A program made the position numbers and the translations under genes. The notes beneath the pieces were generated by a model. That model was not told the DNA's origin and searched no databases. It worked only from the letters and a program-made list of their open reading frames with translations. This document shows positions 1 to 64,000 of a stretch of DNA of 64,000 nucleotides, in pieces; positions within the stretch are counted from its first letter, which is position 1, and each line of letters opens with the position of its first letter. This DNA comes from an uncultured Bacteroidota bacterium (GTDB lineage: Bacteria; Bacteroidota; Bacteroidia; Bacteroidales; 4484-276). The stretch covers positions 1-64,000 of the forward strand of contig CAJATL010000335.1 in the NCBI GenBank assembly GCA_903944895.1, written 5' to 3'.

Positions 1-13
1 AAATGACGAAATT

Positions 14-37
14 GTAATTAATATGCGTATTAATTAC
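14..37. repeat. Short perfect palindrome in the left-edge intergenic region
   Basis: The arms GTAATTAAT and ATTAATTAC are perfectly complementary around a 6-base loop. There is no gene between the left edge and the hydrolase at 159. The palindrome may be an operator or hairpin belonging to whatever lies left of the window; its function is unknown. Confidence 0.4.
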
Positions 38-57
38 GTAACAAAAAGAAACAAAAA

Positions 58-86
58 AAACCTACGTCATTGATCGACATAGGTTT
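58..86 (-). terminator. Probable intrinsic terminator of the alpha/beta hydrolase gene
   Basis: The stem AACCTAcGTC pairs with GACaTAGGTT with one mismatch. Read on the minus strand it is followed by a T-rich run. It lies 73 bases beyond the hydrolase stop codon. Confidence 0.55.
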
Positions 87-158
87 GCGCTAGAAAAACA
101 AAATTTCCTTACGTATTGTTATTCCCGTGAAAAGGCGTGTTAAATCCTAAATCATCAA

Positions 159-941
159 TCACAAATCATCCTTCTTCAAAAACTCAACAACGGTTTTCAT
201 AAATTCGTCCGGTTTATCGGCGTGCAGCCAGTGTCCGGCGCCTTCGATGGTTTTGATATCGGCTTTGGGGAAATTGCGGTAAATCTGGTCATAGTCTTCA
301 TACTTCACATAGTCGGAATTTCCTCCCCTGATAAAAAGAGCGGGTTTTTTAAAGATTTCTTTCGAGTTAATTCCTTCAAAAATTCCATCCATGCCCATGT
401 TTATCGCATCAAGGTTTAACCGCCAGGCAAACTGACCGCTTCGCTCGCGGCGGTAAAGGTTTTTCATGGCAAACTGCCGCACATGAAAATCCTTGATTTT
501 GGGTTCAAGAAGGCGTTCCACCTCTTCGCGGGTTTCGGTTTTGGTAAAATCCACTGCAAGCATGGCGTCGATCATGTCGAGATGATGATACCGGCGCTGA
601 TAGCCTCGCAAACTGATGTCGGCAAGAATGAGCGCTTTAACCATTTCCGGATTTTCGAGGGCAAAACGCATGGCTACTTTTCCACCCATCGAATGGCCTA
701 AAATAATTGGGTCGTCGAGCTTGTGTCGGGTGATAAAATCGTGCAAATCGGAACACAAGGCGAAATAATTAAATGTTGGGTCGTGCGGCGATTGGCCATG
801 ATTACGCTGATCGGGGATAAATACCTCGTAACCGGATGAAATGGAACGCGCAAAACTTACCCAGTTATCCGAAACACCAAATAATCCATGCAAAATAACG
901 AGGGGCTTACCCGATCCATAATGCCGGTAAAATAATTCCAT
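159..941 (-). CDS. Alpha/beta-fold hydrolase (YbfF-like esterase)
   Basis: This 260-aa cytoplasmic protein has no signal peptide. It carries the alpha/beta-hydrolase hallmarks: an oxyanion HG pair in LHGLFG (about residues 17-22), the nucleophile elbow GHSMGG with Ser84, and a late catalytic His in GAGHWLH (His237). Length and motif order match the YbfF/BioH-like esterases. The physiological substrate cannot be read from sequence. The gene stands alone between a terminator and a lipoprotein gene 61 bases upstream. Fold confidence is high; substrate unknown. Confidence 0.85.
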   Translation of the reverse strand: MELFYRHYGSGKPLVILHGLFGVSDNWVSFARSISSGYEVFIPDQRNHGQSPHDPTFNYFALCSDLHDFITRHKLDDPIILGHSMGGKVAMRFALENPEMVKALILADISLRGYQRRYHHLDMIDAMLAVDFTKTETREEVERLLEPKIKDFHVRQFAMKNLYRRERSGQFAWRLNLDAINMGMDGIFEGINSKEIFKKPALFIRGGNSDYVKYEDYDQIYRNFPKADIKTIEGAGHWLHADKPDEFMKTVVEFLKKDDL

Positions 942-1002
942 GCAATGAGTTTGTTAATCCTGACCGAAAACCTACAGAAGAATAATTGCCATCATCATCA
1001 GC

Positions 1003-1857
1003 CTATTCAAATCTTTGATGAATTTGTGTCATTTCATCAAAACTTCGCGGCTTGATAATGGCAGATTTGGTTGCGCCAGGATAAAACCAGTAAATCGTGA
1101 TATGAAGTTTTTTGTAGGCAGGATCGTTAAAATAAGTGTTCACAATATTTTCGATGTCGGTGACAGATTGTGCATAGCTCAGGAAAAACTCTGTTGCGTA
1201 AGCATAAGACGGGTTGAGTGGTTGCGTGTAAACGCTGTCCTGACCGTATTCAAAATAAAAGTAATATCCCGGAGCAACATTAAGTGGCAATGTGCCTATC
1301 GCAGCCAACGTATCAAGAAAGGTTTGGGCAAGCACCTCGTCGGTACTATCGGCATAGGCGATGTAACCCCAGAGCGCATAATCCGGCACCCGGCGCAGCG
1401 TGTCATGATTCACAGTTAAACCGTCGGTATTATCAAAAGTAAGCGTGTAAAAACTGCTGTTAATCTTCAGTTTTCCGGTATTGATCCTATCGGCAACATT
1501 TATTGTAATGTCGTATTCCACCCCCGAAAGCACACCAACAGGAACGTATGTCGAAAGCGCCCCGTCCGGAATTGTGGCCCCCGAATAGCTGATTTTTTCG
1601 ATATCCAGCAGGTTAATCGTTATTGTTGTGCCTTCAACTTTGGCATTGCTTCTGATTTCGTAATACACCGGGTATGTGTCGAGGTCGGTGCTGACCTGTA
1701 ATCCAAATTCGTGGTTGTAGTAGGGCGACAGTTCATACATATTGATATTTACACTGCCAAGTGGCACAGTTTCGACTTCATCTTTGTTACATGAACCAAG
1801 GCCGATCAATATGATCAGTAAAAAAGCAGGAAACGATAATTTGAATACTTTTTGCAT
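1003..1857 (-). CDS. Secreted lipoprotein of unknown function
   Basis: This 284-aa protein has an N-terminal hydrophobic signal and the lipobox GLGSC at about residue 23. The residues after the lipid-bearing Cys (C-N-K-D-E) match the Bacteroidota lipoprotein export signal K-(D/E)2, so surface exposure is likely (inference). The body is rich in beta-strand-like, Thr/Tyr-rich sequence, and I recognise no named domain. The start is the only Met before the signal peptide. It has no obvious operon partner. I do not assign a function. Confidence 0.75.
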   Translation of the reverse strand: MQKVFKLSFPAFLLIILIGLGSCNKDEVETVPLGSVNINMYELSPYYNHEFGLQVSTDLDTYPVYYEIRSNAKVEGTTITINLLDIEKISYSGATIPDGALSTYVPVGVLSGVEYDITINVADRINTGKLKINSSFYTLTFDNTDGLTVNHDTLRRVPDYALWGYIAYADSTDEVLAQTFLDTLAAIGTLPLNVAPGYYFYFEYGQDSVYTQPLNPSYAYATEFFLSYAQSVTDIENIVNTYFNDPAYKKLHITIYWFYPGATKSAIIKPRSFDEMTQIHQRFE

Positions 1858-1991
1858 ATTATTGATTTTTGAATTTTTGAAGTAACGAGTTTATTGATGA
1901 TTTCGTTTATTTTTTTGCGCCAAATCCAATCAAGATTAATGCCATCAAAAGCCGCGTATCTCATAAATTTTGATTGAAAGCAAAATTTCGG

Positions 1992-2570
1992 TTAGAAGCC
2001 AACGCCAAAACCTATGCTGTAAAAGGGTTCGCCGGAAGAATAGGGAGAGTTTTCGTCCTGCAGGACATCAAATAAAATCTGAACATACATCCACGAATTT
2101 TCGCCAAGTTGCTGCGACAAACCGCCCCCCAGAAACAAAAAAGGGACAAATTCACGATTTTTAGTAAAATCGGTTTGATTGATCCAGGTGTAAATTTCAT
2201 AATTGATGTAGTCGTATTCGGCATGAAGATAAAACTGCGGGATAATCCGGTAACGGCTGAATATCTTAATTCCATAACTGCTGGATTCGTCGGAATAGCC
2301 CTGATAATTGTATTTGATATAATCGTAGCCCGGTTGCAATCCGGCAGAGAATTTCGGAGAAATTTTATAGCCAACCATTGGCCAGATGCTCACTGAGGTG
2401 TACGTTCCAAAAGTCAACCCTAAAGTCCCCCCAAAATAGAATTTGTCGGTAATCGGTTTTTTAGGCCCTTTTTGATATGGATTTAATTTAGGCCGCAACG
2501 AATCTTCCTGAGCCGTAGCCATCGTAAATGTAACCAGGATTAGTAAAGCTATGCCAATTATTTTTTTCAT
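1992..2570 (-). CDS. Small outer-membrane beta-barrel protein
   Basis: This 192-aa protein starts with a signal peptide ending near ATAQ. The mature part has alternating aromatic/Gly strands (for example GGTLGLTFGTY and the C-terminal FYSIGFGVGF), typical of an 8-strand OmpA/OmpX-like barrel ending in Phe. No ligand or partner is evident. It is flanked by 134 and 70 bases of non-coding DNA, so it is probably monocistronic. Barrel class is inferred from pattern, not from a domain hit. Confidence 0.7.
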   Translation of the reverse strand: MKKIIGIALLILVTFTMATAQEDSLRPKLNPYQKGPKKPITDKFYFGGTLGLTFGTYTSVSIWPMVGYKISPKFSAGLQPGYDYIKYNYQGYSDESSSYGIKIFSRYRIIPQFYLHAEYDYINYEIYTWINQTDFTKNREFVPFLFLGGGLSQQLGENSWMYVQILFDVLQDENSPYSSGEPFYSIGFGVGF

Positions 2571-2640
2571 GTTTCGTGCACTTCAAATTTGATTCAAATT
2601 TACTCAAAAAACCGAAAATGGAGTTTTTATTGCTTCAGGA

Positions 2641-3201
2641 TTACAAAAGTTGCCCATGCCTGAAGCAATCCGTAGTATGATCGTTAACTATTCCGGCGGC
2701 CTGTAAAAAGGCATAAATAATGGTTGATCCCACGAAAGTGAATCCCCGTTTCAGCAGATCTTTGCTGATGATATCCGAAAGTTCAGTTCTGGCAGGAATT
2801 TCCTTGATAGACGTAAACCGGTTTTGAATGGTTTTAGATGATGTAAAACCCCAGAGGTAGGCATCAAAAGAGCCAAATTCGTCCTGGATTTTGATAAATG
2901 CCTTGGCGTTTTTAACTGCTGCATTTATTTTTAGCTTATTCCGGATAATGCCGGCATCCTGAATCAGTGATTCAATCTTTGACTGATCATACGTAGCAAT
3001 TTTATGATAATCGAAATCATCGAAGGCTTTTCTGAAATTTTCACGTTTCCGTAAGATAGTCAGCCAGCTTAATCCTGCCTGAAAAGCGTCGAGCAACATA
3101 AACTCGAATAATTTCCGGTCGTCGTGAAGCGGAACACCCCATTCGTTATCGTGATAATCATAAAAATCCTGATTTGAAGCAGCCCAGGTACAACGGTTCA
3201 T
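2641..3201 (-). CDS. tag: DNA-3-methyladenine glycosylase I
   Basis: This 186-aa protein is the length expected for Tag, which excises 3-methyladenine from alkylated DNA to start base-excision repair. The zinc-snap residues known from E. coli Tag are all at the same numbers: Cys4, His17, and His175/Cys179 in HTTDC near the C terminus. The N-terminal NRCTWAAS and the central AGLSWLTILRKRENFR segment are characteristic of the family. It is cytoplasmic and has no operon partner. The assignment is firm. Confidence 0.95.
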   Translation of the reverse strand: MNRCTWAASNQDFYDYHDNEWGVPLHDDRKLFEFMLLDAFQAGLSWLTILRKRENFRKAFDDFDYHKIATYDQSKIESLIQDAGIIRNKLKINAAVKNAKAFIKIQDEFGSFDAYLWGFTSSKTIQNRFTSIKEIPARTELSDIISKDLLKRGFTFVGSTIIYAFLQAAGIVNDHTTDCFRHGQLL

Positions 3202-3294
3202 AGGTTAAAAGTTTTATTATTCTTTAATGTTTAAAATCTTTTGATTCAAACGTGGCGAAAAACAGCCCGAAAATTTCAATTGTTCAGAACAAGA

Positions 3295-3861
3295 TCAGCG
3301 CGAATAAAGTTTTCGTTCATAAATCTGTGCGTCGTTAAACTGAACCATTTTTCCACTTAATTGGAAGGCCGGACCGCCAATATTTTGATCAACAAATACG
3401 GTTGCCTGGTCCGACCCACAAATACTCACGGTAATCCTTAATTTTATGGTTTCGCCGTTTAACAAAAAACTCAAAGTCACCCTGTCATTTTTCTCGATGA
3501 AGTTGACAAAGGTAATCGGGCCCTTAACAAACAACTCGCCGGTATTATTAAGTCCTCTGTCGGGTGCGAGGTACGCGCTGATTTGTATTGCACCTTCATG
3601 GCCGGATAATCGTAAAAAGTTGATAGTGTTATTGATGTTAAAAGTTTGCCCGTTATTTAACGAAATATTATTGGCAGGAACCACAAAGGCTGTATCGTAA
3701 AGTAACGCTTTTGCATTCAGAAATTTGACTTCCTGCTCTTTCTTCTGCCTTGCTTTTTTTTCTTTCCGGCTTTCTTTTGGCTGCTGAGCCATTAAACTCA
3801 TCGAAAACATCAGGAATAAACATAACAACAAAATGTTGGTCAACGATTTTTTGGTTTTCAT
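3295..3861 (-). CDS. Exported DUF4251-like protein
   Basis: This 188-aa protein has a signal peptide (about 25 aa, ending SLMAQ), then a very basic Lys/Glu/Arg-rich linker (residues 27-45), then a compact beta-rich domain beginning near VPANNISLNNGQ. That architecture matches the Bacteroidota DUF4251 family. The function of the family is unknown. It lies 26 bases downstream of ispF on the same strand and may be co-transcribed with it. Confidence 0.7.
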   Translation of the reverse strand: MKTKKSLTNILLLCLFLMFSMSLMAQQPKESRKEKKARQKKEQEVKFLNAKALLYDTAFVVPANNISLNNGQTFNINNTINFLRLSGHEGAIQISAYLAPDRGLNNTGELFVKGPITFVNFIEKNDRVTLSFLLNGETIKLRITVSICGSDQATVFVDQNIGGPAFQLSGKMVQFNDAQIYERKLYSR

Positions 3862-3887
3862 TTCTTTGGAGTATTACGTTTGTGAAA

Positions 3888-4367
3888 TCATTCTTTTTCG
3901 ATAAGGACGACAGCATAAGCCGAAACACCTTCTTCACGGCCTTCAAAACCTAATTTTTCGGTCGTGGTTGCTTTTATCGAAATATCTTCTACCTCAATTC
4001 CCAGGGTTAACGCAAGTGCTTTTTGCATTTCAGGAATCATCGCTGATATTTTTGGTTTTTGAAGTGAGATGGTAGAATCAATGTTTCCAATCCGAAAACC
4101 TTTTTTTAAGAGTAGATCATTTACCTGCCCAAGCAGAATTTTGCTGTCGATACCTTTAAATTCCGGGTCTTTATCAGAAAAATGAAAACCGATATCACGC
4201 AGGTTAGCAGCGCCAAGCAGGGCGTCACAAATAGCGTGAATGAGTACGTCGGCGTCTGAATGTCCCACGGCGCCTTTGTGATGTTCAATTTTTATTCCGC
4301 CTAAAGTAAAAATTTCACCTTCTTCGAGGCGGTGCACATCGTAACCAAAGCCAACCCGGATTTTCAT
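3888..4367 (-). CDS. ispF: 2-C-methyl-D-erythritol 2,4-cyclodiphosphate synthase
   Basis: This 159-aa protein is of normal IspF length. It converts CDP-ME 2-phosphate to ME-cyclodiphosphate in the non-mevalonate isoprenoid pathway. Metal-site residues are in GYDVHRL (Asp10, His12) and DVLIHA (His44), which equal Asp8/His10/His42 of E. coli. GHSDAD and the C-terminal KATTTEKLGFEGREEG segment are also family signatures. It acts as a cytoplasmic trimer. It lies downstream of porV, separated from it by a terminator. Confidence 0.96.
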   Translation of the reverse strand: MKIRVGFGYDVHRLEEGEIFTLGGIKIEHHKGAVGHSDADVLIHAICDALLGAANLRDIGFHFSDKDPEFKGIDSKILLGQVNDLLLKKGFRIGNIDSTISLQKPKISAMIPEMQKALALTLGIEVEDISIKATTTEKLGFEGREEGVSAYAVVLIEKE

Positions 4368-4407
4368 GATAATTTTTTATCAAAGATGCGTTTTTTATCT
4401 AAACGAA

Positions 4408-4440
4408 AAAAGCCGGAAGTTTAAATTTCTTCCGGCTTTT
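4408..4440 (-). terminator. Intrinsic terminator downstream of porV
   Basis: A perfect 12-bp stem (AAAAGCCGGAAG with CTTCCGGCTTTT) around a 9-base loop, flanked by A/T runs, sits 17 bases after the porV stop. It separates the T9SS genes from ispF. Confidence 0.85.
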
Positions 4441-4456
4441 GTGTATCTGCATTTTT

Positions 4457-5665
4457 TTATTGCTGATTAAAAGCGTCGAAATCGAACAGCAGCGTAAACC
4501 TGAGGGTGTTTTCCATCGGGTTTTGTTGTTCAAGCGGAATCAGGTACGAAAAATCAAGTCCGAAAACATTGTATTTTAAACCTGCTCCAAGCGTGAAATA
4601 CTGACGATTACCTTTTGTTTTATCTTCATAAAAGAAACCACCGCGAATGGCGAAAACTTTATTGTACCAGTATTCGACGCCGGTTGCAAAATAAAACTCG
4701 CGCATTTCTTCCTGGAAGCCATCCGGAGCATCATACCATGATTGCACCATGCCTTCGACGGGCGACACATTTGGATCCATTCCTTTGTAAATTAACTGGT
4801 TTCCATTGTCGTCATAAATTGGGTTTCCAAGCGTATCCGTAGCATAAATTGGCGGTGTTGGAACCAGCAATTTTTCGATATCGACAGTAAACGACATGCG
4901 GTTATATTCGTCGAAGTCGAGGGTAAGTCTTGGGCCAAAACGCAGGTTTGTAGGGATAAAATCCTTTTCGGTGGTGGCATCAGAGTAAGAGATTTTTGAA
5001 CCGATGTTCGAAATATTGGCTCCAAAAGCAAATTCTGCATATTCAAAATTACGCCAGTCTAATTCGCGTTGATGATACACGGAAACATCGGCAGCCACGG
5101 ATGTACCTGCTTTAGTCTGTTGTCCCTGAACAACCTGTCCCTGGGTAAGGTCGGAATAAATAAAACGGCCGGCAACAGCGCCAGACCATGTTTTAGAGAA
5201 TTTTCTGGAATAGGTACCGTCGATCGCAAATTCGTTAGGTCTGAAATTTCCGATTATTTCTCCGGTTTCATCAGTAAAAGTGATATCACCAAGCGAGAAA
5301 AAACGCAACGAACCGGCAACAGCCGATACATCGTCCAATTTGTAATACCCGGTAATATAGGCCAAATTGATGTCGTTCACCAACGAACGAAGCCAGGGAC
5401 TGTAAGCTGCAGAGAATCCAACCTTCGATTCCATGAAGGCATATTTTGCAGGATTGTAATGCATCGAATTTGCATCAGGCGTGGTAGCAACTCCTGCGTC
5501 ACCCATCGAACCTCCGCGGGCATCGGGAGCAATTAACAGAAAAGGTACTGCTGTGGTAATGGTGTTGGTTTGTTTTCCAATGTATTGTTCGGTATTAATC
5601 TGCGCATAAATGCTCATGCTGGAAACCAGCAAAGCAAAACAGGCTAAAGTGACTTTTCGGCTCAT
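4457..5665 (-). CDS. porV: T9SS outer-membrane shuttle protein PorV (LptO)
   Basis: The 402-aa protein has a signal peptide ending SIYAQ. It is a predicted 14-strand FadL-type barrel with the PorV hallmarks TAVPFLLIAPDARGG and GDAGVATTPDANSMHYNPAKYA close to the N terminus. In the T9SS, PorV collects cargo from the translocon and delivers it to the sortase PorU. The ORF track extends to 5767, but the extra N-terminal residues precede a normal signal peptide, so the start at 5665 is preferred. porU-type genes lie directly upstream, the gene order known from Flavobacterium and other Bacteroidota. Confidence 0.95.
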   Translation of the reverse strand: MSRKVTLACFALLVSSMSIYAQINTEQYIGKQTNTITTAVPFLLIAPDARGGSMGDAGVATTPDANSMHYNPAKYAFMESKVGFSAAYSPWLRSLVNDINLAYITGYYKLDDVSAVAGSLRFFSLGDITFTDETGEIIGNFRPNEFAIDGTYSRKFSKTWSGAVAGRFIYSDLTQGQVVQGQQTKAGTSVAADVSVYHQRELDWRNFEYAEFAFGANISNIGSKISYSDATTEKDFIPTNLRFGPRLTLDFDEYNRMSFTVDIEKLLVPTPPIYATDTLGNPIYDDNGNQLIYKGMDPNVSPVEGMVQSWYDAPDGFQEEMREFYFATGVEYWYNKVFAIRGGFFYEDKTKGNRQYFTLGAGLKYNVFGLDFSYLIPLEQQNPMENTLRFTLLFDFDAFNQQ

Positions 5666-5779
5666 TAGAATAATTTTGATATGATTTTGATTTTTAATAG
5701 AAAGACGCAAAACTAACGACATTATTTTTTTTATATTGTTTTGCACGAATGAACGATAAAGAAGCAAATTTGTTTAAAA

Positions 5780-8700
5780 TTACTTTGAAATGATCATTTT
5801 TTGGATGCGCTCAGCACTTGAACCCTGCTCATTTTCAGCTTTTAGCTTGTAAAAATAAAATCCCGGGCGAAGTTTGCTCCCTCCTTCATCGGTTCCATCC
5901 CACCAAAGTGGTTCAACATAATATCCTGAAGTAGACACCTTGATCGGGCCAATTTTCCTGACCATCTGACCGCCAAAATTGAAAATCTCAATTTGTACAT
6001 TAAGTTCGGTCCCGTATTGATTATGTTTAAACTTAAATAAGGTATAATCGTTGAATGGATTCGGAGAATTCATCACTTCGGTAAGATCCATCACAATTGA
6101 ATCGGAAACGATAAATTCGATGGTTTTAGAAGAGGAATTATTAAACATATCCCAGGCTTTCAGTTGGAGGGTGTGCCGGCCTAATGAAAGGTTTTGAAGC
6201 GGTAACATTACTGTTCCTGACTGATAACTGTTGATGTCGGGCACGAAGGAATTGTTCAGGGTGATCGATTGATTTGTGTTGCCATCCAAAACTGCGACTA
6301 TATCATGACCAATTCCGCTTCCTGAGGCATTAATCCCCTGTTGGTCACTCAAATGAGCGTACATCACCGGGTTGTTGTAAATGGTGCTGCCGTTAACAAA
6401 CAAACTATCGTTGAGGTACAAATAAATGTCCGGGCCTACCTGATCGTTTTCAGCGGTTTTGTCGTAGCCGCCAATAATAAAACTGTCGTAATATCCGGCG
6501 GCGTCACTGGTGCTGTCGGAGGCGTAATAACTGATTTTTCCCGGGCCAAATTCGTAAGAAATATCTTTTGGTACGATAAACGTAAACTCAAATTTTCCGT
6601 TTACCACCGAAACTTTCCCTTCATAAAGTCTCCTGTTTTGAATCTTAAATGACTCAGGAAAGCTTTTGGGATCGTTGCCCAAAGTCATCAAAGTGACTTC
6701 TTTATCAAATAAAACCGGTGTAATTTCGCCATTAAACCCCGAAACAACACTTCCTTCTTCATTTAAATTAGAAATATGACCACTAATTCTCACAGTACTA
6801 TTTGCAAAAATGGTGTCGTGAGTATTGGAGGCTACATTTCCGTTAATCGAATCGGTAATAATATTATAGCGCGGAAAGGCGATATTGAGCGCCGGGTCGC
6901 CAAGAAGGTGGAAGTTTTTGGTGTTGGTGTTCGACGGTGTCTTCGAAAACCGGATCATGTCGCCAAGCCTCGGGTAATTTCCGGGCGTTGACAAAAACAG
7001 CGTATCATAAAGCCGTTTGTTGAGGGTAAGATTAACGCCGGCAAAAGCAAGCCGTGTTGTGGTGAAGAGTGCAATTCCACCTCCTGTCGGGCTTAATAAG
7101 ACAAGCTCGCCGGCTGAAGTTAAATGGGGATTGTCGAAGCGGCTGAATTCGCAGGTTGCGGTGATGAAAACCGGCAATTTGTCAAAATTTGTCCATGAAT
7201 TAATATCAGAAATCTGCAAAACATGCTCGATCGTCCAGCCCAGTTCACCGCCATGGCCGGTGTAATTCATAAATAAAGCCCCATCATTTATTTGCTTGTT
7301 GAGGGCAATATTTGCTTCGGGGTAGGTGTAACCATTTGAAGTAGTTTCCTGCTTAAATGAATCGAGATAAATTTTGTTGATGTTGATGGTTTTGTTTCTG
7401 CGCGAAATATCTTTTACCAAAATGGTATCGGCCTGATAAAAATGAAGGTTATAGTCCTCGTCATCGGCCATGAAACAGAAATCATTCCGCCAGCTTCCCT
7501 GAACGTTCGAGCTGAACCGCATGTAATGTTCAATTTTATCAACTACATCTTTTGCCTCCTGAAGGGTGTTTACAGGAAATCTTCCGATTCCAAGATCAAC
7601 ATCACCGCTGGCATCAACACCTTCATTATCATCCATCAGACCAAAAAAATCATCCGTTACGTAGGAAGATGTTGGTTTTAGCGATTGTTTGGATTGGTAG
7701 GTTATAACGAAATTTTTGTTTTCATCCAGCCGGTTTTTCGGATCGTAAGAGCCATCACCAAACAACAGCAAATATTTAAGTTGTGGCGTTGACCCCGAAC
7801 GTTCATAAAGCATTTTTGCATACTCACGAATTGCTGTCGGGTCGGGGGATCCAGACGAAAATTCATTAAATATCTGATCCGGTTCAACAACAATCACGCG
7901 CATATTGTCCAGCTCTTCATGAAGTTCTTTCAGCCTTACGGCCTGTTCCATGAATATTTCAGGTGCGATGATGATAAAATCATAAATTTCGAAATTGGCA
8001 TGCAGGTTTTGATTATCGATTTTTCCAATGAGTTCTGGAGATAAAAATTCCTGATTGTCAAACCCGATAAATTGTCGGAGTGTATCGGTGTCGAGCGAAA
8101 ACCGGATGGTTTCGCTGGTGTTGGTGATATCAATTTCTCCCGGTTCGGTGGGGTTGGTGATATCCCAGATCGTGAGCTGTGCCGGAGCCTGGCTGATGAC
8201 AAACTCGGTTACATTGCCTGCACCGACATTCGAGAAATCCCTGAAATCCATCTGACTGCCTTTAAAAATCAAATGACGCATCACATTAATTTCGATGTAG
8301 TTGAGCCATCCTGTCGAATTGTTGTCGGGAAGAAGATAAGTTAAATTTACGTCGATGAGGTCGGTGGGCGAATTGAACCTGAAGGTTTTTAACAATGAAT
8401 TTGCAAAATAAACCGGCGATGAAAGCACAACCGCAGGAACCCGTGCCACCGTCATCGAATCTTCGTTAATATTTATTTCAAACGAACTGATAACAGCACT
8501 TCTGGCGGCGACTTCAACGGCAAAATAACTCGAATAATCCTGAACAATATTCGGGAAATTGAATTGAAAATCCCGGCTCAAAACATCCTGAAACTCTTCG
8601 CCGTACCATTCGGCTCCCGATTTTATCAGATTTCGGCTATCATTTTCATAAAAATCATAATCGGCAAAAGTGGTTATTGATTTTGTAACTGGGCTTTGAC

Positions 8701-9613
8701 TTTGAGCAATCATCGAAACTCTTTTTCCAACCTGCTGACCGCTGGTTATAAAATAAAAGGTGCTGTCGGAATACAGGTTGGCGGTGTGCGTGAAAGCCAG
8801 TTTTAACGGAACGAAATTCCATGAAGACTGAGATTCTCCGTAAAACAGGATAAAATCACCCTCATCAAAACTTCCATCTTTACCATCTTCCACAACAATG
8901 GCGTTTTCGCGAAGGTCATCGTGCCTGTAATCGGCATTTTTTTCGGGAAGCATGCCGGCGCCGTTTCCATAAATCTGCAGTGTTGCAGGATCAATGGCAT
9001 CAGCATCCATACCTAAATCTTTCAACTGCTGGTAGGAAAGCTTGTAAACACCTGATTCGACCACAGCAATTTTAAACCAGTCGCCTTGTGCCAAAACTGA
9101 AGTGGCAGCAAAATCGCGGGCATGACGGGTATTTTTCAGTTGGTTGTTGTCCTGAACTTCGTTGATGTGCAGGTTAAAACTGAGCAACTTTTCATAATTA
9201 CCAGTTTGAAGGTTTAACCGGATCGGAAGCATTTTAAAAACAGCGTAATTCACACGGCGGTTTACAGCAAGTTCGGTTTTCGATTGGATGTCGAAAGCTA
9301 TAAGATCGCGGTCGGCCAGGTTATCAAACAACGATTGGTCTTCAAAAGGCTGGTAAATGGCATCCTCAATATAAAAATCAAAAGTAGTTCCAGGGTTTTG
9401 GATAAGAAATCTCTCGGAAAAAACAGGTAAAAGCCCAAAGCCATCATCATTTACAGCCCCGATAAATCCGGGTGTTTTGATGGTTGAGCCGTTAAATTGC
9501 ATTTCTTCAACACCAGTCCAGGAAATGATCCGTGGAACAATTTTTTCGACGGAATTTGTAAATGCCGGATGAACCAACATCACCAAGAAACAAAGCGTCA
9601 GAATTTTTTTCAT
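5780..9613 (-). CDS. porU: T9SS C25-family sortase PorU, paralogue 2
   Basis: This 1277-aa protein has a signal peptide, a long beta-rich prodomain-like region, a gingipain-type (C25) peptidase domain around residues 550-950, and a C-terminal T9SS/FlgD-Ig-like domain ending KMIISK. The catalytic dyad is intact: His787 in YTGHGGE and Cys821 in TATCEFSR. PorU cleaves the C-terminal signal of T9SS cargo and attaches the anchor at the cell surface. It lies 114 bases upstream of porV and 48 bases downstream of a second, similar protein. Which of the two is the main sortase cannot be decided from sequence alone; adjacency to porV favours this one. Confidence 0.9.
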   Translation of the reverse strand: MKKILTLCFLVMLVHPAFTNSVEKIVPRIISWTGVEEMQFNGSTIKTPGFIGAVNDDGFGLLPVFSERFLIQNPGTTFDFYIEDAIYQPFEDQSLFDNLADRDLIAFDIQSKTELAVNRRVNYAVFKMLPIRLNLQTGNYEKLLSFNLHINEVQDNNQLKNTRHARDFAATSVLAQGDWFKIAVVESGVYKLSYQQLKDLGMDADAIDPATLQIYGNGAGMLPEKNADYRHDDLRENAIVVEDGKDGSFDEGDFILFYGESQSSWNFVPLKLAFTHTANLYSDSTFYFITSGQQVGKRVSMIAQSQSPVTKSITTFADYDFYENDSRNLIKSGAEWYGEEFQDVLSRDFQFNFPNIVQDYSSYFAVEVAARSAVISSFEININEDSMTVARVPAVVLSSPVYFANSLLKTFRFNSPTDLIDVNLTYLLPDNNSTGWLNYIEINVMRHLIFKGSQMDFRDFSNVGAGNVTEFVISQAPAQLTIWDITNPTEPGEIDITNTSETIRFSLDTDTLRQFIGFDNQEFLSPELIGKIDNQNLHANFEIYDFIIIAPEIFMEQAVRLKELHEELDNMRVIVVEPDQIFNEFSSGSPDPTAIREYAKMLYERSGSTPQLKYLLLFGDGSYDPKNRLDENKNFVITYQSKQSLKPTSSYVTDDFFGLMDDNEGVDASGDVDLGIGRFPVNTLQEAKDVVDKIEHYMRFSSNVQGSWRNDFCFMADDEDYNLHFYQADTILVKDISRRNKTININKIYLDSFKQETTSNGYTYPEANIALNKQINDGALFMNYTGHGGELGWTIEHVLQISDINSWTNFDKLPVFITATCEFSRFDNPHLTSAGELVLLSPTGGGIALFTTTRLAFAGVNLTLNKRLYDTLFLSTPGNYPRLGDMIRFSKTPSNTNTKNFHLLGDPALNIAFPRYNIITDSINGNVASNTHDTIFANSTVRISGHISNLNEEGSVVSGFNGEITPVLFDKEVTLMTLGNDPKSFPESFKIQNRRLYEGKVSVVNGKFEFTFIVPKDISYEFGPGKISYYASDSTSDAAGYYDSFIIGGYDKTAENDQVGPDIYLYLNDSLFVNGSTIYNNPVMYAHLSDQQGINASGSGIGHDIVAVLDGNTNQSITLNNSFVPDINSYQSGTVMLPLQNLSLGRHTLQLKAWDMFNNSSSKTIEFIVSDSIVMDLTEVMNSPNPFNDYTLFKFKHNQYGTELNVQIEIFNFGGQMVRKIGPIKVSTSGYYVEPLWWDGTDEGGSKLRPGFYFYKLKAENEQGSSAERIQKMIISK

Positions 9614-9661
9614 GTTTTAATTTCAGGATATGTATCTTAAAAACAGCTTGTAAAAGTCGGT

Positions 9662-12600
9662 TTATCGGGCTATGATGAGTTTTTTAACGGAAGAAATCGT
9701 TTGTCCGGCTTCATCAGTAGCCTTTACGTAGTAAATATAAATTCCTGCACGAAGTGAAGCGCCACCCGAACTATCGCCATCCCATTTTATCGGGGTCGAA
9801 TAATAGCCGTCGTTCATGTTTTGCTGACTAAGCGTAGCTACCAGCCTTCCGCTCAGGTCGTAAATCTCAATTTTAACATCGAGTTGCGTGCCCGGTTTGT
9901 TGTGGTTGAATTTGAAATAGGTTTCGGTTTTAAATGGATTTGGATAATTAATCAATTGATTCATTGTGAAATTATCCCCATCAACAACCACAAACCTGAG
10001 CTGTGCTTCAGCCGAATTGTTGTAAACGTCCCAGAGTTTCACGGACACTTCATGTTCGCCGGGTTCGAGGTTAAAAAACGGGAAACTCACATCACCTGAT
10101 TTATAGCTGTTTAGTTGGGCTTCATAAAAATCGTTGAGGATAAACTGGTTTTCGTTATTGTTGTCGAGCACAGCTACAATGTCGTGTCCAATGCCATTTC
10201 CAACAGTATTGATACCGCTTTCATCAAAAATCTTTGCAAATAAAACCGGGTTTGAGTCGGTAATATCACCGGACCTGAAGTCCTCGTTATTCATAAAAAG
10301 TTCGATTTCGGGAGCTTTGTCGTCGGTACTTCCCGAATCATCAAAGCCTCCGATGATCAGATCTTCCTGAAATCCACTGGCATCTTCAATGCCATTTTCG
10401 GCATAGTAGCTTATTTTTCCTGTGCCGTATTCGTAAGCAATGTCTTTTGGGACAACAAAAGCGTATGAAAATTTCCCGTCGATTATCTGTGCTTTTCCCT
10501 TGTAGATAATGTTTTTGCGGAGCTTAAATGTTTTGGGAGAGCTTTCATCGTCCTGGCCCAGTGTGGTAACAATGGATTCTTTATCATAAACAATCGAGTA
10601 AATCGTACCATTGAAGCTGCTTAACGTTTTGCCGCTCCCATCGAGAATTTCACCAGAGATCGAAACATCCGAAAGTGCTTTGAGGGTATCGGGTGCAGAT
10701 GTAGTTGGATTTTCGTTGATCGACAACGTTTCGATTGAGTATTTTGGATAGGCGATTTTTAAGGCCGGATCACCGAGGAGTACAAATTTCATATCGTTAC
10801 TTTCGGAGGAGCTTTCCAGCTTTGCCAGCCGGATCAGGTCGCCCATGGCGTAATGTTCGCCATCGATTTTATCGAAAGCATGTTTATAAAAACCTTTATT
10901 AAGGCTAAGATTAGAACCGCCAAAAGTAGCCCGTGCAGTGGTGAACAGCGAAATGCCTCCACCGTTCGGGTTCAGGAAAACATATTCGCCGGCCGAAATC
11001 CGGTTGGGGTCGTCATAGCGGGTAAATTCGCAGGTGGCAGTAAGAAATACCGCAAGTTTATCCCAGTTTGTCCAGCTGTTAATATCCGAAACCTCGAGCA
11101 CGCGTTCGTGCGCCCAGCCAACTTCACCTCCGTGGCCGGTATAATTAATGATGAGCGTGCCTTTTTCGATGCGCGAACTGATGGCTGCATTTACATCGGG
11201 ATAGCGCTGGCCGCCAGGTGTAGAAGCCTGCTGATACGAATCGAGGTAGATTTTATCAATATTGTACGAACGATAAGAAGTATCAACAAATGTGGCTAAT
11301 TGCTCGGCCTGCGTCATGTGTACATTCCCGTCTTCATCATCGGCTGTAAAAGTTAAAACATTTCTCCAGTCGCCCATTAAATTTGCCGAAGTGGCATAGT
11401 GAATAACTTTATCAACCGCCATTTTCGCATCGACCGTATTCTGAACAACAAATCTGCCGATGCCAATATCGAGTAAATCACCACTACCAACGCTTTCTTC
11501 GGGATCGAGAAATCCAAAATAATCATCCGTTGCAAACGAATTGATAAAATGCAGGGATTCGTCGGATTCGTAAGTTGGGATGAAATTACTGTTGACAGGT
11601 AAAATATCTTTAAAATCATAAGAAGCATCCCCGAAAAGCAGCAGGTATTTTGGATTTCCACTTTCGCCCGAGCGTTCATAAAGCATTCTCATAAAATCCT
11701 TGATTGCCGTTAAATCCTGTGATCCCGACGAAAACTCATTGTAAATGCTTTGGGGGGTGCAAACTGCAACGGTAAGATTTGAATATGTTTTATGGAAGTC
11801 GGCAAGACGGTTGGCCTGATCGAGAAAATCAGGATGGCTTACGATAACATATTCGATGTTTTTGAGGGCATGAAGATTTTGATTTTCGATGGTTTCGACA
11901 AATTCAGCCGAGAGAAATTCAGAGCCGTCAAAAGCCATGAATTGAAGGAGTTCAGGCGTTGGAACGGTAATTTTTAATGTACTGCCCTCAAGTGAACCTT
12001 CTCTTTGAATGACATTGGTGGGATCAGTAACATCCCAAACCTTGAGACCGGCTGCGGCATTACTGATGCTGAACTCCGAAATATTATTGGCCCCAACAGC
12101 AGATAACGACCTAAAACCCATCTGCCCTGAAGTAAAAACCAGATTACGAATAACATTTACCTCAATAAAATCGAGCCAACCCGTTGAGGTGCTTGGCGAT
12201 TTGTTATATTTTATGGTTACATTAACTTCGGGTGCAGAACTAACGAAAGGTTTTTCACTACTCACTGTGCGGGCATAATAACCATTTGGATTAGCCGAAA
12301 CGGCAGGAACAATCATCGAAGTTACTACTTCGCCGTTTATTGATACAACAAACGTACTCGAACTTGATGATTGTGCCACAACCTTTACATTTACATGATG
12401 AAAGGCTGAAACATCAATATTTGGAAAAGTAAAAGGAAAAGTAAGTGTTGTTTGAAGGTCGAACAAATCGCCGTACCATTCGCGGCCTGATTTTATCAGG
12501 TTAACATTATCTTTTTCGTAAAAATCGTAATCGTTAAATTGTGATATCGTAATATTTGGAGTTATCCCGATAACAAACTCATTTAAAATCCTTTTTCCGG

Positions 12601-13474
12601 CACCAAGATCGGTTGTAATAAAATAGCAGGTGTAATCGGCATAGATATTTCTTTGGTGATTAAACAAAGTGCCGGCAGCATTTGGCTTCCATGCATCGGG
12701 GGCTTCACCGTAAAACAGGAAATAATCGTTGTCGTTAAATTTGCCGTCGCCGCCATCAACAACTTCGATGGCGTTTTCCTGAAGATCGTCGAACCTGAAT
12801 TCCGAATTTTTCTCCGGGAGCATCCCGCCGCCGTTGCCATAAAGCCTGAGGTTAGCCGTATTTACCGAGGCTACGTTAATTCCCATCGCGGTTAAATCGG
12901 CCGTAGTAACTTTGTAAACGCCGCTTTTATTGACCTTGATTTTAAACCATTTTCCCGACGAAAGCACCGAATTTTCAGCATATTCACGAGATTGGCCTGC
13001 TTTTGTTGTAGCCTGAACAGTGGTGAGAACAAGATTAAAAGCAACAAGTTTTTCGTATTTGCCGGTTTCGTTGTTCAATCTGAAAGGCAGAAATTCGACC
13101 AGGGCCACCGCCTTTTTACTGGCTCTTCCAAGTTTGACTTTCAAATTAATGGTTGTCGAAATTTCAGGCAAGTTTTCGAGGGTCAATATTTCTTCGCTGG
13201 TAAGAGGCTCAAAAACAGTTTCGGTCATTTGAGCGGAAATATCGCCTATTTCTCCCTCGAGTTTGATTTTTTGCCGGTAAACTGGCGTGGTTGGAGAATA
13301 ATCATCATAAAAGGCACCTTCGAAATACATCCTGGCAACGGAGGTGTTTTCGCTAATTTGAATGTTTTGTAATGCAGTCCATTTAATTTCCTGATCCAAC
13401 ACCTGGGTTGTGGCAGAAACGAAAAATGGCACTACGAGCGATATGAGTAAAATAAACAGTTTTCTAAGTTTCAT
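9662..13474 (-). CDS. porU: T9SS C25-family sortase PorU, paralogue 1
   Basis: This 1270-aa protein has the same layout as its downstream neighbour: signal peptide (MKLRKLF onwards), prodomain, C25 peptidase domain, and a C-terminal sorting-type domain ending KLIIAR. The dyad is intact: His781 in YTGHGGE and Cys815 in TATCEFTR. The two proteins align along their full length, with many shared blocks but clear divergence, so this is an old tandem duplication. The ORF track start at 13564 adds 30 residues before a good signal peptide, so 13474 is preferred. It is divergent from the PorP/SprF gene across about 240 bases. Confidence 0.88.
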   Translation of the reverse strand: MKLRKLFILLISLVVPFFVSATTQVLDQEIKWTALQNIQISENTSVARMYFEGAFYDDYSPTTPVYRQKIKLEGEIGDISAQMTETVFEPLTSEEILTLENLPEISTTINLKVKLGRASKKAVALVEFLPFRLNNETGKYEKLVAFNLVLTTVQATTKAGQSREYAENSVLSSGKWFKIKVNKSGVYKVTTADLTAMGINVASVNTANLRLYGNGGGMLPEKNSEFRFDDLQENAIEVVDGGDGKFNDNDYFLFYGEAPDAWKPNAAGTLFNHQRNIYADYTCYFITTDLGAGKRILNEFVIGITPNITISQFNDYDFYEKDNVNLIKSGREWYGDLFDLQTTLTFPFTFPNIDVSAFHHVNVKVVAQSSSSSTFVVSINGEVVTSMIVPAVSANPNGYYARTVSSEKPFVSSAPEVNVTIKYNKSPSTSTGWLDFIEVNVIRNLVFTSGQMGFRSLSAVGANNISEFSISNAAAGLKVWDVTDPTNVIQREGSLEGSTLKITVPTPELLQFMAFDGSEFLSAEFVETIENQNLHALKNIEYVIVSHPDFLDQANRLADFHKTYSNLTVAVCTPQSIYNEFSSGSQDLTAIKDFMRMLYERSGESGNPKYLLLFGDASYDFKDILPVNSNFIPTYESDESLHFINSFATDDYFGFLDPEESVGSGDLLDIGIGRFVVQNTVDAKMAVDKVIHYATSANLMGDWRNVLTFTADDEDGNVHMTQAEQLATFVDTSYRSYNIDKIYLDSYQQASTPGGQRYPDVNAAISSRIEKGTLIINYTGHGGEVGWAHERVLEVSDINSWTNWDKLAVFLTATCEFTRYDDPNRISAGEYVFLNPNGGGISLFTTARATFGGSNLSLNKGFYKHAFDKIDGEHYAMGDLIRLAKLESSSESNDMKFVLLGDPALKIAYPKYSIETLSINENPTTSAPDTLKALSDVSISGEILDGSGKTLSSFNGTIYSIVYDKESIVTTLGQDDESSPKTFKLRKNIIYKGKAQIIDGKFSYAFVVPKDIAYEYGTGKISYYAENGIEDASGFQEDLIIGGFDDSGSTDDKAPEIELFMNNEDFRSGDITDSNPVLFAKIFDESGINTVGNGIGHDIVAVLDNNNENQFILNDFYEAQLNSYKSGDVSFPFFNLEPGEHEVSVKLWDVYNNSAEAQLRFVVVDGDNFTMNQLINYPNPFKTETYFKFNHNKPGTQLDVKIEIYDLSGRLVATLSQQNMNDGYYSTPIKWDGDSSGGASLRAGIYIYYVKATDEAGQTISSVKKLIIAR

Positions 13475-13717
13475 GATACTAATAAGTTTAATAAAACCTG
13501 TAAAAAAATGCCGGTCATCCCAGCCTTGATTTAATGTTACAATTTTGATTTCCTCAATTAACAATTAATTCGTTCAGATGTTGATTAGCGCTTGTAACAA
13601 ACTGTTAAAAAACGCCTTACGGCTCTCAATATTGCTGCCGGCTTAGCGGCTTTAAAATATTCTCATTAATAAAGAGTTAAATAGATAAATATTGGTTGCG
13701 TGAACAGGCTGAATATC

Positions 13718-14719
13718 ATGTTAAAAAATTTCAAATTTCTTTTTATCATCCTCCCGGCGATGTTATTAGCCAGCATGTTGGCATCAGGCCAGGATTACAC
13801 CTATTCGCAGTTTTATGCAAATCCACTGTATTTGAACCCGGCATTGGCAGGATCGGAGTATTGTCCCAGGATATCGCTCAGTTACCGCAACCAATGGCCG
13901 GCACTTCCGGGATCGTTTGCCTCTTATGGTGTGTCGTTCGACAAATATGTCGATTTTATACACGGTGGCGTGGGCGTGATCGTAAATTATGATAAGTCGG
14001 GCGAGGCAGCCATTAACAAAGCCCAGATAAATGCCATGTATGCTTACAACCTGATTATCGACAGCAAAATCTCAGCGAATTTTGCACTTCAGGCCGGGTA
14101 TGGTCAGAGAAGTGTTAATATGAGCGACTTTGTATTTGGATCGCAAATTGACCCTGGAACCGGCAATGTTATTACTAACAGCGGGCCATTTGGTGAATCA
14201 TCCAGCGCTGTTTATTATGCTGATTTTGCCGGTGGCTTTTTGCTGGGCTTCGATGAAAAATACTTTTTCGGGGGTGCAGTTCATCATCTTACCCAGCCCA
14301 ACGTTAGTTTTTTTTATGGAGAAGAGGATTTGCTCAACATGAAAATTACAGTTCATGGTGGCGCCAACATTGATTTTGACAACGGTTACCGCCGCTCGGC
14401 TACACCGGGTTTTAAGATCTCACCCAATGTGTTGTATCAGCAACAAGGCGATTTTAAACAGCTCAATGTTGGAAGTTATTTTACCTTTGCCTCATTTACA
14501 GCTGGTTTGTGGTACCGATATGCCTTTGAAAACACAGATGCAGCGATAGTTTCCTTTGGTTTTACAAAAGATAATCTCAGGGCGGGTTATAGTTTTGACT
14601 ACACCGTTTCGAAACTTACAAGTGCAACCGGCGGTGCACACGAAATATCGGTTGCCTGGATTTTCGACTGCGAGAAAAAAAGTAGAAGACCAAAAACAAT
14701 AATATGCCCGACATTTTAG
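13718..14719 (+). CDS. PorP/SprF family T9SS outer-membrane protein
   Basis: The 333-aa protein has a signal peptide followed by the family signature QDYTYSQFYANPLYLNPALAG and SLSYRNQWPALPG, then barrel strands up to ISVAWIFDC. PorP/SprF proteins belong to the T9SS machinery or to specific cargo export and anchoring to the cell surface. ATG at 13718 is preferred to the GTG at 13700 because it places the signal peptide at the N terminus. gldJ follows after 29 bases, so the pair is probably one transcript. Confidence 0.9.
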   Translation: MLKNFKFLFIILPAMLLASMLASGQDYTYSQFYANPLYLNPALAGSEYCPRISLSYRNQWPALPGSFASYGVSFDKYVDFIHGGVGVIVNYDKSGEAAINKAQINAMYAYNLIIDSKISANFALQAGYGQRSVNMSDFVFGSQIDPGTGNVITNSGPFGESSSAVYYADFAGGFLLGFDEKYFFGGAVHHLTQPNVSFFYGEEDLLNMKITVHGGANIDFDNGYRRSATPGFKISPNVLYQQQGDFKQLNVGSYFTFASFTAGLWYRYAFENTDAAIVSFGFTKDNLRAGYSFDYTVSKLTSATGGAHEISVAWIFDCEKKSRRPKTIICPTF

Positions 14720-14748
14720 TTAATTACACTGTTTTGAAAAAAAACCCG

Positions 14749-16245
14749 ATGAAAATGTTCAGAATAAAGCAGTTATTTGGTTTATTAACCATTATTTCCA
14801 TTTCAGTATTTAGTACATCCTGTAAAGGTATTTTTGGGACGAAGAACAGCGCTTCGCCTACTACCGGCTGGGAATACAACAATCCTCAAAACGGGGGTTT
14901 TGAAGTATCAAAAGTTAACGAACAGGAAACCGGTCCCGGTTTGGTGTTCATCGAAGGTGGTACCTTTGTGATGGGACAGGTAAAGGAAGACCCTTTATCC
15001 GAAAATAATAATCCACCACGAAGAGTTACCGTTCGCTCCTTTTATATGGACGAAACGGAAGTTACCAACCTCGATTACCTCGAGTATCTTTACTGGCTGA
15101 GTCGTATTTATGGCGAAGAATATCCGGAAGTTTACCGCAAAGCCTTGCCAGACACGCTGGTATGGCGCGAACGGCTCGCCTACAATGAGCCTTTGGCTAA
15201 TTTGTACCTGCGTCATCCATCATACCACAATTACCCTGTTGTTGGTGTTTCCTGGAAACAGGCCTCCGATTACTGCTCATGGCGCTCCGACCGGGTTAAC
15301 GAAATGCTCCTGATCCGTCAGGGAATTCTTGACCCGGATCCTGATCAGGCTGGCAGTAACAATTTTAATACCGACGCCTATTTAGCCGGACAATACACCG
15401 GATTGGTTAATAAACCGTTGCAAGACCTCGACCCGAGCGGAACCGGCGAAAGAGCTGTCCGCATGGAAGACGGAATCCTTCTGCCGAAATACAGGCTTCC
15501 AACCGAAGCTGAGTGGGAATATGCAGCAGTTGGCCTTTCCGGAAAATATGAAAATATTGCCGAGCGCCGCACTTATCCCTGGGATGGACAACAAGTGAGA
15601 AATACCGGCGACAAAAAATATTACGGCGAGTTTAACGACAATTTTAAACGTGGAAGAGGCGATTACATGGGCCTTGCCGGCAGCCTGAACGATGGATCCG
15701 ACATTACTGCCCCGGTTGGAACGTATCCTCCAAACGATTTTGGTTTATATAATATGGCCGGTAATGTGAGCGAATGGGTTCAGGATGTTTATCGCCCGCT
15801 CAGCCACGAAGATGTAGCCGATTTCAGCCCTTTCAGAGGTAATGTTTTCATGACGCCCGAACTGGACGAAGAAGGTAATCTGGCTGAAAAAGACAGCCTT
15901 GGAAAAATGCGCTACCGCGAAATTACAGTTAATGAAGCCGTTGACCGCACCAATTATCGTGAAGCTAATAATATTAATTACCTCGATGGTGATAATCGCT
16001 CTGTACTCGAACGCTCACAATGGCAATCATCAACAAACAATCAGACTTCTACCAAAAAAATGTATGATTACGGCCAAAACTCACTGATTAATGATGAGTC
16101 GAGGGTTTTCAAAGGTGGTTCATGGCGAGATGGCGCTTACTATCTCAGCCCCGGAGTAAGAAGATTTTTTGATCAAAATGAAGCCACAAACTTTATTGGT
16201 TTTCGCTGCGCAATGGACAGAGTGGGCGGGGCCAGTATCAAGTAA
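14749..16245 (+). CDS. gldJ: Gliding motility / T9SS lipoprotein GldJ
   Basis: This 498-aa lipoprotein has a lipobox at STSC (Cys about 25). The rest is a formylglycine-generating-enzyme-like (SUMF1) fold: GTFVMGQ, DETEVTN, YRLPTEAEWEYAA, NMAGNVSEWVQDVY and the C-terminal FKGGSWRDG with GFRCAMD. GldJ is needed for gliding and stabilises GldK and the T9SS. The locus order porV-porU-gldJ is conserved in Bacteroidota, which favours GldJ over GldK. ATG 14749 is chosen over the ORF start at 14704, which overlaps the previous gene and precedes the signal peptide. Confidence 0.9.
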   Translation: MKMFRIKQLFGLLTIISISVFSTSCKGIFGTKNSASPTTGWEYNNPQNGGFEVSKVNEQETGPGLVFIEGGTFVMGQVKEDPLSENNNPPRRVTVRSFYMDETEVTNLDYLEYLYWLSRIYGEEYPEVYRKALPDTLVWRERLAYNEPLANLYLRHPSYHNYPVVGVSWKQASDYCSWRSDRVNEMLLIRQGILDPDPDQAGSNNFNTDAYLAGQYTGLVNKPLQDLDPSGTGERAVRMEDGILLPKYRLPTEAEWEYAAVGLSGKYENIAERRTYPWDGQQVRNTGDKKYYGEFNDNFKRGRGDYMGLAGSLNDGSDITAPVGTYPPNDFGLYNMAGNVSEWVQDVYRPLSHEDVADFSPFRGNVFMTPELDEEGNLAEKDSLGKMRYREITVNEAVDRTNYREANNINYLDGDNRSVLERSQWQSSTNNQTSTKKMYDYGQNSLINDESRVFKGGSWRDGAYYLSPGVRRFFDQNEATNFIGFRCAMDRVGGASIK

Positions 16246-16268
16246 AACGATTTTTTAAAGATAAACTT

Positions 16269-16306
16269 AAAAAACCCCGCTGCAAATTTTTGTGTCGGGG
16301 TTTTTC
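16269..16306 (+). terminator. Intrinsic terminator after gldJ
   Basis: The stem AAAAAACCCCG with CGGGGTTTTT and a following T-rich run lies 24 bases after the gldJ stop and 47 bases before murF. Confidence 0.8.
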
Positions 16307-16352
16307 TTATTTTCGTAACCCTAATAATTTTCACAACAAAACCGACTTTTTC

Positions 16353-17648
16353 ATGAAAACATATCTTTATGATCTTTATGCTGCTTTCCGACAACACCCA
16401 AAAATTGTCACCGATTCACGGAAAGTAGTTCCAGGCAGCATATTCTTCGCCCTCAGAGGCGATAATTTTAATGGAAATGCTTTTGCAGAGGAGGCCCTCG
16501 ACAATGGAGCTGCATATGCCGTAATTGATGAACAGAAATATTTGGCTGGAAGCCGGTATTTTCTGGTCGATAATGTCATTCGCACCCTTCAGGAACTTGC
16601 TGTACATCATCGCTCACAACTCAAAATACCTGTTATTGGAATAACCGGAACCAACGGAAAAACGACCACCAAAGAACTCATCAGCAAGGTGCTTTCCAAA
16701 AAATTCAGAACTAGCTCAACTACCGGAAATCTGAATAATCATATCGGCGTTCCTTTGTCGGTTTTGCAGATAAAACCTGACGATGAAATCGCAGTTATCG
16801 AAATGGGGGCAAACCACCCCGGTGAAATTGCCGCATTATCAAAGATTGCCATGCCCGATCACGGGCTGATTACAAACATTGGCAAGGCTCATCTCGAAGG
16901 TTTCATCACTTATGAAGGTGTAATAATCGCCAAAAATGAATTGTATCAACATCTTAACGAGCATCAGGGCCATGTTTTTGTAAATGGCTCGGATGATTTA
17001 TTGATGAGGCTTTCGGTAAACCTGAAAAGAACCACTTACGGTACAATCGAAAATGCAGATACTTACGGGAAACTCTCCGGAATTTTTCCTTTTGTGTCGA
17101 TTGAAGTTTTGTTTGGCGAAAAAACCAAAGAGATGAACTCAAAACTCATTGGCGCTTATAATTTTGATAATTTGATGGCTGCCGCGTGTATCGGAGTTTA
17201 TTTTGGTGTCGAGGCCAACCGCATCAAAGCTGCCATTGAGGGTTACATTCCCGCCAACAACCGCTCACAGATTATCGATACCAGGAAAAATAAGGTTATT
17301 CTGGATGCTTACAATGCAAACCCAACGAGCATGGAAGCCGCCCTTCGCAGTTTTGCTGCCTACCCCGTCGACAATAAAATGCTGATTATTGGCGATATGC
17401 TCGAACTCGGCCCGGCAAGCCATTCTGAGCATCTGAGAATGCTTGATATCATCAATTCGCTCGATTTTAATGATGTATTATTGGTTGGAAGATATTTTAC
17501 GATGGTGAGTCGCAATTCCGAAATCCCATCATTTATGACTGTTGCAAAAGCCATTCATTGGCTCAAAAGCCATCGGCCCGAAAACAAAACGATTTTAGTA
17601 AAGGGTTCACGCGGAATTATGCTCGAAAAGACCTTAAAAATCCTGTAA
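16353..17648 (+). CDS. murF: UDP-N-acetylmuramoyl-tripeptide--D-alanyl-D-alanine ligase
   Basis: This 431-aa Mur ligase adds D-Ala-D-Ala to the UDP-MurNAc-tripeptide in the cytoplasm, the last soluble step of peptidoglycan precursor synthesis. The N-terminal domain has DSRKVVPGSIFFALRGDNFNG, followed by the ATP-binding loop GITGTNGKTTTKE and the central motif EMGANHPGEI; DAYNANPTSM is the MurF signature. The start at 16353 is preferred to 16290, because the extra 21 residues lie in the terminator region. anmK starts 2 bases after its stop. Confidence 0.96.
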   Translation: MKTYLYDLYAAFRQHPKIVTDSRKVVPGSIFFALRGDNFNGNAFAEEALDNGAAYAVIDEQKYLAGSRYFLVDNVIRTLQELAVHHRSQLKIPVIGITGTNGKTTTKELISKVLSKKFRTSSTTGNLNNHIGVPLSVLQIKPDDEIAVIEMGANHPGEIAALSKIAMPDHGLITNIGKAHLEGFITYEGVIIAKNELYQHLNEHQGHVFVNGSDDLLMRLSVNLKRTTYGTIENADTYGKLSGIFPFVSIEVLFGEKTKEMNSKLIGAYNFDNLMAAACIGVYFGVEANRIKAAIEGYIPANNRSQIIDTRKNKVILDAYNANPTSMEAALRSFAAYPVDNKMLIIGDMLELGPASHSEHLRMLDIINSLDFNDVLLVGRYFTMVSRNSEIPSFMTVAKAIHWLKSHRPENKTILVKGSRGIMLEKTLKIL

Positions 17649-17649
17649 A

Positions 17650-18714
17650 ATGCCCGTCATCAAAACCATCGGGATTATGTCGGGGACTTCGCTGGATGGT
17701 GTTGACCTGGCCTGCTGTGAGTTTGAACAAACCGGTGAAAAATGGAATTTTGAAATTAAGGCCGCCGAAACCTTCGCCTATTCTGCCGAATGGAAGCAAC
17801 GATTAGCAACAGCCTCCGGGCAAACCGGCATCGAACTTGCTTTTACAAATAATTTGCTGGGCGGGTATTTTGGTGAAATGGTGCGGGATTTTATCAAAAA
17901 ACACAAATTTACGCCCGATTTTATAGCTTCGCACGGCCATACCATTTTTCATCGGCCTGCTGATGGATTAACCCTTCAGATTGGAAGCGGCGCCGAAATT
18001 GCGGCTCAAACCAGCCTCACCACAGTTTGTGATTTTCGTACTTCCGATGTTGCCTTGGGTGGACAAGGCGCTCCTCTGGTTCCGGTTGGAGATAAACTAT
18101 TGTTTTCTGAATTTCAGTTTTGCCTGAATCTGGGCGGTTTTGCCAATATTTCATTCGATAAATCCGGCCAACGAATTGCTTTTGATGTTTGCCCGCTCAA
18201 CACCGTTTTGAACGATCTCGCTAATCAACTCGACCTGGATTTTGATAAAGATGGACAAGTAGCCGCTTCCGGTAAGGTTCATGAGCATTTATTGAAAGCC
18301 CTCAATGCCATTGCTTTTTATTCCAAAAAACCACCAAAATCGCTTGGCCGCGAATGGCTCGAAACCAGTTTTATGCCGGTTCTCAACAATTTTAATTTGG
18401 ATATTCCTGATAAAATGAGGACGTTGGCCGAACATTTTGCCATTCAGATTGCGGCTGTTGCAAAAGATAAACCATCCGGCAAAATGCTGATTACCGGTGG
18501 CGGTGCTTTTAACCGTTTTCTTATCGAAAGGATTTGTGATCATTCGGCACATCAAATCATTATTCCCGATCCGCTGATTGTCAACTTTAAAGAGGCTTTG
18601 ATTTTTGCCTTCCTTGGTGTTTTACGGTTAAAAGGAATTCCAAATTGCCTGAGTTCGGTTACAGGCGCTTCGCATGATAATGTGGGCGGGGCTGTTTATT
18701 TTGGTGGGAAATAA
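17650..18714 (+). CDS. anmK: Anhydro-N-acetylmuramic acid kinase
   Basis: This 354-aa protein phosphorylates and hydrolyses 1,6-anhydroMurNAc to MurNAc-6-phosphate during recycling of cell-wall fragments. Family motifs are GIMSGTSLDGVDLACCEF at the N terminus, SHGHTIFHRP, FRTSDVALGGQGAPLVP, and GGGAFNRFL near the end. It starts 2 bases after murF, giving a precursor-synthesis plus recycling pair in one transcript. It converges with the next minus-strand gene after 24 bases, with no clear terminator hairpin between them. Confidence 0.95.
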   Translation: MPVIKTIGIMSGTSLDGVDLACCEFEQTGEKWNFEIKAAETFAYSAEWKQRLATASGQTGIELAFTNNLLGGYFGEMVRDFIKKHKFTPDFIASHGHTIFHRPADGLTLQIGSGAEIAAQTSLTTVCDFRTSDVALGGQGAPLVPVGDKLLFSEFQFCLNLGGFANISFDKSGQRIAFDVCPLNTVLNDLANQLDLDFDKDGQVAASGKVHEHLLKALNAIAFYSKKPPKSLGREWLETSFMPVLNNFNLDIPDKMRTLAEHFAIQIAAVAKDKPSGKMLITGGGAFNRFLIERICDHSAHQIIIPDPLIVNFKEALIFAFLGVLRLKGIPNCLSSVTGASHDNVGGAVYFGGK

Positions 18715-18738
18715 ACTAAAACTCTAATTTATTTCAGA

Positions 18739-19428
18739 TCATCGGATCATTAAAAATCCTCTTTTCGCCTCCTCAACAAAAGCCTTAACCTTCGTTTCAT
18801 CTTTTCTCCCAGAAGCATTTTCGACACCGGTATGCACATCAACGCCACTTGGGCGGATTTGAATGATGGCATCAAAAACATTTTCAGGATTAAGCCCTCC
18901 TGCAATGATTACAGGTTTTTTTGAAACAGTAGTAATTTTCTGGCTTACCTGCCAGTCGTGTGTTTTTCCGGTTGCACCTGATGCCCCGGTTTCGGGATTA
19001 AAAGTGTCGGTGATGAAGGCATCCGCCAGGTTTTCGATCAAAGTTACAAGCTGCGTTAGCTCGTCAGCATTATCTTTTTTTATTACCAGACTTTTCCAGA
19101 TGCCAAGCAGAGGCGCGTCGTTTCTGAGTTTTTCCAGTTCCTGCAAACTAATCGGGCCATGTAACTGCACGGTTTTGCAATCCAGGAAATCCGCCAGTCC
19201 GATAATTTCATCACTTTTATCAAGATAAGTAATCAGCACCGATTTTTCCTGGATCTGGAGGTTTTTGATAATTTGTGCAGCCTGATCTTCGGTAAGATCT
19301 TCCTGGTTAAAATCGAGCCTGAACGGAAAGCCGAGGTGTGTTGCCCCGGCATCCAAAACCATTCTGGCTTCGGCCTCATCAATAATTCCGGCAATTTGAA
19401 TAATGTTTTTTGAGTTTTGAGTTTGCAT
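18739..19428 (-). CDS. TrpF-like (phosphoribosylanthranilate isomerase fold) protein lacking the catalytic Cys
   Basis: The 229-aa beta/alpha-barrel protein keeps much of the TrpF pattern: VQLHG, a DT..GASGATGKTHDW segment carrying the presumed general-acid Asp, and AGGLNPENV with GVDVHTGVENASGRKD near the end. The N-terminal motif usually written K-(I/V)-C-G, which supplies the catalytic base Cys, reads Q-I-A-G here, and the SPR phosphate motif is also altered (LGFPFRLDF). There are no trp genes nearby; it lies 21 bases downstream of tcdA. It may be a repurposed barrel or a weak isomerase. Confidence 0.7.
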   Translation of the reverse strand: MQTQNSKNIIQIAGIIDEAEARMVLDAGATHLGFPFRLDFNQEDLTEDQAAQIIKNLQIQEKSVLITYLDKSDEIIGLADFLDCKTVQLHGPISLQELEKLRNDAPLLGIWKSLVIKKDNADELTQLVTLIENLADAFITDTFNPETGASGATGKTHDWQVSQKITTVSKKPVIIAGGLNPENVFDAIIQIRPSGVDVHTGVENASGRKDETKVKAFVEEAKRGFLMIR

Positions 19429-19449
19429 CTTAAATTAACTTTTGGAAAT

Positions 19450-20175
19450 TTACCCGGCGTCAATAATTCCCCTGATGGCCACCGAAGCGCAAAAGCAGCC
19501 AAAAATGGCGGGCATGTAAGAAATTGTACCGATGGTGGTGATTTTGTTTTGCTCGTTTTCGACGGCAAGAAACGATTCTTTTGACACTAGTTCAGGCGAA
19601 AAAACCACATCAAAACCACTCCGGACGCCCAGCCTATGCAGGCGTTTTCGGATTAAATAAGCCAACTTGCAGCCGTGCGAATCTTCCACGGGAGCAATCC
19701 TGATTAATCCAGGATACGTTTTGCCGCCCGCGCCCATCGAACTCACCAGTTTATGACCTGATTTAAGTGTGTTGTAAATCAGAAAAACCTTTGGCGAAAT
19801 GGTGTCGATGGCGTCGATTACATAATCTGTTTTCGCCGAAAGCACTTCTTCGGTGCGGTTATCTTTAAGATATTCATCCAAAACAACAAGTTCGAGGTCA
19901 GGATTGATGTCCAGCAGTCGCGCGGCCATTAATTCGGCTTTACGTTGGCCTTCGGTACTTTTTAATGCCAGCAACTGGCGGTTTCGGTTGCTCGGAACAA
20001 CCATGTCGGCATCAATGATAGTCATTTTTCCAACTCCGGCACGGCAGATTTGCTCGGCTGCGTAAGCGCCTACACCGCCTAATCCTGCAATTAAAACATG
20101 AGCCTTTTCAAGTTTTTCCAATGCATCTTTACCAATTAATAATTCCGTCCGGCTTGTCCATTCGTTGGCTTTCAT
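19450..20175 (-). CDS. tcdA: tRNA threonylcarbamoyladenosine dehydratase (ThiF/E1-like)
   Basis: This 241-aa E1-like enzyme has the nucleotide-binding loop AGLGGVGAYAAEQ, DADMVVPSNRNRQ and DAIDTISPK. It matches TcdA/CsdL, which uses ATP to cyclise t6A37 of tRNA to ct6A. SSMGAGGKTYPG and RKRLHRLGV are typical of the TcdA branch rather than ThiF or MoeB. It overlaps the upstream tatD gene by 4 bases (ATGA), indicating translational coupling. Confidence 0.92.
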   Translation of the reverse strand: MKANEWTSRTELLIGKDALEKLEKAHVLIAGLGGVGAYAAEQICRAGVGKMTIIDADMVVPSNRNRQLLALKSTEGQRKAELMAARLLDINPDLELVVLDEYLKDNRTEEVLSAKTDYVIDAIDTISPKVFLIYNTLKSGHKLVSSMGAGGKTYPGLIRIAPVEDSHGCKLAYLIRKRLHRLGVRSGFDVVFSPELVSKESFLAVENEQNKITTIGTISYMPAIFGCFCASVAIRGIIDAG

Positions 20176-20864
20176 AGGTTGGTTTTAAAGCAGTTTTCGA
20201 AATTAGTAAACACAATTTTTTTGATTTCCAGGATCGACATTCTTTTAATATTTGCTGCCTCAGCATAAATCTCCTCGATACTGTAACCTGAATCATCGGT
20301 TTCCAGAAAAAAACGATCATCCGGAATATGACTGAAAATAAGGTAAGCATTGGATTTTTGATTCAAAAGGGCGTGTCCGAACGAAAGATAAAACCCATGT
20401 TTCAGCATACTTCCGGCAATTTGAAGGTTGTTGTTAAATCCATGAAAAATCAGGGTCGTTTTACTTTTCGATGTCAGGTACAATGAAACAACTTCAGGAA
20501 AAGCCTTCACACAATGAATAATCAAAGGCTTTCCGACAGTAGTGGCTATTTCGAGCTGTTTTGTGAAAACGGCTTTTTGAATCTCAAAATCAACATTACT
20601 AAGTCTGTCAAGCCCGGCTTCACCGATGGCAAGCAGATGCCTGTTTGGCGCAACTTCTTCAATGTGGAGTATGTCACGTTCGAAATTTAATGTATTGATG
20701 TGCCAGGGGTGCAAACCAGCCGAGAAAAACCGATCATTATTTTTGCTCATGCCGGGAACATCGGCGGCAAAAACGTTTTCGACGGCTAAAATATCATTAG
20801 CCGAAACAAAACGATGGGTATGAATATCGATAAATGGCGGTGCTGACAATGTTTTTTTGGGCAA
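20172..20864 (-). CDS. TatD family metal-dependent hydrolase
   Basis: This 230-aa protein carries the TatD metal-ligand series: HTH in FIDIHTHRF (His15, His17), the Glu in IGEAGLD, His in PLIIHCVKAF and FHGFNNN, and the Asp in FLETDDSG. TatD proteins are metal-dependent DNases with proofreading or turnover roles; the exact substrate is uncertain. It is slightly short for the family (about 255-265 aa). It is the first gene of a probable tatD-tcdA-trpF-like operon. Confidence 0.88.
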   Translation of the reverse strand: MPKKTLSAPPFIDIHTHRFVSANDILAVENVFAADVPGMSKNNDRFFSAGLHPWHINTLNFERDILHIEEVAPNRHLLAIGEAGLDRLSNVDFEIQKAVFTKQLEIATTVGKPLIIHCVKAFPEVVSLYLTSKSKTTLIFHGFNNNLQIAGSMLKHGFYLSFGHALLNQKSNAYLIFSHIPDDRFFLETDDSGYSIEEIYAEAANIKRMSILEIKKIVFTNFENCFKTNL

Positions 20865-20922
20865 AGATAAAATTTACCCCGAGATCCGGGTGAAAAGCAT
20901 TTTCAGTATCGTAACAGGGTCG

Positions 20923-22587
20923 TCAAACAAGATCATCTTTATTCGACTTTTGGCGTTTTGTGTAATAAATCGAAATCCCGATCGAAATTATAGCCAGGAC
21001 CAAAAACGCCAAAACCCTGAATACCATGTCGATTTTTTGAAAATCAACAATGAAAAGATAAAATGCTGAGGCTGCGAAAGTAAAGATTGACATCCAGCGG
21101 TATTTGAGGTTTTTGAGCAGAATACTCAATCCAAAATAAACCAGAGCAAGGGCCGTCCACGAAATGGTCACAAAACCTACCGGGACTGATTTATGTAAAG
21201 CGTAAAGCATCATTATAAAACCGATAATCATGTAAATATTGCGCAGAAAATCTGTTTTTATCCCGAGCCTTTCGCTCTGCAAATGCAGTATCCTGGCTGT
21301 TACCAACGAAACAATTGCAAACGAAAAATTGACGGAACTCAATGATTCGCCCACAGCTTTATAGGTAATCAGCAGCCCGATGAACATCAATAAATTCATA
21401 AAAACGATAAACTTTGAGCGAAACCACAAAGCCATCGAAACCACAAGCAAACTCTCGAAAGCCAGCAGCATAAATGCAGCAGGAAATCCGAGAAACCCAT
21501 AAACAACAATGCTCAATGCACTAAAACTGTAAAGCGCATATAGCGCACGAATGTTTTTCCAATCGGTTTTAAGTTTCATAAATACCGAGTAGGCAAAGGC
21601 AAAAATGAAAATTGTTGTAAAAAGCCAGACATAATCTTTCGCAAAAAAGGTAATCACCATTAAAAAGAGCAGCAGTGAAAAACCAATTCCATTCATCACA
21701 ACCACTGAAACAACAAAATCAGGCGATATTTTATCTTTAGACTTATAAAGTGCTGTTAACGAAAAGATAAAGGCGATAATAAAAATGTAGATGTAACCAA
21801 AATCATGTACTTTGATCAGGCCAAATTTATGAGTCATCATTGGATTATTAAAAATCCAGATCAGCAGGGCAAAATAGATTAAAACAACCGAAAACCTTAC
21901 CTGTCGGCTCAAATCAAATTTGAAAAACAAAACCATCGAAACGGCCGCTGCGATGGTACACAATGTCAATGTGATGTGTGCATTGCTGGAAACCATGGCT
22001 GTAAAAACGGCGAAAATCATGGCAATAACCGAAAACAACTCCGATTTTTTGCGAACCGCCATATAAAATTGAACAGTGGTGACTATGACCAGCAAAGAAG
22101 CAGCAAATATTTCGTTCCCGATTAAAGGATTACCGGTTAAGAAATGCAACCGCAAAGTGAAATAATAAATTAGTAAATAACCTATTATTTCGAACATCAG
22201 CGACATGTGTTTCAGCGATTCCCTGATTTTAAAGGAAAGCATGAAAATCCCCGCAACAGAGGCAAATCCAGTGAGGCTTGAAATCCATCCAAACCCCTTT
22301 TTTGAGATAATTTCTGTTAAAAAAATGATTCCGAACAAAAGCACAAAATTCCCAAGCCAGGCAAGGCCGTACTCACCAACTTTGCTTTCGCTGATGTTCA
22401 GATTAAGATTAATCTTCAATTCTTCATCGGGCTCAGACTTAAAAGCCCTTGTATCAGCAATACTTTGAATGTTTTGTGTATTGGTTTTCTGGTCGTTTTC
22501 GATGGCTGATAGCCTGTTTTCGAGCGAATTCAGCCTTTCGAGAATATCCTTTAGTTCAGGATACATGTTGCTTCCGGAATTTTCCAT
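20923..22587 (-). CDS. Multi-pass membrane protein, DUF2339-like
   Basis: This 554-aa protein starts with a short coiled-coil region (LKDILERLNSLENRLSAIENDQ), then a polar linker to about residue 75, followed by many closely spaced hydrophobic segments, about 14 predicted membrane spans. The N-terminal coil plus repeated spans resembles DUF2339 proteins, whose function is unknown. It ends with a basic tail (YYTKRQKSNKDDLV). It is not obviously linked to the cytochrome genes, which lie 196 bases upstream. Confidence 0.65.
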   Translation of the reverse strand: MENSGSNMYPELKDILERLNSLENRLSAIENDQKTNTQNIQSIADTRAFKSEPDEELKINLNLNISESKVGEYGLAWLGNFVLLFGIIFLTEIISKKGFGWISSLTGFASVAGIFMLSFKIRESLKHMSLMFEIIGYLLIYYFTLRLHFLTGNPLIGNEIFAASLLVIVTTVQFYMAVRKKSELFSVIAMIFAVFTAMVSSNAHITLTLCTIAAAVSMVLFFKFDLSRQVRFSVVLIYFALLIWIFNNPMMTHKFGLIKVHDFGYIYIFIIAFIFSLTALYKSKDKISPDFVVSVVVMNGIGFSLLLFLMVITFFAKDYVWLFTTIFIFAFAYSVFMKLKTDWKNIRALYALYSFSALSIVVYGFLGFPAAFMLLAFESLLVVSMALWFRSKFIVFMNLLMFIGLLITYKAVGESLSSVNFSFAIVSLVTARILHLQSERLGIKTDFLRNIYMIIGFIMMLYALHKSVPVGFVTISWTALALVYFGLSILLKNLKYRWMSIFTFAASAFYLFIVDFQKIDMVFRVLAFLVLAIISIGISIYYTKRQKSNKDDLV

Positions 22588-22783
22588 AGTAAAATCCTCT
22601 CTGATTTAAAAATGATAATGCTTCCTATAAGAATTCCCAACAAAACCGTGTTAACATGTTGTTGGTTAGTTATTTAAATCTTATCTTAAAATACAGCAAA
22701 CCATCTGCTACAACACCTGAATTCAAAAAATACCCGGGAATTATTGCCCTGAAATGGCAACAAAACAACCTGATGTTGATGAA

Positions 22784-23992
22784 TTATTCAGCCGGCAAAT
22801 GTTCGTGCTGGGTTTTTTTCCATGGCGGAAACAACCAGAGCAGGAAAGCAAGTATTAAAAATGGAATAACCAGCCAGATACTTGCCATCAGAAATCCTTC
22901 GGGTCCAATCAGTGATAATTTGAAGCTTGTGAAGCCATAAAAGCTCTTTGAAAATAACTGCCCGCCGATAACTACATTCCAGCGCATAAAGAAAATGCCG
23001 AATAAAACCAGTAAGCCGGTTACAAAGTAAATGGCCTGACGGATTTTTTCCTTTGGTTTGAAAAACTGAAGCGTTCCCAGAGTAATCAGCGGGATGATCA
23101 TACCGAGTAAAATCTGAAAGATCAGCAGGGTGACAAACAATTTCCCTGACATTAACAACGAAATAATTTCGAAGGATTCTTCTGCTTCATAAAACCGGTG
23201 TATCTGATCGAGCGACTCCAAAGTAAAATCGATGATGATGATGTAGAAGAGGTATTTTGCAATGGTGTCGAGACATAACATATCAATTTTTTGCCTGCGG
23301 ACGTAGTTTAAAACCATAAAAACCAGCATCACCAGAGCGATACCGGAAACCATCGCCGAAAACAGGAAAATAACCGGCATCATCACGGTTGACCACCATG
23401 GATTGGCCTTGATGGAGCCGAAGATAAATCCCACATATCCATGTAACAGAAATGCTGACGGAATCCCAATTACAGTGACGATATAGCCCAATTTATCGTC
23501 CCATTTGCGCGATTCGGGTGAAGCATCGTTAATGCCAAGGGAGAAAGCTTTGTATAGCCATTTTTTTAATCCTTTCGCATCTTTTGACCAAACCACCATA
23601 TCGGCCCGGTAATCGAACCAGATTTCGAGAAGTAATACCACCATTAAATACCACAAATACACAAAGCCAAAAATTGCCATTGCCGAAGTCAAATGAGGTG
23701 TTATCATAATTTCCCAGGCACGTAATGGCTGGCCCAAATGGAAAATCAGAGGCATGGTTGCAACAAGCATAAATGCAAAAGCTGTTAAAAGCGCAATTAC
23801 GTAAGTTGGCCGAAGGGCTTTAACATTAAAAACCCGCTCAAGAGATGCGAGGATAAAGGCTCCCGCAACAAGCCCGGTAATAAACGGATACAACACGATT
23901 AATATCGACCAGCTAAGTTCGATTTCGTTTGGATAAATGTATCCATCAACCTTCGAAAGAGCTTCATACAAGTGTTCAAATTGTGGATTCAT
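22784..23992 (-). CDS. NrfD/PsrC-type quinol-interacting membrane subunit
   Basis: This 402-aa protein has about ten hydrophobic spans and belongs to the NrfD/PsrC family of membrane subunits that exchange electrons with quinones. Evidence is the IVLYPFITGLVAGAF start and the IFHLGQPLRAWEIM segment typical of the family's quinone site. It starts directly after the stop of the Tat-type ferredoxin gene, which itself overlaps a tetrahaem cytochrome gene, so the three form one membrane redox module. No molybdopterin catalytic subunit is present. The electron direction is unknown. Confidence 0.9.
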   Translation of the reverse strand: MNPQFEHLYEALSKVDGYIYPNEIELSWSILIVLYPFITGLVAGAFILASLERVFNVKALRPTYVIALLTAFAFMLVATMPLIFHLGQPLRAWEIMITPHLTSAMAIFGFVYLWYLMVVLLLEIWFDYRADMVVWSKDAKGLKKWLYKAFSLGINDASPESRKWDDKLGYIVTVIGIPSAFLLHGYVGFIFGSIKANPWWSTVMMPVIFLFSAMVSGIALVMLVFMVLNYVRRQKIDMLCLDTIAKYLFYIIIIDFTLESLDQIHRFYEAEESFEIISLLMSGKLFVTLLIFQILLGMIIPLITLGTLQFFKPKEKIRQAIYFVTGLLVLFGIFFMRWNVVIGGQLFSKSFYGFTSFKLSLIGPEGFLMASIWLVIPFLILAFLLWLFPPWKKTQHEHLPAE

Positions 23993-24760
23993 TTATCGTA
24001 CCTCCTGATTTAGTGCATTATAATATAATTTACTGCCTGTGTTTAGATGAGGTTTAAGAACATACACATTTTTTGTTTTTACAAATTTTGAAACCTCACT
24101 TTCGGGATCATTTAAATCTCCTGAAATCCGCGCCTGGGTAGGACAGTTTTGCATACATGCCGGCATTAAGCCTTTTTTAAGCCGGTGATAACAAAGCGTG
24201 CATTTATCGACCACATTTTTTGTGGGGTGAATATACCTGCAGCCATACGGACAAGCCTGAACACAATACCTGCAGCCGATACAATACTTTTCGTCGACCA
24301 AAACCACTCCATCAGGTGTTTCAAAGGTTGCTCCTACCGGACAAACCTGAACGCAGGGCGACTTGGCGCAATGATTGCACATTTTTGGGACGAAAAAACT
24401 CTTCTCGATTTCGGCATCCGGCACTGACTGGGTAAACCCGTCGATGCCTCCGTTGGGAGATTCAACAACAATAGAGCCGTCATGTTTTATGGTGTATTGT
24501 TCGACCCAATTTCTGAAAAAGAATGGCTCCTGCGGAACATCATTTTCAATTTTACAGGATTTTGCGCAATTTCCACAACCAATACATTTTTCGATATCAA
24601 TGGCAATTCCATACCATACGCCTTTTCCCTTTGGCTTATTGGCTGCAAATAATACTGCATTAAAGGATGGTATTGCCGAAGTGACTAACAGCGTACCCAA
24701 AGTCATCCCGGCATTTCTGATGAATTTACGCCTGGATTGGTTTTCTTTTACATTTTTCAT
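23993..24760 (-). CDS. Tat-exported 4Fe-4S ferredoxin-like subunit (NrfC/PsrB type)
   Basis: This 255-aa protein has a twin-arginine-like signal (SRRKFIRNAG, residues 9-18), so it is probably exported folded. It has four Cys clusters for four [4Fe-4S] centres: CIGCGNCAKSC, CNHCAKSPCVQVC, CIGCRYCVQAC with PYGC, and CTLCYHRLKKG. This is the NrfC/PsrB/DmsB pattern. It would pass electrons between the NrfD subunit and periplasmic haem proteins. It overlaps the tetrahaem gene by 4 bases and abuts nrfD. Confidence 0.92.
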   Translation of the reverse strand: MKNVKENQSRRKFIRNAGMTLGTLLVTSAIPSFNAVLFAANKPKGKGVWYGIAIDIEKCIGCGNCAKSCKIENDVPQEPFFFRNWVEQYTIKHDGSIVVESPNGGIDGFTQSVPDAEIEKSFFVPKMCNHCAKSPCVQVCPVGATFETPDGVVLVDEKYCIGCRYCVQACPYGCRYIHPTKNVVDKCTLCYHRLKKGLMPACMQNCPTQARISGDLNDPESEVSKFVKTKNVYVLKPHLNTGSKLYYNALNQEVR

Positions 24761-25200
24761 TGTTGTGGCTGGTGTGGATTATGGCATTCGATACATTTTT
24801 CGTCGGGATTATGTTCCCTGATATCTTGCTGAGTGATTGCTTTTTCAGGCCGGGCTTTGTTAAAAGCGTGGCAGTGCGCACAAAACTCTCTGCTATCGGG
24901 TTGGTCCATTTTTTCGTTTTCCGGATCCTCAATATGTTTAAAACCAGGCCCATGACAACTTTCGCAGGCGATACTGCTATGAAGGCTTTCGTTTTTTACG
25001 GCTACAATCGAATCGTGGCAATCGTAGCAGGCTTCACTGCCAGTGTATTTTGCCGTTAGTGCAGCATTTTCCTCAAGTGCCAGGCCTCTGTAGTGGCCAT
25101 ATTGCCCGAATGAGGCGGGGGTGAGAAGGTATTTGAATAATAAAAAAACCGAAAATAATACCACTCCTAAAATTAAAAGTCGCTTTAATTGTACCGGCAT
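24757..25200 (-). CDS. Membrane-anchored tetrahaem cytochrome c
   Basis: This 147-aa protein has an uncleaved-looking N-terminal membrane segment (residues 6-25) and four CXXCH sites (CYDCH, CESCH, CAHCH, CIECH). Its size and context fit a periplasmic electron carrier anchored in the inner membrane and partnered with the FeS and NrfD subunits encoded immediately downstream (overlap of 4 bases). There is no catalytic CXXCK site, so it is not a nitrite reductase. Confidence 0.9.
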   Translation of the reverse strand: MPVQLKRLLILGVVLFSVFLLFKYLLTPASFGQYGHYRGLALEENAALTAKYTGSEACYDCHDSIVAVKNESLHSSIACESCHGPGFKHIEDPENEKMDQPDSREFCAHCHAFNKARPEKAITQQDIREHNPDEKCIECHNPHQPQQ

Positions 25201-25567
25201 AATTTGTTCGTTTAGTATTTGTTTAACATGAACAAATGTAGATATTTAATTACTAACAATAGAAAATAATATTAACTATTTTTTAACTTTAATAAACCTG
25301 GTCTGCTGGTCTTTTTTATGGAAGATAGTTACTCTGAAGAAAAAGCTTTTTCAGGTGTTTTTACGGTTGACCTGCAACAAGATTTTTTTGGTATTTCCAA
25401 ACAAATTGTCTACATTGACCAGATGCATAATAATTATCTGCAAAAGAAATTTTACTTTACTAAAAACGCCAACAATATTATTAGTGGGGGAGAAAGAAAA
25501 AGGGTGCCTCGTAAAAAGCACCCTTTCAATCTTTTGAAGCGGTAAAATTGCAAACTCCTGGTATGTA
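25201..25567. other. Intergenic region of 367 bases with a weak promoter and a terminator
   Basis: No convincing gene is present; the three short ORFs in the track here run through the terminator hairpin. On the minus strand TACATTTG (25233-25240) matches the TAnnTTTG minus-7 element, about 30 bases before the tetrahaem gene, but the spacing to the nearest TTG (16 bases) is short. The terminator of the upstream gene is listed separately. The central 25270-25490 is AT-rich with nothing I can name. Confidence 0.5.
25499..25526 (-). terminator. Intrinsic terminator of the NapC-like cytochrome gene
   Basis: A perfect 9-bp stem AAAGGGTGC/GCACCCTTT with a 10-base loop, followed on the minus strand by TTTTCTTTC, lies 41 bases after the stop. 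Confidence 0.8.
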
Positions 25568-27073
25568 TTAATAGAGTTCAGCGTGACATGTTGAACATAA
25601 TTCTGTCTTCCATGCATCATCAATATCAACCGGATGTTTAAATTCGAGTGAATCACCAGCCATGGCAGCTTCCATACTTCCCGGTGTTCCTTGTGCAACG
25701 AAAATATGACACAAATTGCAATCTCTCGAAATTGTTTCACCGTCAGCAGTGCTATGCTGTTGGTTGTGACATCGGAAACATCCGTCTGAGGTCTTGTGTC
25801 CTAAATGAATGGGATAAGCGCTCCATTTTACTTTCATTTCGGGGAAAATATTCTTATTAAAACCTGCAAGAATGCCCACCACAGCCTTTTCGATATCTGC
25901 TTTTTGAGAATTAAAAACTTCGGGGTATTTCGATTCATAATAACTAAAAATCCCTGACCTGATTAACATCGTAGCGCTGTCGGTTGTACCATAATCAACA
26001 TTAAGCACCTGCATAGCTGCAGCCTTGATATTGGGTAATGTTTTTGGGATTTCACCATTTGTAAGTGCATTATCAACAAACAACTGCGGCGGTTGATAAT
26101 TGTGAGACGGGCGGTTGTGGCAATTCATGCAATCCATTACATGGATATTCTTACTGTCGGTTTGTGAAATGTCAATTGTCGTGTCCGGACTTTGGAAAAC
26201 CTTAACTTTTCCGGTTTTAAGATTTGTGTAGCGAATCCATGGAATTATTTCTTCCCTGTCTCCGGAGGCTACGTATTCAATTTTTACGTTTTGGTTGATG
26301 TGCCAGTGAATCCCTTCCACTAAGCCCAGGGCTTTGTAGGTAGCACCAATTTTCATTTGTTGTGAAATGTCCCATTCTGTATTTGTTTCATCGGCCAGAT
26401 AATGTTTTTCTGTCCTGAGTTTGCGGCTGTAAAATTGCTCCGGCCAATGGCACTCCTCACAGGTTTCACGTGCGGGGCGCAAGTTGGATATTGGGGTTGG
26501 AATAGGGGTTGGATACGAATTTGTTAAAACAGCATAAACCTGGTACATCCCCGAAAGTTTTGATTTTACATACCATCCGGCACCCGGTCCAACATGGCAT
26601 TCGACGCAGGCTACCCTTGCGTGGGCTGAGTTTTGATAGGCAACATATTCAGGCTTCATAACTTCGTGGCACAAAGTACCACAAAATGGCACCGATTCGG
26701 TGTAGTGAAAAGCTTCGTAACTTCCTACGGCACTCAATAACAGAAAAATTGTACTGCCTATAATAAAAACGATTAAGGCAGTCCGTTGAGAGGGCTCGTT
26801 AAGGTTTACAACCGGAAACTTGGTTGGAGGTTCTGGTTCATCTTTATATTTTTTTGCGTCTCTTATCTTCCGGATGGCTCCAACAGGAATAAGAATTAAG
26901 CCAATAATCAGAAAAACCGGCAGTACAATGTAGGTGAAAAGCCCTGAATAGTTATCGCCTCTTCCAATAACAAAGTCAAGGATCATCATGAAAATAATCA
27001 TCATCAAACTGATAAATGCAAGAGCTGCTCCTGAAATCGATGTCCAGCTATAAAATGAGCGTGGTAGTTTCAT
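25568..27073 (-). CDS. NapC/NirT-like membrane multihaem cytochrome c (7 haem motifs)
   Basis: This 501-aa protein has three hydrophobic N-terminal spans (about 12-36, 43-66, 97-117) and then a periplasmic haem domain. The first site is a CX3CH (CGTLCH) followed by E-V-M, like the Met-ligated first haem of the NapC/NrfH family; the next six are CVECH, CEECH, CMNCH, CFRCH, CNLCH and CSTCH. NapC-type proteins take electrons from the quinol pool. The gene has its own terminator and an upstream palindrome, so it is probably monocistronic. Confidence 0.88.
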   Translation of the reverse strand: MKLPRSFYSWTSISGAALAFISLMMIIFMMILDFVIGRGDNYSGLFTYIVLPVFLIIGLILIPVGAIRKIRDAKKYKDEPEPPTKFPVVNLNEPSQRTALIVFIIGSTIFLLLSAVGSYEAFHYTESVPFCGTLCHEVMKPEYVAYQNSAHARVACVECHVGPGAGWYVKSKLSGMYQVYAVLTNSYPTPIPTPISNLRPARETCEECHWPEQFYSRKLRTEKHYLADETNTEWDISQQMKIGATYKALGLVEGIHWHINQNVKIEYVASGDREEIIPWIRYTNLKTGKVKVFQSPDTTIDISQTDSKNIHVMDCMNCHNRPSHNYQPPQLFVDNALTNGEIPKTLPNIKAAAMQVLNVDYGTTDSATMLIRSGIFSYYESKYPEVFNSQKADIEKAVVGILAGFNKNIFPEMKVKWSAYPIHLGHKTSDGCFRCHNQQHSTADGETISRDCNLCHIFVAQGTPGSMEAAMAGDSLEFKHPVDIDDAWKTELCSTCHAELY

Positions 27074-27136
27074 AATTTTGTGTATTTGTGTTTGTTTTTC
27101 AGATGTGTTTGTTTTAATTATCTCCGTTTTCGGTTA

Positions 27137-27170
27137 CCAGAAATGTACTTTATCATAAAGTTTATTCTGG
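27137..27170. promoter_or_regulatory. Palindromic element upstream of the NapC-like cytochrome gene
   Basis: The core ACTTTATCATAAAGT is a perfect odd palindrome (27147-27161) nested between CCAGAA and TTCTGG arms. It lies 64-97 bases upstream of the start codon and after the terminator of the previous gene, so it sits where an operator would be expected. The binding protein is unknown. A leader hairpin is also possible. Confidence 0.4.
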
Positions 27171-27230
27171 AAAAAATAAGCCATCAAATGGTATTTTTGA
27201 ATCTCCAGACTGCAAACCTTATTAAAAAGA

Positions 27231-27277
27231 AACCAACCAGTAATTAATGGTAATATTACGTTAATTACTGGTTGGTT
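27231..27277 (-). terminator. Strong intrinsic terminator of the tetrahaem c554-like gene
   Basis: 17-bp perfect arms (AACCAACCAGTAATTAA and its complement) surround a 13-base loop. On the minus strand it is followed by TCTTTTT. It lies 45 bases after the stop. Confidence 0.85.
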
Positions 27278-27321
27278 CATCGAAAAAAATCTTTTGTTAA
27301 AAACAAAATAATTAATAGAAA

Positions 27322-27816
27322 TTATTTTGCAGCTGCCGGATTCGGGTGAGCAATTTTTTTAGAATACTCAGCATAGTTAAACCCTTTAAAGTGTGGGCTT
27401 TCGGCGTTATGGCAAGTTTTGCATAACTTTTCGTCCGGAACAATCATGCCAGCAGCCATTGCTTTAGCTTTATCTTTCATGATAGCTGTTGGATTATAGT
27501 CTGCACCAGGTCCGTGGCAGGTTTCGCATGACACACCTTCTTCAACAGTTAGTGTACCCATGTTGGCGGCTTTAACGCTTCCTGCTGTAGCATGACATTT
27601 TAAGCATTTAGGGTCTTTGGCTTCATCACCTTTTAAACTCTGCATGGCAGTGGCATGTTTCGATTCAGACCATTGTTTGAATTGAGCTCCAGTAGCTGGT
27701 TTGTTGTGACACATTTTACATTTTTTAACTCCCACATAATCGTGAGCCTGAGCCATAGTGGCCATGTTTCCTAAGAAAAAAAGAAAACAAGCAAATAATA
27801 AACTTCTTAATAGCAT
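27322..27816 (-). CDS. Periplasmic tetrahaem cytochrome c (cytochrome c554-like)
   Basis: This 164-aa protein has a cleavable signal peptide ending near MAQA and four CXXCH sites (CKMCH, CLKCH, CETCH, CKTCH). The order CKMCH, WSESKHA, CLKCHA, CETCHGPG, CKTCHN is typical of the cytochrome c554 family, small periplasmic electron carriers. A TATTTTTG minus-7 element on the minus strand is at 27849-27856. It lies between the 19-haem fusion and the NapC-like gene and is probably a soluble shuttle between them. Confidence 0.9.
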   Translation of the reverse strand: MLLRSLLFACFLFFLGNMATMAQAHDYVGVKKCKMCHNKPATGAQFKQWSESKHATAMQSLKGDEAKDPKCLKCHATAGSVKAANMGTLTVEEGVSCETCHGPGADYNPTAIMKDKAKAMAAGMIVPDEKLCKTCHNAESPHFKGFNYAEYSKKIAHPNPAAAK

Positions 27817-27987
27817 AACATTTTAAATTTTGGTTAATAATTAATTTTCAAAAATAATCTTTATCAAAGCTTCAGGCGATTAATGTTTTTATCAGAAGCA
27901 TAAACGACCTGAAACATATTTTAAAAATTTTCCCGGTTTAATAACAAAAAGAACGCCATTCTTCAAAGCGATTATTATCAAAAACGA

Positions 27988-30783
27988 TTAATAAACACCC
28001 AAAAGTAATGAATAAACAATTAATATGACCATAATTACTCCAAGGGCGAGGAATGTGAATCCAAAAAACTTAACTACTTTCATCCATTGTGGCGAAAATT
28101 CTCTTTCTACGACCATCTCATCAAGTCTGCCCGATTCAACCAATTCCTGATATTCACGGGGACGATCTTTTTTGTATTCCTCCAAAGGCACATGTCCGGT
28201 AAAAATTACAGTGTCCATCGGGAACGATTCCGGCCGGAGGTGAGTGTTAAAAAAGTGAATCGTGAAAATAAATCCTGTCGCAAGTAAGGCTTCATCGCTA
28301 TGAATAATCTGGGCAACGTTGATAGCCCAGCCAGGTAAAAACAGCGTAAAAAATTCCGGAAACCATAAAATCAAACCAGAGAAACCAATTACCGCTACAC
28401 CCCAAAATACTGCCATGTAATCAAACTTTTCCCAATAGGTCCAGCGACCATACTCAGGGCGGGGGCCTTTACCCAAAAACCATTTTATCGAATCACGCAG
28501 ATCAAAATAATCCTGCTTATTAAACATAATAGAGCCTTTGCCGAAAACAAATTCCTTAATACTGCTGCCTGCTTTAGCTCTGAGTAAAACCAGATTGTAC
28601 AGATGAAATGCGAAATACCCGAAGGTCAGGATTGCAGCAAAACGATGCAGGTTCCCGGCAATTTTAACTCCACCAAGTAAGTTAGCTACAAAAGTAGCCC
28701 ATTCCATGTGTGCAAATTTCAGTGTCATTCCGGTTAGTGCAAGCACTAAAAAGCTTATGATAACCATCAGGTGGGTAAAACGCTGCCTCGTGTTAAAACG
28801 GCGGTAATACTTGATTGGGCCTGTTTGTTTTTCGTGTTTATTCTTTTTCCGCTGTTTCATCGACTTTGGCAGCCAGATGAGTGTATGAAATCCGAAAAAT
28901 GAAAACACGGATACCAACAGAGTGGTCATTGCCCAAAATGAATAAAACAGAATGTCGTTATCGTTGTGTGTGGCATGGGTCAGATAGCCAGTAAACTCAA
29001 GATTGGCGTTGCTGTGACATTTTTTACAGGTTGTGACAATGTTTTTAAATCCTATCTGTGAGTTAGGATTTTTCCCGTTGAGAATATAGTGAGATCCATG
29101 ACAATCTGAACATCTGGCAGCTCGTAAATCACCGAGCTGGTATGCTTTGCCGTGGTAAGTTTCTTTATAGGTTTCAGAAAGTTTTTGATGGCATTTACCA
29201 CATTGCAGTGTGACTTCAGTCATGAATTTGCTTTGATCGATTTCGCTGATAATATGCGCAGAATGGCAATCGGTGCAAGTCGGGAACTTTAATTTATCGG
29301 TATTGTTTCTGATAGAGTGGTCGCTGCTCAGGTATTCGTCATAAATGCTTTTGTGGCATTTAGCGCAGGTTAACGGAACATTTGCAGGATTTACTGATGA
29401 GGCGCTATCAGACATTTTAAGTTCGTGGTGTGTAGTATGGCAATCGGTGCAAATGGCGCTTACAAGCAGGCCTTTTTCGATTAATCCCTTGCCGTGAATA
29501 CTTTTTGAATAATCAGCATAGGCATCAACCTCTTTTAAAACGGCGTGATTATTAGCCTGTCCGCCCTTGCTGTGACAGCTTCCACAAAGAGCAGGAACAG
29601 CAGACCTATAGATGGGTGATTTATCATCAGTTTTGGACTTGGTTTCATGCGTGCCATGGCAATTGGTGCAATAAGGTGCGTCTGGTTTTTTCTCAATGTA
29701 GGCCTTTCCATGCCCGCTGTCGAAATAATCGTTGGCAACTTCGATGTGGCAGTTCGAGCAATCAACCCATTTGGATGTTTCGCATGGTCGTTCCAGTTTT
29801 GGATTTGCATCAGCATGGCATTTAATACATGGAATATTTAAGTGTACCGAATTAGCCAGGTGTGAAATATCAACAGGTATGATGCTATCACCCTTAAAAA
29901 TTGGCCTTTTTGTAGTATTGGCAACATCGTGGCAAGCCAGGCACACCTTGTTGGAAACAGTTTTTTCGATCGATTGAAATTCGACAATATGTGGCGGGTG
30001 GCAATCGCTGCATGAAGGCACGGCACCAGGTTCTTTTTCCCATAATTCATTTCTGACTACTTTTTTGTGTGTCTGCTCAATTCTAACGTGACATGTCATA
30101 CAAGTAGTTGCAACCTGATCGTGATGAATAGTAGAATTTTTATCGGTATGTGGCAACACCAGGTGGTTCCCGTGACAGTCGTTACAAGTTGCAGTTACCA
30201 GAAGGCCGCTTTCGAATAATCCTCTTCCGTGAATCCCTTCACTATAGTTTTCGATAATGTTGTGCTCGGTAATATTGTAATTTCGTGATACCGGCGCCCC
30301 TTCTTTGTGGCAATTCCCGCATAAATACGGGATATTCATTTTATAGGTGCGTGAAGCCGGGTTGGTTCGGGTAAGAATGTCGTGTGTTCCATGACATTCT
30401 TTACAATCCGGGGCATAAGGATCATTTCGGCTGAAGGCTTTTCCGTGGATGCCCTGGAAAAACTCCATGTCGGCATCTTTATGGCAGCTCCCGCAATTCA
30501 CAAGCGGCATTTTTTTTATGTTGTCGGCATGAGGGAAATTCTCAGCATCTTCTTCGATATGGCATTTAACACATTCAACAGTAGCATGTACCGATTTTGA
30601 AATTGCTTCGGGTGTAATAAATAAAGATACCTTTTTGCCCTTTCTGACCATTGTCAGTTCAGGATCGCCATGGCACATCAGGCAATCATCATTTGTCTGG
30701 GCAACAAGTTTTCCCGAAATCAGTATTAAAACAAAAATCAGAATCTTGTTAACGATAATAAAATATTTTCTCTTAGCTTGCAT
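27988..30783 (-). CDS. 19-haem cytochrome c fused to a cytochrome b561-type membrane domain
   Basis: This 931-aa protein has a signal peptide (about 28 aa), 19 CXXCH motifs spread over residues 34-590, then about five hydrophobic spans with conserved His residues (TRQRFTHLM, NLHRFAA, FAFHLYN, IIHSDEAL, FTIHFFNTH) like a b561/formate-dehydrogenase-gamma cytochrome b. The haem part is internally repeated: haems 2-9 and 10-17 follow the same order with HGKA, GTH and CG(N/S)CH landmarks, and haems 18-19 begin a third copy. The fusion could pass quinol electrons straight into a long periplasmic haem wire. Its promoter carries an FNR-like site. Confidence 0.88.
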   Translation of the reverse strand: MQAKRKYFIIVNKILIFVLILISGKLVAQTNDDCLMCHGDPELTMVRKGKKVSLFITPEAISKSVHATVECVKCHIEEDAENFPHADNIKKMPLVNCGSCHKDADMEFFQGIHGKAFSRNDPYAPDCKECHGTHDILTRTNPASRTYKMNIPYLCGNCHKEGAPVSRNYNITEHNIIENYSEGIHGRGLFESGLLVTATCNDCHGNHLVLPHTDKNSTIHHDQVATTCMTCHVRIEQTHKKVVRNELWEKEPGAVPSCSDCHPPHIVEFQSIEKTVSNKVCLACHDVANTTKRPIFKGDSIIPVDISHLANSVHLNIPCIKCHADANPKLERPCETSKWVDCSNCHIEVANDYFDSGHGKAYIEKKPDAPYCTNCHGTHETKSKTDDKSPIYRSAVPALCGSCHSKGGQANNHAVLKEVDAYADYSKSIHGKGLIEKGLLVSAICTDCHTTHHELKMSDSASSVNPANVPLTCAKCHKSIYDEYLSSDHSIRNNTDKLKFPTCTDCHSAHIISEIDQSKFMTEVTLQCGKCHQKLSETYKETYHGKAYQLGDLRAARCSDCHGSHYILNGKNPNSQIGFKNIVTTCKKCHSNANLEFTGYLTHATHNDNDILFYSFWAMTTLLVSVFSFFGFHTLIWLPKSMKQRKKNKHEKQTGPIKYYRRFNTRQRFTHLMVIISFLVLALTGMTLKFAHMEWATFVANLLGGVKIAGNLHRFAAILTFGYFAFHLYNLVLLRAKAGSSIKEFVFGKGSIMFNKQDYFDLRDSIKWFLGKGPRPEYGRWTYWEKFDYMAVFWGVAVIGFSGLILWFPEFFTLFLPGWAINVAQIIHSDEALLATGFIFTIHFFNTHLRPESFPMDTVIFTGHVPLEEYKKDRPREYQELVESGRLDEMVVEREFSPQWMKVVKFFGFTFLALGVIMVILIVYSLLLGVY

Positions 30784-30827
30784 CTTTCAAACGTTTTAGT
30801 GTTGTTTACTTACAATCAGCGTCTTAT

Positions 30828-30870
30828 CAAAAATAATAACAAGTCAGACACACTGTTTGAGCCAGCTCAA
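30828..30870 (-). promoter_or_regulatory. Candidate FNR-activated promoter of the 19-haem fusion gene
   Basis: On the minus strand a TATTTTTG minus-7 element (30828-30835) has no TTTG 20 bases upstream. In its place is the palindrome TTGAGCTGGCTCAA (30857-30870), close to the FNR/CRP consensus TTGAT-N4-ATCAA. Its centre lies about 41 bases before the predicted transcription start, the class II activator position. The start codon is about 40 bases downstream. Confidence 0.5.
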
Positions 30871-30896
30871 TATTTGCCGAAAATTCTTTTTCACTG

Positions 30897-31505
30897 TTAA
30901 TGCCAACCATCAATCATGCTTTTAAAATTGCTCCAGGTTGTAGTTCCTATTGTACAGAAATAAATATGGACAAACATAAAAACCGAGATAAAAAACCCAA
31001 TAATTCCGTGTAGTAATGCGGTGAGATGAAGACCGCTTATTCCAAAAACATTGGTAAGATTTGTTTCCGGAAATAAAAGCCCCCAGCCTGTAATAAAAAT
31101 CAGAGGCAGGAAAAAATACATGGCCACCAGATACGAAACTTTCTGAAGCGGATTAAACTTGCGGTCTTTGGTTACCGGGTATGGTTTTTCGGCATGTGTA
31201 AAAATGCCAACAGTGTAATAAACAGCCTGTTTTTTAAGGCTTTCGAATAATCCTTTTATTTGGGTTTTATAGTATTTGCCATTTGGTGTAAAGGCATTTC
31301 CAATAACAAAAACGAAGTAACTTAACGTGAGTAGAATTCCGGCAATGTTGTGCATGGTAACCGCAATATCAAACCTGATAATCGGATATTCGGGATTCGA
31401 ATATTGAAGGCTCACTCCTGAAATAATGAGTACGAGACATAAAATGGCATTTGTCCAGTGCCACAGTCTGATCCAGATAGGATATAAATAAAGTCGTTCT
31501 GACAT
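30897..31505 (-). CDS. Cytochrome b561-domain membrane protein
   Basis: This 202-aa protein has four main hydrophobic spans with His residues suited to b-haem ligation (RLWHWTNA, TMHNIAG, LLHGIIGF, FVHIYF). It is the size of the integral cytochrome b subunits found with formate dehydrogenases, hydrogenases and thiosulfate reductases. It starts 7 bases after the stop of the heptahaem cytochrome gene, so the two probably form a quinol:cytochrome c module. Confidence 0.88.
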   Translation of the reverse strand: MSERLYLYPIWIRLWHWTNAILCLVLIISGVSLQYSNPEYPIIRFDIAVTMHNIAGILLTLSYFVFVIGNAFTPNGKYYKTQIKGLFESLKKQAVYYTVGIFTHAEKPYPVTKDRKFNPLQKVSYLVAMYFFLPLIFITGWGLLFPETNLTNVFGISGLHLTALLHGIIGFFISVFMFVHIYFCTIGTTTWSNFKSMIDGWH

Positions 31506-31512
31506 GAGTTTT

Positions 31513-32469
31513 CTATTTTTTAAGAATTCTGATAATTGAGTGAACGGTTATTCCCAGGATTACAAATCCAAACATCACCAGGCTGATAATATTTAAGTAG
31601 ATATTGCGATTTGCACCGATTACGTAAGAATCGTTCATGAGGGAAGCGTTCAAAAAGCCTGCTTTATTCCGTTTTTCCAGAACCTGGTATTTGTACAAAG
31701 AGGCCATTAAAATTGAATTGCTCTGGTGACATTGTACACATTTCTTTACTGCCTGTTCTTTAGGCAAAATCAGGTGTGCTACCAGTATGCTGTCATTGTT
31801 TTGTGTATGACATTCGATGCACCTGACGTTTGCGAAATGTGCTTTTTGGTTTGGAAGCCAGTCATGAGTAACCAAAACATTTGGATTTTCCTTTTCGGTA
31901 AGCATCTGATAATTGTCAATATCAGCATGACAATTTAAACAAATCGCATTGTCGTAGGCGATAGTTTGTGAAAGATTTTCGGTGTTGCGCGCACTGATTT
32001 TGTATGAATGTGGGTTGTGACACATCCAACAGGTAAAACTTTCGTCGTGCCGACTCGAGTGAACACTCTGATGGAATTCGTTGTCGATACCTTCGAAGTT
32101 AAATTTTGCATAAGTTTCATCGCCGCCGTGGCAATCCATGCATTGGAACTTTGCTTCCATCCTGAGGTTCCCGTTGTGTGGGAAGTTTTCATAGTCGCTT
32201 GAGTGGCAATCGGTGCAAACAAAAGATTTGTGGTTGGATACATAAAATGTAGCCGAGTCAAACACAAAGTAAGGATTCATCCTTTCCTTTACCTGCTTCC
32301 CCTGAGACTCGTTAAAAAATGAGTAAAATTTATCCCCGTGGCATTTAAAGCACTTTTGATTTTGGATAACATTGGCAGGAATTTCTTTGTCATCCTGGGA
32401 TAAGGCAGGAAAAGACAGTAATAATAGCCCTGTTGCAAGTAAAATTATTTTTCTAAAACCGGTTTTCAT
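31513..32469 (-). CDS. Heptahaem cytochrome c with C-terminal membrane anchor
   Basis: This 318-aa protein has a signal peptide ending PALSQ, seven CXXCH motifs (CFKCH, CTDCH, CMDCH, CWMCH, CLNCH, CIECH, CVQCH) and a single C-terminal hydrophobic span (about 287-312) with a basic RILKK end. It is therefore a periplasmic haem domain tethered to the inner membrane. With the cytochrome b encoded 7 bases downstream it forms a plausible quinol-linked electron-transfer unit. No CXXCK or other catalytic haem site is visible. Confidence 0.9.
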   Translation of the reverse strand: MKTGFRKIILLATGLLLLSFPALSQDDKEIPANVIQNQKCFKCHGDKFYSFFNESQGKQVKERMNPYFVFDSATFYVSNHKSFVCTDCHSSDYENFPHNGNLRMEAKFQCMDCHGGDETYAKFNFEGIDNEFHQSVHSSRHDESFTCWMCHNPHSYKISARNTENLSQTIAYDNAICLNCHADIDNYQMLTEKENPNVLVTHDWLPNQKAHFANVRCIECHTQNNDSILVAHLILPKEQAVKKCVQCHQSNSILMASLYKYQVLEKRNKAGFLNASLMNDSYVIGANRNIYLNIISLVMFGFVILGITVHSIIRILKK

Positions 32470-32565
32470 AGTTTGAGTTCAATTTTTAGAACGCCTTACT
32501 TTCCTTTATCGTAAAATAAATGGCAGGCATTTAGCAGGTTAAAGTTTATAATCAGGAAAAACGAA

Positions 32566-32593
32566 AAGGGTGAAAAATGGACTAAACACCCTT
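32566..32593 (-). terminator. Intrinsic terminator after the DUF5777 barrel gene
   Basis: The stem AAGGGTG/CACCCTT with a 14-base loop and a T-rich minus-strand tail (TTTTCGTTTTT) lies 79 bases after the stop and separates it from the heptahaem gene. Confidence 0.7.
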
Positions 32594-32671
32594 ATCACAG
32601 GCTTTCAATGTATTAAAATTTCTTTGAATTATTGTTACTGTCCATTTTTTTGCTACTTCAAAGATTATTTC

Positions 32672-33553
32672 TTAAAAATTCCAGAGTCGTGTAATATTAA
32701 AGCCGATCATCATTTCCTCGAACAAATGTCCCTTTTTAGCCCAGTCGTTTTGATTTTCCATCATGTTGTACTGTGGACTGAGGGTATTTGCTGTACCAGC
32801 AAAAATCTGGAATACGTGTGTTCCAGAAGAAATTTCCCAACCAAATCCCAAATTTGGTTTTGGTTTATTAATGGGTTCGCTGTTTTCGTAAATGGATTTA
32901 ATATCCAGCGGAATGTCATAATTAAATATCACTGCCGATTGTGCAGAAATCTTGTATCTTGCACTGATTGATATTCCGATTTTATCGTGTTCATTCAACG
33001 AATCAACCGAATTCAGGTGTGAAAAGCTTGGCGAGATCTGCATGCTGAAATTATTATTGAATTTGCGGGCAATAATGAGCTGTGCAAAATACGAAAACCT
33101 GTTGGTGAATTGGTAGTTTACGCCGAAATCAGCCGAATCAACGCAGGTGATTCCCATGTTTCCGTAAAATGTTACGGCAACAGGGTAACTTTCGGAGCGG
33201 GTTTGATTGATGATATTATATTTTACCCTGAAATCCATAAGTTTACGGTCTTTGGTGTAACCATATCCAACCATTAAATTTGTCATTGGAGTATAGTTTA
33301 TTCCGAGGCGGATATTCGATGGAGCATACACTCCATAAACATCGGTAATTCCATTGTTCCATTTACCAAAACGATGTTCGATTGTTGCCTCCAGCGTTTT
33401 TGCAGTTTGTGTTACAATAGTCTGGTTGTCGATAAGTACACCACTTTCAAATGGATTACTAACCGGTCTGTTGTCGGGGGCTTCTTCCTGTGCAAACACC
33501 GAAAAAGCTGACATCAGAAATAGTACTAACAAGTATTTTATTGATTTCATCAT
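32672..33553 (-). CDS. DUF5777-like outer-membrane beta-barrel
   Basis: This 293-aa protein has a signal peptide ending SVFAQ and a mature chain of alternating beta strands ending in NITRLWNF, an outer-membrane-barrel C terminus. RPVSNPFESGVLIDNQT and TLEATIEHRFGKWN match the DUF5777 family as I remember it. It lies 29 bases downstream of a monohaem lipoprotein gene. With the haem proteins around it, a role as the porin of an outer-membrane electron conduit is a plausible inference, not a demonstrated function. Confidence 0.75.
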   Translation of the reverse strand: MMKSIKYLLVLFLMSAFSVFAQEEAPDNRPVSNPFESGVLIDNQTIVTQTAKTLEATIEHRFGKWNNGITDVYGVYAPSNIRLGINYTPMTNLMVGYGYTKDRKLMDFRVKYNIINQTRSESYPVAVTFYGNMGITCVDSADFGVNYQFTNRFSYFAQLIIARKFNNNFSMQISPSFSHLNSVDSLNEHDKIGISISARYKISAQSAVIFNYDIPLDIKSIYENSEPINKPKPNLGFGWEISSGTHVFQIFAGTANTLSPQYNMMENQNDWAKKGHLFEEMMIGFNITRLWNF

Positions 33554-33582
33554 TTAAGATTTTAAATTTAATTATCCTCTGA

Positions 33583-33978
33583 TTAATTATTTTTAGCACC
33601 GTCCTCGATCCAAAGCAAAATTGCTGCAGCTTCATCAACTGTGTATTTTTTCCAGTTGTGTGTTGATGATGTTGGGCTTGGATACGCATAAATTACGCTG
33701 TTTTCAGGTGTTGTCTGATCTATTAACCCCATCGAGGTAAGACTGCTGTATGCATTGTCGGGAGTGAGATTGGGAGCTGTTCCGCCATCACCATGACAAC
33801 TTGTGCATTTATTACCATTATTCCAGAGAGGGACAATGTTTAAGCTAAAACTGATGGTGTCTCCCGGTGGTACAATCGGAACCGACTTTTTTGGTTCGAC
33901 AAACTCATATTCGCAGGCGGTAAAAAAGCTTACCAGAATTGCGAATACCACTAAGTTAAGAATGTGTTTTGATTTCAT
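33583..33978 (-). CDS. Monohaem cytochrome c lipoprotein
   Basis: This 131-aa protein has a lipobox FFTAC (Cys about 22) and a single haem motif CTSCH inside LWNNGNKCTSCHGDGG. The pattern with downstream LTPDNAYSSL and a late Trp-Ile (ILLWIEDGAKNN) is that of short cytochrome c domains often seen beside Bacteroidota outer-membrane proteins. It lies first in a two-gene unit with the DUF5777 barrel and is probably anchored to the outer membrane. Confidence 0.85.
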   Translation of the reverse strand: MKSKHILNLVVFAILVSFFTACEYEFVEPKKSVPIVPPGDTISFSLNIVPLWNNGNKCTSCHGDGGTAPNLTPDNAYSSLTSMGLIDQTTPENSVIYAYPSPTSSTHNWKKYTVDEAAAILLWIEDGAKNN

Positions 33979-34002
33979 GATTAATTTTTTATGTAAAAAT
34001 AT

Positions 34003-34041
34003 AAAAAAAGGCTTGCAATCTTAAATTGGAAGCCTTTTTTT
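34003..34041 (-). terminator. Intrinsic terminator of the multihaem lipoprotein gene
   Basis: The 12-bp arms AAAAAAAGGCTT and AAGCCTTTTTTT surround a 15-base loop, 17 bases after the stop. Confidence 0.85.
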
Positions 34042-34057
34042 TAAAATTAAAAACCAA

Positions 34058-35401
34058 TTATTTTGTGCCTACGGCAGCAAGTGAATTGTCCAATAAAGTT
34101 TTGGTGTATTTGTAATTGTGAATACCTAAACTATAATCTCTCAAACACATCTGGAAGTTAATGATTGCGCCCATTTGTGCATTGGTGAGGGTAATTTTAG
34201 GTAATGCTGCGTTGATGTCTTTCTGCTCCTGTGTCCATGAGTTCGAAACGGTAGGATTCTGGAAAGTACCTGTTGGGTTATTGTTTAAACCTTCAGGATT
34301 ATTGATCGGATCATAAATATTCAGGTAACCATCATATTTGTTGGTGGTGTTGGCTGCCCAAAGATTTGCTTCGGTATCAGGATTTCTGTTCAGGATTTCG
34401 ATACCACCAATTTGTAATGCTGCTGCAAGACTATTAAGCCTGTCTTTAATGTTAGCTCTTGGGGTTACCCAAAAAGTTTCACTTGAAGCATTAACATCTG
34501 AGTGGCAATCTGTAGTATTACATCCATTGAAGTTTCCTTTTGCTACGAAGGTATGTCCACCTGCCCTACCAGCAACGGTAGCCATGTGGCAATCCTGACA
34601 TGAAGAACCGCTTGTGTGGAATGAATTGGCATAACCTGAGCCAAATTCAACACCGCCCATACCAGCAAAAACAGCACCTGCTGTGCCATAGTGAGTATGT
34701 GTACGATAACCTGGTTTCAGTTTGGTAGCTGTTCCGCCATCTGGATTGTAGAACCAATCGCCGGGAGCTGCAGCAATACCTACATAGTCAAGAACATTTC
34801 CGTCGGCTGCAGAAGCAGTGAAAGGACGTGGTTGGTGACATTTGATACATAAATTACTTCTTCCGCCATCAGCAGCGCAATCAATGGTTTTGGCACCACC
34901 CCACATGGTCATCGATACCGGGGCTACAGTTGTTAAAGCCAAATCACCAGGTGTATAGGTAGTATGCAATGCACTGTGGCAGGTTGAACAGGTAATTTCA
35001 CCGTAAGCTGCTGTAGCTACAGTTGTGTAACCGTTTACATACTTGTTGGTAGTTGGGTTTAATGTAAATGTTGAAGGTACATTGTTTTCAACTACATACT
35101 TAAAGGCTTCTGACGCATGGCATGGAGTACAGCCAGTGTTTCCGGCTTCTTCAAAAGCTGCTTCACCCCATGAGTGTTTTGAAAGCTCATACTGTGTTGC
35201 AGCCAGTTCAATTCCGTCTGGTGAATGGCATTCGATGCAACCTGCGGTTCCATCAGCGCCATTAGTACCATTGGTTCCGTTGGTTCCGTTGGTTCCGTTA
35301 GTTCCTGCAGGTCCTTGTGGGCCTTCTTTTGTACATCCCGCTGCGATGAGTACCATGACCATCAACAGCATTGCTAATTTTGCTAAGAATAAATTTTTCA
35401 T
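34058..35401 (-). CDS. Multihaem cytochrome c lipoprotein with collagen-like linker
   Basis: This 447-aa lipoprotein has the lipobox IAAGC (Cys about 23), then KEGPQGPAGTNGTNG, a Gly-X-Y collagen-like stretch of about nine triplets, and then the haem domain: CIECH, CTPCH, CSTCH, CIKCH, CQDCH and one CX4CH (CNTTDCH). The C-terminal 150 residues carry no haem. The linker would hold the haem domain away from the membrane. The start at 35401 is chosen over 35485 because it places the signal peptide at the N terminus and fits the promoter at 35438-35468. Confidence 0.88.
   Translation of the reverse strand: MKNLFLAKLAMLLMVMVLIAAGCTKEGPQGPAGTNGTNGTNGTNGTNGADGTAGCIECHSPDGIELAATQYELSKHSWGEAAFEEAGNTGCTPCHASEAFKYVVENNVPSTFTLNPTTNKYVNGYTTVATAAYGEITCSTCHSALHTTYTPGDLALTTVAPVSMTMWGGAKTIDCAADGGRSNLCIKCHQPRPFTASAADGNVLDYVGIAAAPGDWFYNPDGGTATKLKPGYRTHTHYGTAGAVFAGMGGVEFGSGYANSFHTSGSSCQDCHMATVAGRAGGHTFVAKGNFNGCNTTDCHSDVNASSETFWVTPRANIKDRLNSLAAALQIGGIEILNRNPDTEANLWAANTTNKYDGYLNIYDPINNPEGLNNNPTGTFQNPTVSNSWTQEQKDINAALPKITLTNAQMGAIINFQMCLRDYSLGIHNYKYTKTLLDNSLAAVGTK
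35262..35310. repeat. 9-bp tandem repeat encoding the collagen-like Gly-Thr-Asn linker
   Basis: The unit TTGGTTCCG is repeated about four times almost without change inside the multihaem lipoprotein gene and encodes GTN triplets on the minus strand. Such repeats change copy number easily, so linker length may vary between strains. Confidence 0.8.
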
Positions 35402-35437
35402 ATTAAATATTAAATTTAGTTGGTTTTGAAATTTGAG

Positions 35438-35468
35438 CAAAAATAGACTTACAAAAAATACTGGCCAA
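35438..35468 (-). promoter_or_regulatory. Bacteroidota-type promoter of the multihaem lipoprotein gene
   Basis: On the minus strand TTG, then exactly 20 bases, then TATTTTTG fits the minus-33/minus-7 consensus. The predicted transcription start near 35432 lies about 30 bases before the ATG at 35401, which supports that start. Confidence 0.6.
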
Positions 35469-35521
35469 CCTTCACACCACAACATAATACTGATATATCG
35501 AAATATTTATCAGTGTTAGTA

Positions 35522-35535
35522 TTGATCTATGTCAA
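35522..35535. promoter_or_regulatory. FNR/CRP-type operator between the haem lipoprotein and the regulator gene
   Basis: TTGATCTATGTCAA reads TTGAT-N4-GTCAA, one base from the FNR consensus TTGAT-N4-ATCAA. It lies in the 234-base divergent region, about 97 bases upstream of the predicted start of the lipoprotein transcript and about 73 upstream of that of the regulator gene, so it could serve both genes. Confidence 0.6.
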
Positions 35536-35587
35536 CCAAAATTAAACCCCCGTTGATTTTAATATGTTAATGTATTGATATTATGCT

Positions 35588-35595
35588 TACTTTTG
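35588..35595 (+). promoter_or_regulatory. Candidate minus-7 element of the Crp/Fnr gene
   Basis: TACTTTTG matches TAnnTTTG, about 40 bases before the ATG. No good TTTG lies 19-20 bases upstream, which would fit an activator-dependent or weak promoter. Confidence 0.35.
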
Positions 35596-35635
35596 CTTCA
35601 TTAAAAATCCCCTTTCAGCGGGTAATTTTATTAAT

Positions 35636-36340
35636 ATGATTAATTTTAAACGGTCAGTTAACTGCGGGGGTTGCAGTGAATGCAACAATAAATCGCCACT
35701 TTTCAATTCATTGAGCAGTGAGGAGCTGGAAATTATTAACAAGGATAGGTTTGAAGTTACTTACAAGTCCGGCGAAATGATTTTTAAACAGGGAACCGCA
35801 TCAACCCATATCTTAATGCTGACTTCCGGCCTGGTAAAAATTTACCTGGAAGGCTACAATAGCAAAAACCTTCTTCTAAAAGTTATCAAACCACCCAGAA
35901 TATTTGGGGCTTTAGGAATTTATTTTGATAACCGAAACTATTACACTGCCACAGCACTCGAAAATTCGACCGTGTGTTTTGTGAGTGTTGATAACTTTAA
36001 ACAATGCGTCAGGTCGAATCCTGATTTTGCAGAGAAATTTATCGAACACCTCAACCGTAACTCAGTTTATGCTTTTGGTCGGTTTGTTGATTTGACTCAA
36101 AAACAAATGCCAGGCAGGGTTGCCGATGCGCTACTTTATCTTGCCAACGATGTTTACGAATCCAATCCTTTCAAAATTACCATTTCACGGCAGGATTTGG
36201 CTGAAATGACAAGCCTTTCGAAAGAAAGTTTTATCAGAATACTTAAAGAATTTAAAGAAGAGAACATCATTAAAATGAATGGTGATTTTATCGAAATCAG
36301 CAAAATGGATGCGCTGAAAAAGATAAGTCAGGTAGGATAA
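35636..36340 (+). CDS. Crp/Fnr family regulator with N-terminal Cys cluster
   Basis: This 234-aa protein has a cyclic-nucleotide-binding-like beta-roll (about 20-135), a dimer helix, and a winged HTH (about 180-212). In the recognition helix LSKESFIRIL, Glu197 and Arg201 match the K/R-E-x-x-x-R pattern of TTGA/TGTGA readers. The N terminus has Cys10, Cys13 and Cys16, with Cys114 and Cys124 further in, suggesting an oxygen- or NO-sensing Fe-S cluster like FNR, although the spacing differs from E. coli FNR. Its position next to the cytochrome region and FNR-like sites makes it the likely local regulator. Confidence 0.85.
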   Translation: MINFKRSVNCGGCSECNNKSPLFNSLSSEELEIINKDRFEVTYKSGEMIFKQGTASTHILMLTSGLVKIYLEGYNSKNLLLKVIKPPRIFGALGIYFDNRNYYTATALENSTVCFVSVDNFKQCVRSNPDFAEKFIEHLNRNSVYAFGRFVDLTQKQMPGRVADALLYLANDVYESNPFKITISRQDLAEMTSLSKESFIRILKEFKEENIIKMNGDFIEISKMDALKKISQVG

Positions 36341-36363
36341 CTATATTATAAAGGTGTACTCAA

Positions 36364-36404
36364 AAAAAATGGCGGCAATTTTAACAAATTTGCCGCCATT
36401 TTTT
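36364..36404. terminator. Bidirectional terminator between crp/fnr and the PKD gene
   Basis: 15-bp perfect arms (AAAAAATGGCGGCAA and its complement), A-rich on one side and T-rich on the other, between converging genes. Confidence 0.9.
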
Positions 36405-36416
36405 ATGGAGAGATAA

Positions 36417-38639
36417 CTATTTTATGAACACTTTTTTACGATAGTTCTTTTGATCGGTCGAAATGTCGAGAAAATACATCCCGGCTGTAAGGTTTAAAGT
36501 CGAAACATTAAATGACTCATCCTTGCCGATTTCACCAATATTTGTTTCAGTCATTAATTTTCCCTGAAGGTTGTACAATCTTAAAGTTACGTCCTTCAAA
36601 TCAATGCCCGGAACAATGATGAATCTGCCATTTGATGGATTGGGAAAAACCTGCAACGTGGCCCCAGATTCAGGTTCCGAAATCCCGATTGTATTTAAAA
36701 CAAGGGTTTCGGTGAAAATATCGTTTCCACACATTTCGCTTGTTGAAGTTAGACTTACCAGATAGGTTCCATCGGAAGAATAGGTATGAATCGGGCTTGT
36801 TTCTGTGCTGGTATTTCCATCACCAAAATTCCAGAGGTAACTTACCGCATTTAACGAAGTGTTGCTGAATGAGATAATCAGTCCAGCCTGGCTCCAGGTA
36901 AAACTTGCAACCGGCTCAGGATAAACTGTAATATAGTTTGTTTTGGTTTCGGTAACAGAACCATTAATCGTAAGGCTCACCGTTTTATTACCCGATGTTG
37001 AATAGTTTACCGTGTGCGGGCCTTGCGTGCTTGCCGTTGCAGGTGATGCCCCTGCACCAAAATTCCATGCCCATGAAGAAGCTGCAGTGGAGTTATCAGT
37101 AAAAATTACTCCCTGCGCAGTACAAACCTGTGTAACATTTGCTGAAAAGTTTGCGGCAGCAGTTTCCAGAATAATCGTTTGGGAGGTTACATCATTTCCG
37201 CAGGTATTACTTGTTGATGTTAAGCTTACGTTGTATGTTCCGCCTGTTGAGTAGGTGTGAACCGGGTTTGTTTGGGTGCTGGTGTTTCCATCACCAAAAT
37301 CCCATAAATAGCTGATTGCATTTTGGGAAGTATTGGTGTAAGTTACGGTAAGATCTGATTTCTGATAGCTAAAGCCTGCAACCGGGTCAGGATAAACTGT
37401 GATATAATTGGTTTTTGTTTCAGTCACAGCGCCGTTAATGGTCAAACTTACTGTCTTACTACCTGGTGTAGAATATGTAACGGTGTGTGGGCCCTGTGTG
37501 CTTGCTGTTGTGGGGCTTGCTCCAGGACCAAAATTCCACATCCATGATGTTGCTCCGGTTGAATTATCTGTAAAAATTACGTTTTGTGCTGTACAAACCT
37601 GGGTAACATTTGCTGTGAAGTTTGCAGCAGCAGTTTCAAGAATAATTGTTTGTGATGTTACGTCATTACCACAGGTGTTACTGGTTGAAGTAAGTGTAAC
37701 GTTATAGGTGCCACCTGATAAATACGTATGAACCGGACTTGTCTGGGTGCTGGTGTTTCCATCACCAAAATTCCACAAATAGCTGTTTGCATTTTGAGAT
37801 GTATTGGTGAAAGTAACAGTTAAATCAGATTTTTGATAACTAAAATTCGCAACCGGGTCAGGAGAAACCGTGATATAGTTTGTTTTTGTTTCGGTTATTG
37901 CTCCATTAATGGTTAAACTAACCGTTTTGTTTCCCGGTGTAGAATACGTTACATTATGAGGCCCTTGAGTCGTTGCTGTTGCAGGGCTTGCTCCTGAACC
38001 AAAATTCCATGCCCAGGAAGTAGCTCCTGTCGAATTATCGGTAAATGTGACGTTTTGAGCAGTGCAAACCTGGGTAACGTTTGCATTAAAATTAGCCGAC
38101 ATCGGGGTGTAGGTAAGGCTGATGTTTTTAATGTAGGTTTGATTGGCAGGATTCATAGTGACCGGCTGTGTACCTTTATTAAAAGTAACCTCCACAAAAG
38201 GCCCTTGTGAATGTTTATCTGTAAACTCAAGAATTACAGTGTAATCTCCATCCACAACAACATTACCGTTTAAATCTTTACAATCCCATGTTACAGTATG
38301 GGTTTGGTGTGATGTAAGTGTAGATCCGGTGATTGCATCAACAACATTATAATTGGATGCTGCTTTCCACTTCAAAAGCCATTGTTTACGCGCATTGGCC
38401 ATAGCCTTGCGGGTTTTTACAAAAACACCGTTTTTTTCGACCCAGATTGCCAAAACATGTTTTGGCGCATACGAGCCTCCGGCTGATGACGTTGTTGCTG
38501 TAAATGTTACCAAACCTGCGGTATTAGCCCGCTGATCGCCGGTTTTTTCATTATCACCGGAGGTAAAGGAGGTGAAAAGGATTACCATAAATAGTGCTAC
38601 CGTTGCCAATAACAAAGACGTTAAGTACCTGTTTTTCAT
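36417..38639 (-). CDS. Secreted PKD-repeat protein with DUF2271-like domain and T9SS sorting signal
   Basis: This 740-aa protein has a signal peptide, a DUF2271-like domain at about 40-165 (PKHVLAIWVEKNGVFVKTRK, DAITGSTLTSHQTHTVTWD), then three tandem 157-aa units, each with two PKD-type folds (the WNFGDGNTSTQTSP motif), and a C-terminal T9SS type A domain (QVFPNPSNGRF ... YRKKVFIK). It should be exported and attached at the surface by the T9SS. The function is unknown; PKD repeats usually act as spacers or sugar/protein-binding modules. The start at 38639 is chosen over 38660 because it gives a cleaner signal peptide. Confidence 0.88.
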   Translation of the reverse strand: MKNRYLTSLLLATVALFMVILFTSFTSGDNEKTGDQRANTAGLVTFTATTSSAGGSYAPKHVLAIWVEKNGVFVKTRKAMANARKQWLLKWKAASNYNVVDAITGSTLTSHQTHTVTWDCKDLNGNVVVDGDYTVILEFTDKHSQGPFVEVTFNKGTQPVTMNPANQTYIKNISLTYTPMSANFNANVTQVCTAQNVTFTDNSTGATSWAWNFGSGASPATATTQGPHNVTYSTPGNKTVSLTINGAITETKTNYITVSPDPVANFSYQKSDLTVTFTNTSQNANSYLWNFGDGNTSTQTSPVHTYLSGGTYNVTLTSTSNTCGNDVTSQTIILETAAANFTANVTQVCTAQNVIFTDNSTGATSWMWNFGPGASPTTASTQGPHTVTYSTPGSKTVSLTINGAVTETKTNYITVYPDPVAGFSYQKSDLTVTYTNTSQNAISYLWDFGDGNTSTQTNPVHTYSTGGTYNVSLTSTSNTCGNDVTSQTIILETAAANFSANVTQVCTAQGVIFTDNSTAASSWAWNFGAGASPATASTQGPHTVNYSTSGNKTVSLTINGSVTETKTNYITVYPEPVASFTWSQAGLIISFSNTSLNAVSYLWNFGDGNTSTETSPIHTYSSDGTYLVSLTSTSEMCGNDIFTETLVLNTIGISEPESGATLQVFPNPSNGRFIIVPGIDLKDVTLRLYNLQGKLMTETNIGEIGKDESFNVSTLNLTAGMYFLDISTDQKNYRKKVFIK
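36653..38065. repeat. Three tandem 471-bp repeats inside the PKD gene
   Basis: The landmark CAAACCTG occurs at 37123, 37594 and 38065, exactly 471 bases (157 codons) apart. The units are highly similar at DNA level, the left-most being the most diverged, so this is a recent in-frame expansion. Confidence 0.85.
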
Positions 38640-38883
38640 TGTTTTTATTTTTAATATCAAAAATTAAAGTGGCCAAAATTAATACTTTTTACATATATAG
38701 AATCCAAAATGTTTAAATGGTTGCATCTGAATCCTATTTTTATTACAGCTCCTCAAATCAGGAAATGTAGGAACCCTTTCTGAGGCCGATAATTCCGCAT
38801 AAACGTCCATCCGCCATGCTTCGTTTTCCAAAAATAAAATGCTTTAGTTAAATCAGTAATTTTTTAATAAATACCGGCACAAA

Positions 38884-39786
38884 TCAGTTAATGGGTTCGG
38901 TTCTGCCATTCTGTTTCTTCGAAACAAGGTAAACCCCTGCAAAAATGGTCATAATTGCAATTACTTTTGAGGGAGTAAAATCGTGCTTTCCAAGCCAAAA
39001 AGCAATGGCCGTGGCAATGATGGGTTGAAAATAAATATAAAAACTCACCACACCTGCCTCAAGATATTTTAAAGCAAAAATGGTAAGCAGATAGGCCATG
39101 AAAGTAGTCGCAATGATTACAAATGCAAGGGCAAGCCATTGTCCTGCCCCAAGATTGCCTGCCGAAAATGTTGAAAGTGAGCCCAGGGTAAAAGGCAATG
39201 CGGTGATAAAACCAAACAAAAACACCCATTTCATTACGGTTATCGGGTGATATTTTACCATAACCGGCTTGATTAAAACCATGTAAAATGCGTATGCCAG
39301 TGTGTTTAAAAGTGCCATCAGGTTTCCTGTAAAGGTATTAGAGCTGAATGAAAGGTCGCCGTGATAAAGTATTAAAATCATAGCTCCGGCTGATCCCATG
39401 AAGATTCCAATGATTTTAAGATTTGAAATTTTTTCGCCGATCATGATAGCCGCAAAGATTAATACAAAAATCGGGCTGGTAACATGGATAACCGCCATGT
39501 CGACAGGTGTGCTCAGGTTAAGTCCGATAAAAAACAAAAGCTGATTCAGGGTGGTGCCGAAAAATCCGGCAATACCAATTCGCCACAGGTCTTTTCGGTC
39601 AACTTTTTCGTTAGCGGTGAACAATGCAAAAACATAAAACATTACAAATGCACCGGCCATCCTGAAAAACAACAATTGCTCCGGTGTAAAATAATCGGGC
39701 ATCAAACCTTTGGAAATCCAATAATTTGCACCAAATATTAATGCAGTAGCAAATAACGAAATATGCGATTTTACCTGATTGTTCAT
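38884..39786 (-). CDS. DMT-superfamily transporter (EamA)
   Basis: This protein of about 300 aa has ten hydrophobic spans in two EamA halves (about 10-137 and 152-285). The repeated motif with VSPIFVLIFAAIMIGEKIS in half one and IIATAIAFWLGKHDF in half two is typical of drug/metabolite transporters. The substrate is unknown. The ORF begins at 39795, but the second Met (39786) is equally possible. It is monocistronic and divergent from the C69 peptidase gene. Confidence 0.9.
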   Translation of the reverse strand: MNNQVKSHISLFATALIFGANYWISKGLMPDYFTPEQLLFFRMAGAFVMFYVFALFTANEKVDRKDLWRIGIAGFFGTTLNQLLFFIGLNLSTPVDMAVIHVTSPIFVLIFAAIMIGEKISNLKIIGIFMGSAGAMILILYHGDLSFSSNTFTGNLMALLNTLAYAFYMVLIKPVMVKYHPITVMKWVFLFGFITALPFTLGSLSTFSAGNLGAGQWLALAFVIIATTFMAYLLTIFALKYLEAGVVSFYIYFQPIIATAIAFWLGKHDFTPSKVIAIMTIFAGVYLVSKKQNGRTEPIN

Positions 39787-39851
39787 CGGCCGCAAAAGTA
39801 AGTTTACCCGCGGATTTCATCGCAAATAATGTCGCAAAAGCGAATTAATTC

Positions 39852-39881
39852 TTTGTAATATAGGGTTTTCTCTTATTTTTG
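39852..39881 (+). promoter_or_regulatory. Bacteroidota-type promoter of the first C69 dipeptidase gene
   Basis: TTTG, 18 bases, then TATTTTTG: close to the consensus spacing. It lies about 65 bases upstream of the start codon in the divergent region. Confidence 0.5.
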
Positions 39882-39945
39882 CCAATCAATTTTTTTTGCT
39901 TTTTAGGAATCGTAACATTTTATAAACTAATAATTTACCGAATCA

Positions 39946-41688
39946 ATGAAAAAATACTATTTACTTTTATCCGCCTTAGGATTTGCCCTCCTGTTGGGAA
40001 TGAATTTTAAGGCCACCGCCTGCACCAATTATTTAATTACAAAAGGTGCTTCTGTTGATGGTTCAACGATGATTTCGTATGCCGCCGATTCGCACGTTTT
40101 GTATGGCGAGTTGTATCACTGGCAGGCCGCAACATGGCCCGAAGGCAGCATGATGGACGTTTATGAATGGGATACCGGAAAATATCTTGGAAAAATCAAA
40201 CAGGCCAAACAAACTTACAATGTTATCGGAAACATGAACGAATTCCAGGTTTCGATCGGAGAAACTACTTATGGCGGCCTCCCGGCACTCGAAAGCCAGT
40301 CAGATGCAATTGTTGATTATGGCACTTTGATTTACGTTACGCTGCAACGTGCCAAAAATGCCCGCGAAGCCATCAGAATTTTTCACGAATTAGTTACCGA
40401 ATATGGTTATGCCAGCAGCGGTGAGTCGTTCTCGATAGCCGATGCCAATGAAGTCTGGTTACTTGATCTTATAGGAAAAGGCGAAGGCGAAAAAGGTGCC
40501 GTCTGGGTAGCCCGCCTTATCCCGGATGGTTATGTTTCGGGGCACGCAAACCATGCCCGCATTACCACTTTCCCTGCTGCTAACGGTAAAAATTCGATCA
40601 GCTCAGATCAGTTCGACAAACTTTTTAACCCCGAAGTCGAAACCATTTATGCCGCTGACGTCATCACTTTTGCCCGTAAAAAAAGCTTCTTTAAAGGAAA
40701 AGATGAAAACTTCAGTTTCTCTGATACCTATAATCCGGTTGATTTTGGCGGAGCACGTTTCTGCGAAATCAGGGTATGGTCGATGTTTAACGACATAAAC
40801 TCCGAAATGGGTAATTATTGGGAATATGTAAAAGGAAATATCGAGCACGGTAAAAAACTTGCCAACGGCGACGAAAACGTCGATAATTATGCAACGAACC
40901 GCATGCCGCTTTGGGTAAAACCAAACCGCAAAATCAGTGTTCAGGATATGTTCGAATTTATGCGCGACCACCTCGAAGGCACCGAACTGGACATGAGCAA
41001 AGACCTTGGAGCCGGCCCGTTTGGAAATCCTTACCGCTGGAGGCCGCTTACCTGGAAAGTTGATGGTGTCGAATATTGCAACGAAAGAGCAACAGCTACC
41101 CAGCAGACAGGTTTTTCGTTCATCTCACAGATGAGAAACTGGTTACCCGACCCAATCGGAGGGATTCACTGGTTTGGCGTTGACGATGCATCGAGTTCGG
41201 TTTACATTCCGATGTATTGCAGCATGACACGCGCACCGCGCACCTTCGAAAGAGGCAACGGTGCCATGATGCGCTGGTCGGACGATGCAGCTTTCTGGGC
41301 TTTTAACCAGGTTTCTAATTTCGCTTACACCCGCTGGAATGCGATTCATCCGGAAATAGCCGAAAAACAAAAATCTTACGAAGATGAATTCGTTACACTT
41401 ACTGCAACTATCGATGCACGGGCAAAAGAATTATATGCCAAAAATCCAAACCTGGCTGTAAATTTTCTTACCGATTATTCGACAAGTACTGGCGACAGAG
41501 TTACGCATGAATGGAAATCTTTCTATCAATATCTTTTTGTAAAATTTATGGATGGAAACATCAAAACACCAGCTCCCGGACAACAAAATCCAAACGTTTC
41601 CCAGCCGGGCTATGGCGATGATTATCTGAGAAGAATAGCCAAAGAAACCGGTGATAAACTTAAAGTTGTTGGCGGAGCGGGACATTAG
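39946..41688 (+). CDS. Exported C69 family dipeptidase, paralogue A
   Basis: The 580-aa protein has a signal peptide that would expose Cys26 in TACTNYLITKGAS as the new N terminus. In the C69 (PepD-like, Ntn-hydrolase) family this Cys is the nucleophile. Further landmarks are SIGETTYGG, GYASSGESFSIADANEVW and IGGIHWFGVDDAS. It probably cleaves dipeptides in the periplasm or outside the cell. A paralogue follows after a repeat-filled gap of 173 bases. Confidence 0.9.
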   Translation: MKKYYLLLSALGFALLLGMNFKATACTNYLITKGASVDGSTMISYAADSHVLYGELYHWQAATWPEGSMMDVYEWDTGKYLGKIKQAKQTYNVIGNMNEFQVSIGETTYGGLPALESQSDAIVDYGTLIYVTLQRAKNAREAIRIFHELVTEYGYASSGESFSIADANEVWLLDLIGKGEGEKGAVWVARLIPDGYVSGHANHARITTFPAANGKNSISSDQFDKLFNPEVETIYAADVITFARKKSFFKGKDENFSFSDTYNPVDFGGARFCEIRVWSMFNDINSEMGNYWEYVKGNIEHGKKLANGDENVDNYATNRMPLWVKPNRKISVQDMFEFMRDHLEGTELDMSKDLGAGPFGNPYRWRPLTWKVDGVEYCNERATATQQTGFSFISQMRNWLPDPIGGIHWFGVDDASSSVYIPMYCSMTRAPRTFERGNGAMMRWSDDAAFWAFNQVSNFAYTRWNAIHPEIAEKQKSYEDEFVTLTATIDARAKELYAKNPNLAVNFLTDYSTSTGDRVTHEWKSFYQYLFVKFMDGNIKTPAPGQQNPNVSQPGYGDDYLRRIAKETGDKLKVVGGAGH

Positions 41689-41693
41689 AAGAA

Positions 41694-41847
41694 GTGCCTA
41701 AAGTACTTAGAGTACTTGGAGTGCCTAAAGTATTTAAAGTGCCTAGAGTACTTAGAGTACTTAGAGTGCTAAAAGAATTTTAGGCATTTTAGGCACTCCT
41801 AACTTTAGGCACTTTTTTCATTTTAGGCACTTTAAGTACTCCTAACT
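41694..41847. repeat. Inverted tract of 9-bp repeats between the two C69 genes
   Basis: The left part is nine consecutive 9-mers of the form GTGCCTAAA / GTACTTAGA. The right part holds the complementary forms TTTAGGCAC and TTTAAGTAC with TCCTAAC spacers. The whole can fold into one long hairpin. It fills nearly all the gap between the paired genes. It is not a CRISPR array: there are no unique spacers. Confidence 0.85.
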
Positions 41848-41861
41848 TTTTTCAAATACAC

Positions 41862-43493
41862 ATGAAATCATTTAAACTTTTCTTCTTTCTGGGCTGGTTT
41901 CTCCTCCAGGCATCGCAGGGTTTCCCGTGCACCAACTTACTTGTTACAAAAGGTGCTTCCGCAGATGGCTCAGCTTTTTTGGTTTACACCAACGACGGTG
42001 AGTGGCTTTATCAGCTCACCAACAAGGCTGCTGCCGATCATCAGCCCGGAGATTCGCTGGAATTTCCCGGTGGTAAAAATGGTAAGCCCGGCAAAATCCA
42101 CCAGGTGCCGCACACCTTTGCTGTTATTGGGTTTCAGATGAATGAACACCAGTTGGCAGTTGGCGAAACCACCTTTACCGGAAGGGAAGAATTATGGAAT
42201 CACTCAAAGTATCTTCAATACTGGCATCTGATGAGTTTGGCGCTCGAAAGGGCAAAAACAGCCCGTGAAGCCATACTGGTGATCACTTCACTGGTTGAAC
42301 AGTACGGCTATGGCAGCGAGGGCGAATCGTTTTCGCTGGTCGATCCTAACGAAGCCTGGATTCTGGAGATGGTTGGAACCGGCGATGGAGGCGAAGGTGC
42401 CGTTTGGGTGGCTGTGAAAATCCCAGACGGAAATATCTCGGCCCACGCCAACATGGCGCGCATCGGCGAATTTCCGCTGGACGACCCCGAAAATTGCATG
42501 TATTCACAAAACGTCATCAGCTTTGCTATCGAAAAGGATTATTACAAGCCGGAATCCGGCGAGCCATTCCGTTTTAACGAAGTTTACAACCCACCTTCGC
42601 CTGATCGCCTGAAATATTGCGAATCGCGCGTTTGGAGCCTTTTCAGGAGGGCAGCGCCTTCGTTAAATTTGTCGGCGGATTATTGCCGCGGCTTTGAAGG
42701 TGCCAAAAGATACCCGCTCTGGATAAAACCTGATCAAAAAATTGCGCTTACTGATGTGATGAGTCTGGTGAGGGATCATTATGAAGGTACACCTTTCGAC
42801 ATGACCCAGGGTTTGGATGCCGGCCCGTTTGGCAGCCCAAACCGTTGGCGGCCACTTTCGTGGGAAGATGAAAACAAAGAAAAATACTCATGGGAAAGGC
42901 CGGTTTCATCGATAAACACGGCTTTTTCGTATATCGGACAAATGCGTTCGTGGCTGCCTGATGAGGTTGGCGGTGTCTGCTGGTTTGGCGTTGACGACAC
43001 CTATTTTACCTGCTGGGTTCCTATTTATGTTGGAAATACTTCGATTCCTGAGCCATTTACCAAAGGCGACATCAACAAGTTTTCGCGCGATGCGATGTGG
43101 TGGGCCTTCAATTTTGTATCCAATTTTGCCAACCTCAAATATTCGTACATGATTTTGGATATTCAAAAGGTGCAGTCGGAGCTGGAAAGCCGGATGATTG
43201 GGGAACAGGATTCGATCACAAAATTAGTTTTGGATATCCCAAAAAATGAACGAATCGAAATGCTTACCGCCTATTCGGCAAAATGGGGCGAAAAGGTTCA
43301 TCAATCCTGGCTTGAACTAGGTGAAATGCTCATCACAAAATACAACGATGGTTATGTTAAAGACGAAAAAGGAGCCATCCATGAAGTGGGTTATCCCGAT
43401 GCTTGGAAAAATGAAATGAACCGGATTTATCCCGAAAAATTTAAAATTCCTGATTCCGAAAAATCAACAAAGCCTGTAAACGTGCCGCATTAA
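41862..43493 (+). CDS. Exported C69 family dipeptidase, paralogue B
   Basis: The 543-aa protein has a signal peptide exposing Cys23 in FPCTNLLVTKGAS, matching the Ntn nucleophile of paralogue A. The same blocks follow: LAVGETTFTG, GYGSEGESFSLVDPNEAW, VGGVCWFGVDDT. It is shorter in the middle and at the C terminus than paralogue A. The pair is an old tandem duplication; different dipeptide preferences are likely but unproven. Confidence 0.9.
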   Translation: MKSFKLFFFLGWFLLQASQGFPCTNLLVTKGASADGSAFLVYTNDGEWLYQLTNKAAADHQPGDSLEFPGGKNGKPGKIHQVPHTFAVIGFQMNEHQLAVGETTFTGREELWNHSKYLQYWHLMSLALERAKTAREAILVITSLVEQYGYGSEGESFSLVDPNEAWILEMVGTGDGGEGAVWVAVKIPDGNISAHANMARIGEFPLDDPENCMYSQNVISFAIEKDYYKPESGEPFRFNEVYNPPSPDRLKYCESRVWSLFRRAAPSLNLSADYCRGFEGAKRYPLWIKPDQKIALTDVMSLVRDHYEGTPFDMTQGLDAGPFGSPNRWRPLSWEDENKEKYSWERPVSSINTAFSYIGQMRSWLPDEVGGVCWFGVDDTYFTCWVPIYVGNTSIPEPFTKGDINKFSRDAMWWAFNFVSNFANLKYSYMILDIQKVQSELESRMIGEQDSITKLVLDIPKNERIEMLTAYSAKWGEKVHQSWLELGEMLITKYNDGYVKDEKGAIHEVGYPDAWKNEMNRIYPEKFKIPDSEKSTKPVNVPH

Positions 43494-43621
43494 AGGAGAG
43501 ATGCATTTTTCGAAATTTCAGGTAATGGTTATTTTTGCAAAAATCAGATTTAAAAATGCGGGATAAATAACTTTTTGAAGGTTTTCGAGTTAAGTTAAAA
43601 ATTCAAATAAAAAAATAAGAT

Positions 43622-44530
43622 ATGTCGGAGAAGGCTGAAAAAAATTCAAAATCATTGCTTTACATTGTTTTGTTAATCCTTTTGGTTGTAATACTTACCG
43701 TTGTAAGTTACCTGTATTTTAACACCAACACAAAGTACAAGGAGTTATCTGTCGAAAAGGAACAGATGCGCCTTGAACTAAAGAGCGAACTCGACTCACT
43801 GCTCGTCGAACATAGCAGAATTAAAAGCGAATATGGCCGATTGTCAGATTCGCTGGTTTTAAAAGACAGCCTCATCATAGCCAATGCAACCGAAATTACC
43901 GAGTTGCTCAATTACAAATGGGAATATTTCCAGGTTAAAAAGAAACTTGACAGGCTGCGTGATGTAGCCCAGGTTTATGTGCGGCAGCTCGACTCACTTT
44001 ACACCGTTAACGACGAGCTTAAAGAAGAAAATGTTCGTATCCGCGAGAATTATCGCAGCGAGCGGGTTAAAAATTCAGAGCTTACCGAGGAAAAACAAAA
44101 TCTCGAGAAAAAGGTTACCGATGCCGCCGTTTTACGGGCAAATAATATTGTTGCAACAGGCATCAGGGAAAGGGGCGCCAAACAAGTTGAAACCGATAAA
44201 GCCAATCGCACCGATAAAGTCAGGATTTGCTTCACCGTTGCACAAAATACCCTCGTCGAGTTTGGCAGAAAATCTGTTTATCTCCGTATTGCCCGTCCCG
44301 ACAAGGTTATCCTCATGGTTGATCAAACCGACGAATACTCGTTTACATACCAGGGACAACGTCTGCAGTACTCGATAAAACACGATTTCGACTACAAAGG
44401 CCAACCACTCGATATGTGCGTTTTTTGGGAAAAGGGGCTCTCTGATGAATCGGCCATGGTGGGCAGGTACAACGTAACGCTTTATTACGAAAATGAAGTC
44501 ATCGGCGAAAGCTATTTCGATCTGAGATAA
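43622..44530 (+). CDS. Membrane-anchored coiled-coil protein with C-terminal beta domain
   Basis: This 302-aa protein has an N-terminal membrane span (about 11-34), a long coiled coil (about 38-170, heptads rich in Leu/Glu/Lys) and a C-terminal beta-rich domain (about 198-302: ICFTVAQNTLVEFGRKSVYLRI ending YFDLR). The arrangement is common in Bacteroidota periplasmic proteins of unknown function, possibly structural. A TATTTTTG element at 43530-43537 may be its promoter. I do not assign a function. Confidence 0.7.
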   Translation: MSEKAEKNSKSLLYIVLLILLVVILTVVSYLYFNTNTKYKELSVEKEQMRLELKSELDSLLVEHSRIKSEYGRLSDSLVLKDSLIIANATEITELLNYKWEYFQVKKKLDRLRDVAQVYVRQLDSLYTVNDELKEENVRIRENYRSERVKNSELTEEKQNLEKKVTDAAVLRANNIVATGIRERGAKQVETDKANRTDKVRICFTVAQNTLVEFGRKSVYLRIARPDKVILMVDQTDEYSFTYQGQRLQYSIKHDFDYKGQPLDMCVFWEKGLSDESAMVGRYNVTLYYENEVIGESYFDLR

Positions 44531-44579
44531 TATCAAAAATATGTTTTCGGGAATGAGCCTGTCGCTAAATTAAATATTT

Positions 44580-44687
44580 AACCGCAGAGAACCGCAGAGT
44601 TATAACGCAGAGAACCGCAAAGATTTATATTTCAACGTATTGTCTCTGCGGCCCTTTGCGTATTTCTTTGTGTTCTTTGCGTTTTAA
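44580..44687. repeat. CGCAGAG-type degenerate intergenic repeat
   Basis: Copies of AACCGCAGAG / AACGCAGAGAAC on the left half and complementary TCTCTGCGG, TTTGCG, TTCTTTGTG on the right half form an imperfect hairpin between the coiled-coil and exosortase genes. A related short tract (CGCGGAGGCACGGAGAACAC) is at 49429-49450. Confidence 0.7.
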
Positions 44688-44709
44688 AAACATTTGAAAC
44701 AACCTCTTT

Positions 44710-45327
44710 TTATTCAGGATTTGACCTGGCAGGCTTTTTATCCACCGAAATTCGCTCGACCCACCAAACCCACAGCGAAAAGATAACGATGTAAAAAAAT
44801 GGCCTGAAAATATTGTCATGGCTAAAATCCCAATATTCCGGCCATGTTGTGATGACCACCGACAAACCCGTTACCCTGAAAAGGTTGGTTAAATGAACGA
44901 TGAAGATTCCCAGCAAAATAAACCACCATTTGCGTTTCCATGGCCCGCGGATCAGCGCGATTAACAGCACAAACTGCATGATTTGCTTCAGTCCCGAACA
45001 ACTCTGATTGATGGCCATGTAGCCTTTGTTGGCAAAATACATGGTGTTGGTTTCTTCGACCAGGGTCATCGGAATTTGCAAAATATGACTGATAAACCAG
45101 GTACTCTGATCGAAAACTACTATTGATAACCACGCTTGGGCATCGGACATAAATTGTTGTACCGGCCAGTAGTTAAATGTATTTACCCAAAACCGCCATG
45201 CAAAATGTATTACCACAGTAATCAGAATAAAAAGCGCAACATCGGTCAATGCTGCTAATCTGTATTTTTTTGCCAGCAATTTTGCTTCGTCTGCAATTTC
45301 GGTAAAAATGCTTTTAAAATTTGCCAT
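44710..45327 (-). CDS. Exosortase/archaeosortase family protein
   Basis: This 205-aa integral membrane protein has about five to six spans and the exosortase catalytic set: Cys110 in NQSCSGLKQIMQ, Arg151 in NLFRVTGL and His170 in FSHDNIFRPFFY. Exosortases cleave C-terminal sorting signals and attach surface proteins or glycans. No PEP-CTERM-like substrate gene lies beside it; it is divergent from hpdB across 167 bases. The sub-family is uncertain (Bacteroidota have several, such as XrtF, XrtX and XrtN). Confidence 0.85.
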   Translation of the reverse strand: MANFKSIFTEIADEAKLLAKKYRLAALTDVALFILITVVIHFAWRFWVNTFNYWPVQQFMSDAQAWLSIVVFDQSTWFISHILQIPMTLVEETNTMYFANKGYMAINQSCSGLKQIMQFVLLIALIRGPWKRKWWFILLGIFIVHLTNLFRVTGLSVVITTWPEYWDFSHDNIFRPFFYIVIFSLWVWWVERISVDKKPARSNPE

Positions 45328-45383
45328 CCGTTAAAGAATTTTGCGAAAGTAAAGCTTTCGGATGAATCCGGCATTTTGCCTTT

Positions 45384-45414
45384 CCTGACTTCTGACTTCC
45401 GACTTCCGTCTTCC
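45384..45414. repeat. Short GACTTCC-type tandem repeat upstream of hpdB
   Basis: TGACTTC, TGACTTCC, GACTTCC and GTCTTCC follow one another about 80-110 bases before hpdB. This is a degenerate 7/8-bp tandem repeat of unknown role. Confidence 0.6.
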
Positions 45415-45494
45415 AACCCTCCTCAAAATAATACTTCCAAATTCTTCCCCAACTGTACAGAAGAAATCTTTACTTTTACAGTTGATTTTAGATC

Positions 45495-48206
45495 ATGTTG
45501 CATTTTAAAAATTTATCTGATATGCCAGCTAATCAAACAATTTCGGGCAATGTTTTTAACCTTTACGGCAATTCCCGCAGTGAGGAAATCGCCGAAAGGC
45601 CGGTAAAGAAATCACCTTCACTACGTGCCGGAAAACTCAGGGAACTTTATCTTCAGGCCAAATCATCGGCCAGCATGGAATTTCCGTATTGGTACACACG
45701 GCGCTGGGAAGTACTCGATGGCGAAATCACGATTGTACGCCGGGCCGCAGCATTAAAAGCCGGATTTGAACATCTGACACCAACTATTTTCCCGGGCGAA
45801 TTGCTGGTGATGGGAAAAACCCGCTACCTCCGCGGCTCGTATCCTTTGCCCTGGCTTTCGGAATCATTTTTTCTGGCTGCCGAAGATGAACTTTATAAAC
45901 AAGCTTTAAAAGATGGGAAAATTTCTGCCGACAAAGTTACAACGATGGGCCAGGGTGGCGGAAACGTGACCCACAGCGAAGGCAACGTAATTTCGATTGC
46001 CGGCAAATTCGGGATGCGAAAAGAAGAAATGCCGATGTTATTGAAAACCGCCCGCAAATGGCACAACAAATCCGTTGACGACATCGGCCACCGCTACGAG
46101 CAAATGGTGCCGGGCTACAAAGAAAAGGAAGCCATCATGCGGGCCGTGATCTGTATGTTCGACTCGGGTTATACTTTGCCCCAGGGGCGCGAGGTGATTA
46201 ATTATTATTACCCGCTGCAATACGGCATTAGCGGCATCATCAACATCTGCGAAAAAGCAATAAATGAAGTTGCCGGTGCGCCGGGAATGGACAGGCTTTA
46301 TTTTTACAAAGCTGTTATTTTGATGCTCGAAGGGGTAAAATCCTGGGTTTTGAACCATGCCACCGAAGCCCGGAATATGGCTTCTTACGAAAAAGAAGGC
46401 AGCCTTCAACAAACCGAATATCTCGAAATGGCCGAAAGGCTCGAATGGCTGGCCGAAAATCCTCCGCGCAATTTCCATGAAGCGCTTCAATTAACCTGGA
46501 TTTTTCATGTGGCTGTTTTGAACGAAGACGCCATTTCCGGGCTTTCGCCGGGAAGGCTGGGACAGGTTTTGTTTCCTTTCTGGAAACGCGACATGGATCG
46601 CGGAACCCTCGACCGCGAAAAAACCATCGAACTGCTCGAATGTATGCGCGTAAAATATACCTGCCTCGATTGTTTTGCTTCGATGGGCGTTGTTGGTGGC
46701 GTGCTTTCGGGCAACACATTCAACAACCTTTGTGTGGGCGGTTTAAAGAAGGATGGCTCCGATGCTTCCAACGAACTCGAGATGCTGATACTCGAATCAG
46801 GCATGACCTGCGACACGCCACAGCCCACGCTTTCTCTGCTTTTCGACGAAAAAACCCATGAAGGTTTTCTGATGCAGGGTGTGGAATGTACAAAAATCGG
46901 GACGGGTTACCCGGCCTGGGTAAATAACCGCACAGCCATGGAGTTTCTGATGTCGAACTTTGCCGACGAAGGAATGACCATCGAAGAAGCCCGCGCCTGG
47001 TCAATTGGCGGATGTCTCGAAACTTCGCCGGGAAGCTGGATGCCGCTGGAATTGGATGGAAAAATCCACTGGATTCCGGGAGGATCAGCACCGGCAACGA
47101 GCGTTGGTGTTCATTTTATATCGTTGCCCAAATTGCTCGAAGTTGTTCTTTTTGATGGCGTTGATCAGCGCACCGGTGAACGGATTTTCCCATCTCACCA
47201 GTTAAAACTGGAAACCTACGAGGAAGTCTGGCAGGCTTTCCGGCAATATTTCAGCCGGGCCGTGGAAGTGCTTACACTCACCAACAATATTCAGCACGAT
47301 GCCTGGCGAAAAATTACCCCCTCTATCGTTAATTCGATGCTGAAACCGGATTGTCTGGAAACCGGAAAAGACATCGGACAGCAGGGTTCACGGTTTAACC
47401 GCACTTTTAATGTCGAAATTTGTGGAGGTGTAAACCTGGTAAACTCGCTGGCTTCGATGAAATTAAATGTTTTCGAAAAGCAGCATTTTAGCCTGGATAA
47501 ACTGCGCGAAGCCATCCACGCTAACTTTGGTTATCAGACAGCAAAACAATCAGGCTCTTTTTCGTTGATGGAGCAGAAACCCGGAAACGATTACCGCGAA
47601 TGGATGAAAATTCATAAGCTTTGCCTCGATGCGCCAAAATTCGGAAACGACAATCCTTATGTTGATGAGCTTTTTGTGAGATGGCAGGATTTCTTTACAG
47701 GAATGTGCAGCAATTACAAATCGCTTTATGATAAGCCGCTCTATGCCTGCCAGATCTCGGTTTCCACGCATGCTCCGATGGGCGCGGTAACCGAAGCCAC
47801 CCCCGATGGGCGCCTTTGCGGGACAACCTTTGTGGATGGCTCTGTTTCGGCATACCCGGGAACCGACAAAAACGGCCCTTACGCCTTGTTTAATTCGGCA
47901 ACCTGCTTCAACCATGCCACTTCTCAAAATTCGCAACTTAACATGAAAATCCATCCTTCGGCGGTTTCAGGACGTGAAGGCTCGCGAAAGTTCCTCGACC
48001 TCATCCGCTCTTATCTCCGCAAAGGAGCTTTTCATATACAGTTTAATATTGTTGACTCGAAAATGCTGCGCGAAGCCCAGGCCGATCCCGAAAAGTACCG
48101 CGGATTGATGGTGCGCGTTGCCGGTTTTACGCAATATTGGGTCGAGTTGGGCAAACAAATCCAGGATGAAGTCATTGCCCGGACAGAATATCAGGAATTA
48201 TCATAA
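45495..48206 (+). CDS. hpdB: 4-hydroxyphenylacetate decarboxylase, glycyl-radical large subunit
   Basis: The 903-aa glycyl radical enzyme decarboxylates 4-hydroxyphenylacetate to p-cresol in tyrosine fermentation. Relative to the thiyl Cys507 (GGCLETSPGSW), the residues I recall from the Clostridium enzyme fall at identical spacing: Ser348 (Ser344), Glu509 (Glu505), His540 (His536), Glu641 (Glu637) and radical Gly877 (Gly873) in RVAGFTQYW. His540 and Glu641 correspond to the phenol-OH contacts, which favours 4-hydroxyphenylacetate over indoleacetate or phenylacetate. ATG 45522 is an alternative start. hpdC follows after 11 bases. Confidence 0.93.
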   Translation: MLHFKNLSDMPANQTISGNVFNLYGNSRSEEIAERPVKKSPSLRAGKLRELYLQAKSSASMEFPYWYTRRWEVLDGEITIVRRAAALKAGFEHLTPTIFPGELLVMGKTRYLRGSYPLPWLSESFFLAAEDELYKQALKDGKISADKVTTMGQGGGNVTHSEGNVISIAGKFGMRKEEMPMLLKTARKWHNKSVDDIGHRYEQMVPGYKEKEAIMRAVICMFDSGYTLPQGREVINYYYPLQYGISGIINICEKAINEVAGAPGMDRLYFYKAVILMLEGVKSWVLNHATEARNMASYEKEGSLQQTEYLEMAERLEWLAENPPRNFHEALQLTWIFHVAVLNEDAISGLSPGRLGQVLFPFWKRDMDRGTLDREKTIELLECMRVKYTCLDCFASMGVVGGVLSGNTFNNLCVGGLKKDGSDASNELEMLILESGMTCDTPQPTLSLLFDEKTHEGFLMQGVECTKIGTGYPAWVNNRTAMEFLMSNFADEGMTIEEARAWSIGGCLETSPGSWMPLELDGKIHWIPGGSAPATSVGVHFISLPKLLEVVLFDGVDQRTGERIFPSHQLKLETYEEVWQAFRQYFSRAVEVLTLTNNIQHDAWRKITPSIVNSMLKPDCLETGKDIGQQGSRFNRTFNVEICGGVNLVNSLASMKLNVFEKQHFSLDKLREAIHANFGYQTAKQSGSFSLMEQKPGNDYREWMKIHKLCLDAPKFGNDNPYVDELFVRWQDFFTGMCSNYKSLYDKPLYACQISVSTHAPMGAVTEATPDGRLCGTTFVDGSVSAYPGTDKNGPYALFNSATCFNHATSQNSQLNMKIHPSAVSGREGSRKFLDLIRSYLRKGAFHIQFNIVDSKMLREAQADPEKYRGLMVRVAGFTQYWVELGKQIQDEVIARTEYQELS

Positions 48207-48217
48207 CCACAAAAAAT

Positions 48218-48475
48218 ATGGAAAATCATCATAAAGACTGCCGCCATTACCTGCCTGTTGATGTGTTCAAAGGCATCTGCAAACGCGACAAAGAAAACAT
48301 TGCTGCCGACGGCGAATCGTGCCAGCACTTCGACCAGATTGCGCAATGCCTGTTCTGCCGACACTTTACGCCTTCCGGCGAATTTATCGGGCAGTGCATG
48401 GGAAAAACCGAAGCCTGGCCCGAAATGATCGCAACCACCTGCATGGATTTTGAATGGGAAATCAGAAAAAACTAA
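48218..48475 (+). CDS. hpdC: 4-hydroxyphenylacetate decarboxylase, Fe-S small subunit
   Basis: This 85-aa Cys-rich protein matches the HpdC subunit (about 86 aa), which holds two [4Fe-4S] clusters and is needed for oligomer state and activity. Ligand candidates are His5, Cys8, Cys21 and Cys35 for one cluster and Cys44, Cys47, Cys60 and Cys75 for the other; the spacing His-3-Cys-13-Cys and Cys-3-Cys-13-Cys agrees with what I recall of the clostridial subunit. This subunit distinguishes arylacetate decarboxylases from pyruvate formate-lyase relatives. It overlaps hpdA by 22 bases. Confidence 0.92.
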   Translation: MENHHKDCRHYLPVDVFKGICKRDKENIAADGESCQHFDQIAQCLFCRHFTPSGEFIGQCMGKTEAWPEMIATTCMDFEWEIRKN

Positions 48476-49392
48476 GCGCTGTTATATTCGATATTCAGGG
48501 ATTCTCGGTCCACGACGGGCCGGGCTGTCGGACTTTGATATTTATGAAAGGCTGCCCGCTGCGCTGTTCGTGGTGTTCGAATCCCGAAGGACAGTTGCCT
48601 TTTCCCGAGCCACTTTACAGGCATGAAAAATGTTTGATGGATTTGAATTGTGTGAATGCCTGCACGCATCAGGCTATCCGGGAAAATGGAAATTCGTTGG
48701 TTATCCAGAAAGAACTTTGCAGAGATTGTGCCAGCCACGAATGTATCGGCAGTTGTTATAGCCGTGCTCTGGAATTGGCCGGTTATACGATAACTTTGGA
48801 CGATCTCATTACAAAAATCCAGCGCGACAGGCCGTTTTGGGGTTCCGAAGGCGGAGTTACACTAACGGGAGGCGAGCCTTTTGCACAGCATGAATTTACA
48901 TACCGGTTTCTCGAAAAATGCTATAACACACACATCCACACCGCCATCGAAACCTGCGGATATATCCCCTGGCAAAATATTGAGCCTTTGCTCGATTTCC
49001 TCGACTGGATTTTTTATGACCTCAAACATGCCGACACCAAAATGCACCAACACGAAACCGGCGCAGGCAACGAACTTATTTTTGAAAATGCCCTTAGAAT
49101 TTCACAACGATTTAGCGGCAGATTGATATACCGACTTCCGCTCATTCCGGCATACAATGACGACGAAGCAACCATTGCCGGAATCGCCTCGTTTATCAGA
49201 TCAACCGGCAGGAACGAAGTAAATGTTTTGCCCATGCACCACCTCGGCAGCGAAAAACATATTTTGTCCGGAAAAGAAGATTACCGCTGGAAATCCCGGC
49301 CTATTCCTGACCAAAAACATTTGCTCCGGATTAAAGACTGGTTCGAAGATTTGGGGGTGAAGTGTTATACGGGGAGTGAAACACCTTTTTGA
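48454..49392 (+). CDS. hpdA: 4-hydroxyphenylacetate decarboxylase activating enzyme (radical SAM)
   Basis: This 312-aa radical SAM activase has the cluster motif CPLRCSWC (Cys34, Cys38, Cys41), an inserted ferredoxin-like Cys region (CLMDLNCVNAC and CRDCASHECIGSC) and TLTGGEP. It installs the glycyl radical on HpdB at the expense of S-adenosylmethionine. Length and insert match HpdA (about 316 aa). The order hpdB-hpdC-hpdA with overlaps equals the clostridial operon. Confidence 0.92.
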   Translation: MGNQKKLSAVIFDIQGFSVHDGPGCRTLIFMKGCPLRCSWCSNPEGQLPFPEPLYRHEKCLMDLNCVNACTHQAIRENGNSLVIQKELCRDCASHECIGSCYSRALELAGYTITLDDLITKIQRDRPFWGSEGGVTLTGGEPFAQHEFTYRFLEKCYNTHIHTAIETCGYIPWQNIEPLLDFLDWIFYDLKHADTKMHQHETGAGNELIFENALRISQRFSGRLIYRLPLIPAYNDDEATIAGIASFIRSTGRNEVNVLPMHHLGSEKHILSGKEDYRWKSRPIPDQKHLLRIKDWFEDLGVKCYTGSETPF

Positions 49393-49811
49393 GGAAAATC
49401 TCAAAAAACAAATCTCAAAACTCAGATTACCGCGGAGGCACGGAGAACACGGAGAAGAAAATCACAAAACTCAAAACTCAAATTACAAAAGGACAAAAAG
49501 TAAAAGTAATGTCGCTTTATGATCTTTGGTTTGCTGGAAGTTATCTTGCAATCGCCGGAAATCATCTTACGGTGACGAAATGTCATCTTTGGGTCATCGG
49601 AAGTCATCTGTCGGTGGTTCAAAGTCTTCTTTCACTTGTTCAATCCCGGCTTTTATACAAATTATATGAATGCCAGGATTATTGTTGATTTGGGGGTGGG
49701 AAAGAAGGTGGGGGAAACGGCGAGGAAGTAGGGGTGGTAACAGAGGGGTATAGGTTGAATATAACATTTGAAATAAGGTGTGTAATTTCACCCATTTTTT
49801 AGAAAATTTTA
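49393..49811. other. Intergenic region of 419 bases holding degenerate repeats
   Basis: No gene is supported. It contains a CGCGGAGGCACGGAGAACAC tract (49429-49450), then five 21-bp units (49536-49640) described separately, then G-rich unstructured sequence to 49800. The plus-strand 99-codon ORF and the minus-strand 66-codon ORF here are open only because the 21-bp period keeps frame. Confidence 0.7.
49536..49640. repeat. Five degenerate 21-bp tandem repeats
   Basis: The units share the pattern GGAAnTCATCTTnGGGTnATC (the third reads AAATGTCATCTTTGGGTCATC). The period is exactly 21 bases over 105 bases. There are no conserved spacers, so it is not a CRISPR array. The role is unknown. Confidence 0.75.
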
Positions 49812-50606
49812 TTATAATTTCGGTTCAATTCTTACAATAATATTCAAATTTCCTCTTTGGCCACACAAATCGTTTTCAATTCCAGTGGGATTTTCTATCC
49901 ATCCGTCAGGGTCATAAACAAAACAAAATAAAGTGTCAATATCTGGATATACCTTATATCTATCGATGTCAATAATTAATTGTTCACCCAATTCTTTAGA
50001 TTTTAAAGTAGATCGGGATTTCTTTATTTCAATTGCAATATTTTCATTTTTTAAGACAAAATCAATTCTTGAATTTCCGCCGGCGTATAGTGGAACATAA
50101 GATTCTGGTCTAATGTCATCAAAAAATAGGCGCAATAGTGCATGAAATAAATCTTGTACATCATATTCATCAATAACATTAAGAGTCTCCTTGTCATTGT
50201 GCCTCTTCCTTAATTGTCTTGCAACATTATGAAATCTACTTGTAATAATATTTACAACACTAAAAGGATTTGAATTGGTTGAGTCAACTGTTTTCTCTGT
50301 TTCCAATATAGAAATATAGCTGATTGCTTTTTCAACTTCAAACAACAACAATTCCAACTGGCTTTTATTATAAACAGTGTAAGACTTGTGTAATCCTTGA
50401 ACTGTCTTAGTAATTGGACTAAGTGTTCCAATAAGATCATCAAATATTTCCTGGTCAACCTGTTTTAGATTACTAACAATTTGTTTAAAGTCTACAAACA
50501 ATCTTTCATATTCAGGTTTAGGATGATCATCCTCTCGATTTTTGCGGAATTCCAACAGTTTTTCATTTATTAATCTGAGTTTCGATTTCAATAATGCAAT
50601 TTTCAT
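49812..50606 (-). CDS. PD-(D/E)XK nuclease (DpnII/MboI-like domain) with helical N terminus
   Basis: The 264-aa protein has a helical, charged N-terminal half (1-110) and a C-terminal nuclease domain: RFHNVARQLRKR, DEYDVQDLFHALLRLFFDDIRPE, then Asp182 in RIDFVL and Glu193/Lys195 in IEIKK, followed by ELGEQLIIDIDRY and CFVYDPDGWIENP. This matches the REase DpnII/MboI-like family (PF18742) as I recall it. No methyltransferase is nearby. It starts 34 bases after a pentapeptide-repeat gene on the same strand. The region is visibly AT-rich relative to its neighbours. Confidence 0.85.
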   Translation of the reverse strand: MKIALLKSKLRLINEKLLEFRKNREDDHPKPEYERLFVDFKQIVSNLKQVDQEIFDDLIGTLSPITKTVQGLHKSYTVYNKSQLELLLFEVEKAISYISILETEKTVDSTNSNPFSVVNIITSRFHNVARQLRKRHNDKETLNVIDEYDVQDLFHALLRLFFDDIRPESYVPLYAGGNSRIDFVLKNENIAIEIKKSRSTLKSKELGEQLIIDIDRYKVYPDIDTLFCFVYDPDGWIENPTGIENDLCGQRGNLNIIVRIEPKL

Positions 50607-50640
50607 AATTATTTAGGTTAATTCTGCAATGTCCTATAAC

Positions 50641-52752
50641 TTATTTAGTATTGGTTTTGTCTTTTACTATGTAAAGAAAATTTCCAATAAACCCATTTTC
50701 CTCTGTGGAAACAAAGTATTTTTGTTCAATTTCCACAAAGCCGTCACAATTCAGTTCTTTTAGATTTTTTATCCAATCTGGGTTATCTACCCTAGCCCCA
50801 TTAAGGTTTGTGCCGCTAAGGTTAGTACCGCTAAAGACGGTATTGCGAAGATTAGCCCCACTAAGGTTAGCCTGGTGAAGATTAGCCTTGGTAAAATTAA
50901 CTTGGTTAAAGTCAAAATCATGAAGGTCAGACCCGCTAAGGTCAGCACCACTTAGATTAGCACCACGAAGGTCAGCACCATGAAGGTCCGTGGAAACATG
51001 GACAAGAGGCACATCATAATCATAATTATCATCATTTTCAAAATCGGGATTATAACGATAATACTTGAGATCTTTATAGGAATAATTATTAAGTTTGGCA
51101 TTGCTAAGATCAGCATCTTTAAGTATTGCACCACTTAGGTTAGTACCATTCAGGTTCGAACCACTTAGGTTAGCACTACGAAAATTTGCATTATGTAAAT
51201 CAGAAAAAGCAAGGTTAGCATCAGTAAGATTTGCAAGTTTTAGGTCAGCATTATGAAGGTCAGCCTGGCGGAGAACAGCCCCGCTCATGTCAGCTCCGCA
51301 TAAATTTGAGTTACTTAGATTAGCAAAACTAAGATTAGTTTCGCGCGGTTCCATAAAATAATGATTCCAATAGCCACCAATTTTAAGGTCAACATCACTA
51401 AGGTTGGCACCACTTAGATTTGCACTGTTTAAAACAACACCACATAAGTTTGCGCCGCGAAGGTTAGCACCACATAAGTTAGCACCGCGAAGGTTCGCAA
51501 TATTCATATCAATACCGTGAAGGTCAACAGCCTTGAGGATGGCATCAGTTAAATCCGCCCCTATTAATTTAACACCACTAAGGTTAGTCTCACGTAGGTC
51601 AGCGCCGATTAGTTTTGCCCCGCTTAAATCAGAATTACTAAGGTCAGCATTATGGAAATCAGCACCAACCAGGTCGGTATACTTGAGGTTTGAATTTAAT
51701 ATATTAGCACCTTGTAGGTTAACATTTATTAGTGTAGCACTTTGTAGGTTTGTGTTTTTTAAGCGTGCATCATTTAAGTTAGCACCACTAAGATTAACTT
51801 TACGAAAGTCTTGATCACTGTATGTCCTTTGATCCTCATGAATATATCCAATGGATAGGTTGGCACGATTTAGATTAGCACCACTAAGATTAGCACCACT
51901 TAAATTAGCTCCGCAAAGATTAGCACCATGTAAGTCAGCACCGATTAGTTTTGCGTCGCATAGGTTAGCAAAGAAAAAATTTCCCTTGTTTAGGTCAGCC
52001 TCACTAAGATTGGACATACTTAGGTCTGAACGACTAAGGTTAGTTCTCTTACGCAAAACCTTGTTAAAGCATAGTCTAGCACCAGTTAGATCTGTACCAC
52101 TTAAGGAGGCATCACTAAGGTCTGCACCACTAAAATCTGCACCCCTAAGGTCCGCACCGCGAAGATCAGCACGTATGAGTTTAGCACCACAAAGCAATGT
52201 AGCAACAATGTTAGTATCGCTCTCGTAAATACGACGACGGTTAAACTCGTCATCACTTAGGTAATATTGGCTGAGGTCGGCAAAGGTAAGGTTAGAATCA
52301 CAAAGGTTAGCTTCAATAAGGTTAGCACCGCAAAGGTCTGCATGACTTATATTAGTGCCATTTAGGTTGGCACTTCTAAGGAATGACATTATTAGGTTAA
52401 TACCTTGAAGATCATTATGACTAAGATTAGTACCCTCAAGGTTAGCATTGTTCATGATAGCAAATTTAAGTTTTGTAGTGCTAAGATCAACGAACGCAAG
52501 GTTAGCCCAACTCAGGTCAGAAGCCCTTAGGTCAGCACCACTTAAGAAAGCATTTAGAAGATTTGCACCGCAAAGATTGGTACTATATAAGTTAATGCCG
52601 CGTAGATTAGACCCACTTAAAATAGCACCACGAAGGTTTGCATTATGTAAGTCAGTACCATGAAGGTCAACATCGCTCAAATCAGCATAATTTAAGTCCA
52701 TTTTTTCTACAGAGCCTTTTTTTAATCGTTCAATTAGCTTCTCTTTGTCCAT
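50641..52752 (-). CDS. Giant pentapeptide-repeat protein
   Basis: This protein of about 703 aa is built almost entirely of A(N/D)LXX pentapeptides from residue 20 to about 650 (for example NLCGANLSGANLSGANL), giving some 30 coils of a right-handed quadrilateral beta-helix. Two short interruptions occur near SQYYLSDDEFNRRRIYE and around NNYSYKDLKYY. A non-repeat C-terminal tail of about 50 residues (WIKNLKELNCDGF onwards) may be a binding module. There is no signal peptide. Smaller relatives (Qnr, MfpA, AlbG) mimic DNA and bind gyrase. It shares a transcript with the nuclease downstream. Confidence 0.88.
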   Translation of the reverse strand: MDKEKLIERLKKGSVEKMDLNYADLSDVDLHGTDLHNANLRGAILSGSNLRGINLYSTNLCGANLLNAFLSGADLRASDLSWANLAFVDLSTTKLKFAIMNNANLEGTNLSHNDLQGINLIMSFLRSANLNGTNISHADLCGANLIEANLCDSNLTFADLSQYYLSDDEFNRRRIYESDTNIVATLLCGAKLIRADLRGADLRGADFSGADLSDASLSGTDLTGARLCFNKVLRKRTNLSRSDLSMSNLSEADLNKGNFFFANLCDAKLIGADLHGANLCGANLSGANLSGANLNRANLSIGYIHEDQRTYSDQDFRKVNLSGANLNDARLKNTNLQSATLINVNLQGANILNSNLKYTDLVGADFHNADLSNSDLSGAKLIGADLRETNLSGVKLIGADLTDAILKAVDLHGIDMNIANLRGANLCGANLRGANLCGVVLNSANLSGANLSDVDLKIGGYWNHYFMEPRETNLSFANLSNSNLCGADMSGAVLRQADLHNADLKLANLTDANLAFSDLHNANFRSANLSGSNLNGTNLSGAILKDADLSNAKLNNYSYKDLKYYRYNPDFENDDNYDYDVPLVHVSTDLHGADLRGANLSGADLSGSDLHDFDFNQVNFTKANLHQANLSGANLRNTVFSGTNLSGTNLNGARVDNPDWIKNLKELNCDGFVEIEQKYFVSTEENGFIGNFLYIVKDKTNTK

Positions 52753-52795
52753 CACTTTATTAATTATTTGGTTTCATAATATCGTATCTCATTTA

Positions 52796-52868
52796 GCAGA
52801 ACGTTTTCTTTGGTTGTGCAGAACGTTTATCGTTTTATCTATAGTCCCCAAACAGGGTTTCAAAGATA
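52796..52868 (-). promoter_or_regulatory. Promoter and direct-repeat leader of the pentapeptide/nuclease operon
   Basis: A minus-strand TATCTTTG (52861-52868) fits the minus-7 element, giving a leader of about 100 bases. Inside it the 11-mer GCAGAACGTTT occurs twice (52796-52806 and 52818-52828), exactly 22 bases apart, about two helical turns, like a repressor site bound on one face. No matching TTTG minus-33 box was seen. Confidence 0.4.
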
Positions 52869-52938
52869 GAAAAAGAATATAGGGGTTAGTTGTTTATTAT
52901 GATGATTTTATCAGATTTACCCTTACAAACGTACCCAT

Positions 52939-54018
52939 TTATTTTTTCAAAACCACAAAATAATTCTTCTTAAACTTTAAAGCCACGTTAACCAGCGCAA
53001 TCATCACCGGCACTTCGACCAATGGGCCGATAACTGCGGTAAAGGCTTCACCGGAATTAATACCGAAAACAGCAATGGCCACGGCAATGGCCAGCTCGAA
53101 ATTGTTGCTGGCAGCAGTAAACGAAAGGGTTGTTGCCTGTTCGTAGGTGGCGCCGGCTTTTTTACTCATCAGAAACGACAGCAGGAACATCACCAAAAAG
53201 TAGATGATGAGCGGGATGGCTATCAAAATTACGTCAAAAGGCAGTTTAACGATATATTCGCCTTTAAGCGAAAACATCACCAGAATGGTAAACAACAATG
53301 CTATCAGTGTAAGCGGACTGATTTTGGGAATAAACCTGCTGTGATACCATTCTTTGCTTTTTACCCGGATGAGGATAAAACGTGTGAGAAAGCCTGCGAT
53401 GAAAGGGATTCCGAGGTAAATAAAAACGCTTTCGGCAATTTGGCCGATGGTGATTTTTTCGACTACGCTGCTCGTGGGAACGCCAAACCAGCCGGGAAGT
53501 ATCGCAATAAAAAGGTAGGCGTAAACCGAGAAAAGCAAAACCTGGAAAATGGAATTAAACGCCACCAGTCCGGCGCAATATTCGGTGTCGCCTTTGGCAA
53601 GGTCGTTCCACACAATGACCATGGCGATACAGCGCGCCAGGCCAATCAGGATAATTCCGTACATGTAGGGCAAGTTTGCATTGTTTTCGCCCGGGAAAAT
53701 TTTGAAGAAAACAATGGCCAGCGTAAACATCAAAACCGGCCCGATAAGCCAGTTTTGAACGAGCGAAAGGCCAAGAATTTTAAAGTTACCGAAAACGCCG
53801 CCCAACTCTTCGTATTTTACTTTGGCTAAGGGCGGGTACATCATCAGGATAAGCCCGATGGCGATGGGGATGTTGGTGGTGCTTTCGGGTGAGGATTTTA
53901 ACGATTCCCAGAAACCAACAATGCCCGGGAAGAAATATCCTGAGAAAACGCCAATAAACATGGCCAGAAAAATCCACAGGGTTAAATACCTGTCGAGGAA
54001 TTTTAGTCTCTTTTTCAT
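52939..54018 (-). CDS. acr3: Arsenite efflux transporter, ACR3 family
   Basis: The 359-aa protein has ten hydrophobic spans and the ACR3 signatures [29 protein letters not shown] (with the conserved Cys needed for arsenite transport), and [19 protein letters not shown] near the end. It exports As(III), driven by the proton gradient. It is the last gene of the arsR-led operon and is separated from arsC by a four-helix-bundle insert. Confidence 0.94.
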
Positions 54019-54042
54019 ATTAAAAGAATTTGAAAATTGGTC

Positions 54043-54482
54043 AATTTGAAAATTTGAAAATGAAATAACGAAACAATTTAACCAAAAGATAGTAGACGAA
54101 AGAATGGAGCATTAATGGGATTTTGAGGAGCTGATTATTTTTGTGAGTATTTTTATGAGTTCTCCCGCTTTTTCCAAAAGTTCTTCGTTAAAAGGATATG
54201 ATGGTGAATGTTTACACAACAAAAGCCAGTATTCGGTTTCATCGGCTTCTTTTGCTGCAATTTTCATTTTATGTATGAAGTCAGCTTTACTTTCAGCATT
54301 CTGAGCCTCTCTGATATTTGCACCAATTGATGTTCCTGATTTTAATAATTGCCTGGCAATTACATACTTTCTATGTTCCTCCAGTAATTCTGAATAGTCA
54401 ATAATATCAAGTGCAAACTCAAGTGTGAGCTTTACAATTACATTTTCTTTATCGCTTCTCATAATTTTCAAATTTTCAAATT
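54043..54482. mobile_element. Possible small inserted element with 19-bp inverted ends
   Basis: AATTTGAAAATTTGAAAAT at 54043-54061 and its exact complement at 54464-54482 bracket the four-helix-bundle gene, making a 440-base unit between arsC and acr3. The right end overlaps the arsC stop codon by 2 bases. The arms are internally periodic and AT-rich, so chance is not excluded, and no target duplication is visible. Confidence 0.35.
54112..54462 (-). CDS. Four-helix-bundle protein (S23/23S-IVS family)
   Basis: This protein of about 116 aa has the family pattern KLTLEFALDIIDYSE, RQLLKSGTSIGANIREAQNAESKADFIHKM and KEADETEYWLLL. Relatives are encoded inside 23S rRNA intervening sequences and as scattered stand-alone genes in Bacteroidota; their function is unknown. 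The ORF track starts at a TTG (54471); ATG 54462 is preferred. It breaks the arsC-acr3 pair and lies inside a 19-bp inverted repeat, which suggests an insertion rather than a role in arsenic resistance. Confidence 0.88.
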   Translation of the reverse strand: MRSDKENVIVKLTLEFALDIIDYSELLEEHRKYVIARQLLKSGTSIGANIREAQNAESKADFIHKMKIAAKEADETEYWLLLCKHSPSYPFNEELLEKAGELIKILTKIISSSKSH

Positions 54483-54903
54483 ATTTAATCTTTAAATTAT
54501 CGATGTAAAACTTCCAGAAACCTTCTTTAATCTCATCTCTGACCCGCCGAAACTCACTCCAGATAAACTCTTCGCTGCCGACAACGTGCGAAGGATCATC
54601 AAAACCGTTGTGAAGGCGGTGTTTCACTTTCCCCAGAAAAGCAGGGCAGTTTTCGTTGGCTCCACCGCAAACCGTAATCACATAATCCCATTCCTGATCA
54701 AGATATAGATCAACGGAATCGGAGGTGTGGTGGCTGATATCTATGCCAATTTCTTTCATCACGGCTACGGCTTTTTCGTTTAATTTTCCGGAGGCTTCTG
54801 TACCTGCGGAACAAACGGTCAGTTTTTTGTCGAACGACTGTAAAAAGCCGTGTGCCATCTGGCTGCGGCAACTGTTGCCCGTGCAAAGGATTAATATTTT
54901 CAT
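54481..54903 (-). CDS. arsC: Thioredoxin-coupled arsenate reductase
   Basis: The 140-aa low-molecular-weight phosphatase-fold enzyme has the CX5R loop at Cys7-Arg13 (CTGNSCR) and the redox pair Cys79 and Cys86 in VCGGANENC. These correspond to Cys10, Cys82 and Cys89 of the Staphylococcus enzyme at the same spacing. It reduces As(V) to As(III) with electrons from thioredoxin; the product leaves through Acr3. It is part of the arsR-led operon. Confidence 0.94.
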   Translation of the reverse strand: MKILILCTGNSCRSQMAHGFLQSFDKKLTVCSAGTEASGKLNEKAVAVMKEIGIDISHHTSDSVDLYLDQEWDYVITVCGGANENCPAFLGKVKHRLHNGFDDPSHVVGSEEFIWSEFRRVRDEIKEGFWKFYIDNLKIK

Positions 54904-54992
54904 GAAGAAATAAAATTAAAATATGGGTTATTTCTGAATGCGGAAATCCAATGTTTGAAAAATGATGGTTTAATAAATTTGGGTTCCTGCGT

Positions 54993-55742
54993 CTATTTGC
55001 CGCAACCTTGCTTTGGGCCACAACTTGAACCCGGCCCACAACCGGAGCTGACTTTTTTTGCGCTTGCCACCAGGGTAGCGGAATTTACACTGCTATCGAA
55101 TTTGCCCGTAACCTGTCCTTTTGTATTAATAACAAAAGTTTGCGGACTTGTTAAAGACCGGTCTATTTTCAGTTCAGCTAAGAATTTTGCCTCTTTAGGG
55201 TCGTCGAGGTCTATTTCGATAACTTTTGCATTTTGCTGCATTTCGACACAAGCTTGAGCACATGTACCCAGGATATCACTTTTTTCGGTCATCGTTTTAC
55301 TGGTTGCAACAATGAAAACGGATTTTTTATCACCCAGGGCTTGCAAAACTTCTGCTTTTTTAGGTGAAGGAATTAAACTAACAAGCTTTTCTGGTGTGGC
55401 TTGAGCGAGTACAAATCCTCCGGTAACACTACCATTTTGTGACAAAACCAAAATGACCGGTAAAGGTGCTCCTGCGACGCCGAATTGTTTTACGAGGTCT
55501 GCATCAGCAGGCTCGGAACGGTTCATCTGAATGACCGTTGAATTTGAATAGCTCTTATTCGACTGTTTGGCAATTTCCAGAGCTTTGTCTGTTTCGGCCA
55601 CTCCCGGATCAGAAACCACCAGAAAGACTGCTTTTCCTGCATCAGTTGCGGCGTCAATTTTTTGTTGCGTCTGGCTAAAACTGTCAAACGAAATTAGCGT
55701 CATCATGATGACTGCTAATAAAAACAAGGAATTTTTTTTCAT
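54993..55742 (-). CDS. Exported tandem thioredoxin-fold protein with Cys-rich tail (paralogue 2)
   Basis: The 249-aa protein has a signal peptide ending DSFSQ and two thioredoxin-like halves, judged from two strand-turn blocks with cis-Pro-like motifs (GAPLPVILV and SPQTFVINTKGQ). Neither half has a CXXC; a CX3C (CAQAC) lies in the second. The C terminus is a Gly/Ser/Cys tail, SSGCGPGSSCGPKQGCGK. A diverged homologue is the second gene of the same operon. It may bind a thiophilic metalloid outside the inner membrane (inference). I do not know a named family. Confidence 0.75.
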   Translation of the reverse strand: MKKNSLFLLAVIMMTLISFDSFSQTQQKIDAATDAGKAVFLVVSDPGVAETDKALEIAKQSNKSYSNSTVIQMNRSEPADADLVKQFGVAGAPLPVILVLSQNGSVTGGFVLAQATPEKLVSLIPSPKKAEVLQALGDKKSVFIVATSKTMTEKSDILGTCAQACVEMQQNAKVIEIDLDDPKEAKFLAELKIDRSLTSPQTFVINTKGQVTGKFDSSVNSATLVASAKKVSSGCGPGSSCGPKQGCGK

Positions 55743-55772
55743 AATTCTGAATATTTTAAATGCGCACTTTAA

Positions 55773-56486
55773 TTAGTTTATTACTGCTTCTAAATTCATT
55801 TTAATTTCTTTGGAAAAAATGTTGTCGATCCTGCCATTTTGAAGGTGTATTCGGGTATTGCCAAATTCTGCAGCCGCCGGACTATGCGTTACCATGAGCA
55901 TGGTTACTTTTTTTTCGCGGTTGATTTTTTTAAGCAGATTCAGAATATCCGCCGATAGCGAAGGGTCGAGGTTTCCGGTGGGTTCATCAGCCAGGATAAG
56001 TGAGGGATTATTGACCAGTGCCCGCGCAATGGCAACGCGCTGCTGCTGACCGGCAGAAAGTTCTTTGGGCAAATGATTTTTGCGGTTATCCAGCCCGACG
56101 AGTTGCAGCAGTTCCAGAGCTGCGTTATACTTCTGTGCTTTTGGCCGGTTGAAAATTGCCAGCGGAAGCATCACATTTTCGATGGCCGTGAGGTAAGGAA
56201 TTAGTGCAAAACTTTGCATTACGAAGCCCACATTATTCTTCCTGAAAGCCGATAGTTGCCCATCTGTAGCTTTATCAATTCGAAAATCTTTAAATAAAAT
56301 TATCCCGGATGTTGATTTAATCAGCCCGGCAAGGGTCAACAGCAAGGTAGTTTTTCCTGATCCGGAGGAGCCGGTGATTGTAACAAAATCACCCTGGTTA
56401 ACATCGAAATTTACGTCTTTTAAAGCGTCAACTTCGCCATCGATATGCTGGTATTTTTTATTAAGGCTTACAACTCTCAATATCAT
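55773..56486 (-). CDS. ABC transporter ATPase (LolD/MacB type)
   Basis: This 237-aa ATPase has Walker A GSSGSGKTT, the Q-loop QSFALIPYLT, the signature LSAGQQQRVA and Walker B LILADEPTGNLD. It belongs to the LolD/MacB/FtsE group that pairs with FtsX-like permeases acting on membrane or periplasmic substrates rather than classical importers. Its permease ends 2 bases upstream. An arsenic-operon location is unusual for this type. Confidence 0.93.
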   Translation of the reverse strand: MILRVVSLNKKYQHIDGEVDALKDVNFDVNQGDFVTITGSSGSGKTTLLLTLAGLIKSTSGIILFKDFRIDKATDGQLSAFRKNNVGFVMQSFALIPYLTAIENVMLPLAIFNRPKAQKYNAALELLQLVGLDNRKNHLPKELSAGQQQRVAIARALVNNPSLILADEPTGNLDPSLSADILNLLKKINREKKVTMLMVTHSPAAAEFGNTRIHLQNGRIDNIFSKEIKMNLEAVIN

Positions 56487-56488
56487 AA

Positions 56489-57706
56489 TTATCCCTCCTG
56501 CATGTTGTTAAACGGATCAATTTTTCCGGCCAGGTAAGCCGGAATTATTGCACCTATCAATGAAACGGCAATCGAAATCAAAAGCGAAATGAATATTAAA
56601 GCCGGAATTGCATTAACCGTTAAACCGGCAAATTCAGGGCCTAACCACATGGCAGCAGCCGTTCCGATGATGTAACCGATTACTCCTCCCAGAATTCCTA
56701 AAATAAAGGCTTTTGCCAGAAGCATCTGGTAAATTATGGTTTTAGAAAAGCCAATCATTCTGAACATCCCTATTTCTTTACGTCGTTCATTAACATTGGC
56801 CCACATAAAGTTTCCGATCGAGATTCCACCCACGAAAATGATGATGATCAGGAAAACGAATGAAACTTTGTTCATCATTTTGTTGGTTTGGATTTGTGTG
56901 GAAACAATTTGTCCGATGGTGGTAATTCTGGTGTCGGGCAGGATGTTTCTGAGTTTTCCCAATAATCCGTCGCTGATGGCATTGCAGCAACCCATGATTT
57001 CGATGGCGCTTACCTGGTCTTTAATTCCAAGCAAATCCTGGACGGCATGAAGGTGCGCAAAAATGCGGTCATCATCAATGGTGCCGGTTTCGGAAAGTAC
57101 TTTTGCTACTTTAAAGGTTTTACCTTCAATAACAACCGATTCTCCCTCCTTAGCAGTTAATCGTTGAGCGGCCGAACTGCCCATCATGCAATCGTCCATG
57201 GCAAGCGAATCAACAGATTTTCGCTGAAGTTTTTCATCCTTGTACCCCAAATCTTCGTTAACAGGACTTTCGCCACATGAGGCCTGTAATTCAGCACCAA
57301 ACAATCCTGAATTTTGCCAGATTGGTTTTGATGCCAGTTCGTTTTTTGGTAAAATTCCGGTAAGAACATATTTCTGTCCGTTTATCGTGATCCGGCGGGT
57401 AAGTTTTGGCGACATGTTGTCAACGCCGGCAATGGTTGAAGTTGCAATTCTTTCGACGTATTCTTCGGGAAAGGTTGGTGCATCAATGTCAGCCGAGTAA
57501 TAATTATCCACATTTGAAGCCTGAGGCAAAACCAGAATATTTGCACCAAGATTATCGAGGTTGATGGCTACCGCTTTTTCGGAAACTACCGAAATTGACC
57601 TGATTCCTACAATTACAGCAATACCCAAAGTAATTGCCAGTAAGCCGGAAATCAACTGCGATTTGTGTTGCTTAAACTCAAGCCAGACGAGTTTTTGTAC
57701 ATTCAT
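56489..57706 (-). CDS. FtsX/MacB-type ABC permease with Cys-bearing extracytoplasmic domain
   Basis: The 405-aa protein has one N-terminal span (about 18-38), a large extracytoplasmic domain (about 40-270) and three C-terminal spans, the MacB/FtsX layout. The extracytoplasmic domain carries Cys residues in ASCGESP, DDCMMGSS and IMGCCNAIS, unusual for MacB domains and suitable for thiol binding of arsenite or another metalloid. It follows the Trx-fold gene by 19 bases and precedes the ATPase by 2 bases. The substrate is unknown. Confidence 0.88.
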   Translation of the reverse strand: MNVQKLVWLEFKQHKSQLISGLLAITLGIAVIVGIRSISVVSEKAVAINLDNLGANILVLPQASNVDNYYSADIDAPTFPEEYVERIATSTIAGVDNMSPKLTRRITINGQKYVLTGILPKNELASKPIWQNSGLFGAELQASCGESPVNEDLGYKDEKLQRKSVDSLAMDDCMMGSSAAQRLTAKEGESVVIEGKTFKVAKVLSETGTIDDDRIFAHLHAVQDLLGIKDQVSAIEIMGCCNAISDGLLGKLRNILPDTRITTIGQIVSTQIQTNKMMNKVSFVFLIIIIFVGGISIGNFMWANVNERRKEIGMFRMIGFSKTIIYQMLLAKAFILGILGGVIGYIIGTAAAMWLGPEFAGLTVNAIPALIFISLLISIAVSLIGAIIPAYLAGKIDPFNNMQEG

Positions 57707-57725
57707 TTTAATTGGAAATTATTGG

Positions 57726-58478
57726 TTATTTTTTAGGTGCGCAGCCTTTGCTGCCGCTTCCACCCGGACAACAACCGCTACTTTTTGGGACAGAATTTGC
57801 TACGGCAATAAGTCTGGAAACATCAACGCTGCCTTCAAAAGTACCAGTAATCTGGCCTGTGGCATTTGCTACTATGGTTAATGTTTTATCCTTTATCGTT
57901 TCTACACCGATTCTTTCGAGAAAAGCTTTTTCGTTATTGTCATCAAAGTCAATTTCGATAATTGCCGGATTTGAAGCAATTTTGGAACTTGCTGTTTTGC
58001 AATTAGCCAGTACGGTATTTTTGTCGGCAAATCCTTGCTTTGATACCACAAAGAAACATGGTTTTTCTGCATCCAAAGCTTCAATAGCCTCATCCTGTTT
58101 TGGTGAGGGAATGGCCTGAACCAACAAATCCGAATCTAAGCCGTCTGCAGGATAACCAGCGGAAACATTACCTTTTGCAGAAATCACCAAAATAAATGGA
58201 ACGGGCACATTGGCAACGGTATATTCTTTTACCAGGCTGCTATTTGCCGCATCGTCCCTGTTCAATTGAACTACAGCCGAATTTGGTGCTTTGCTTTTTG
58301 CCGTGTTGGCTACTTTAATGGCATTTTCGACCCCAGGAGTGGCTTTATCGGTTATGATCAGGAAAACTGCATTTCCCTTTTTATTTTGTTTTTCGATATC
58401 GGCTTTTACCTGCGCAACGCTGCTCAGCGAGAATTGAAGCAGGGCGAAAACCATAAAAATCCCAATGTTTTTTTTCAT
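57726..58478 (-). CDS. Exported tandem thioredoxin-fold protein with Cys-rich tail (paralogue 1)
   Basis: The 250-aa protein has a signal peptide ending SVAQ and the same two-half plan as its homologue at 54993 (PVPFILVISAKGNVSAG; TLTIVANATGQITG). It has no CXXC. Its tail, SSGCCPGGSGSKGCAPKK, is again Gly/Ser/Cys-rich. It is the first gene after arsR (26 bases) and precedes the ABC permease. Conservation of the plan and tail in both copies suggests the tail matters. A metalloid-binding or redox-partner role is inference. Confidence 0.75.
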   Translation of the reverse strand: MKKNIGIFMVFALLQFSLSSVAQVKADIEKQNKKGNAVFLIITDKATPGVENAIKVANTAKSKAPNSAVVQLNRDDAANSSLVKEYTVANVPVPFILVISAKGNVSAGYPADGLDSDLLVQAIPSPKQDEAIEALDAEKPCFFVVSKQGFADKNTVLANCKTASSKIASNPAIIEIDFDDNNEKAFLERIGVETIKDKTLTIVANATGQITGTFEGSVDVSRLIAVANSVPKSSGCCPGGSGSKGCAPKK

Positions 58479-58504
58479 AAAATTTTAATTATTTGGTTGG
58501 AAAA

Positions 58505-58840
58505 TTATTCACAACTACACATAAATGTACTGATTGACTGATCAAAGAAAACGTTAAAGGAAGTTTTCATTTCGGCAAGTTTTGCCATATCGAGGCAATA
58601 ATGAATTTTAAGCCCGTCAATGGTGCCTTTGATGATTCCCATTTCTTTGAGGTCTTTAAGATGCTGCGAAACTGTTGGCCGGCTAATTGGAAGAAATTCG
58701 GAGATATCTCCGGTTTTAATCTCCTTTTTTTCGGCAAGCAGCCGGATTATTGCAATCCTGGCGGGATGGGACAGCACTTTAGCAAAAAGTGCTATTTGCT
58801 GTTGTTCTTCCGAAAATTCTGTAAATTTATTGTTTGTCAT
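58505..58840 (-). CDS. arsR: ArsR family metalloid-responsive repressor
   Basis: This 111-aa winged-helix protein has the ArsR pattern FAKVLSHPARIAIIRLLAEKKE, then LPISRPTVSQHLKDLKEMGIIKG. The classic ELCVCDL Cys motif on helix 3 is replaced by EIKTGDIS, but the C terminus ends in MCSCE, so metalloid sensing may use C-terminal thiols. The track start at 58867 would lie inside the promoter minus-7 box; ATG 58840 fits a leader of about 17 bases. It heads the eight-gene ars operon. Confidence 0.9.
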   Translation of the reverse strand: MTNNKFTEFSEEQQQIALFAKVLSHPARIAIIRLLAEKKEIKTGDISEFLPISRPTVSQHLKDLKEMGIIKGTIDGLKIHYCLDMAKLAEMKTSFNVFFDQSISTFMCSCE

Positions 58841-58860
58841 ACCTTTATTGTTTAATGTCG

Positions 58861-58892
58861 CAAACATACATCATTAAATAATGTTGACCAAA
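58861..58892 (-). promoter_or_regulatory. arsR promoter with embedded candidate operator
   Basis: On the minus strand TTTG, exactly 20 bases, then TATGTTTG is a full match to the Bacteroidota promoter. Inside the spacer lies CATTATTTAATG (58872-58883), with 5-bp perfect palindromic arms, resembling the ATT-rich inverted repeats bound by ArsR repressors. Binding there would block the polymerase directly, giving autorepression of the ars operon. Confidence 0.65.
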
Positions 58893-58943
58893 TTTTGAGG
58901 GAAATATTTCATTGTTTTTTTGAAACAAGGCTACTTTAAAGAT

Positions 58944-60011
58944 TTATAGTTTAACGTCTTTCCGGATTCCCACCTGCACCGAAAATTTGTTGGTAAGCTG
59001 AAAGCCGTTTACGTATTTGTAAACCGGAAGATCTGACATTAAAATTAGTGACCATTTCGGCGAAAATGAATACATGATTTGTGGATTGAAATATACCACG
59101 CGGCTTCCCGAGGATTCGATGACGATTTCGTCTTCTCTTTCGTCTTTGCCTCTCCATTCAAATTTTGCACTGGCAATAACACTGAATTTCTTGTTAAAAG
59201 CATAAGTCCCGGCCAGGGCATATTGAAAATAATTCCCATACCGATAAACAAGGTAGCCTTTGTTGATAGTCTGGCTGAGTTCGAAAAGCGCAAAAGTATT
59301 CCAGCCGGATTTCCGGTCGCTGCGCTTACGGAAATAAAAAGCACTTGCATTATATTTAAAGGCCCCTGAAGAAGGCTGGAGCGAAATGGGAACAGTGACT
59401 CCATCAATTTCTTCGTTAAAGGCCCCGACGGGCGCTTTGAAGCCTGCCGAAAATACAAGCTGGGAAATAGGTTTAACAGTTTTTACAGCGATGTAGCGGA
59501 GGTTCAAAGCCAGATCACCAAAACCTTTGGATTGTATTTTTTCGTATTGGTTGTTGATGGTCAGTTCCTGGGCTTTGCTCCAGAAATAGCCCTGTTCGAC
59601 ATGTACGGTTAAGCGGGGCAGCAGTCCGTAGGTCAACGAAATACTGCCATAATCGAAATCGCTCTTTTGAACATAAGGCACGTCATACTTAGCGTCGTAA
59701 TGATAATAATCTTCCGAAAGGCTGTATTTGTAGGAAACATAAAACCGCAAAGCTTTTTCATTCAGACCGTCATTTGAGCCATCGCCACCCACAGGGTTCC
59801 CGGCGGAGCAACATTGCCCGGCAGCATTTTGGGCCGAAAGCATGGCAAATAGTACAATGATGAGCCCAGTATAAAAAGGTGTTTTGATTTGTTTAAATTG
59901 CCCGTAACCTGTTGATAATAAACCTAACAGGTTTACCCCGATAGCTATCGGGGCTGGTAGGTTTCGGCTTTTTAGACCGCACTTCATAATTATTGGCGGG
60001 TAATTTCTCAT
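58944..60011 (-). CDS. Outer-membrane protein (barrel) with repeat-extended N terminus
   Basis: The mature part has a signal-like segment ending SAQNAAGQ, then CCSAGNPVGGDG and a barrel-like chain ending FSVQVGIRKDVKL, resembling transporter-type Bacteroidota outer-membrane proteins. The ATG at 60011 overlaps the upstream stop by 4 bases, the pattern of coupled genes, but leaves about 40 residues before the signal segment. Those residues are encoded by a palindromic repeat region (59906-59953), so the N terminus may be altered by repeat insertion. The 408-aa track ORF runs into the upstream lipoprotein gene and is rejected. Confidence 0.7.
   Translation of the reverse strand: MRNYPPIIMKCGLKSRNLPAPIAIGVNLLGLLSTGYGQFKQIKTPFYTGLIIVLFAMLSAQNAAGQCCSAGNPVGGDGSNDGLNEKALRFYVSYKYSLSEDYYHYDAKYDVPYVQKSDFDYGSISLTYGLLPRLTVHVEQGYFWSKAQELTINNQYEKIQSKGFGDLALNLRYIAVKTVKPISQLVFSAGFKAPVGAFNEEIDGVTVPISLQPSSGAFKYNASAFYFRKRSDRKSGWNTFALFELSQTINKGYLVYRYGNYFQYALAGTYAFNKKFSVIASAKFEWRGKDEREDEIVIESSGSRVVYFNPQIMYSFSPKWSLILMSDLPVYKYVNGFQLTNKFSVQVGIRKDVKL
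59906..59953. repeat. REP-like palindromes inside the 5-prime end of the outer-membrane protein gene
   Basis: Two hairpins lie side by side: AACCTGTT/AACAGGTT (59906-59933) and the perfect 18-base palindrome CCCCGATAGCTATCGGGG (59936-59953). The second has the look of the dispersed intergenic palindromes I recall from Bacteroidota genomes. Here it is read in frame as A-P-I-A-I-G. Confidence 0.65.
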
Positions 60012-60394
60012 TTGTTTAGGGTTACATGAATCACGATGGTATCGGTAATTGCGCCATACTCGTTTGAAACTGTACATTCGACAACATTGTGGCCAATGCA
60101 CGAATAACAAGCCCAGTATTTTGCCGTAACCGAATCGAGGCCAACCATGCTGCCATGATTGGTTTTCCATTGATACTTCAGGTTTTCCCCGCGGGCATAA
60201 GCTGTAATATAAATCTCTTCGTAAATGATGATGTTATTTTTTGAAGCAACAATACTGTCCAACGCCAGATTTGGTGTAGGGTCGGGTGGAGGCGGCTCTG
60301 CTTCTTTCCGGCAGGCTGAAAACACTATCAAAAGCATTATCAAAGCAAAAACTAAAATTGAAATGATGCTTGTGATTTTTGGCTGTTGTTTCAT
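60008..60394 (-). CDS. Small lipoprotein with Ig/PKD-like domain
   Basis: This 128-aa protein has a lipobox FSAC (Cys about 28) followed by KEAEPPPPDP, a proline linker, and a single beta-sandwich-like domain (NLKYQWKTNHGSM, VVECTVSNEYGAITDT) of the Ig/PKD type. It overlaps the thioredoxin gene upstream and the outer-membrane protein gene downstream by 4 bases each, so the three are translationally coupled. Cys residues in WACYSC could bind thiol ligands. The function is unknown. Confidence 0.8.
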   Translation of the reverse strand: MKQQPKITSIISILVFALIMLLIVFSACRKEAEPPPPDPTPNLALDSIVASKNNIIIYEEIYITAYARGENLKYQWKTNHGSMVGLDSVTAKYWACYSCIGHNVVECTVSNEYGAITDTIVIHVTLNK

Positions 60395-60870
60395 GAATTA
60401 TTTGAGGTTAAATATTTATCAAATTCTTTTATCAAATCTTCAGAAGAATAATAGCCTGCATGCCTTAAAAACTCTTTGCCGTTTTTATCAAGCAGTACCT
60501 GCGCTGGAATTGACACAACGCCAAAGTATTTCATCAGGTTTTGGTTTTCGGGAAGAAGAATATTCAGAAAGAAAACATTTACCTTTTGAGGGTATTTAGC
60601 CCGGAGTTCGCTCATCACCGCTTCCATGCGTTTGCAGGCCGGACAATTTGAACCAAATTCAAGAAAGGTAAGCTGGAAGCTTTGTCCGTTTTTTGAGTAG
60701 TTGAAAGCAGAATCAATAAAAGCTTCCCCTGAACTGGAAATTTCAGAGCCAGCCTGAGCTTGCATCATTTTCGAAAGACGAATGTTCATGCCGTCTTTCA
60801 TCATGAAAAGCCCGACCAACAGTGCGATCAGGATAATAATTACAAGCCAGGGAAATACTTTTTTGAACAT
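60391..60870 (-). CDS. Membrane-anchored thioredoxin-like protein
   Basis: This 159-aa protein has an N-terminal membrane span (about 7-24) and a thioredoxin domain with the active site CPAC (Cys76, Cys79) in FGSNCPACKRME, plus the cis-Pro loop VVSIPAQVLLDKNGKE. It should reduce or oxidise thiols in the periplasm. It lies in the metalloid/sulfur operon between the DGC protein and a lipoprotein, and could supply electrons to periplasmic thiol chemistry. Confidence 0.9.
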   Translation of the reverse strand: MFKKVFPWLVIIILIALLVGLFMMKDGMNIRLSKMMQAQAGSEISSSGEAFIDSAFNYSKNGQSFQLTFLEFGSNCPACKRMEAVMSELRAKYPQKVNVFFLNILLPENQNLMKYFGVVSIPAQVLLDKNGKEFLRHAGYYSSEDLIKEFDKYLTSNNS

Positions 60871-60873
60871 CGG

Positions 60874-60948
60874 TTACGATATTGCTTTCCTGAAAAATTC
60901 GATCAGTTTTGGTTGATAAAATTCAAAAATTTGCTTTCGTAGCAGCAT
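60874..60948 (-). CDS. Possible 24-aa small ORF
   Basis: An ATG-initiated reading frame of 24 codons (MLLRKQIFEFYQPKLIEFF...) ends 3 bases before the thioredoxin start codon and lies 10 bases after the DGC gene. The spacing resembles a translated leader or a coupled small peptide. There is no homology I recognise, and chance is quite possible. Confidence 0.2.
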   Translation of the reverse strand: MLLRKQIFEFYQPKLIEFFRKAIS

Positions 60949-60958
60949 GATTTATTGT

Positions 60959-61330
60959 TTAACAGATCACTTCTGCTTTTTCGTACACCTGGCTTATGAT
61001 TTCGCCGGTTACAGGTGTTTGCCCTTTTGTAAAACCAAGGTCGGTAATTCGCAGGTATTTGTAATCTTCAATACCTGCTTTGTCCAAAATCTGTTTGCCA
61101 CAGTCAACCGGGCATCCATCGAGCATTAAAATATTTTTTGTCTTAAAATCTTCGATGGATTTTTCGATACCTGCGCCAACAACAGCCAGGCAATTCATTT
61201 TCCGTACACCTTCTTTCGAAAGTTTCCGGGCAACAAGATCAGTAATCTGACCTAAATCGCAGGCACCGGAGCACGACAAAACTATGTACTCGCTTGCTCC
61301 GCATAAGCATTTGTTATTTTCAGTTTCCAT
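60959..61330 (-). CDS. Putative zinc-binding DGC-domain protein
   Basis: The 123-aa protein carries the DGC-family signatures VLSCSGACDLGQITDLVAR and LDGCPVDCGKQIL, with paired Cys residues thought to bind zinc or another metal. Relatives occur beside permeases, thioredoxins and ars genes. It is cytoplasmic, 8 bases downstream of a rhodanese gene. The function of the family is not established. Confidence 0.85.
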   Translation of the reverse strand: METENNKCLCGASEYIVLSCSGACDLGQITDLVARKLSKEGVRKMNCLAVVGAGIEKSIEDFKTKNILMLDGCPVDCGKQILDKAGIEDYKYLRITDLGFTKGQTPVTGEIISQVYEKAEVIC

Positions 61331-61338
61331 TTTGAAAG

Positions 61339-61755
61339 TTATTTTGGTTTGTTATTACGATTTTTCAACTGACACATACATGAGCCGGTCAACATCCTGG
61401 TTTTGTCGGTTGTTACCGGAAATCCGGCACGATCCCAATCTACAATCCCGCCGGCAAGATTATAGATTTTCGAAAATCCGTTTTCGGTTAATAATTTTGA
61501 AACCTCCTTACTTCTCAGGCCAACGGCATCGGCAATAATTAGCGGTTTATCTGCTGGTAAATCCATCAGGTGATTTTTGATTTCATCATAAGGGCAATAA
61601 ATTATTTGCTCAACATCAAATAACCTGCTTAACTCATAATCGAGCCGGACATCAATGATTACTGCGCCGGAATTCAACAACTGAAAAGCTTCTCTGGCAG
61701 AAACATGGAGCAATTCAATAGCTCCGCAATCCCTAATTTCAACATTCGGCATCAT
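61339..61755 (-). CDS. Rhodanese-like protein with Asp in place of the catalytic Cys
   Basis: The protein of about 138 aa has a rhodanese fold (AVIIDVRLDYE, then ADAVGLRSKEVSKLL, YNLAGGIVDWDRAG). In the CXXGXRS loop the Cys position is Asp85 (track numbering, DAVGLRS), so sulfur transfer by the usual Cys-persulfide is not possible there. Extra Cys residues lie near the N terminus (RDCGA) and in the C-terminal GSCMC. The track start (61782) overlaps the porin gene by 17 bases; the Met pair at 61755/61752 is preferred. Confidence 0.8.
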   Translation of the reverse strand: MMPNVEIRDCGAIELLHVSAREAFQLLNSGAVIIDVRLDYELSRLFDVEQIIYCPYDEIKNHLMDLPADKPLIIADAVGLRSKEVSKLLTENGFSKIYNLAGGIVDWDRAGFPVTTDKTRMLTGSCMCQLKNRNNKPK

Positions 61756-61765
61756 CAAAATGATT

Positions 61766-62830
61766 TTATAATTTGTATTCAAAACTGACTAAAAAATGAT
61801 TTGAATTGTTTGCTGTCGGGTTAAACCAACCCTGGTAATTCGCCGAAACGTTAATTCCCTTTACAGGATTAAAGTGTACCCCTGTAATCAAGGCCTGACC
61901 TGTGTTTTGGTAATACCAGCTTGTCGTTTCACCATTCAGTGTATTAGCATCTAATTGGTCGAAACGGGCAAAAAGTTCTACATTTTTTCTTACAGCGTAA
62001 CTTCCATAAAACGACCAGCCGAATAAATCATGGTTACTTATGTTTTGATGATTCTTCCGATAATTGTACTCGCCGCCAATCCGGAATTTGTCCTGGAATT
62101 TATAGCCTGCAAATATCGAAAATAACTGTTGTTCAGCCGGTTTTGCCGGGTTGTCCGATTCGGTGTAATCGTAAAAAAAGCGGGTTTGAAGGCCTTTTAC
62201 AGGATAATAATCAACGCCGGAAGCAATTTTTACATCGCCATAGGCATCCTGGTCAAAGCGGAACCCTTCGCCATTTGTTAAAGCAAAATCGAAACCGAAT
62301 TTTTCGCTGGCTTTATAATAGGCGATAAAACCAAGGTCGCTGCTTGGTATTCTGTAATACCTGTCCTGAAAAGTTTCGGCAAGGTAACGATAACCCCAGA
62401 ATTTTTCCTGGGTGATGTAATGGTTTTGTAAAATCCCACCTGCCTGAATTTTGAAACGTTCGTTGGGTTTCCATTCCAGCGAGGCAAATTTTAATGTCAT
62501 CGTATAATAACTTCCTTCTTTTGAACTGTTTGAAACCTCCAGGCTATTGCCGGTGGTGTCGGTAACCTCAATCTGCCCAACCGTGGTTGGTCGCCCCGCA
62601 TCTAAAACTATTTTTGCCGAAAACTGCCGGCTAAACTGGTATTCGTAGCCAAAATGTGCACGTCCAAACCAAAAGCCATATTTTTTCTGAGCATCCTGAG
62701 TTGCGTTATAATCAAAGTTTCCAAAGACCTGGATGATTGGTTTTCCGGATGGTTTGAAGGTGGTATCAGTTTGTGCAAATGCCAGGCTTGTTATCAGGAA
62801 AAACGTCAATATTGAAATCAGCAGTTTCAT
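61766..62830 (-). CDS. Porin, OprP/OprO-like
   Basis: The 354-aa protein has a signal peptide ending LAFAQ and an outer-membrane barrel chain with aromatic girdles, ending NHFLVSFEYKL. KYGFWFGRAHFGYEYQFSRQFSAKIVLDAGRP near the N terminus and FWGYRYLAETFQDRYY resemble Bacteroidota phosphate-selective-porin-like proteins. An oxyanion such as phosphate, arsenate or a sulfur oxyanion is a reasonable but unproven substrate. It lies between two rhodanese genes. Confidence 0.8.
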   Translation of the reverse strand: MKLLISILTFFLITSLAFAQTDTTFKPSGKPIIQVFGNFDYNATQDAQKKYGFWFGRAHFGYEYQFSRQFSAKIVLDAGRPTTVGQIEVTDTTGNSLEVSNSSKEGSYYTMTLKFASLEWKPNERFKIQAGGILQNHYITQEKFWGYRYLAETFQDRYYRIPSSDLGFIAYYKASEKFGFDFALTNGEGFRFDQDAYGDVKIASGVDYYPVKGLQTRFFYDYTESDNPAKPAEQQLFSIFAGYKFQDKFRIGGEYNYRKNHQNISNHDLFGWSFYGSYAVRKNVELFARFDQLDANTLNGETTSWYYQNTGQALITGVHFNPVKGINVSANYQGWFNPTANNSNHFLVSFEYKL

Positions 62831-62869
62831 ACGGTTATTTCGAATTTGGTTTTCACTTTCCTTCCTTGT

Positions 62870-63355
62870 TTAACAACACGAACCGCAACTTTCGCCGGAA
62901 GATGTTGGGACGCATCCGCAGCCGCAGCCGCCTGAAGTTGCTTCGTTTTCTGACAAATCACCGTGGGAACCACAGCCGCAGCCCATCGAAGCATGGCTCT
63001 CAAAAGGCAATCCCTGCATTTTCCACATCATCAGACCTCCATCGAGGTTAGCCACTTCTTTGTAACCCTGCATCATGAGCAGGTTGGCCACTTTGCTGCT
63101 TCGCACACCGCCCGGACACGCAACAATGATTGATTTGTTGTTGGGAATGTGTTGCAGCCGATCCATAATTTCCGACATCGGATGGTACATTACTTCATCA
63201 AGCAGAATAGATTCAAAGTCGAGTTCGTTTTCTTCACGAACATCGAGGATGATGGCTTTGCCACGCTTAACAGCTTCAAAAGCTGCTACCGGAGAAATGT
63301 GTTTGATCCCTTCGATGTGAAATTCCTGAAACAGGGGTTTGTCAGTTGTATTCAT
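62870..63355 (-). CDS. Rhodanese with Cys-rich C-terminal tail
   Basis: This 161-aa protein has one rhodanese domain with the intact active loop CPGGVRS (Cys80), followed by a 36-residue tail with eight Cys: GCGCGSHGD, GGCGCGCVP and SCGSCC. The domain could carry sulfane sulfur; the tail looks like a metal or metalloid binding segment or persulfide acceptor. It starts 2 bases after the permease gene stop. It is the third protein in the region with a Gly/Cys tail. Confidence 0.88.
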   Translation of the reverse strand: MNTTDKPLFQEFHIEGIKHISPVAAFEAVKRGKAIILDVREENELDFESILLDEVMYHPMSEIMDRLQHIPNNKSIIVACPGGVRSSKVANLLMMQGYKEVANLDGGLMMWKMQGLPFESHASMGCGCGSHGDLSENEATSGGCGCGCVPTSSGESCGSCC

Positions 63356-63357
63356 AG

Positions 63358-64000
63358 TTAAAAAATAGCATTAAATAAAAAACCCACAATCATAATTCCG
63401 GTGCCAACAATGGCGATAAACGTAAAAATCAGAGGCAGTTTTAAAACCTTACGCAGGATGACCATCTCGGGCAGCGAGAGGCCAATTACCGACATCATAA
63501 ACGCCAAAGCTGTTCCCAGTGAAGCTCCTTTTTCGATGAGCACCGAAACAATTGGCACAATGCCCGCGGCGTTCGAATACAGCGGAATGCCGATAAGTAT
63601 GGACAAAGGAACCGAATACCAGGCCGATTTTCCCATCAGGGCGGCCATAAAATCTTCGGGCACATAGCCATGAGCGCCGGCACCGACAGCAATTCCCAAA
63701 GCCACGTAAAGCCAGACTTTTCCGACTATTTCCTTCACAGCTTCATAACCACGTTGTATTCTGACGCTAAAAGGAATTTTCTCATCATCAAGATCATTTT
63801 TGCCCGAATGAACCTGGTAAACCCAGGGCTCGATCCATTTTTCGAGTTTCAATAAACCGATCACCCAGCCTGCAACAATCGCGATGGTGAGGCCGGTTAA
63901 AACATAAATCAAAGCAACCTGCCAGCCAAAAAGGCCATATAAAAGCACAATCGCAACTTCGTTAATCATGGGTGCGGCAATCAAGAAGGAGAAAGTTACA
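63358..64000 (-). CDS. ArsP/DUF318-type permease, 5-prime end beyond window
   Basis: The reading frame is open to the window edge, so the N terminus is missing; the track Met at 63984 is an internal Leu codon (TTG). The visible 213 residues contain FSFLIAAPMINEVA and LYSNAAGIVPIVSVLIEKGASLGTALAFMMSVIGLSLPEM, the paired permease signatures of the ArsP_1/DUF318 family. Known members export organoarsenicals; others are uncharacterised. It heads, or lies upstream in, the compact minus-strand cluster of rhodanese, porin and DGC genes. Confidence 0.88.
   Translation of the reverse strand, partial: VTFSFLIAAPMINEVAIVLLYGLFGWQVALIYVLTGLTIAIVAGWVIGLLKLEKWIEPWVYQVHSGKNDLDDEKIPFSVRIQRGYEAVKEIVGKVWLYVALGIAVGAGAHGYVPEDFMAALMGKSAWYSVPLSILIGIPLYSNAAGIVPIVSVLIEKGASLGTALAFMMSVIGLSLPEMVILRKVLKLPLIFTFIAIVGTGIMIVGFLFNAIF

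Follow-up and report, generated by a model that had tools for sequence, protein, structure and literature searches.

An old tandem pair of diverged PorU-type sortases in Bacteroidales

We found two complete, diverged PorU genes in tandem, next to a single porV, in a 64,000-nucleotide stretch of DNA from an uncultured Bacteroidota bacterium (the window). PorU is commonly regarded as a single, general sortase. The pair is not peculiar to this genome; it is old and occurs in many Bacteroidales families. While the pair itself is solid, a division of labour between its members is put forward here as a hypothesis. In the reading that we prefer, at a probability of roughly 0.55, an old duplication gave rise to a diverged sortase pair in which the upstream copy is indispensable and the downstream copy is accessory, needed for large cargo repertoires.

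Two PorU genes in the porU-porV locus

Both genes lie on the reverse strand. The upstream PorU, the first of the pair, occupies positions 9662..13474 (1270 aa from an ATG at 13474), and the downstream PorU, which adjoins porV, occupies 5780..9613 (1277 aa), with an intergenic gap of 48 bp between them. Against the PorU equivalog model NF033707, the two proteins scored 1370 and 1297 bits, respectively, over the full model length, compared with a cut-off of 420. They share 43% identity, and the Pfam Peptidase_C25 domain (PF01364) spans residues 542-906 of the upstream copy and 546-910 of the downstream copy. In a phmmer search, PorU 6ZA2 was the sole PDB relative of either protein. The same structure was the best Foldseek match of both AF2 models, which had mean pLDDT values of 89.5 (upstream) and 88.2 (downstream). 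No further PorU above the cut-off was detected in a search of the window's genome, and the tandem pair therefore represents its only PorUs.

The catalytic residues are retained in both copies. In the upstream copy these are His781 (codon at 11132..11134, reverse strand) and Cys815 (11030..11032, reverse strand), equivalent to RgpB His211 and Cys244 in the HMM alignment and present in all 73 upstream copies. The downstream counterparts, His787 (7253..7255, reverse strand) and Cys821 (7151..7153, reverse strand), are H and C in 72/72 downstream copies covering the respective site. These data bear out the sequence-only reading of this DNA, which had described two complete, active-looking PorU proteins in tandem, each keeping the C25 His and Cys; both open reading frames were recovered with the coordinates and lengths given above. 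Its further claim, that each protein ends in a T9SS-type C-terminal domain, held directly for the upstream copy, where a type A domain at 9665..9946 (reverse strand) scored 29.4 bits with TIGR04183 (cut-off 23). The corresponding downstream region (5783..6064, reverse strand) reached 19.4 bits, below that cut-off, and the domain is covered there by the PorU model and by predicted strands: in both copies the PorU match extends through the C terminus, and a run of C-terminal β-strands ends both AF2 models.

The same reading had named a counter-case, in which one of the two is an ordinary secreted protease of the gingipain type outside the T9SS. Both copies do carry a C25 domain, and other proteins of this genome match the catalytic region of that model at 31-59 bits. 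However, over the full PorU model each copy reaches three times the cut-off, PorU is their best match by model and by structure (6ZA2), and the order porU-porU-porV recurs in many families. This explanation is refuted by sequence and synteny, and we regard it as extremely improbable.

The gene porV, encoding the shuttle protein, lies 12 bp past the downstream porU (4457..5767, reverse strand; NF033710, 497 bits) and was the one full PorV found in the genome search. Divergently oriented are a porP/sprF-like gene (13700..14719, forward strand; TIGR03519, 227 bits) and gldJ (14704..16245, forward strand; TIGR03524, 461 bits). The order murF-gldJ-porP / porU-(porU)-porV-ispF was conserved in 99 loci from relatives and 77 named loci, and both upstream and downstream PorUs sit in the porU-porV locus across families. 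A second PorV acting as the partner of the second PorU was considered and rejected, as PorV-family counts were mostly 2-4 whatever the number of PorUs. Elsewhere, the window encodes a probable cargo protein of 747 aa (36417-38660), with PKD repeats and a type A T9SS C-terminal domain, and a 931-aa protein combining multihaem cytochrome c domains with a cytochrome b561-like part (27988-30783).

Distribution, origin and divergence of the pair

Of 294 genomes in the order, 76 contained two strong PorU matches, according to a hand count in which at most two matches were scored per genome and a few represent split genes. The expectation that most Bacteroidota carry one PorU next to porV thus holds for about three-quarters of this order. 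Within the window's own family (G001-G011), two copies were found in every genome except G010, in which the one PorU seen reaches the contig end. Tandem loci also occur in MAGs titled Lentimicrobium sp. and Lentimicrobiaceae. For genome annotation, one porU per genome should not be assumed.

One locus, L075 (G280:C259, 4894-16752), contains three complete tandem PorU genes ahead of porV, the middle and last of which cluster within the downstream clade. Another, L056 (G024:C100), has a third PorU-like open reading frame of 875 aa (90-2714) in a genome that also carries a tandem pair; in the alignment, Ile replaces its catalytic Cys and the C-terminal part is absent.

In an IQ-TREE phylogeny of 32 proteins, the upstream copies formed one clade (95/97) and the downstream copies another (93/95), with ordinary single PorUs outside both. 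Because these separate clades each span more than 10 families, one old duplication accounts for nearly all pairs. Forcing the three pairs of family f1 together gave a delta lnL of 129 (AU p=0.0003), which rejects a family-level duplication. Large FastTree runs had pointed to re-duplication in families f82, f51 and f94, but this signal disappeared in a second IQ-TREE run of 35 rows that included the oddly placed pairs, where 13/13 downstream copies formed one clade (100/97). A few other PorU duplications, such as those in G032 and G231, look separate.

Judging from codon comparisons, both copies appear to be kept under purifying selection. Between the window and a congener, dN/dS was ~0.06 for the upstream and ~0.12 for the downstream copy, although these values are rough, dS being near saturation. 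The downstream copy was the faster-evolving one in 28 of 31 disjoint pairs, with a median ratio of 1.24 (65 loci).

Two upstream-specific residues were found in the catalytic domain. Thr850 (10925..10927, reverse strand) is conserved in 65/65 upstream copies and occurs in 2/64 downstream copies, 62/64 of which have A or S. Lys896 (10787..10789, reverse strand) occurs in 63/65 upstream copies but in none of the 64 downstream copies, 57 of which have N. The top four clade-separating columns all fall within the C25 domain (hypergeometric p=0.007), whereas the top 10 gave p=0.13. Ordinary single PorUs, which are without T850/K896, usually carry L-V or L-A at positions 849-850 together with N at 896 (hereafter LV/N and LA/N), which suggests that the upstream state is derived. 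In the HMM alignment, positions 849/850 match RgpB D281/Q282, adjoining Y283/W284, which we take to be part of the gingipain S1 pocket wall. This signature supports a functional change but does not prove one, because a long branch between clades always brings fixed differences. In two of the apparently separate duplications, L115 (G231) and L062 (G032), one copy has K at the site equivalent to K896 and the other does not, a possible case of parallel divergence.

Cargo repertoire and the role of the second copy

As a loose measure of cargo, we counted first-look candidates for TIGR04183 type A C-terminal domains per Mb. The median was 46.6 in tandem genomes (n=43, range 28-65), 18.9 in ordinary LV/N single-PorU genomes (n=20) and 59.5 in LA/N single-PorU genomes (n=8, with 37-78 in 7/8). 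Since most LA/N single-copy genomes are cargo-rich, a second PorU of this kind is not required for many cargo proteins. Genomes with an upstream-type PorU only had the lowest median, 14.5 (n=7); they carry a single porU beside porV in the locus and no second strong PorU, a result that depends on how complete these genomes are.

In a FastTree phylogeny, the upstream-only genomes appeared at three places among tandem relatives (support 1.0, 1.0 and 0.98), and the downstream copy was therefore probably lost three times. The three lineages had 8-20 candidates per Mb, compared with 34-58 in near tandem relatives. Three events are few, and genome reduction could drive both the loss and the low cargo number. 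Among the single-copy rows of the downstream clade, none was recognised as a genuine loss of the upstream copy; these rows were explained by contig ends, a partner on another contig, a third degenerate copy, or doubtful placement (G015).

Cargo C-terminal domains ending in E were considered as a signature of copy type. They made up 22/40 domains in LA/N singles, 3/44 in upstream-only genomes, 10/65 in tandem genomes and 2/29 in LV/N singles. The signature was rejected, as tandem and upstream-only genomes did not differ significantly (p=0.23) and LV/N singles were low too; the frequency seems to follow lineage. Across the LA/N, LV/N, upstream-only and tandem genomes compared, no difference between cargo C-terminal domains was tied to copy type. 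As a separate observation, PorU2-like proteins in single-PorU genomes seem to go with high cargo density (5/7 vs 2/24, Fisher p=0.002, for groups drawn by hand after the data had been seen). Two such proteins of ~1680 aa (G038:C33:1462-4807 and G023:C201:5458-9267) are direct neighbours of a PorV-family protein and lie outside the porU locus.

In our preferred reading, both genes encode true PorU sortases, C25-type cysteine peptidases that the type IX system exports and PorV presumably holds on the outer membrane. They would remove the C-terminal domain of exported cargo and attach the newly exposed end to an acceptor at the surface. A single tandem duplication, dating back to a common ancestor of many Bacteroidales families, produced two copies that were both retained, giving two porU genes and a single porV in one likely operon. 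The upstream copy would then have gained the fixed changes T850 and K896 in its catalytic domain, beside the putative S1 wall. The downstream copy, nearer the ordinary PorU state at 850/896 and evolving ~1.2 times faster, would be lost as the set of cargo contracts. The upstream copy is most likely the indispensable sortase, with the downstream copy acting as an accessory for part of a large cargo set. Different cargo for each copy, an idea put forward in the sequence-only reading, would agree with both the catalytic-domain differences and the link to cargo number. A stronger version, which we hold only tentatively, is that the type IX system in many Bacteroidales employs two different sortases: following the duplication, the substrate pocket of the upstream copy would have changed, and the two enzymes would divide cargo according to cleavage site or fate (anchored or released). 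If true, this would be of direct relevance to the choice that PorU makes between anchoring and release.

Clearly less probable than our preferred reading is a simple effect of dosage, with both copies doing the same job, cargo-rich cells needing more sortase, and the sequence differences reflecting drift. The 28-65 candidates per Mb in tandem genomes, compared with a median of 19 for ordinary LV/N singles, fit this explanation, as do the few cargo that accompany downstream-copy losses and the one genome with three tandem copies (L075). However, the presence of T850 and K896 in all or nearly all upstream copies, and their absence or near absence downstream, is unlike drift between interchangeable copies. 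LA/N single-copy genomes are, moreover, equally cargo-rich on one copy, and losses were seen for the downstream copy only. Dosage alone is disfavoured by these fixed differences and by the cargo-rich single-copy genomes.

It is unlikely that the pair is regulatory, forming a mixed dimer in which the copies hold each other latent and the second copy helps to time activity. Upstream residues ~950-1002, presumably the inhibitory β-hairpin, contain no large gaps in either clade and differ between them, for example, at 987, 988 and 992. PorU is indeed inhibited on dimerisation by the β-hairpin of its partner (PMC10202324), but both copies keep the catalytic pair, which would be superfluous for a mere inhibitor. 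Slightly more doubtful still is the suggestion, a second idea of the sequence-only reading, that the two sortases attach cargo to different surface sugars or lipids; linking sugars do vary between T9SS species (PMC11969387), but neither the locus nor the comparisons made pointed to a second acceptor.

Comparison with known systems

The PorU family is already known, and the mechanism of PorU, PorV and A-LPS anchoring has been described (PMC10202324). No description of a PorU tandem was found in the literature searched, which left out most subscription papers, and a clade-wide pair of diverged PorUs appears to be new within that literature.

The gingipains RgpB and Kgp, which also belong to C25, share the catalytic fold and catalytic pair with the window copies. 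Unlike a sortase, however, they are secreted proteases, and their identity to the window copies is 14-16% by structural alignment. Another PorU-related, C25-containing family is NF052324 ('putative type IX secretion system sortase PorU2'), which supplies some genomes with an additional sortase-like protein. The window PorUs scored 172 and 158 bits with this model, far under its cut-off of 450, and are not members of it. PorU2-like proteins elsewhere are ~1600-1700 aa long and are encoded on contigs other than that of porU.

The closest known counterpart is Porphyromonas gingivalis PorU (6ZA2), which is latent as a homodimer (PMC10202324) and resembles the window copies in full-length family, catalytic His/Cys and fold. 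It has V and S at the sites of upstream T850 and K896 (HMM alignment). In contrast to P. gingivalis, the window carries two diverged copies in tandem, both of which have a longer N-terminal part ('long form', NF052318).
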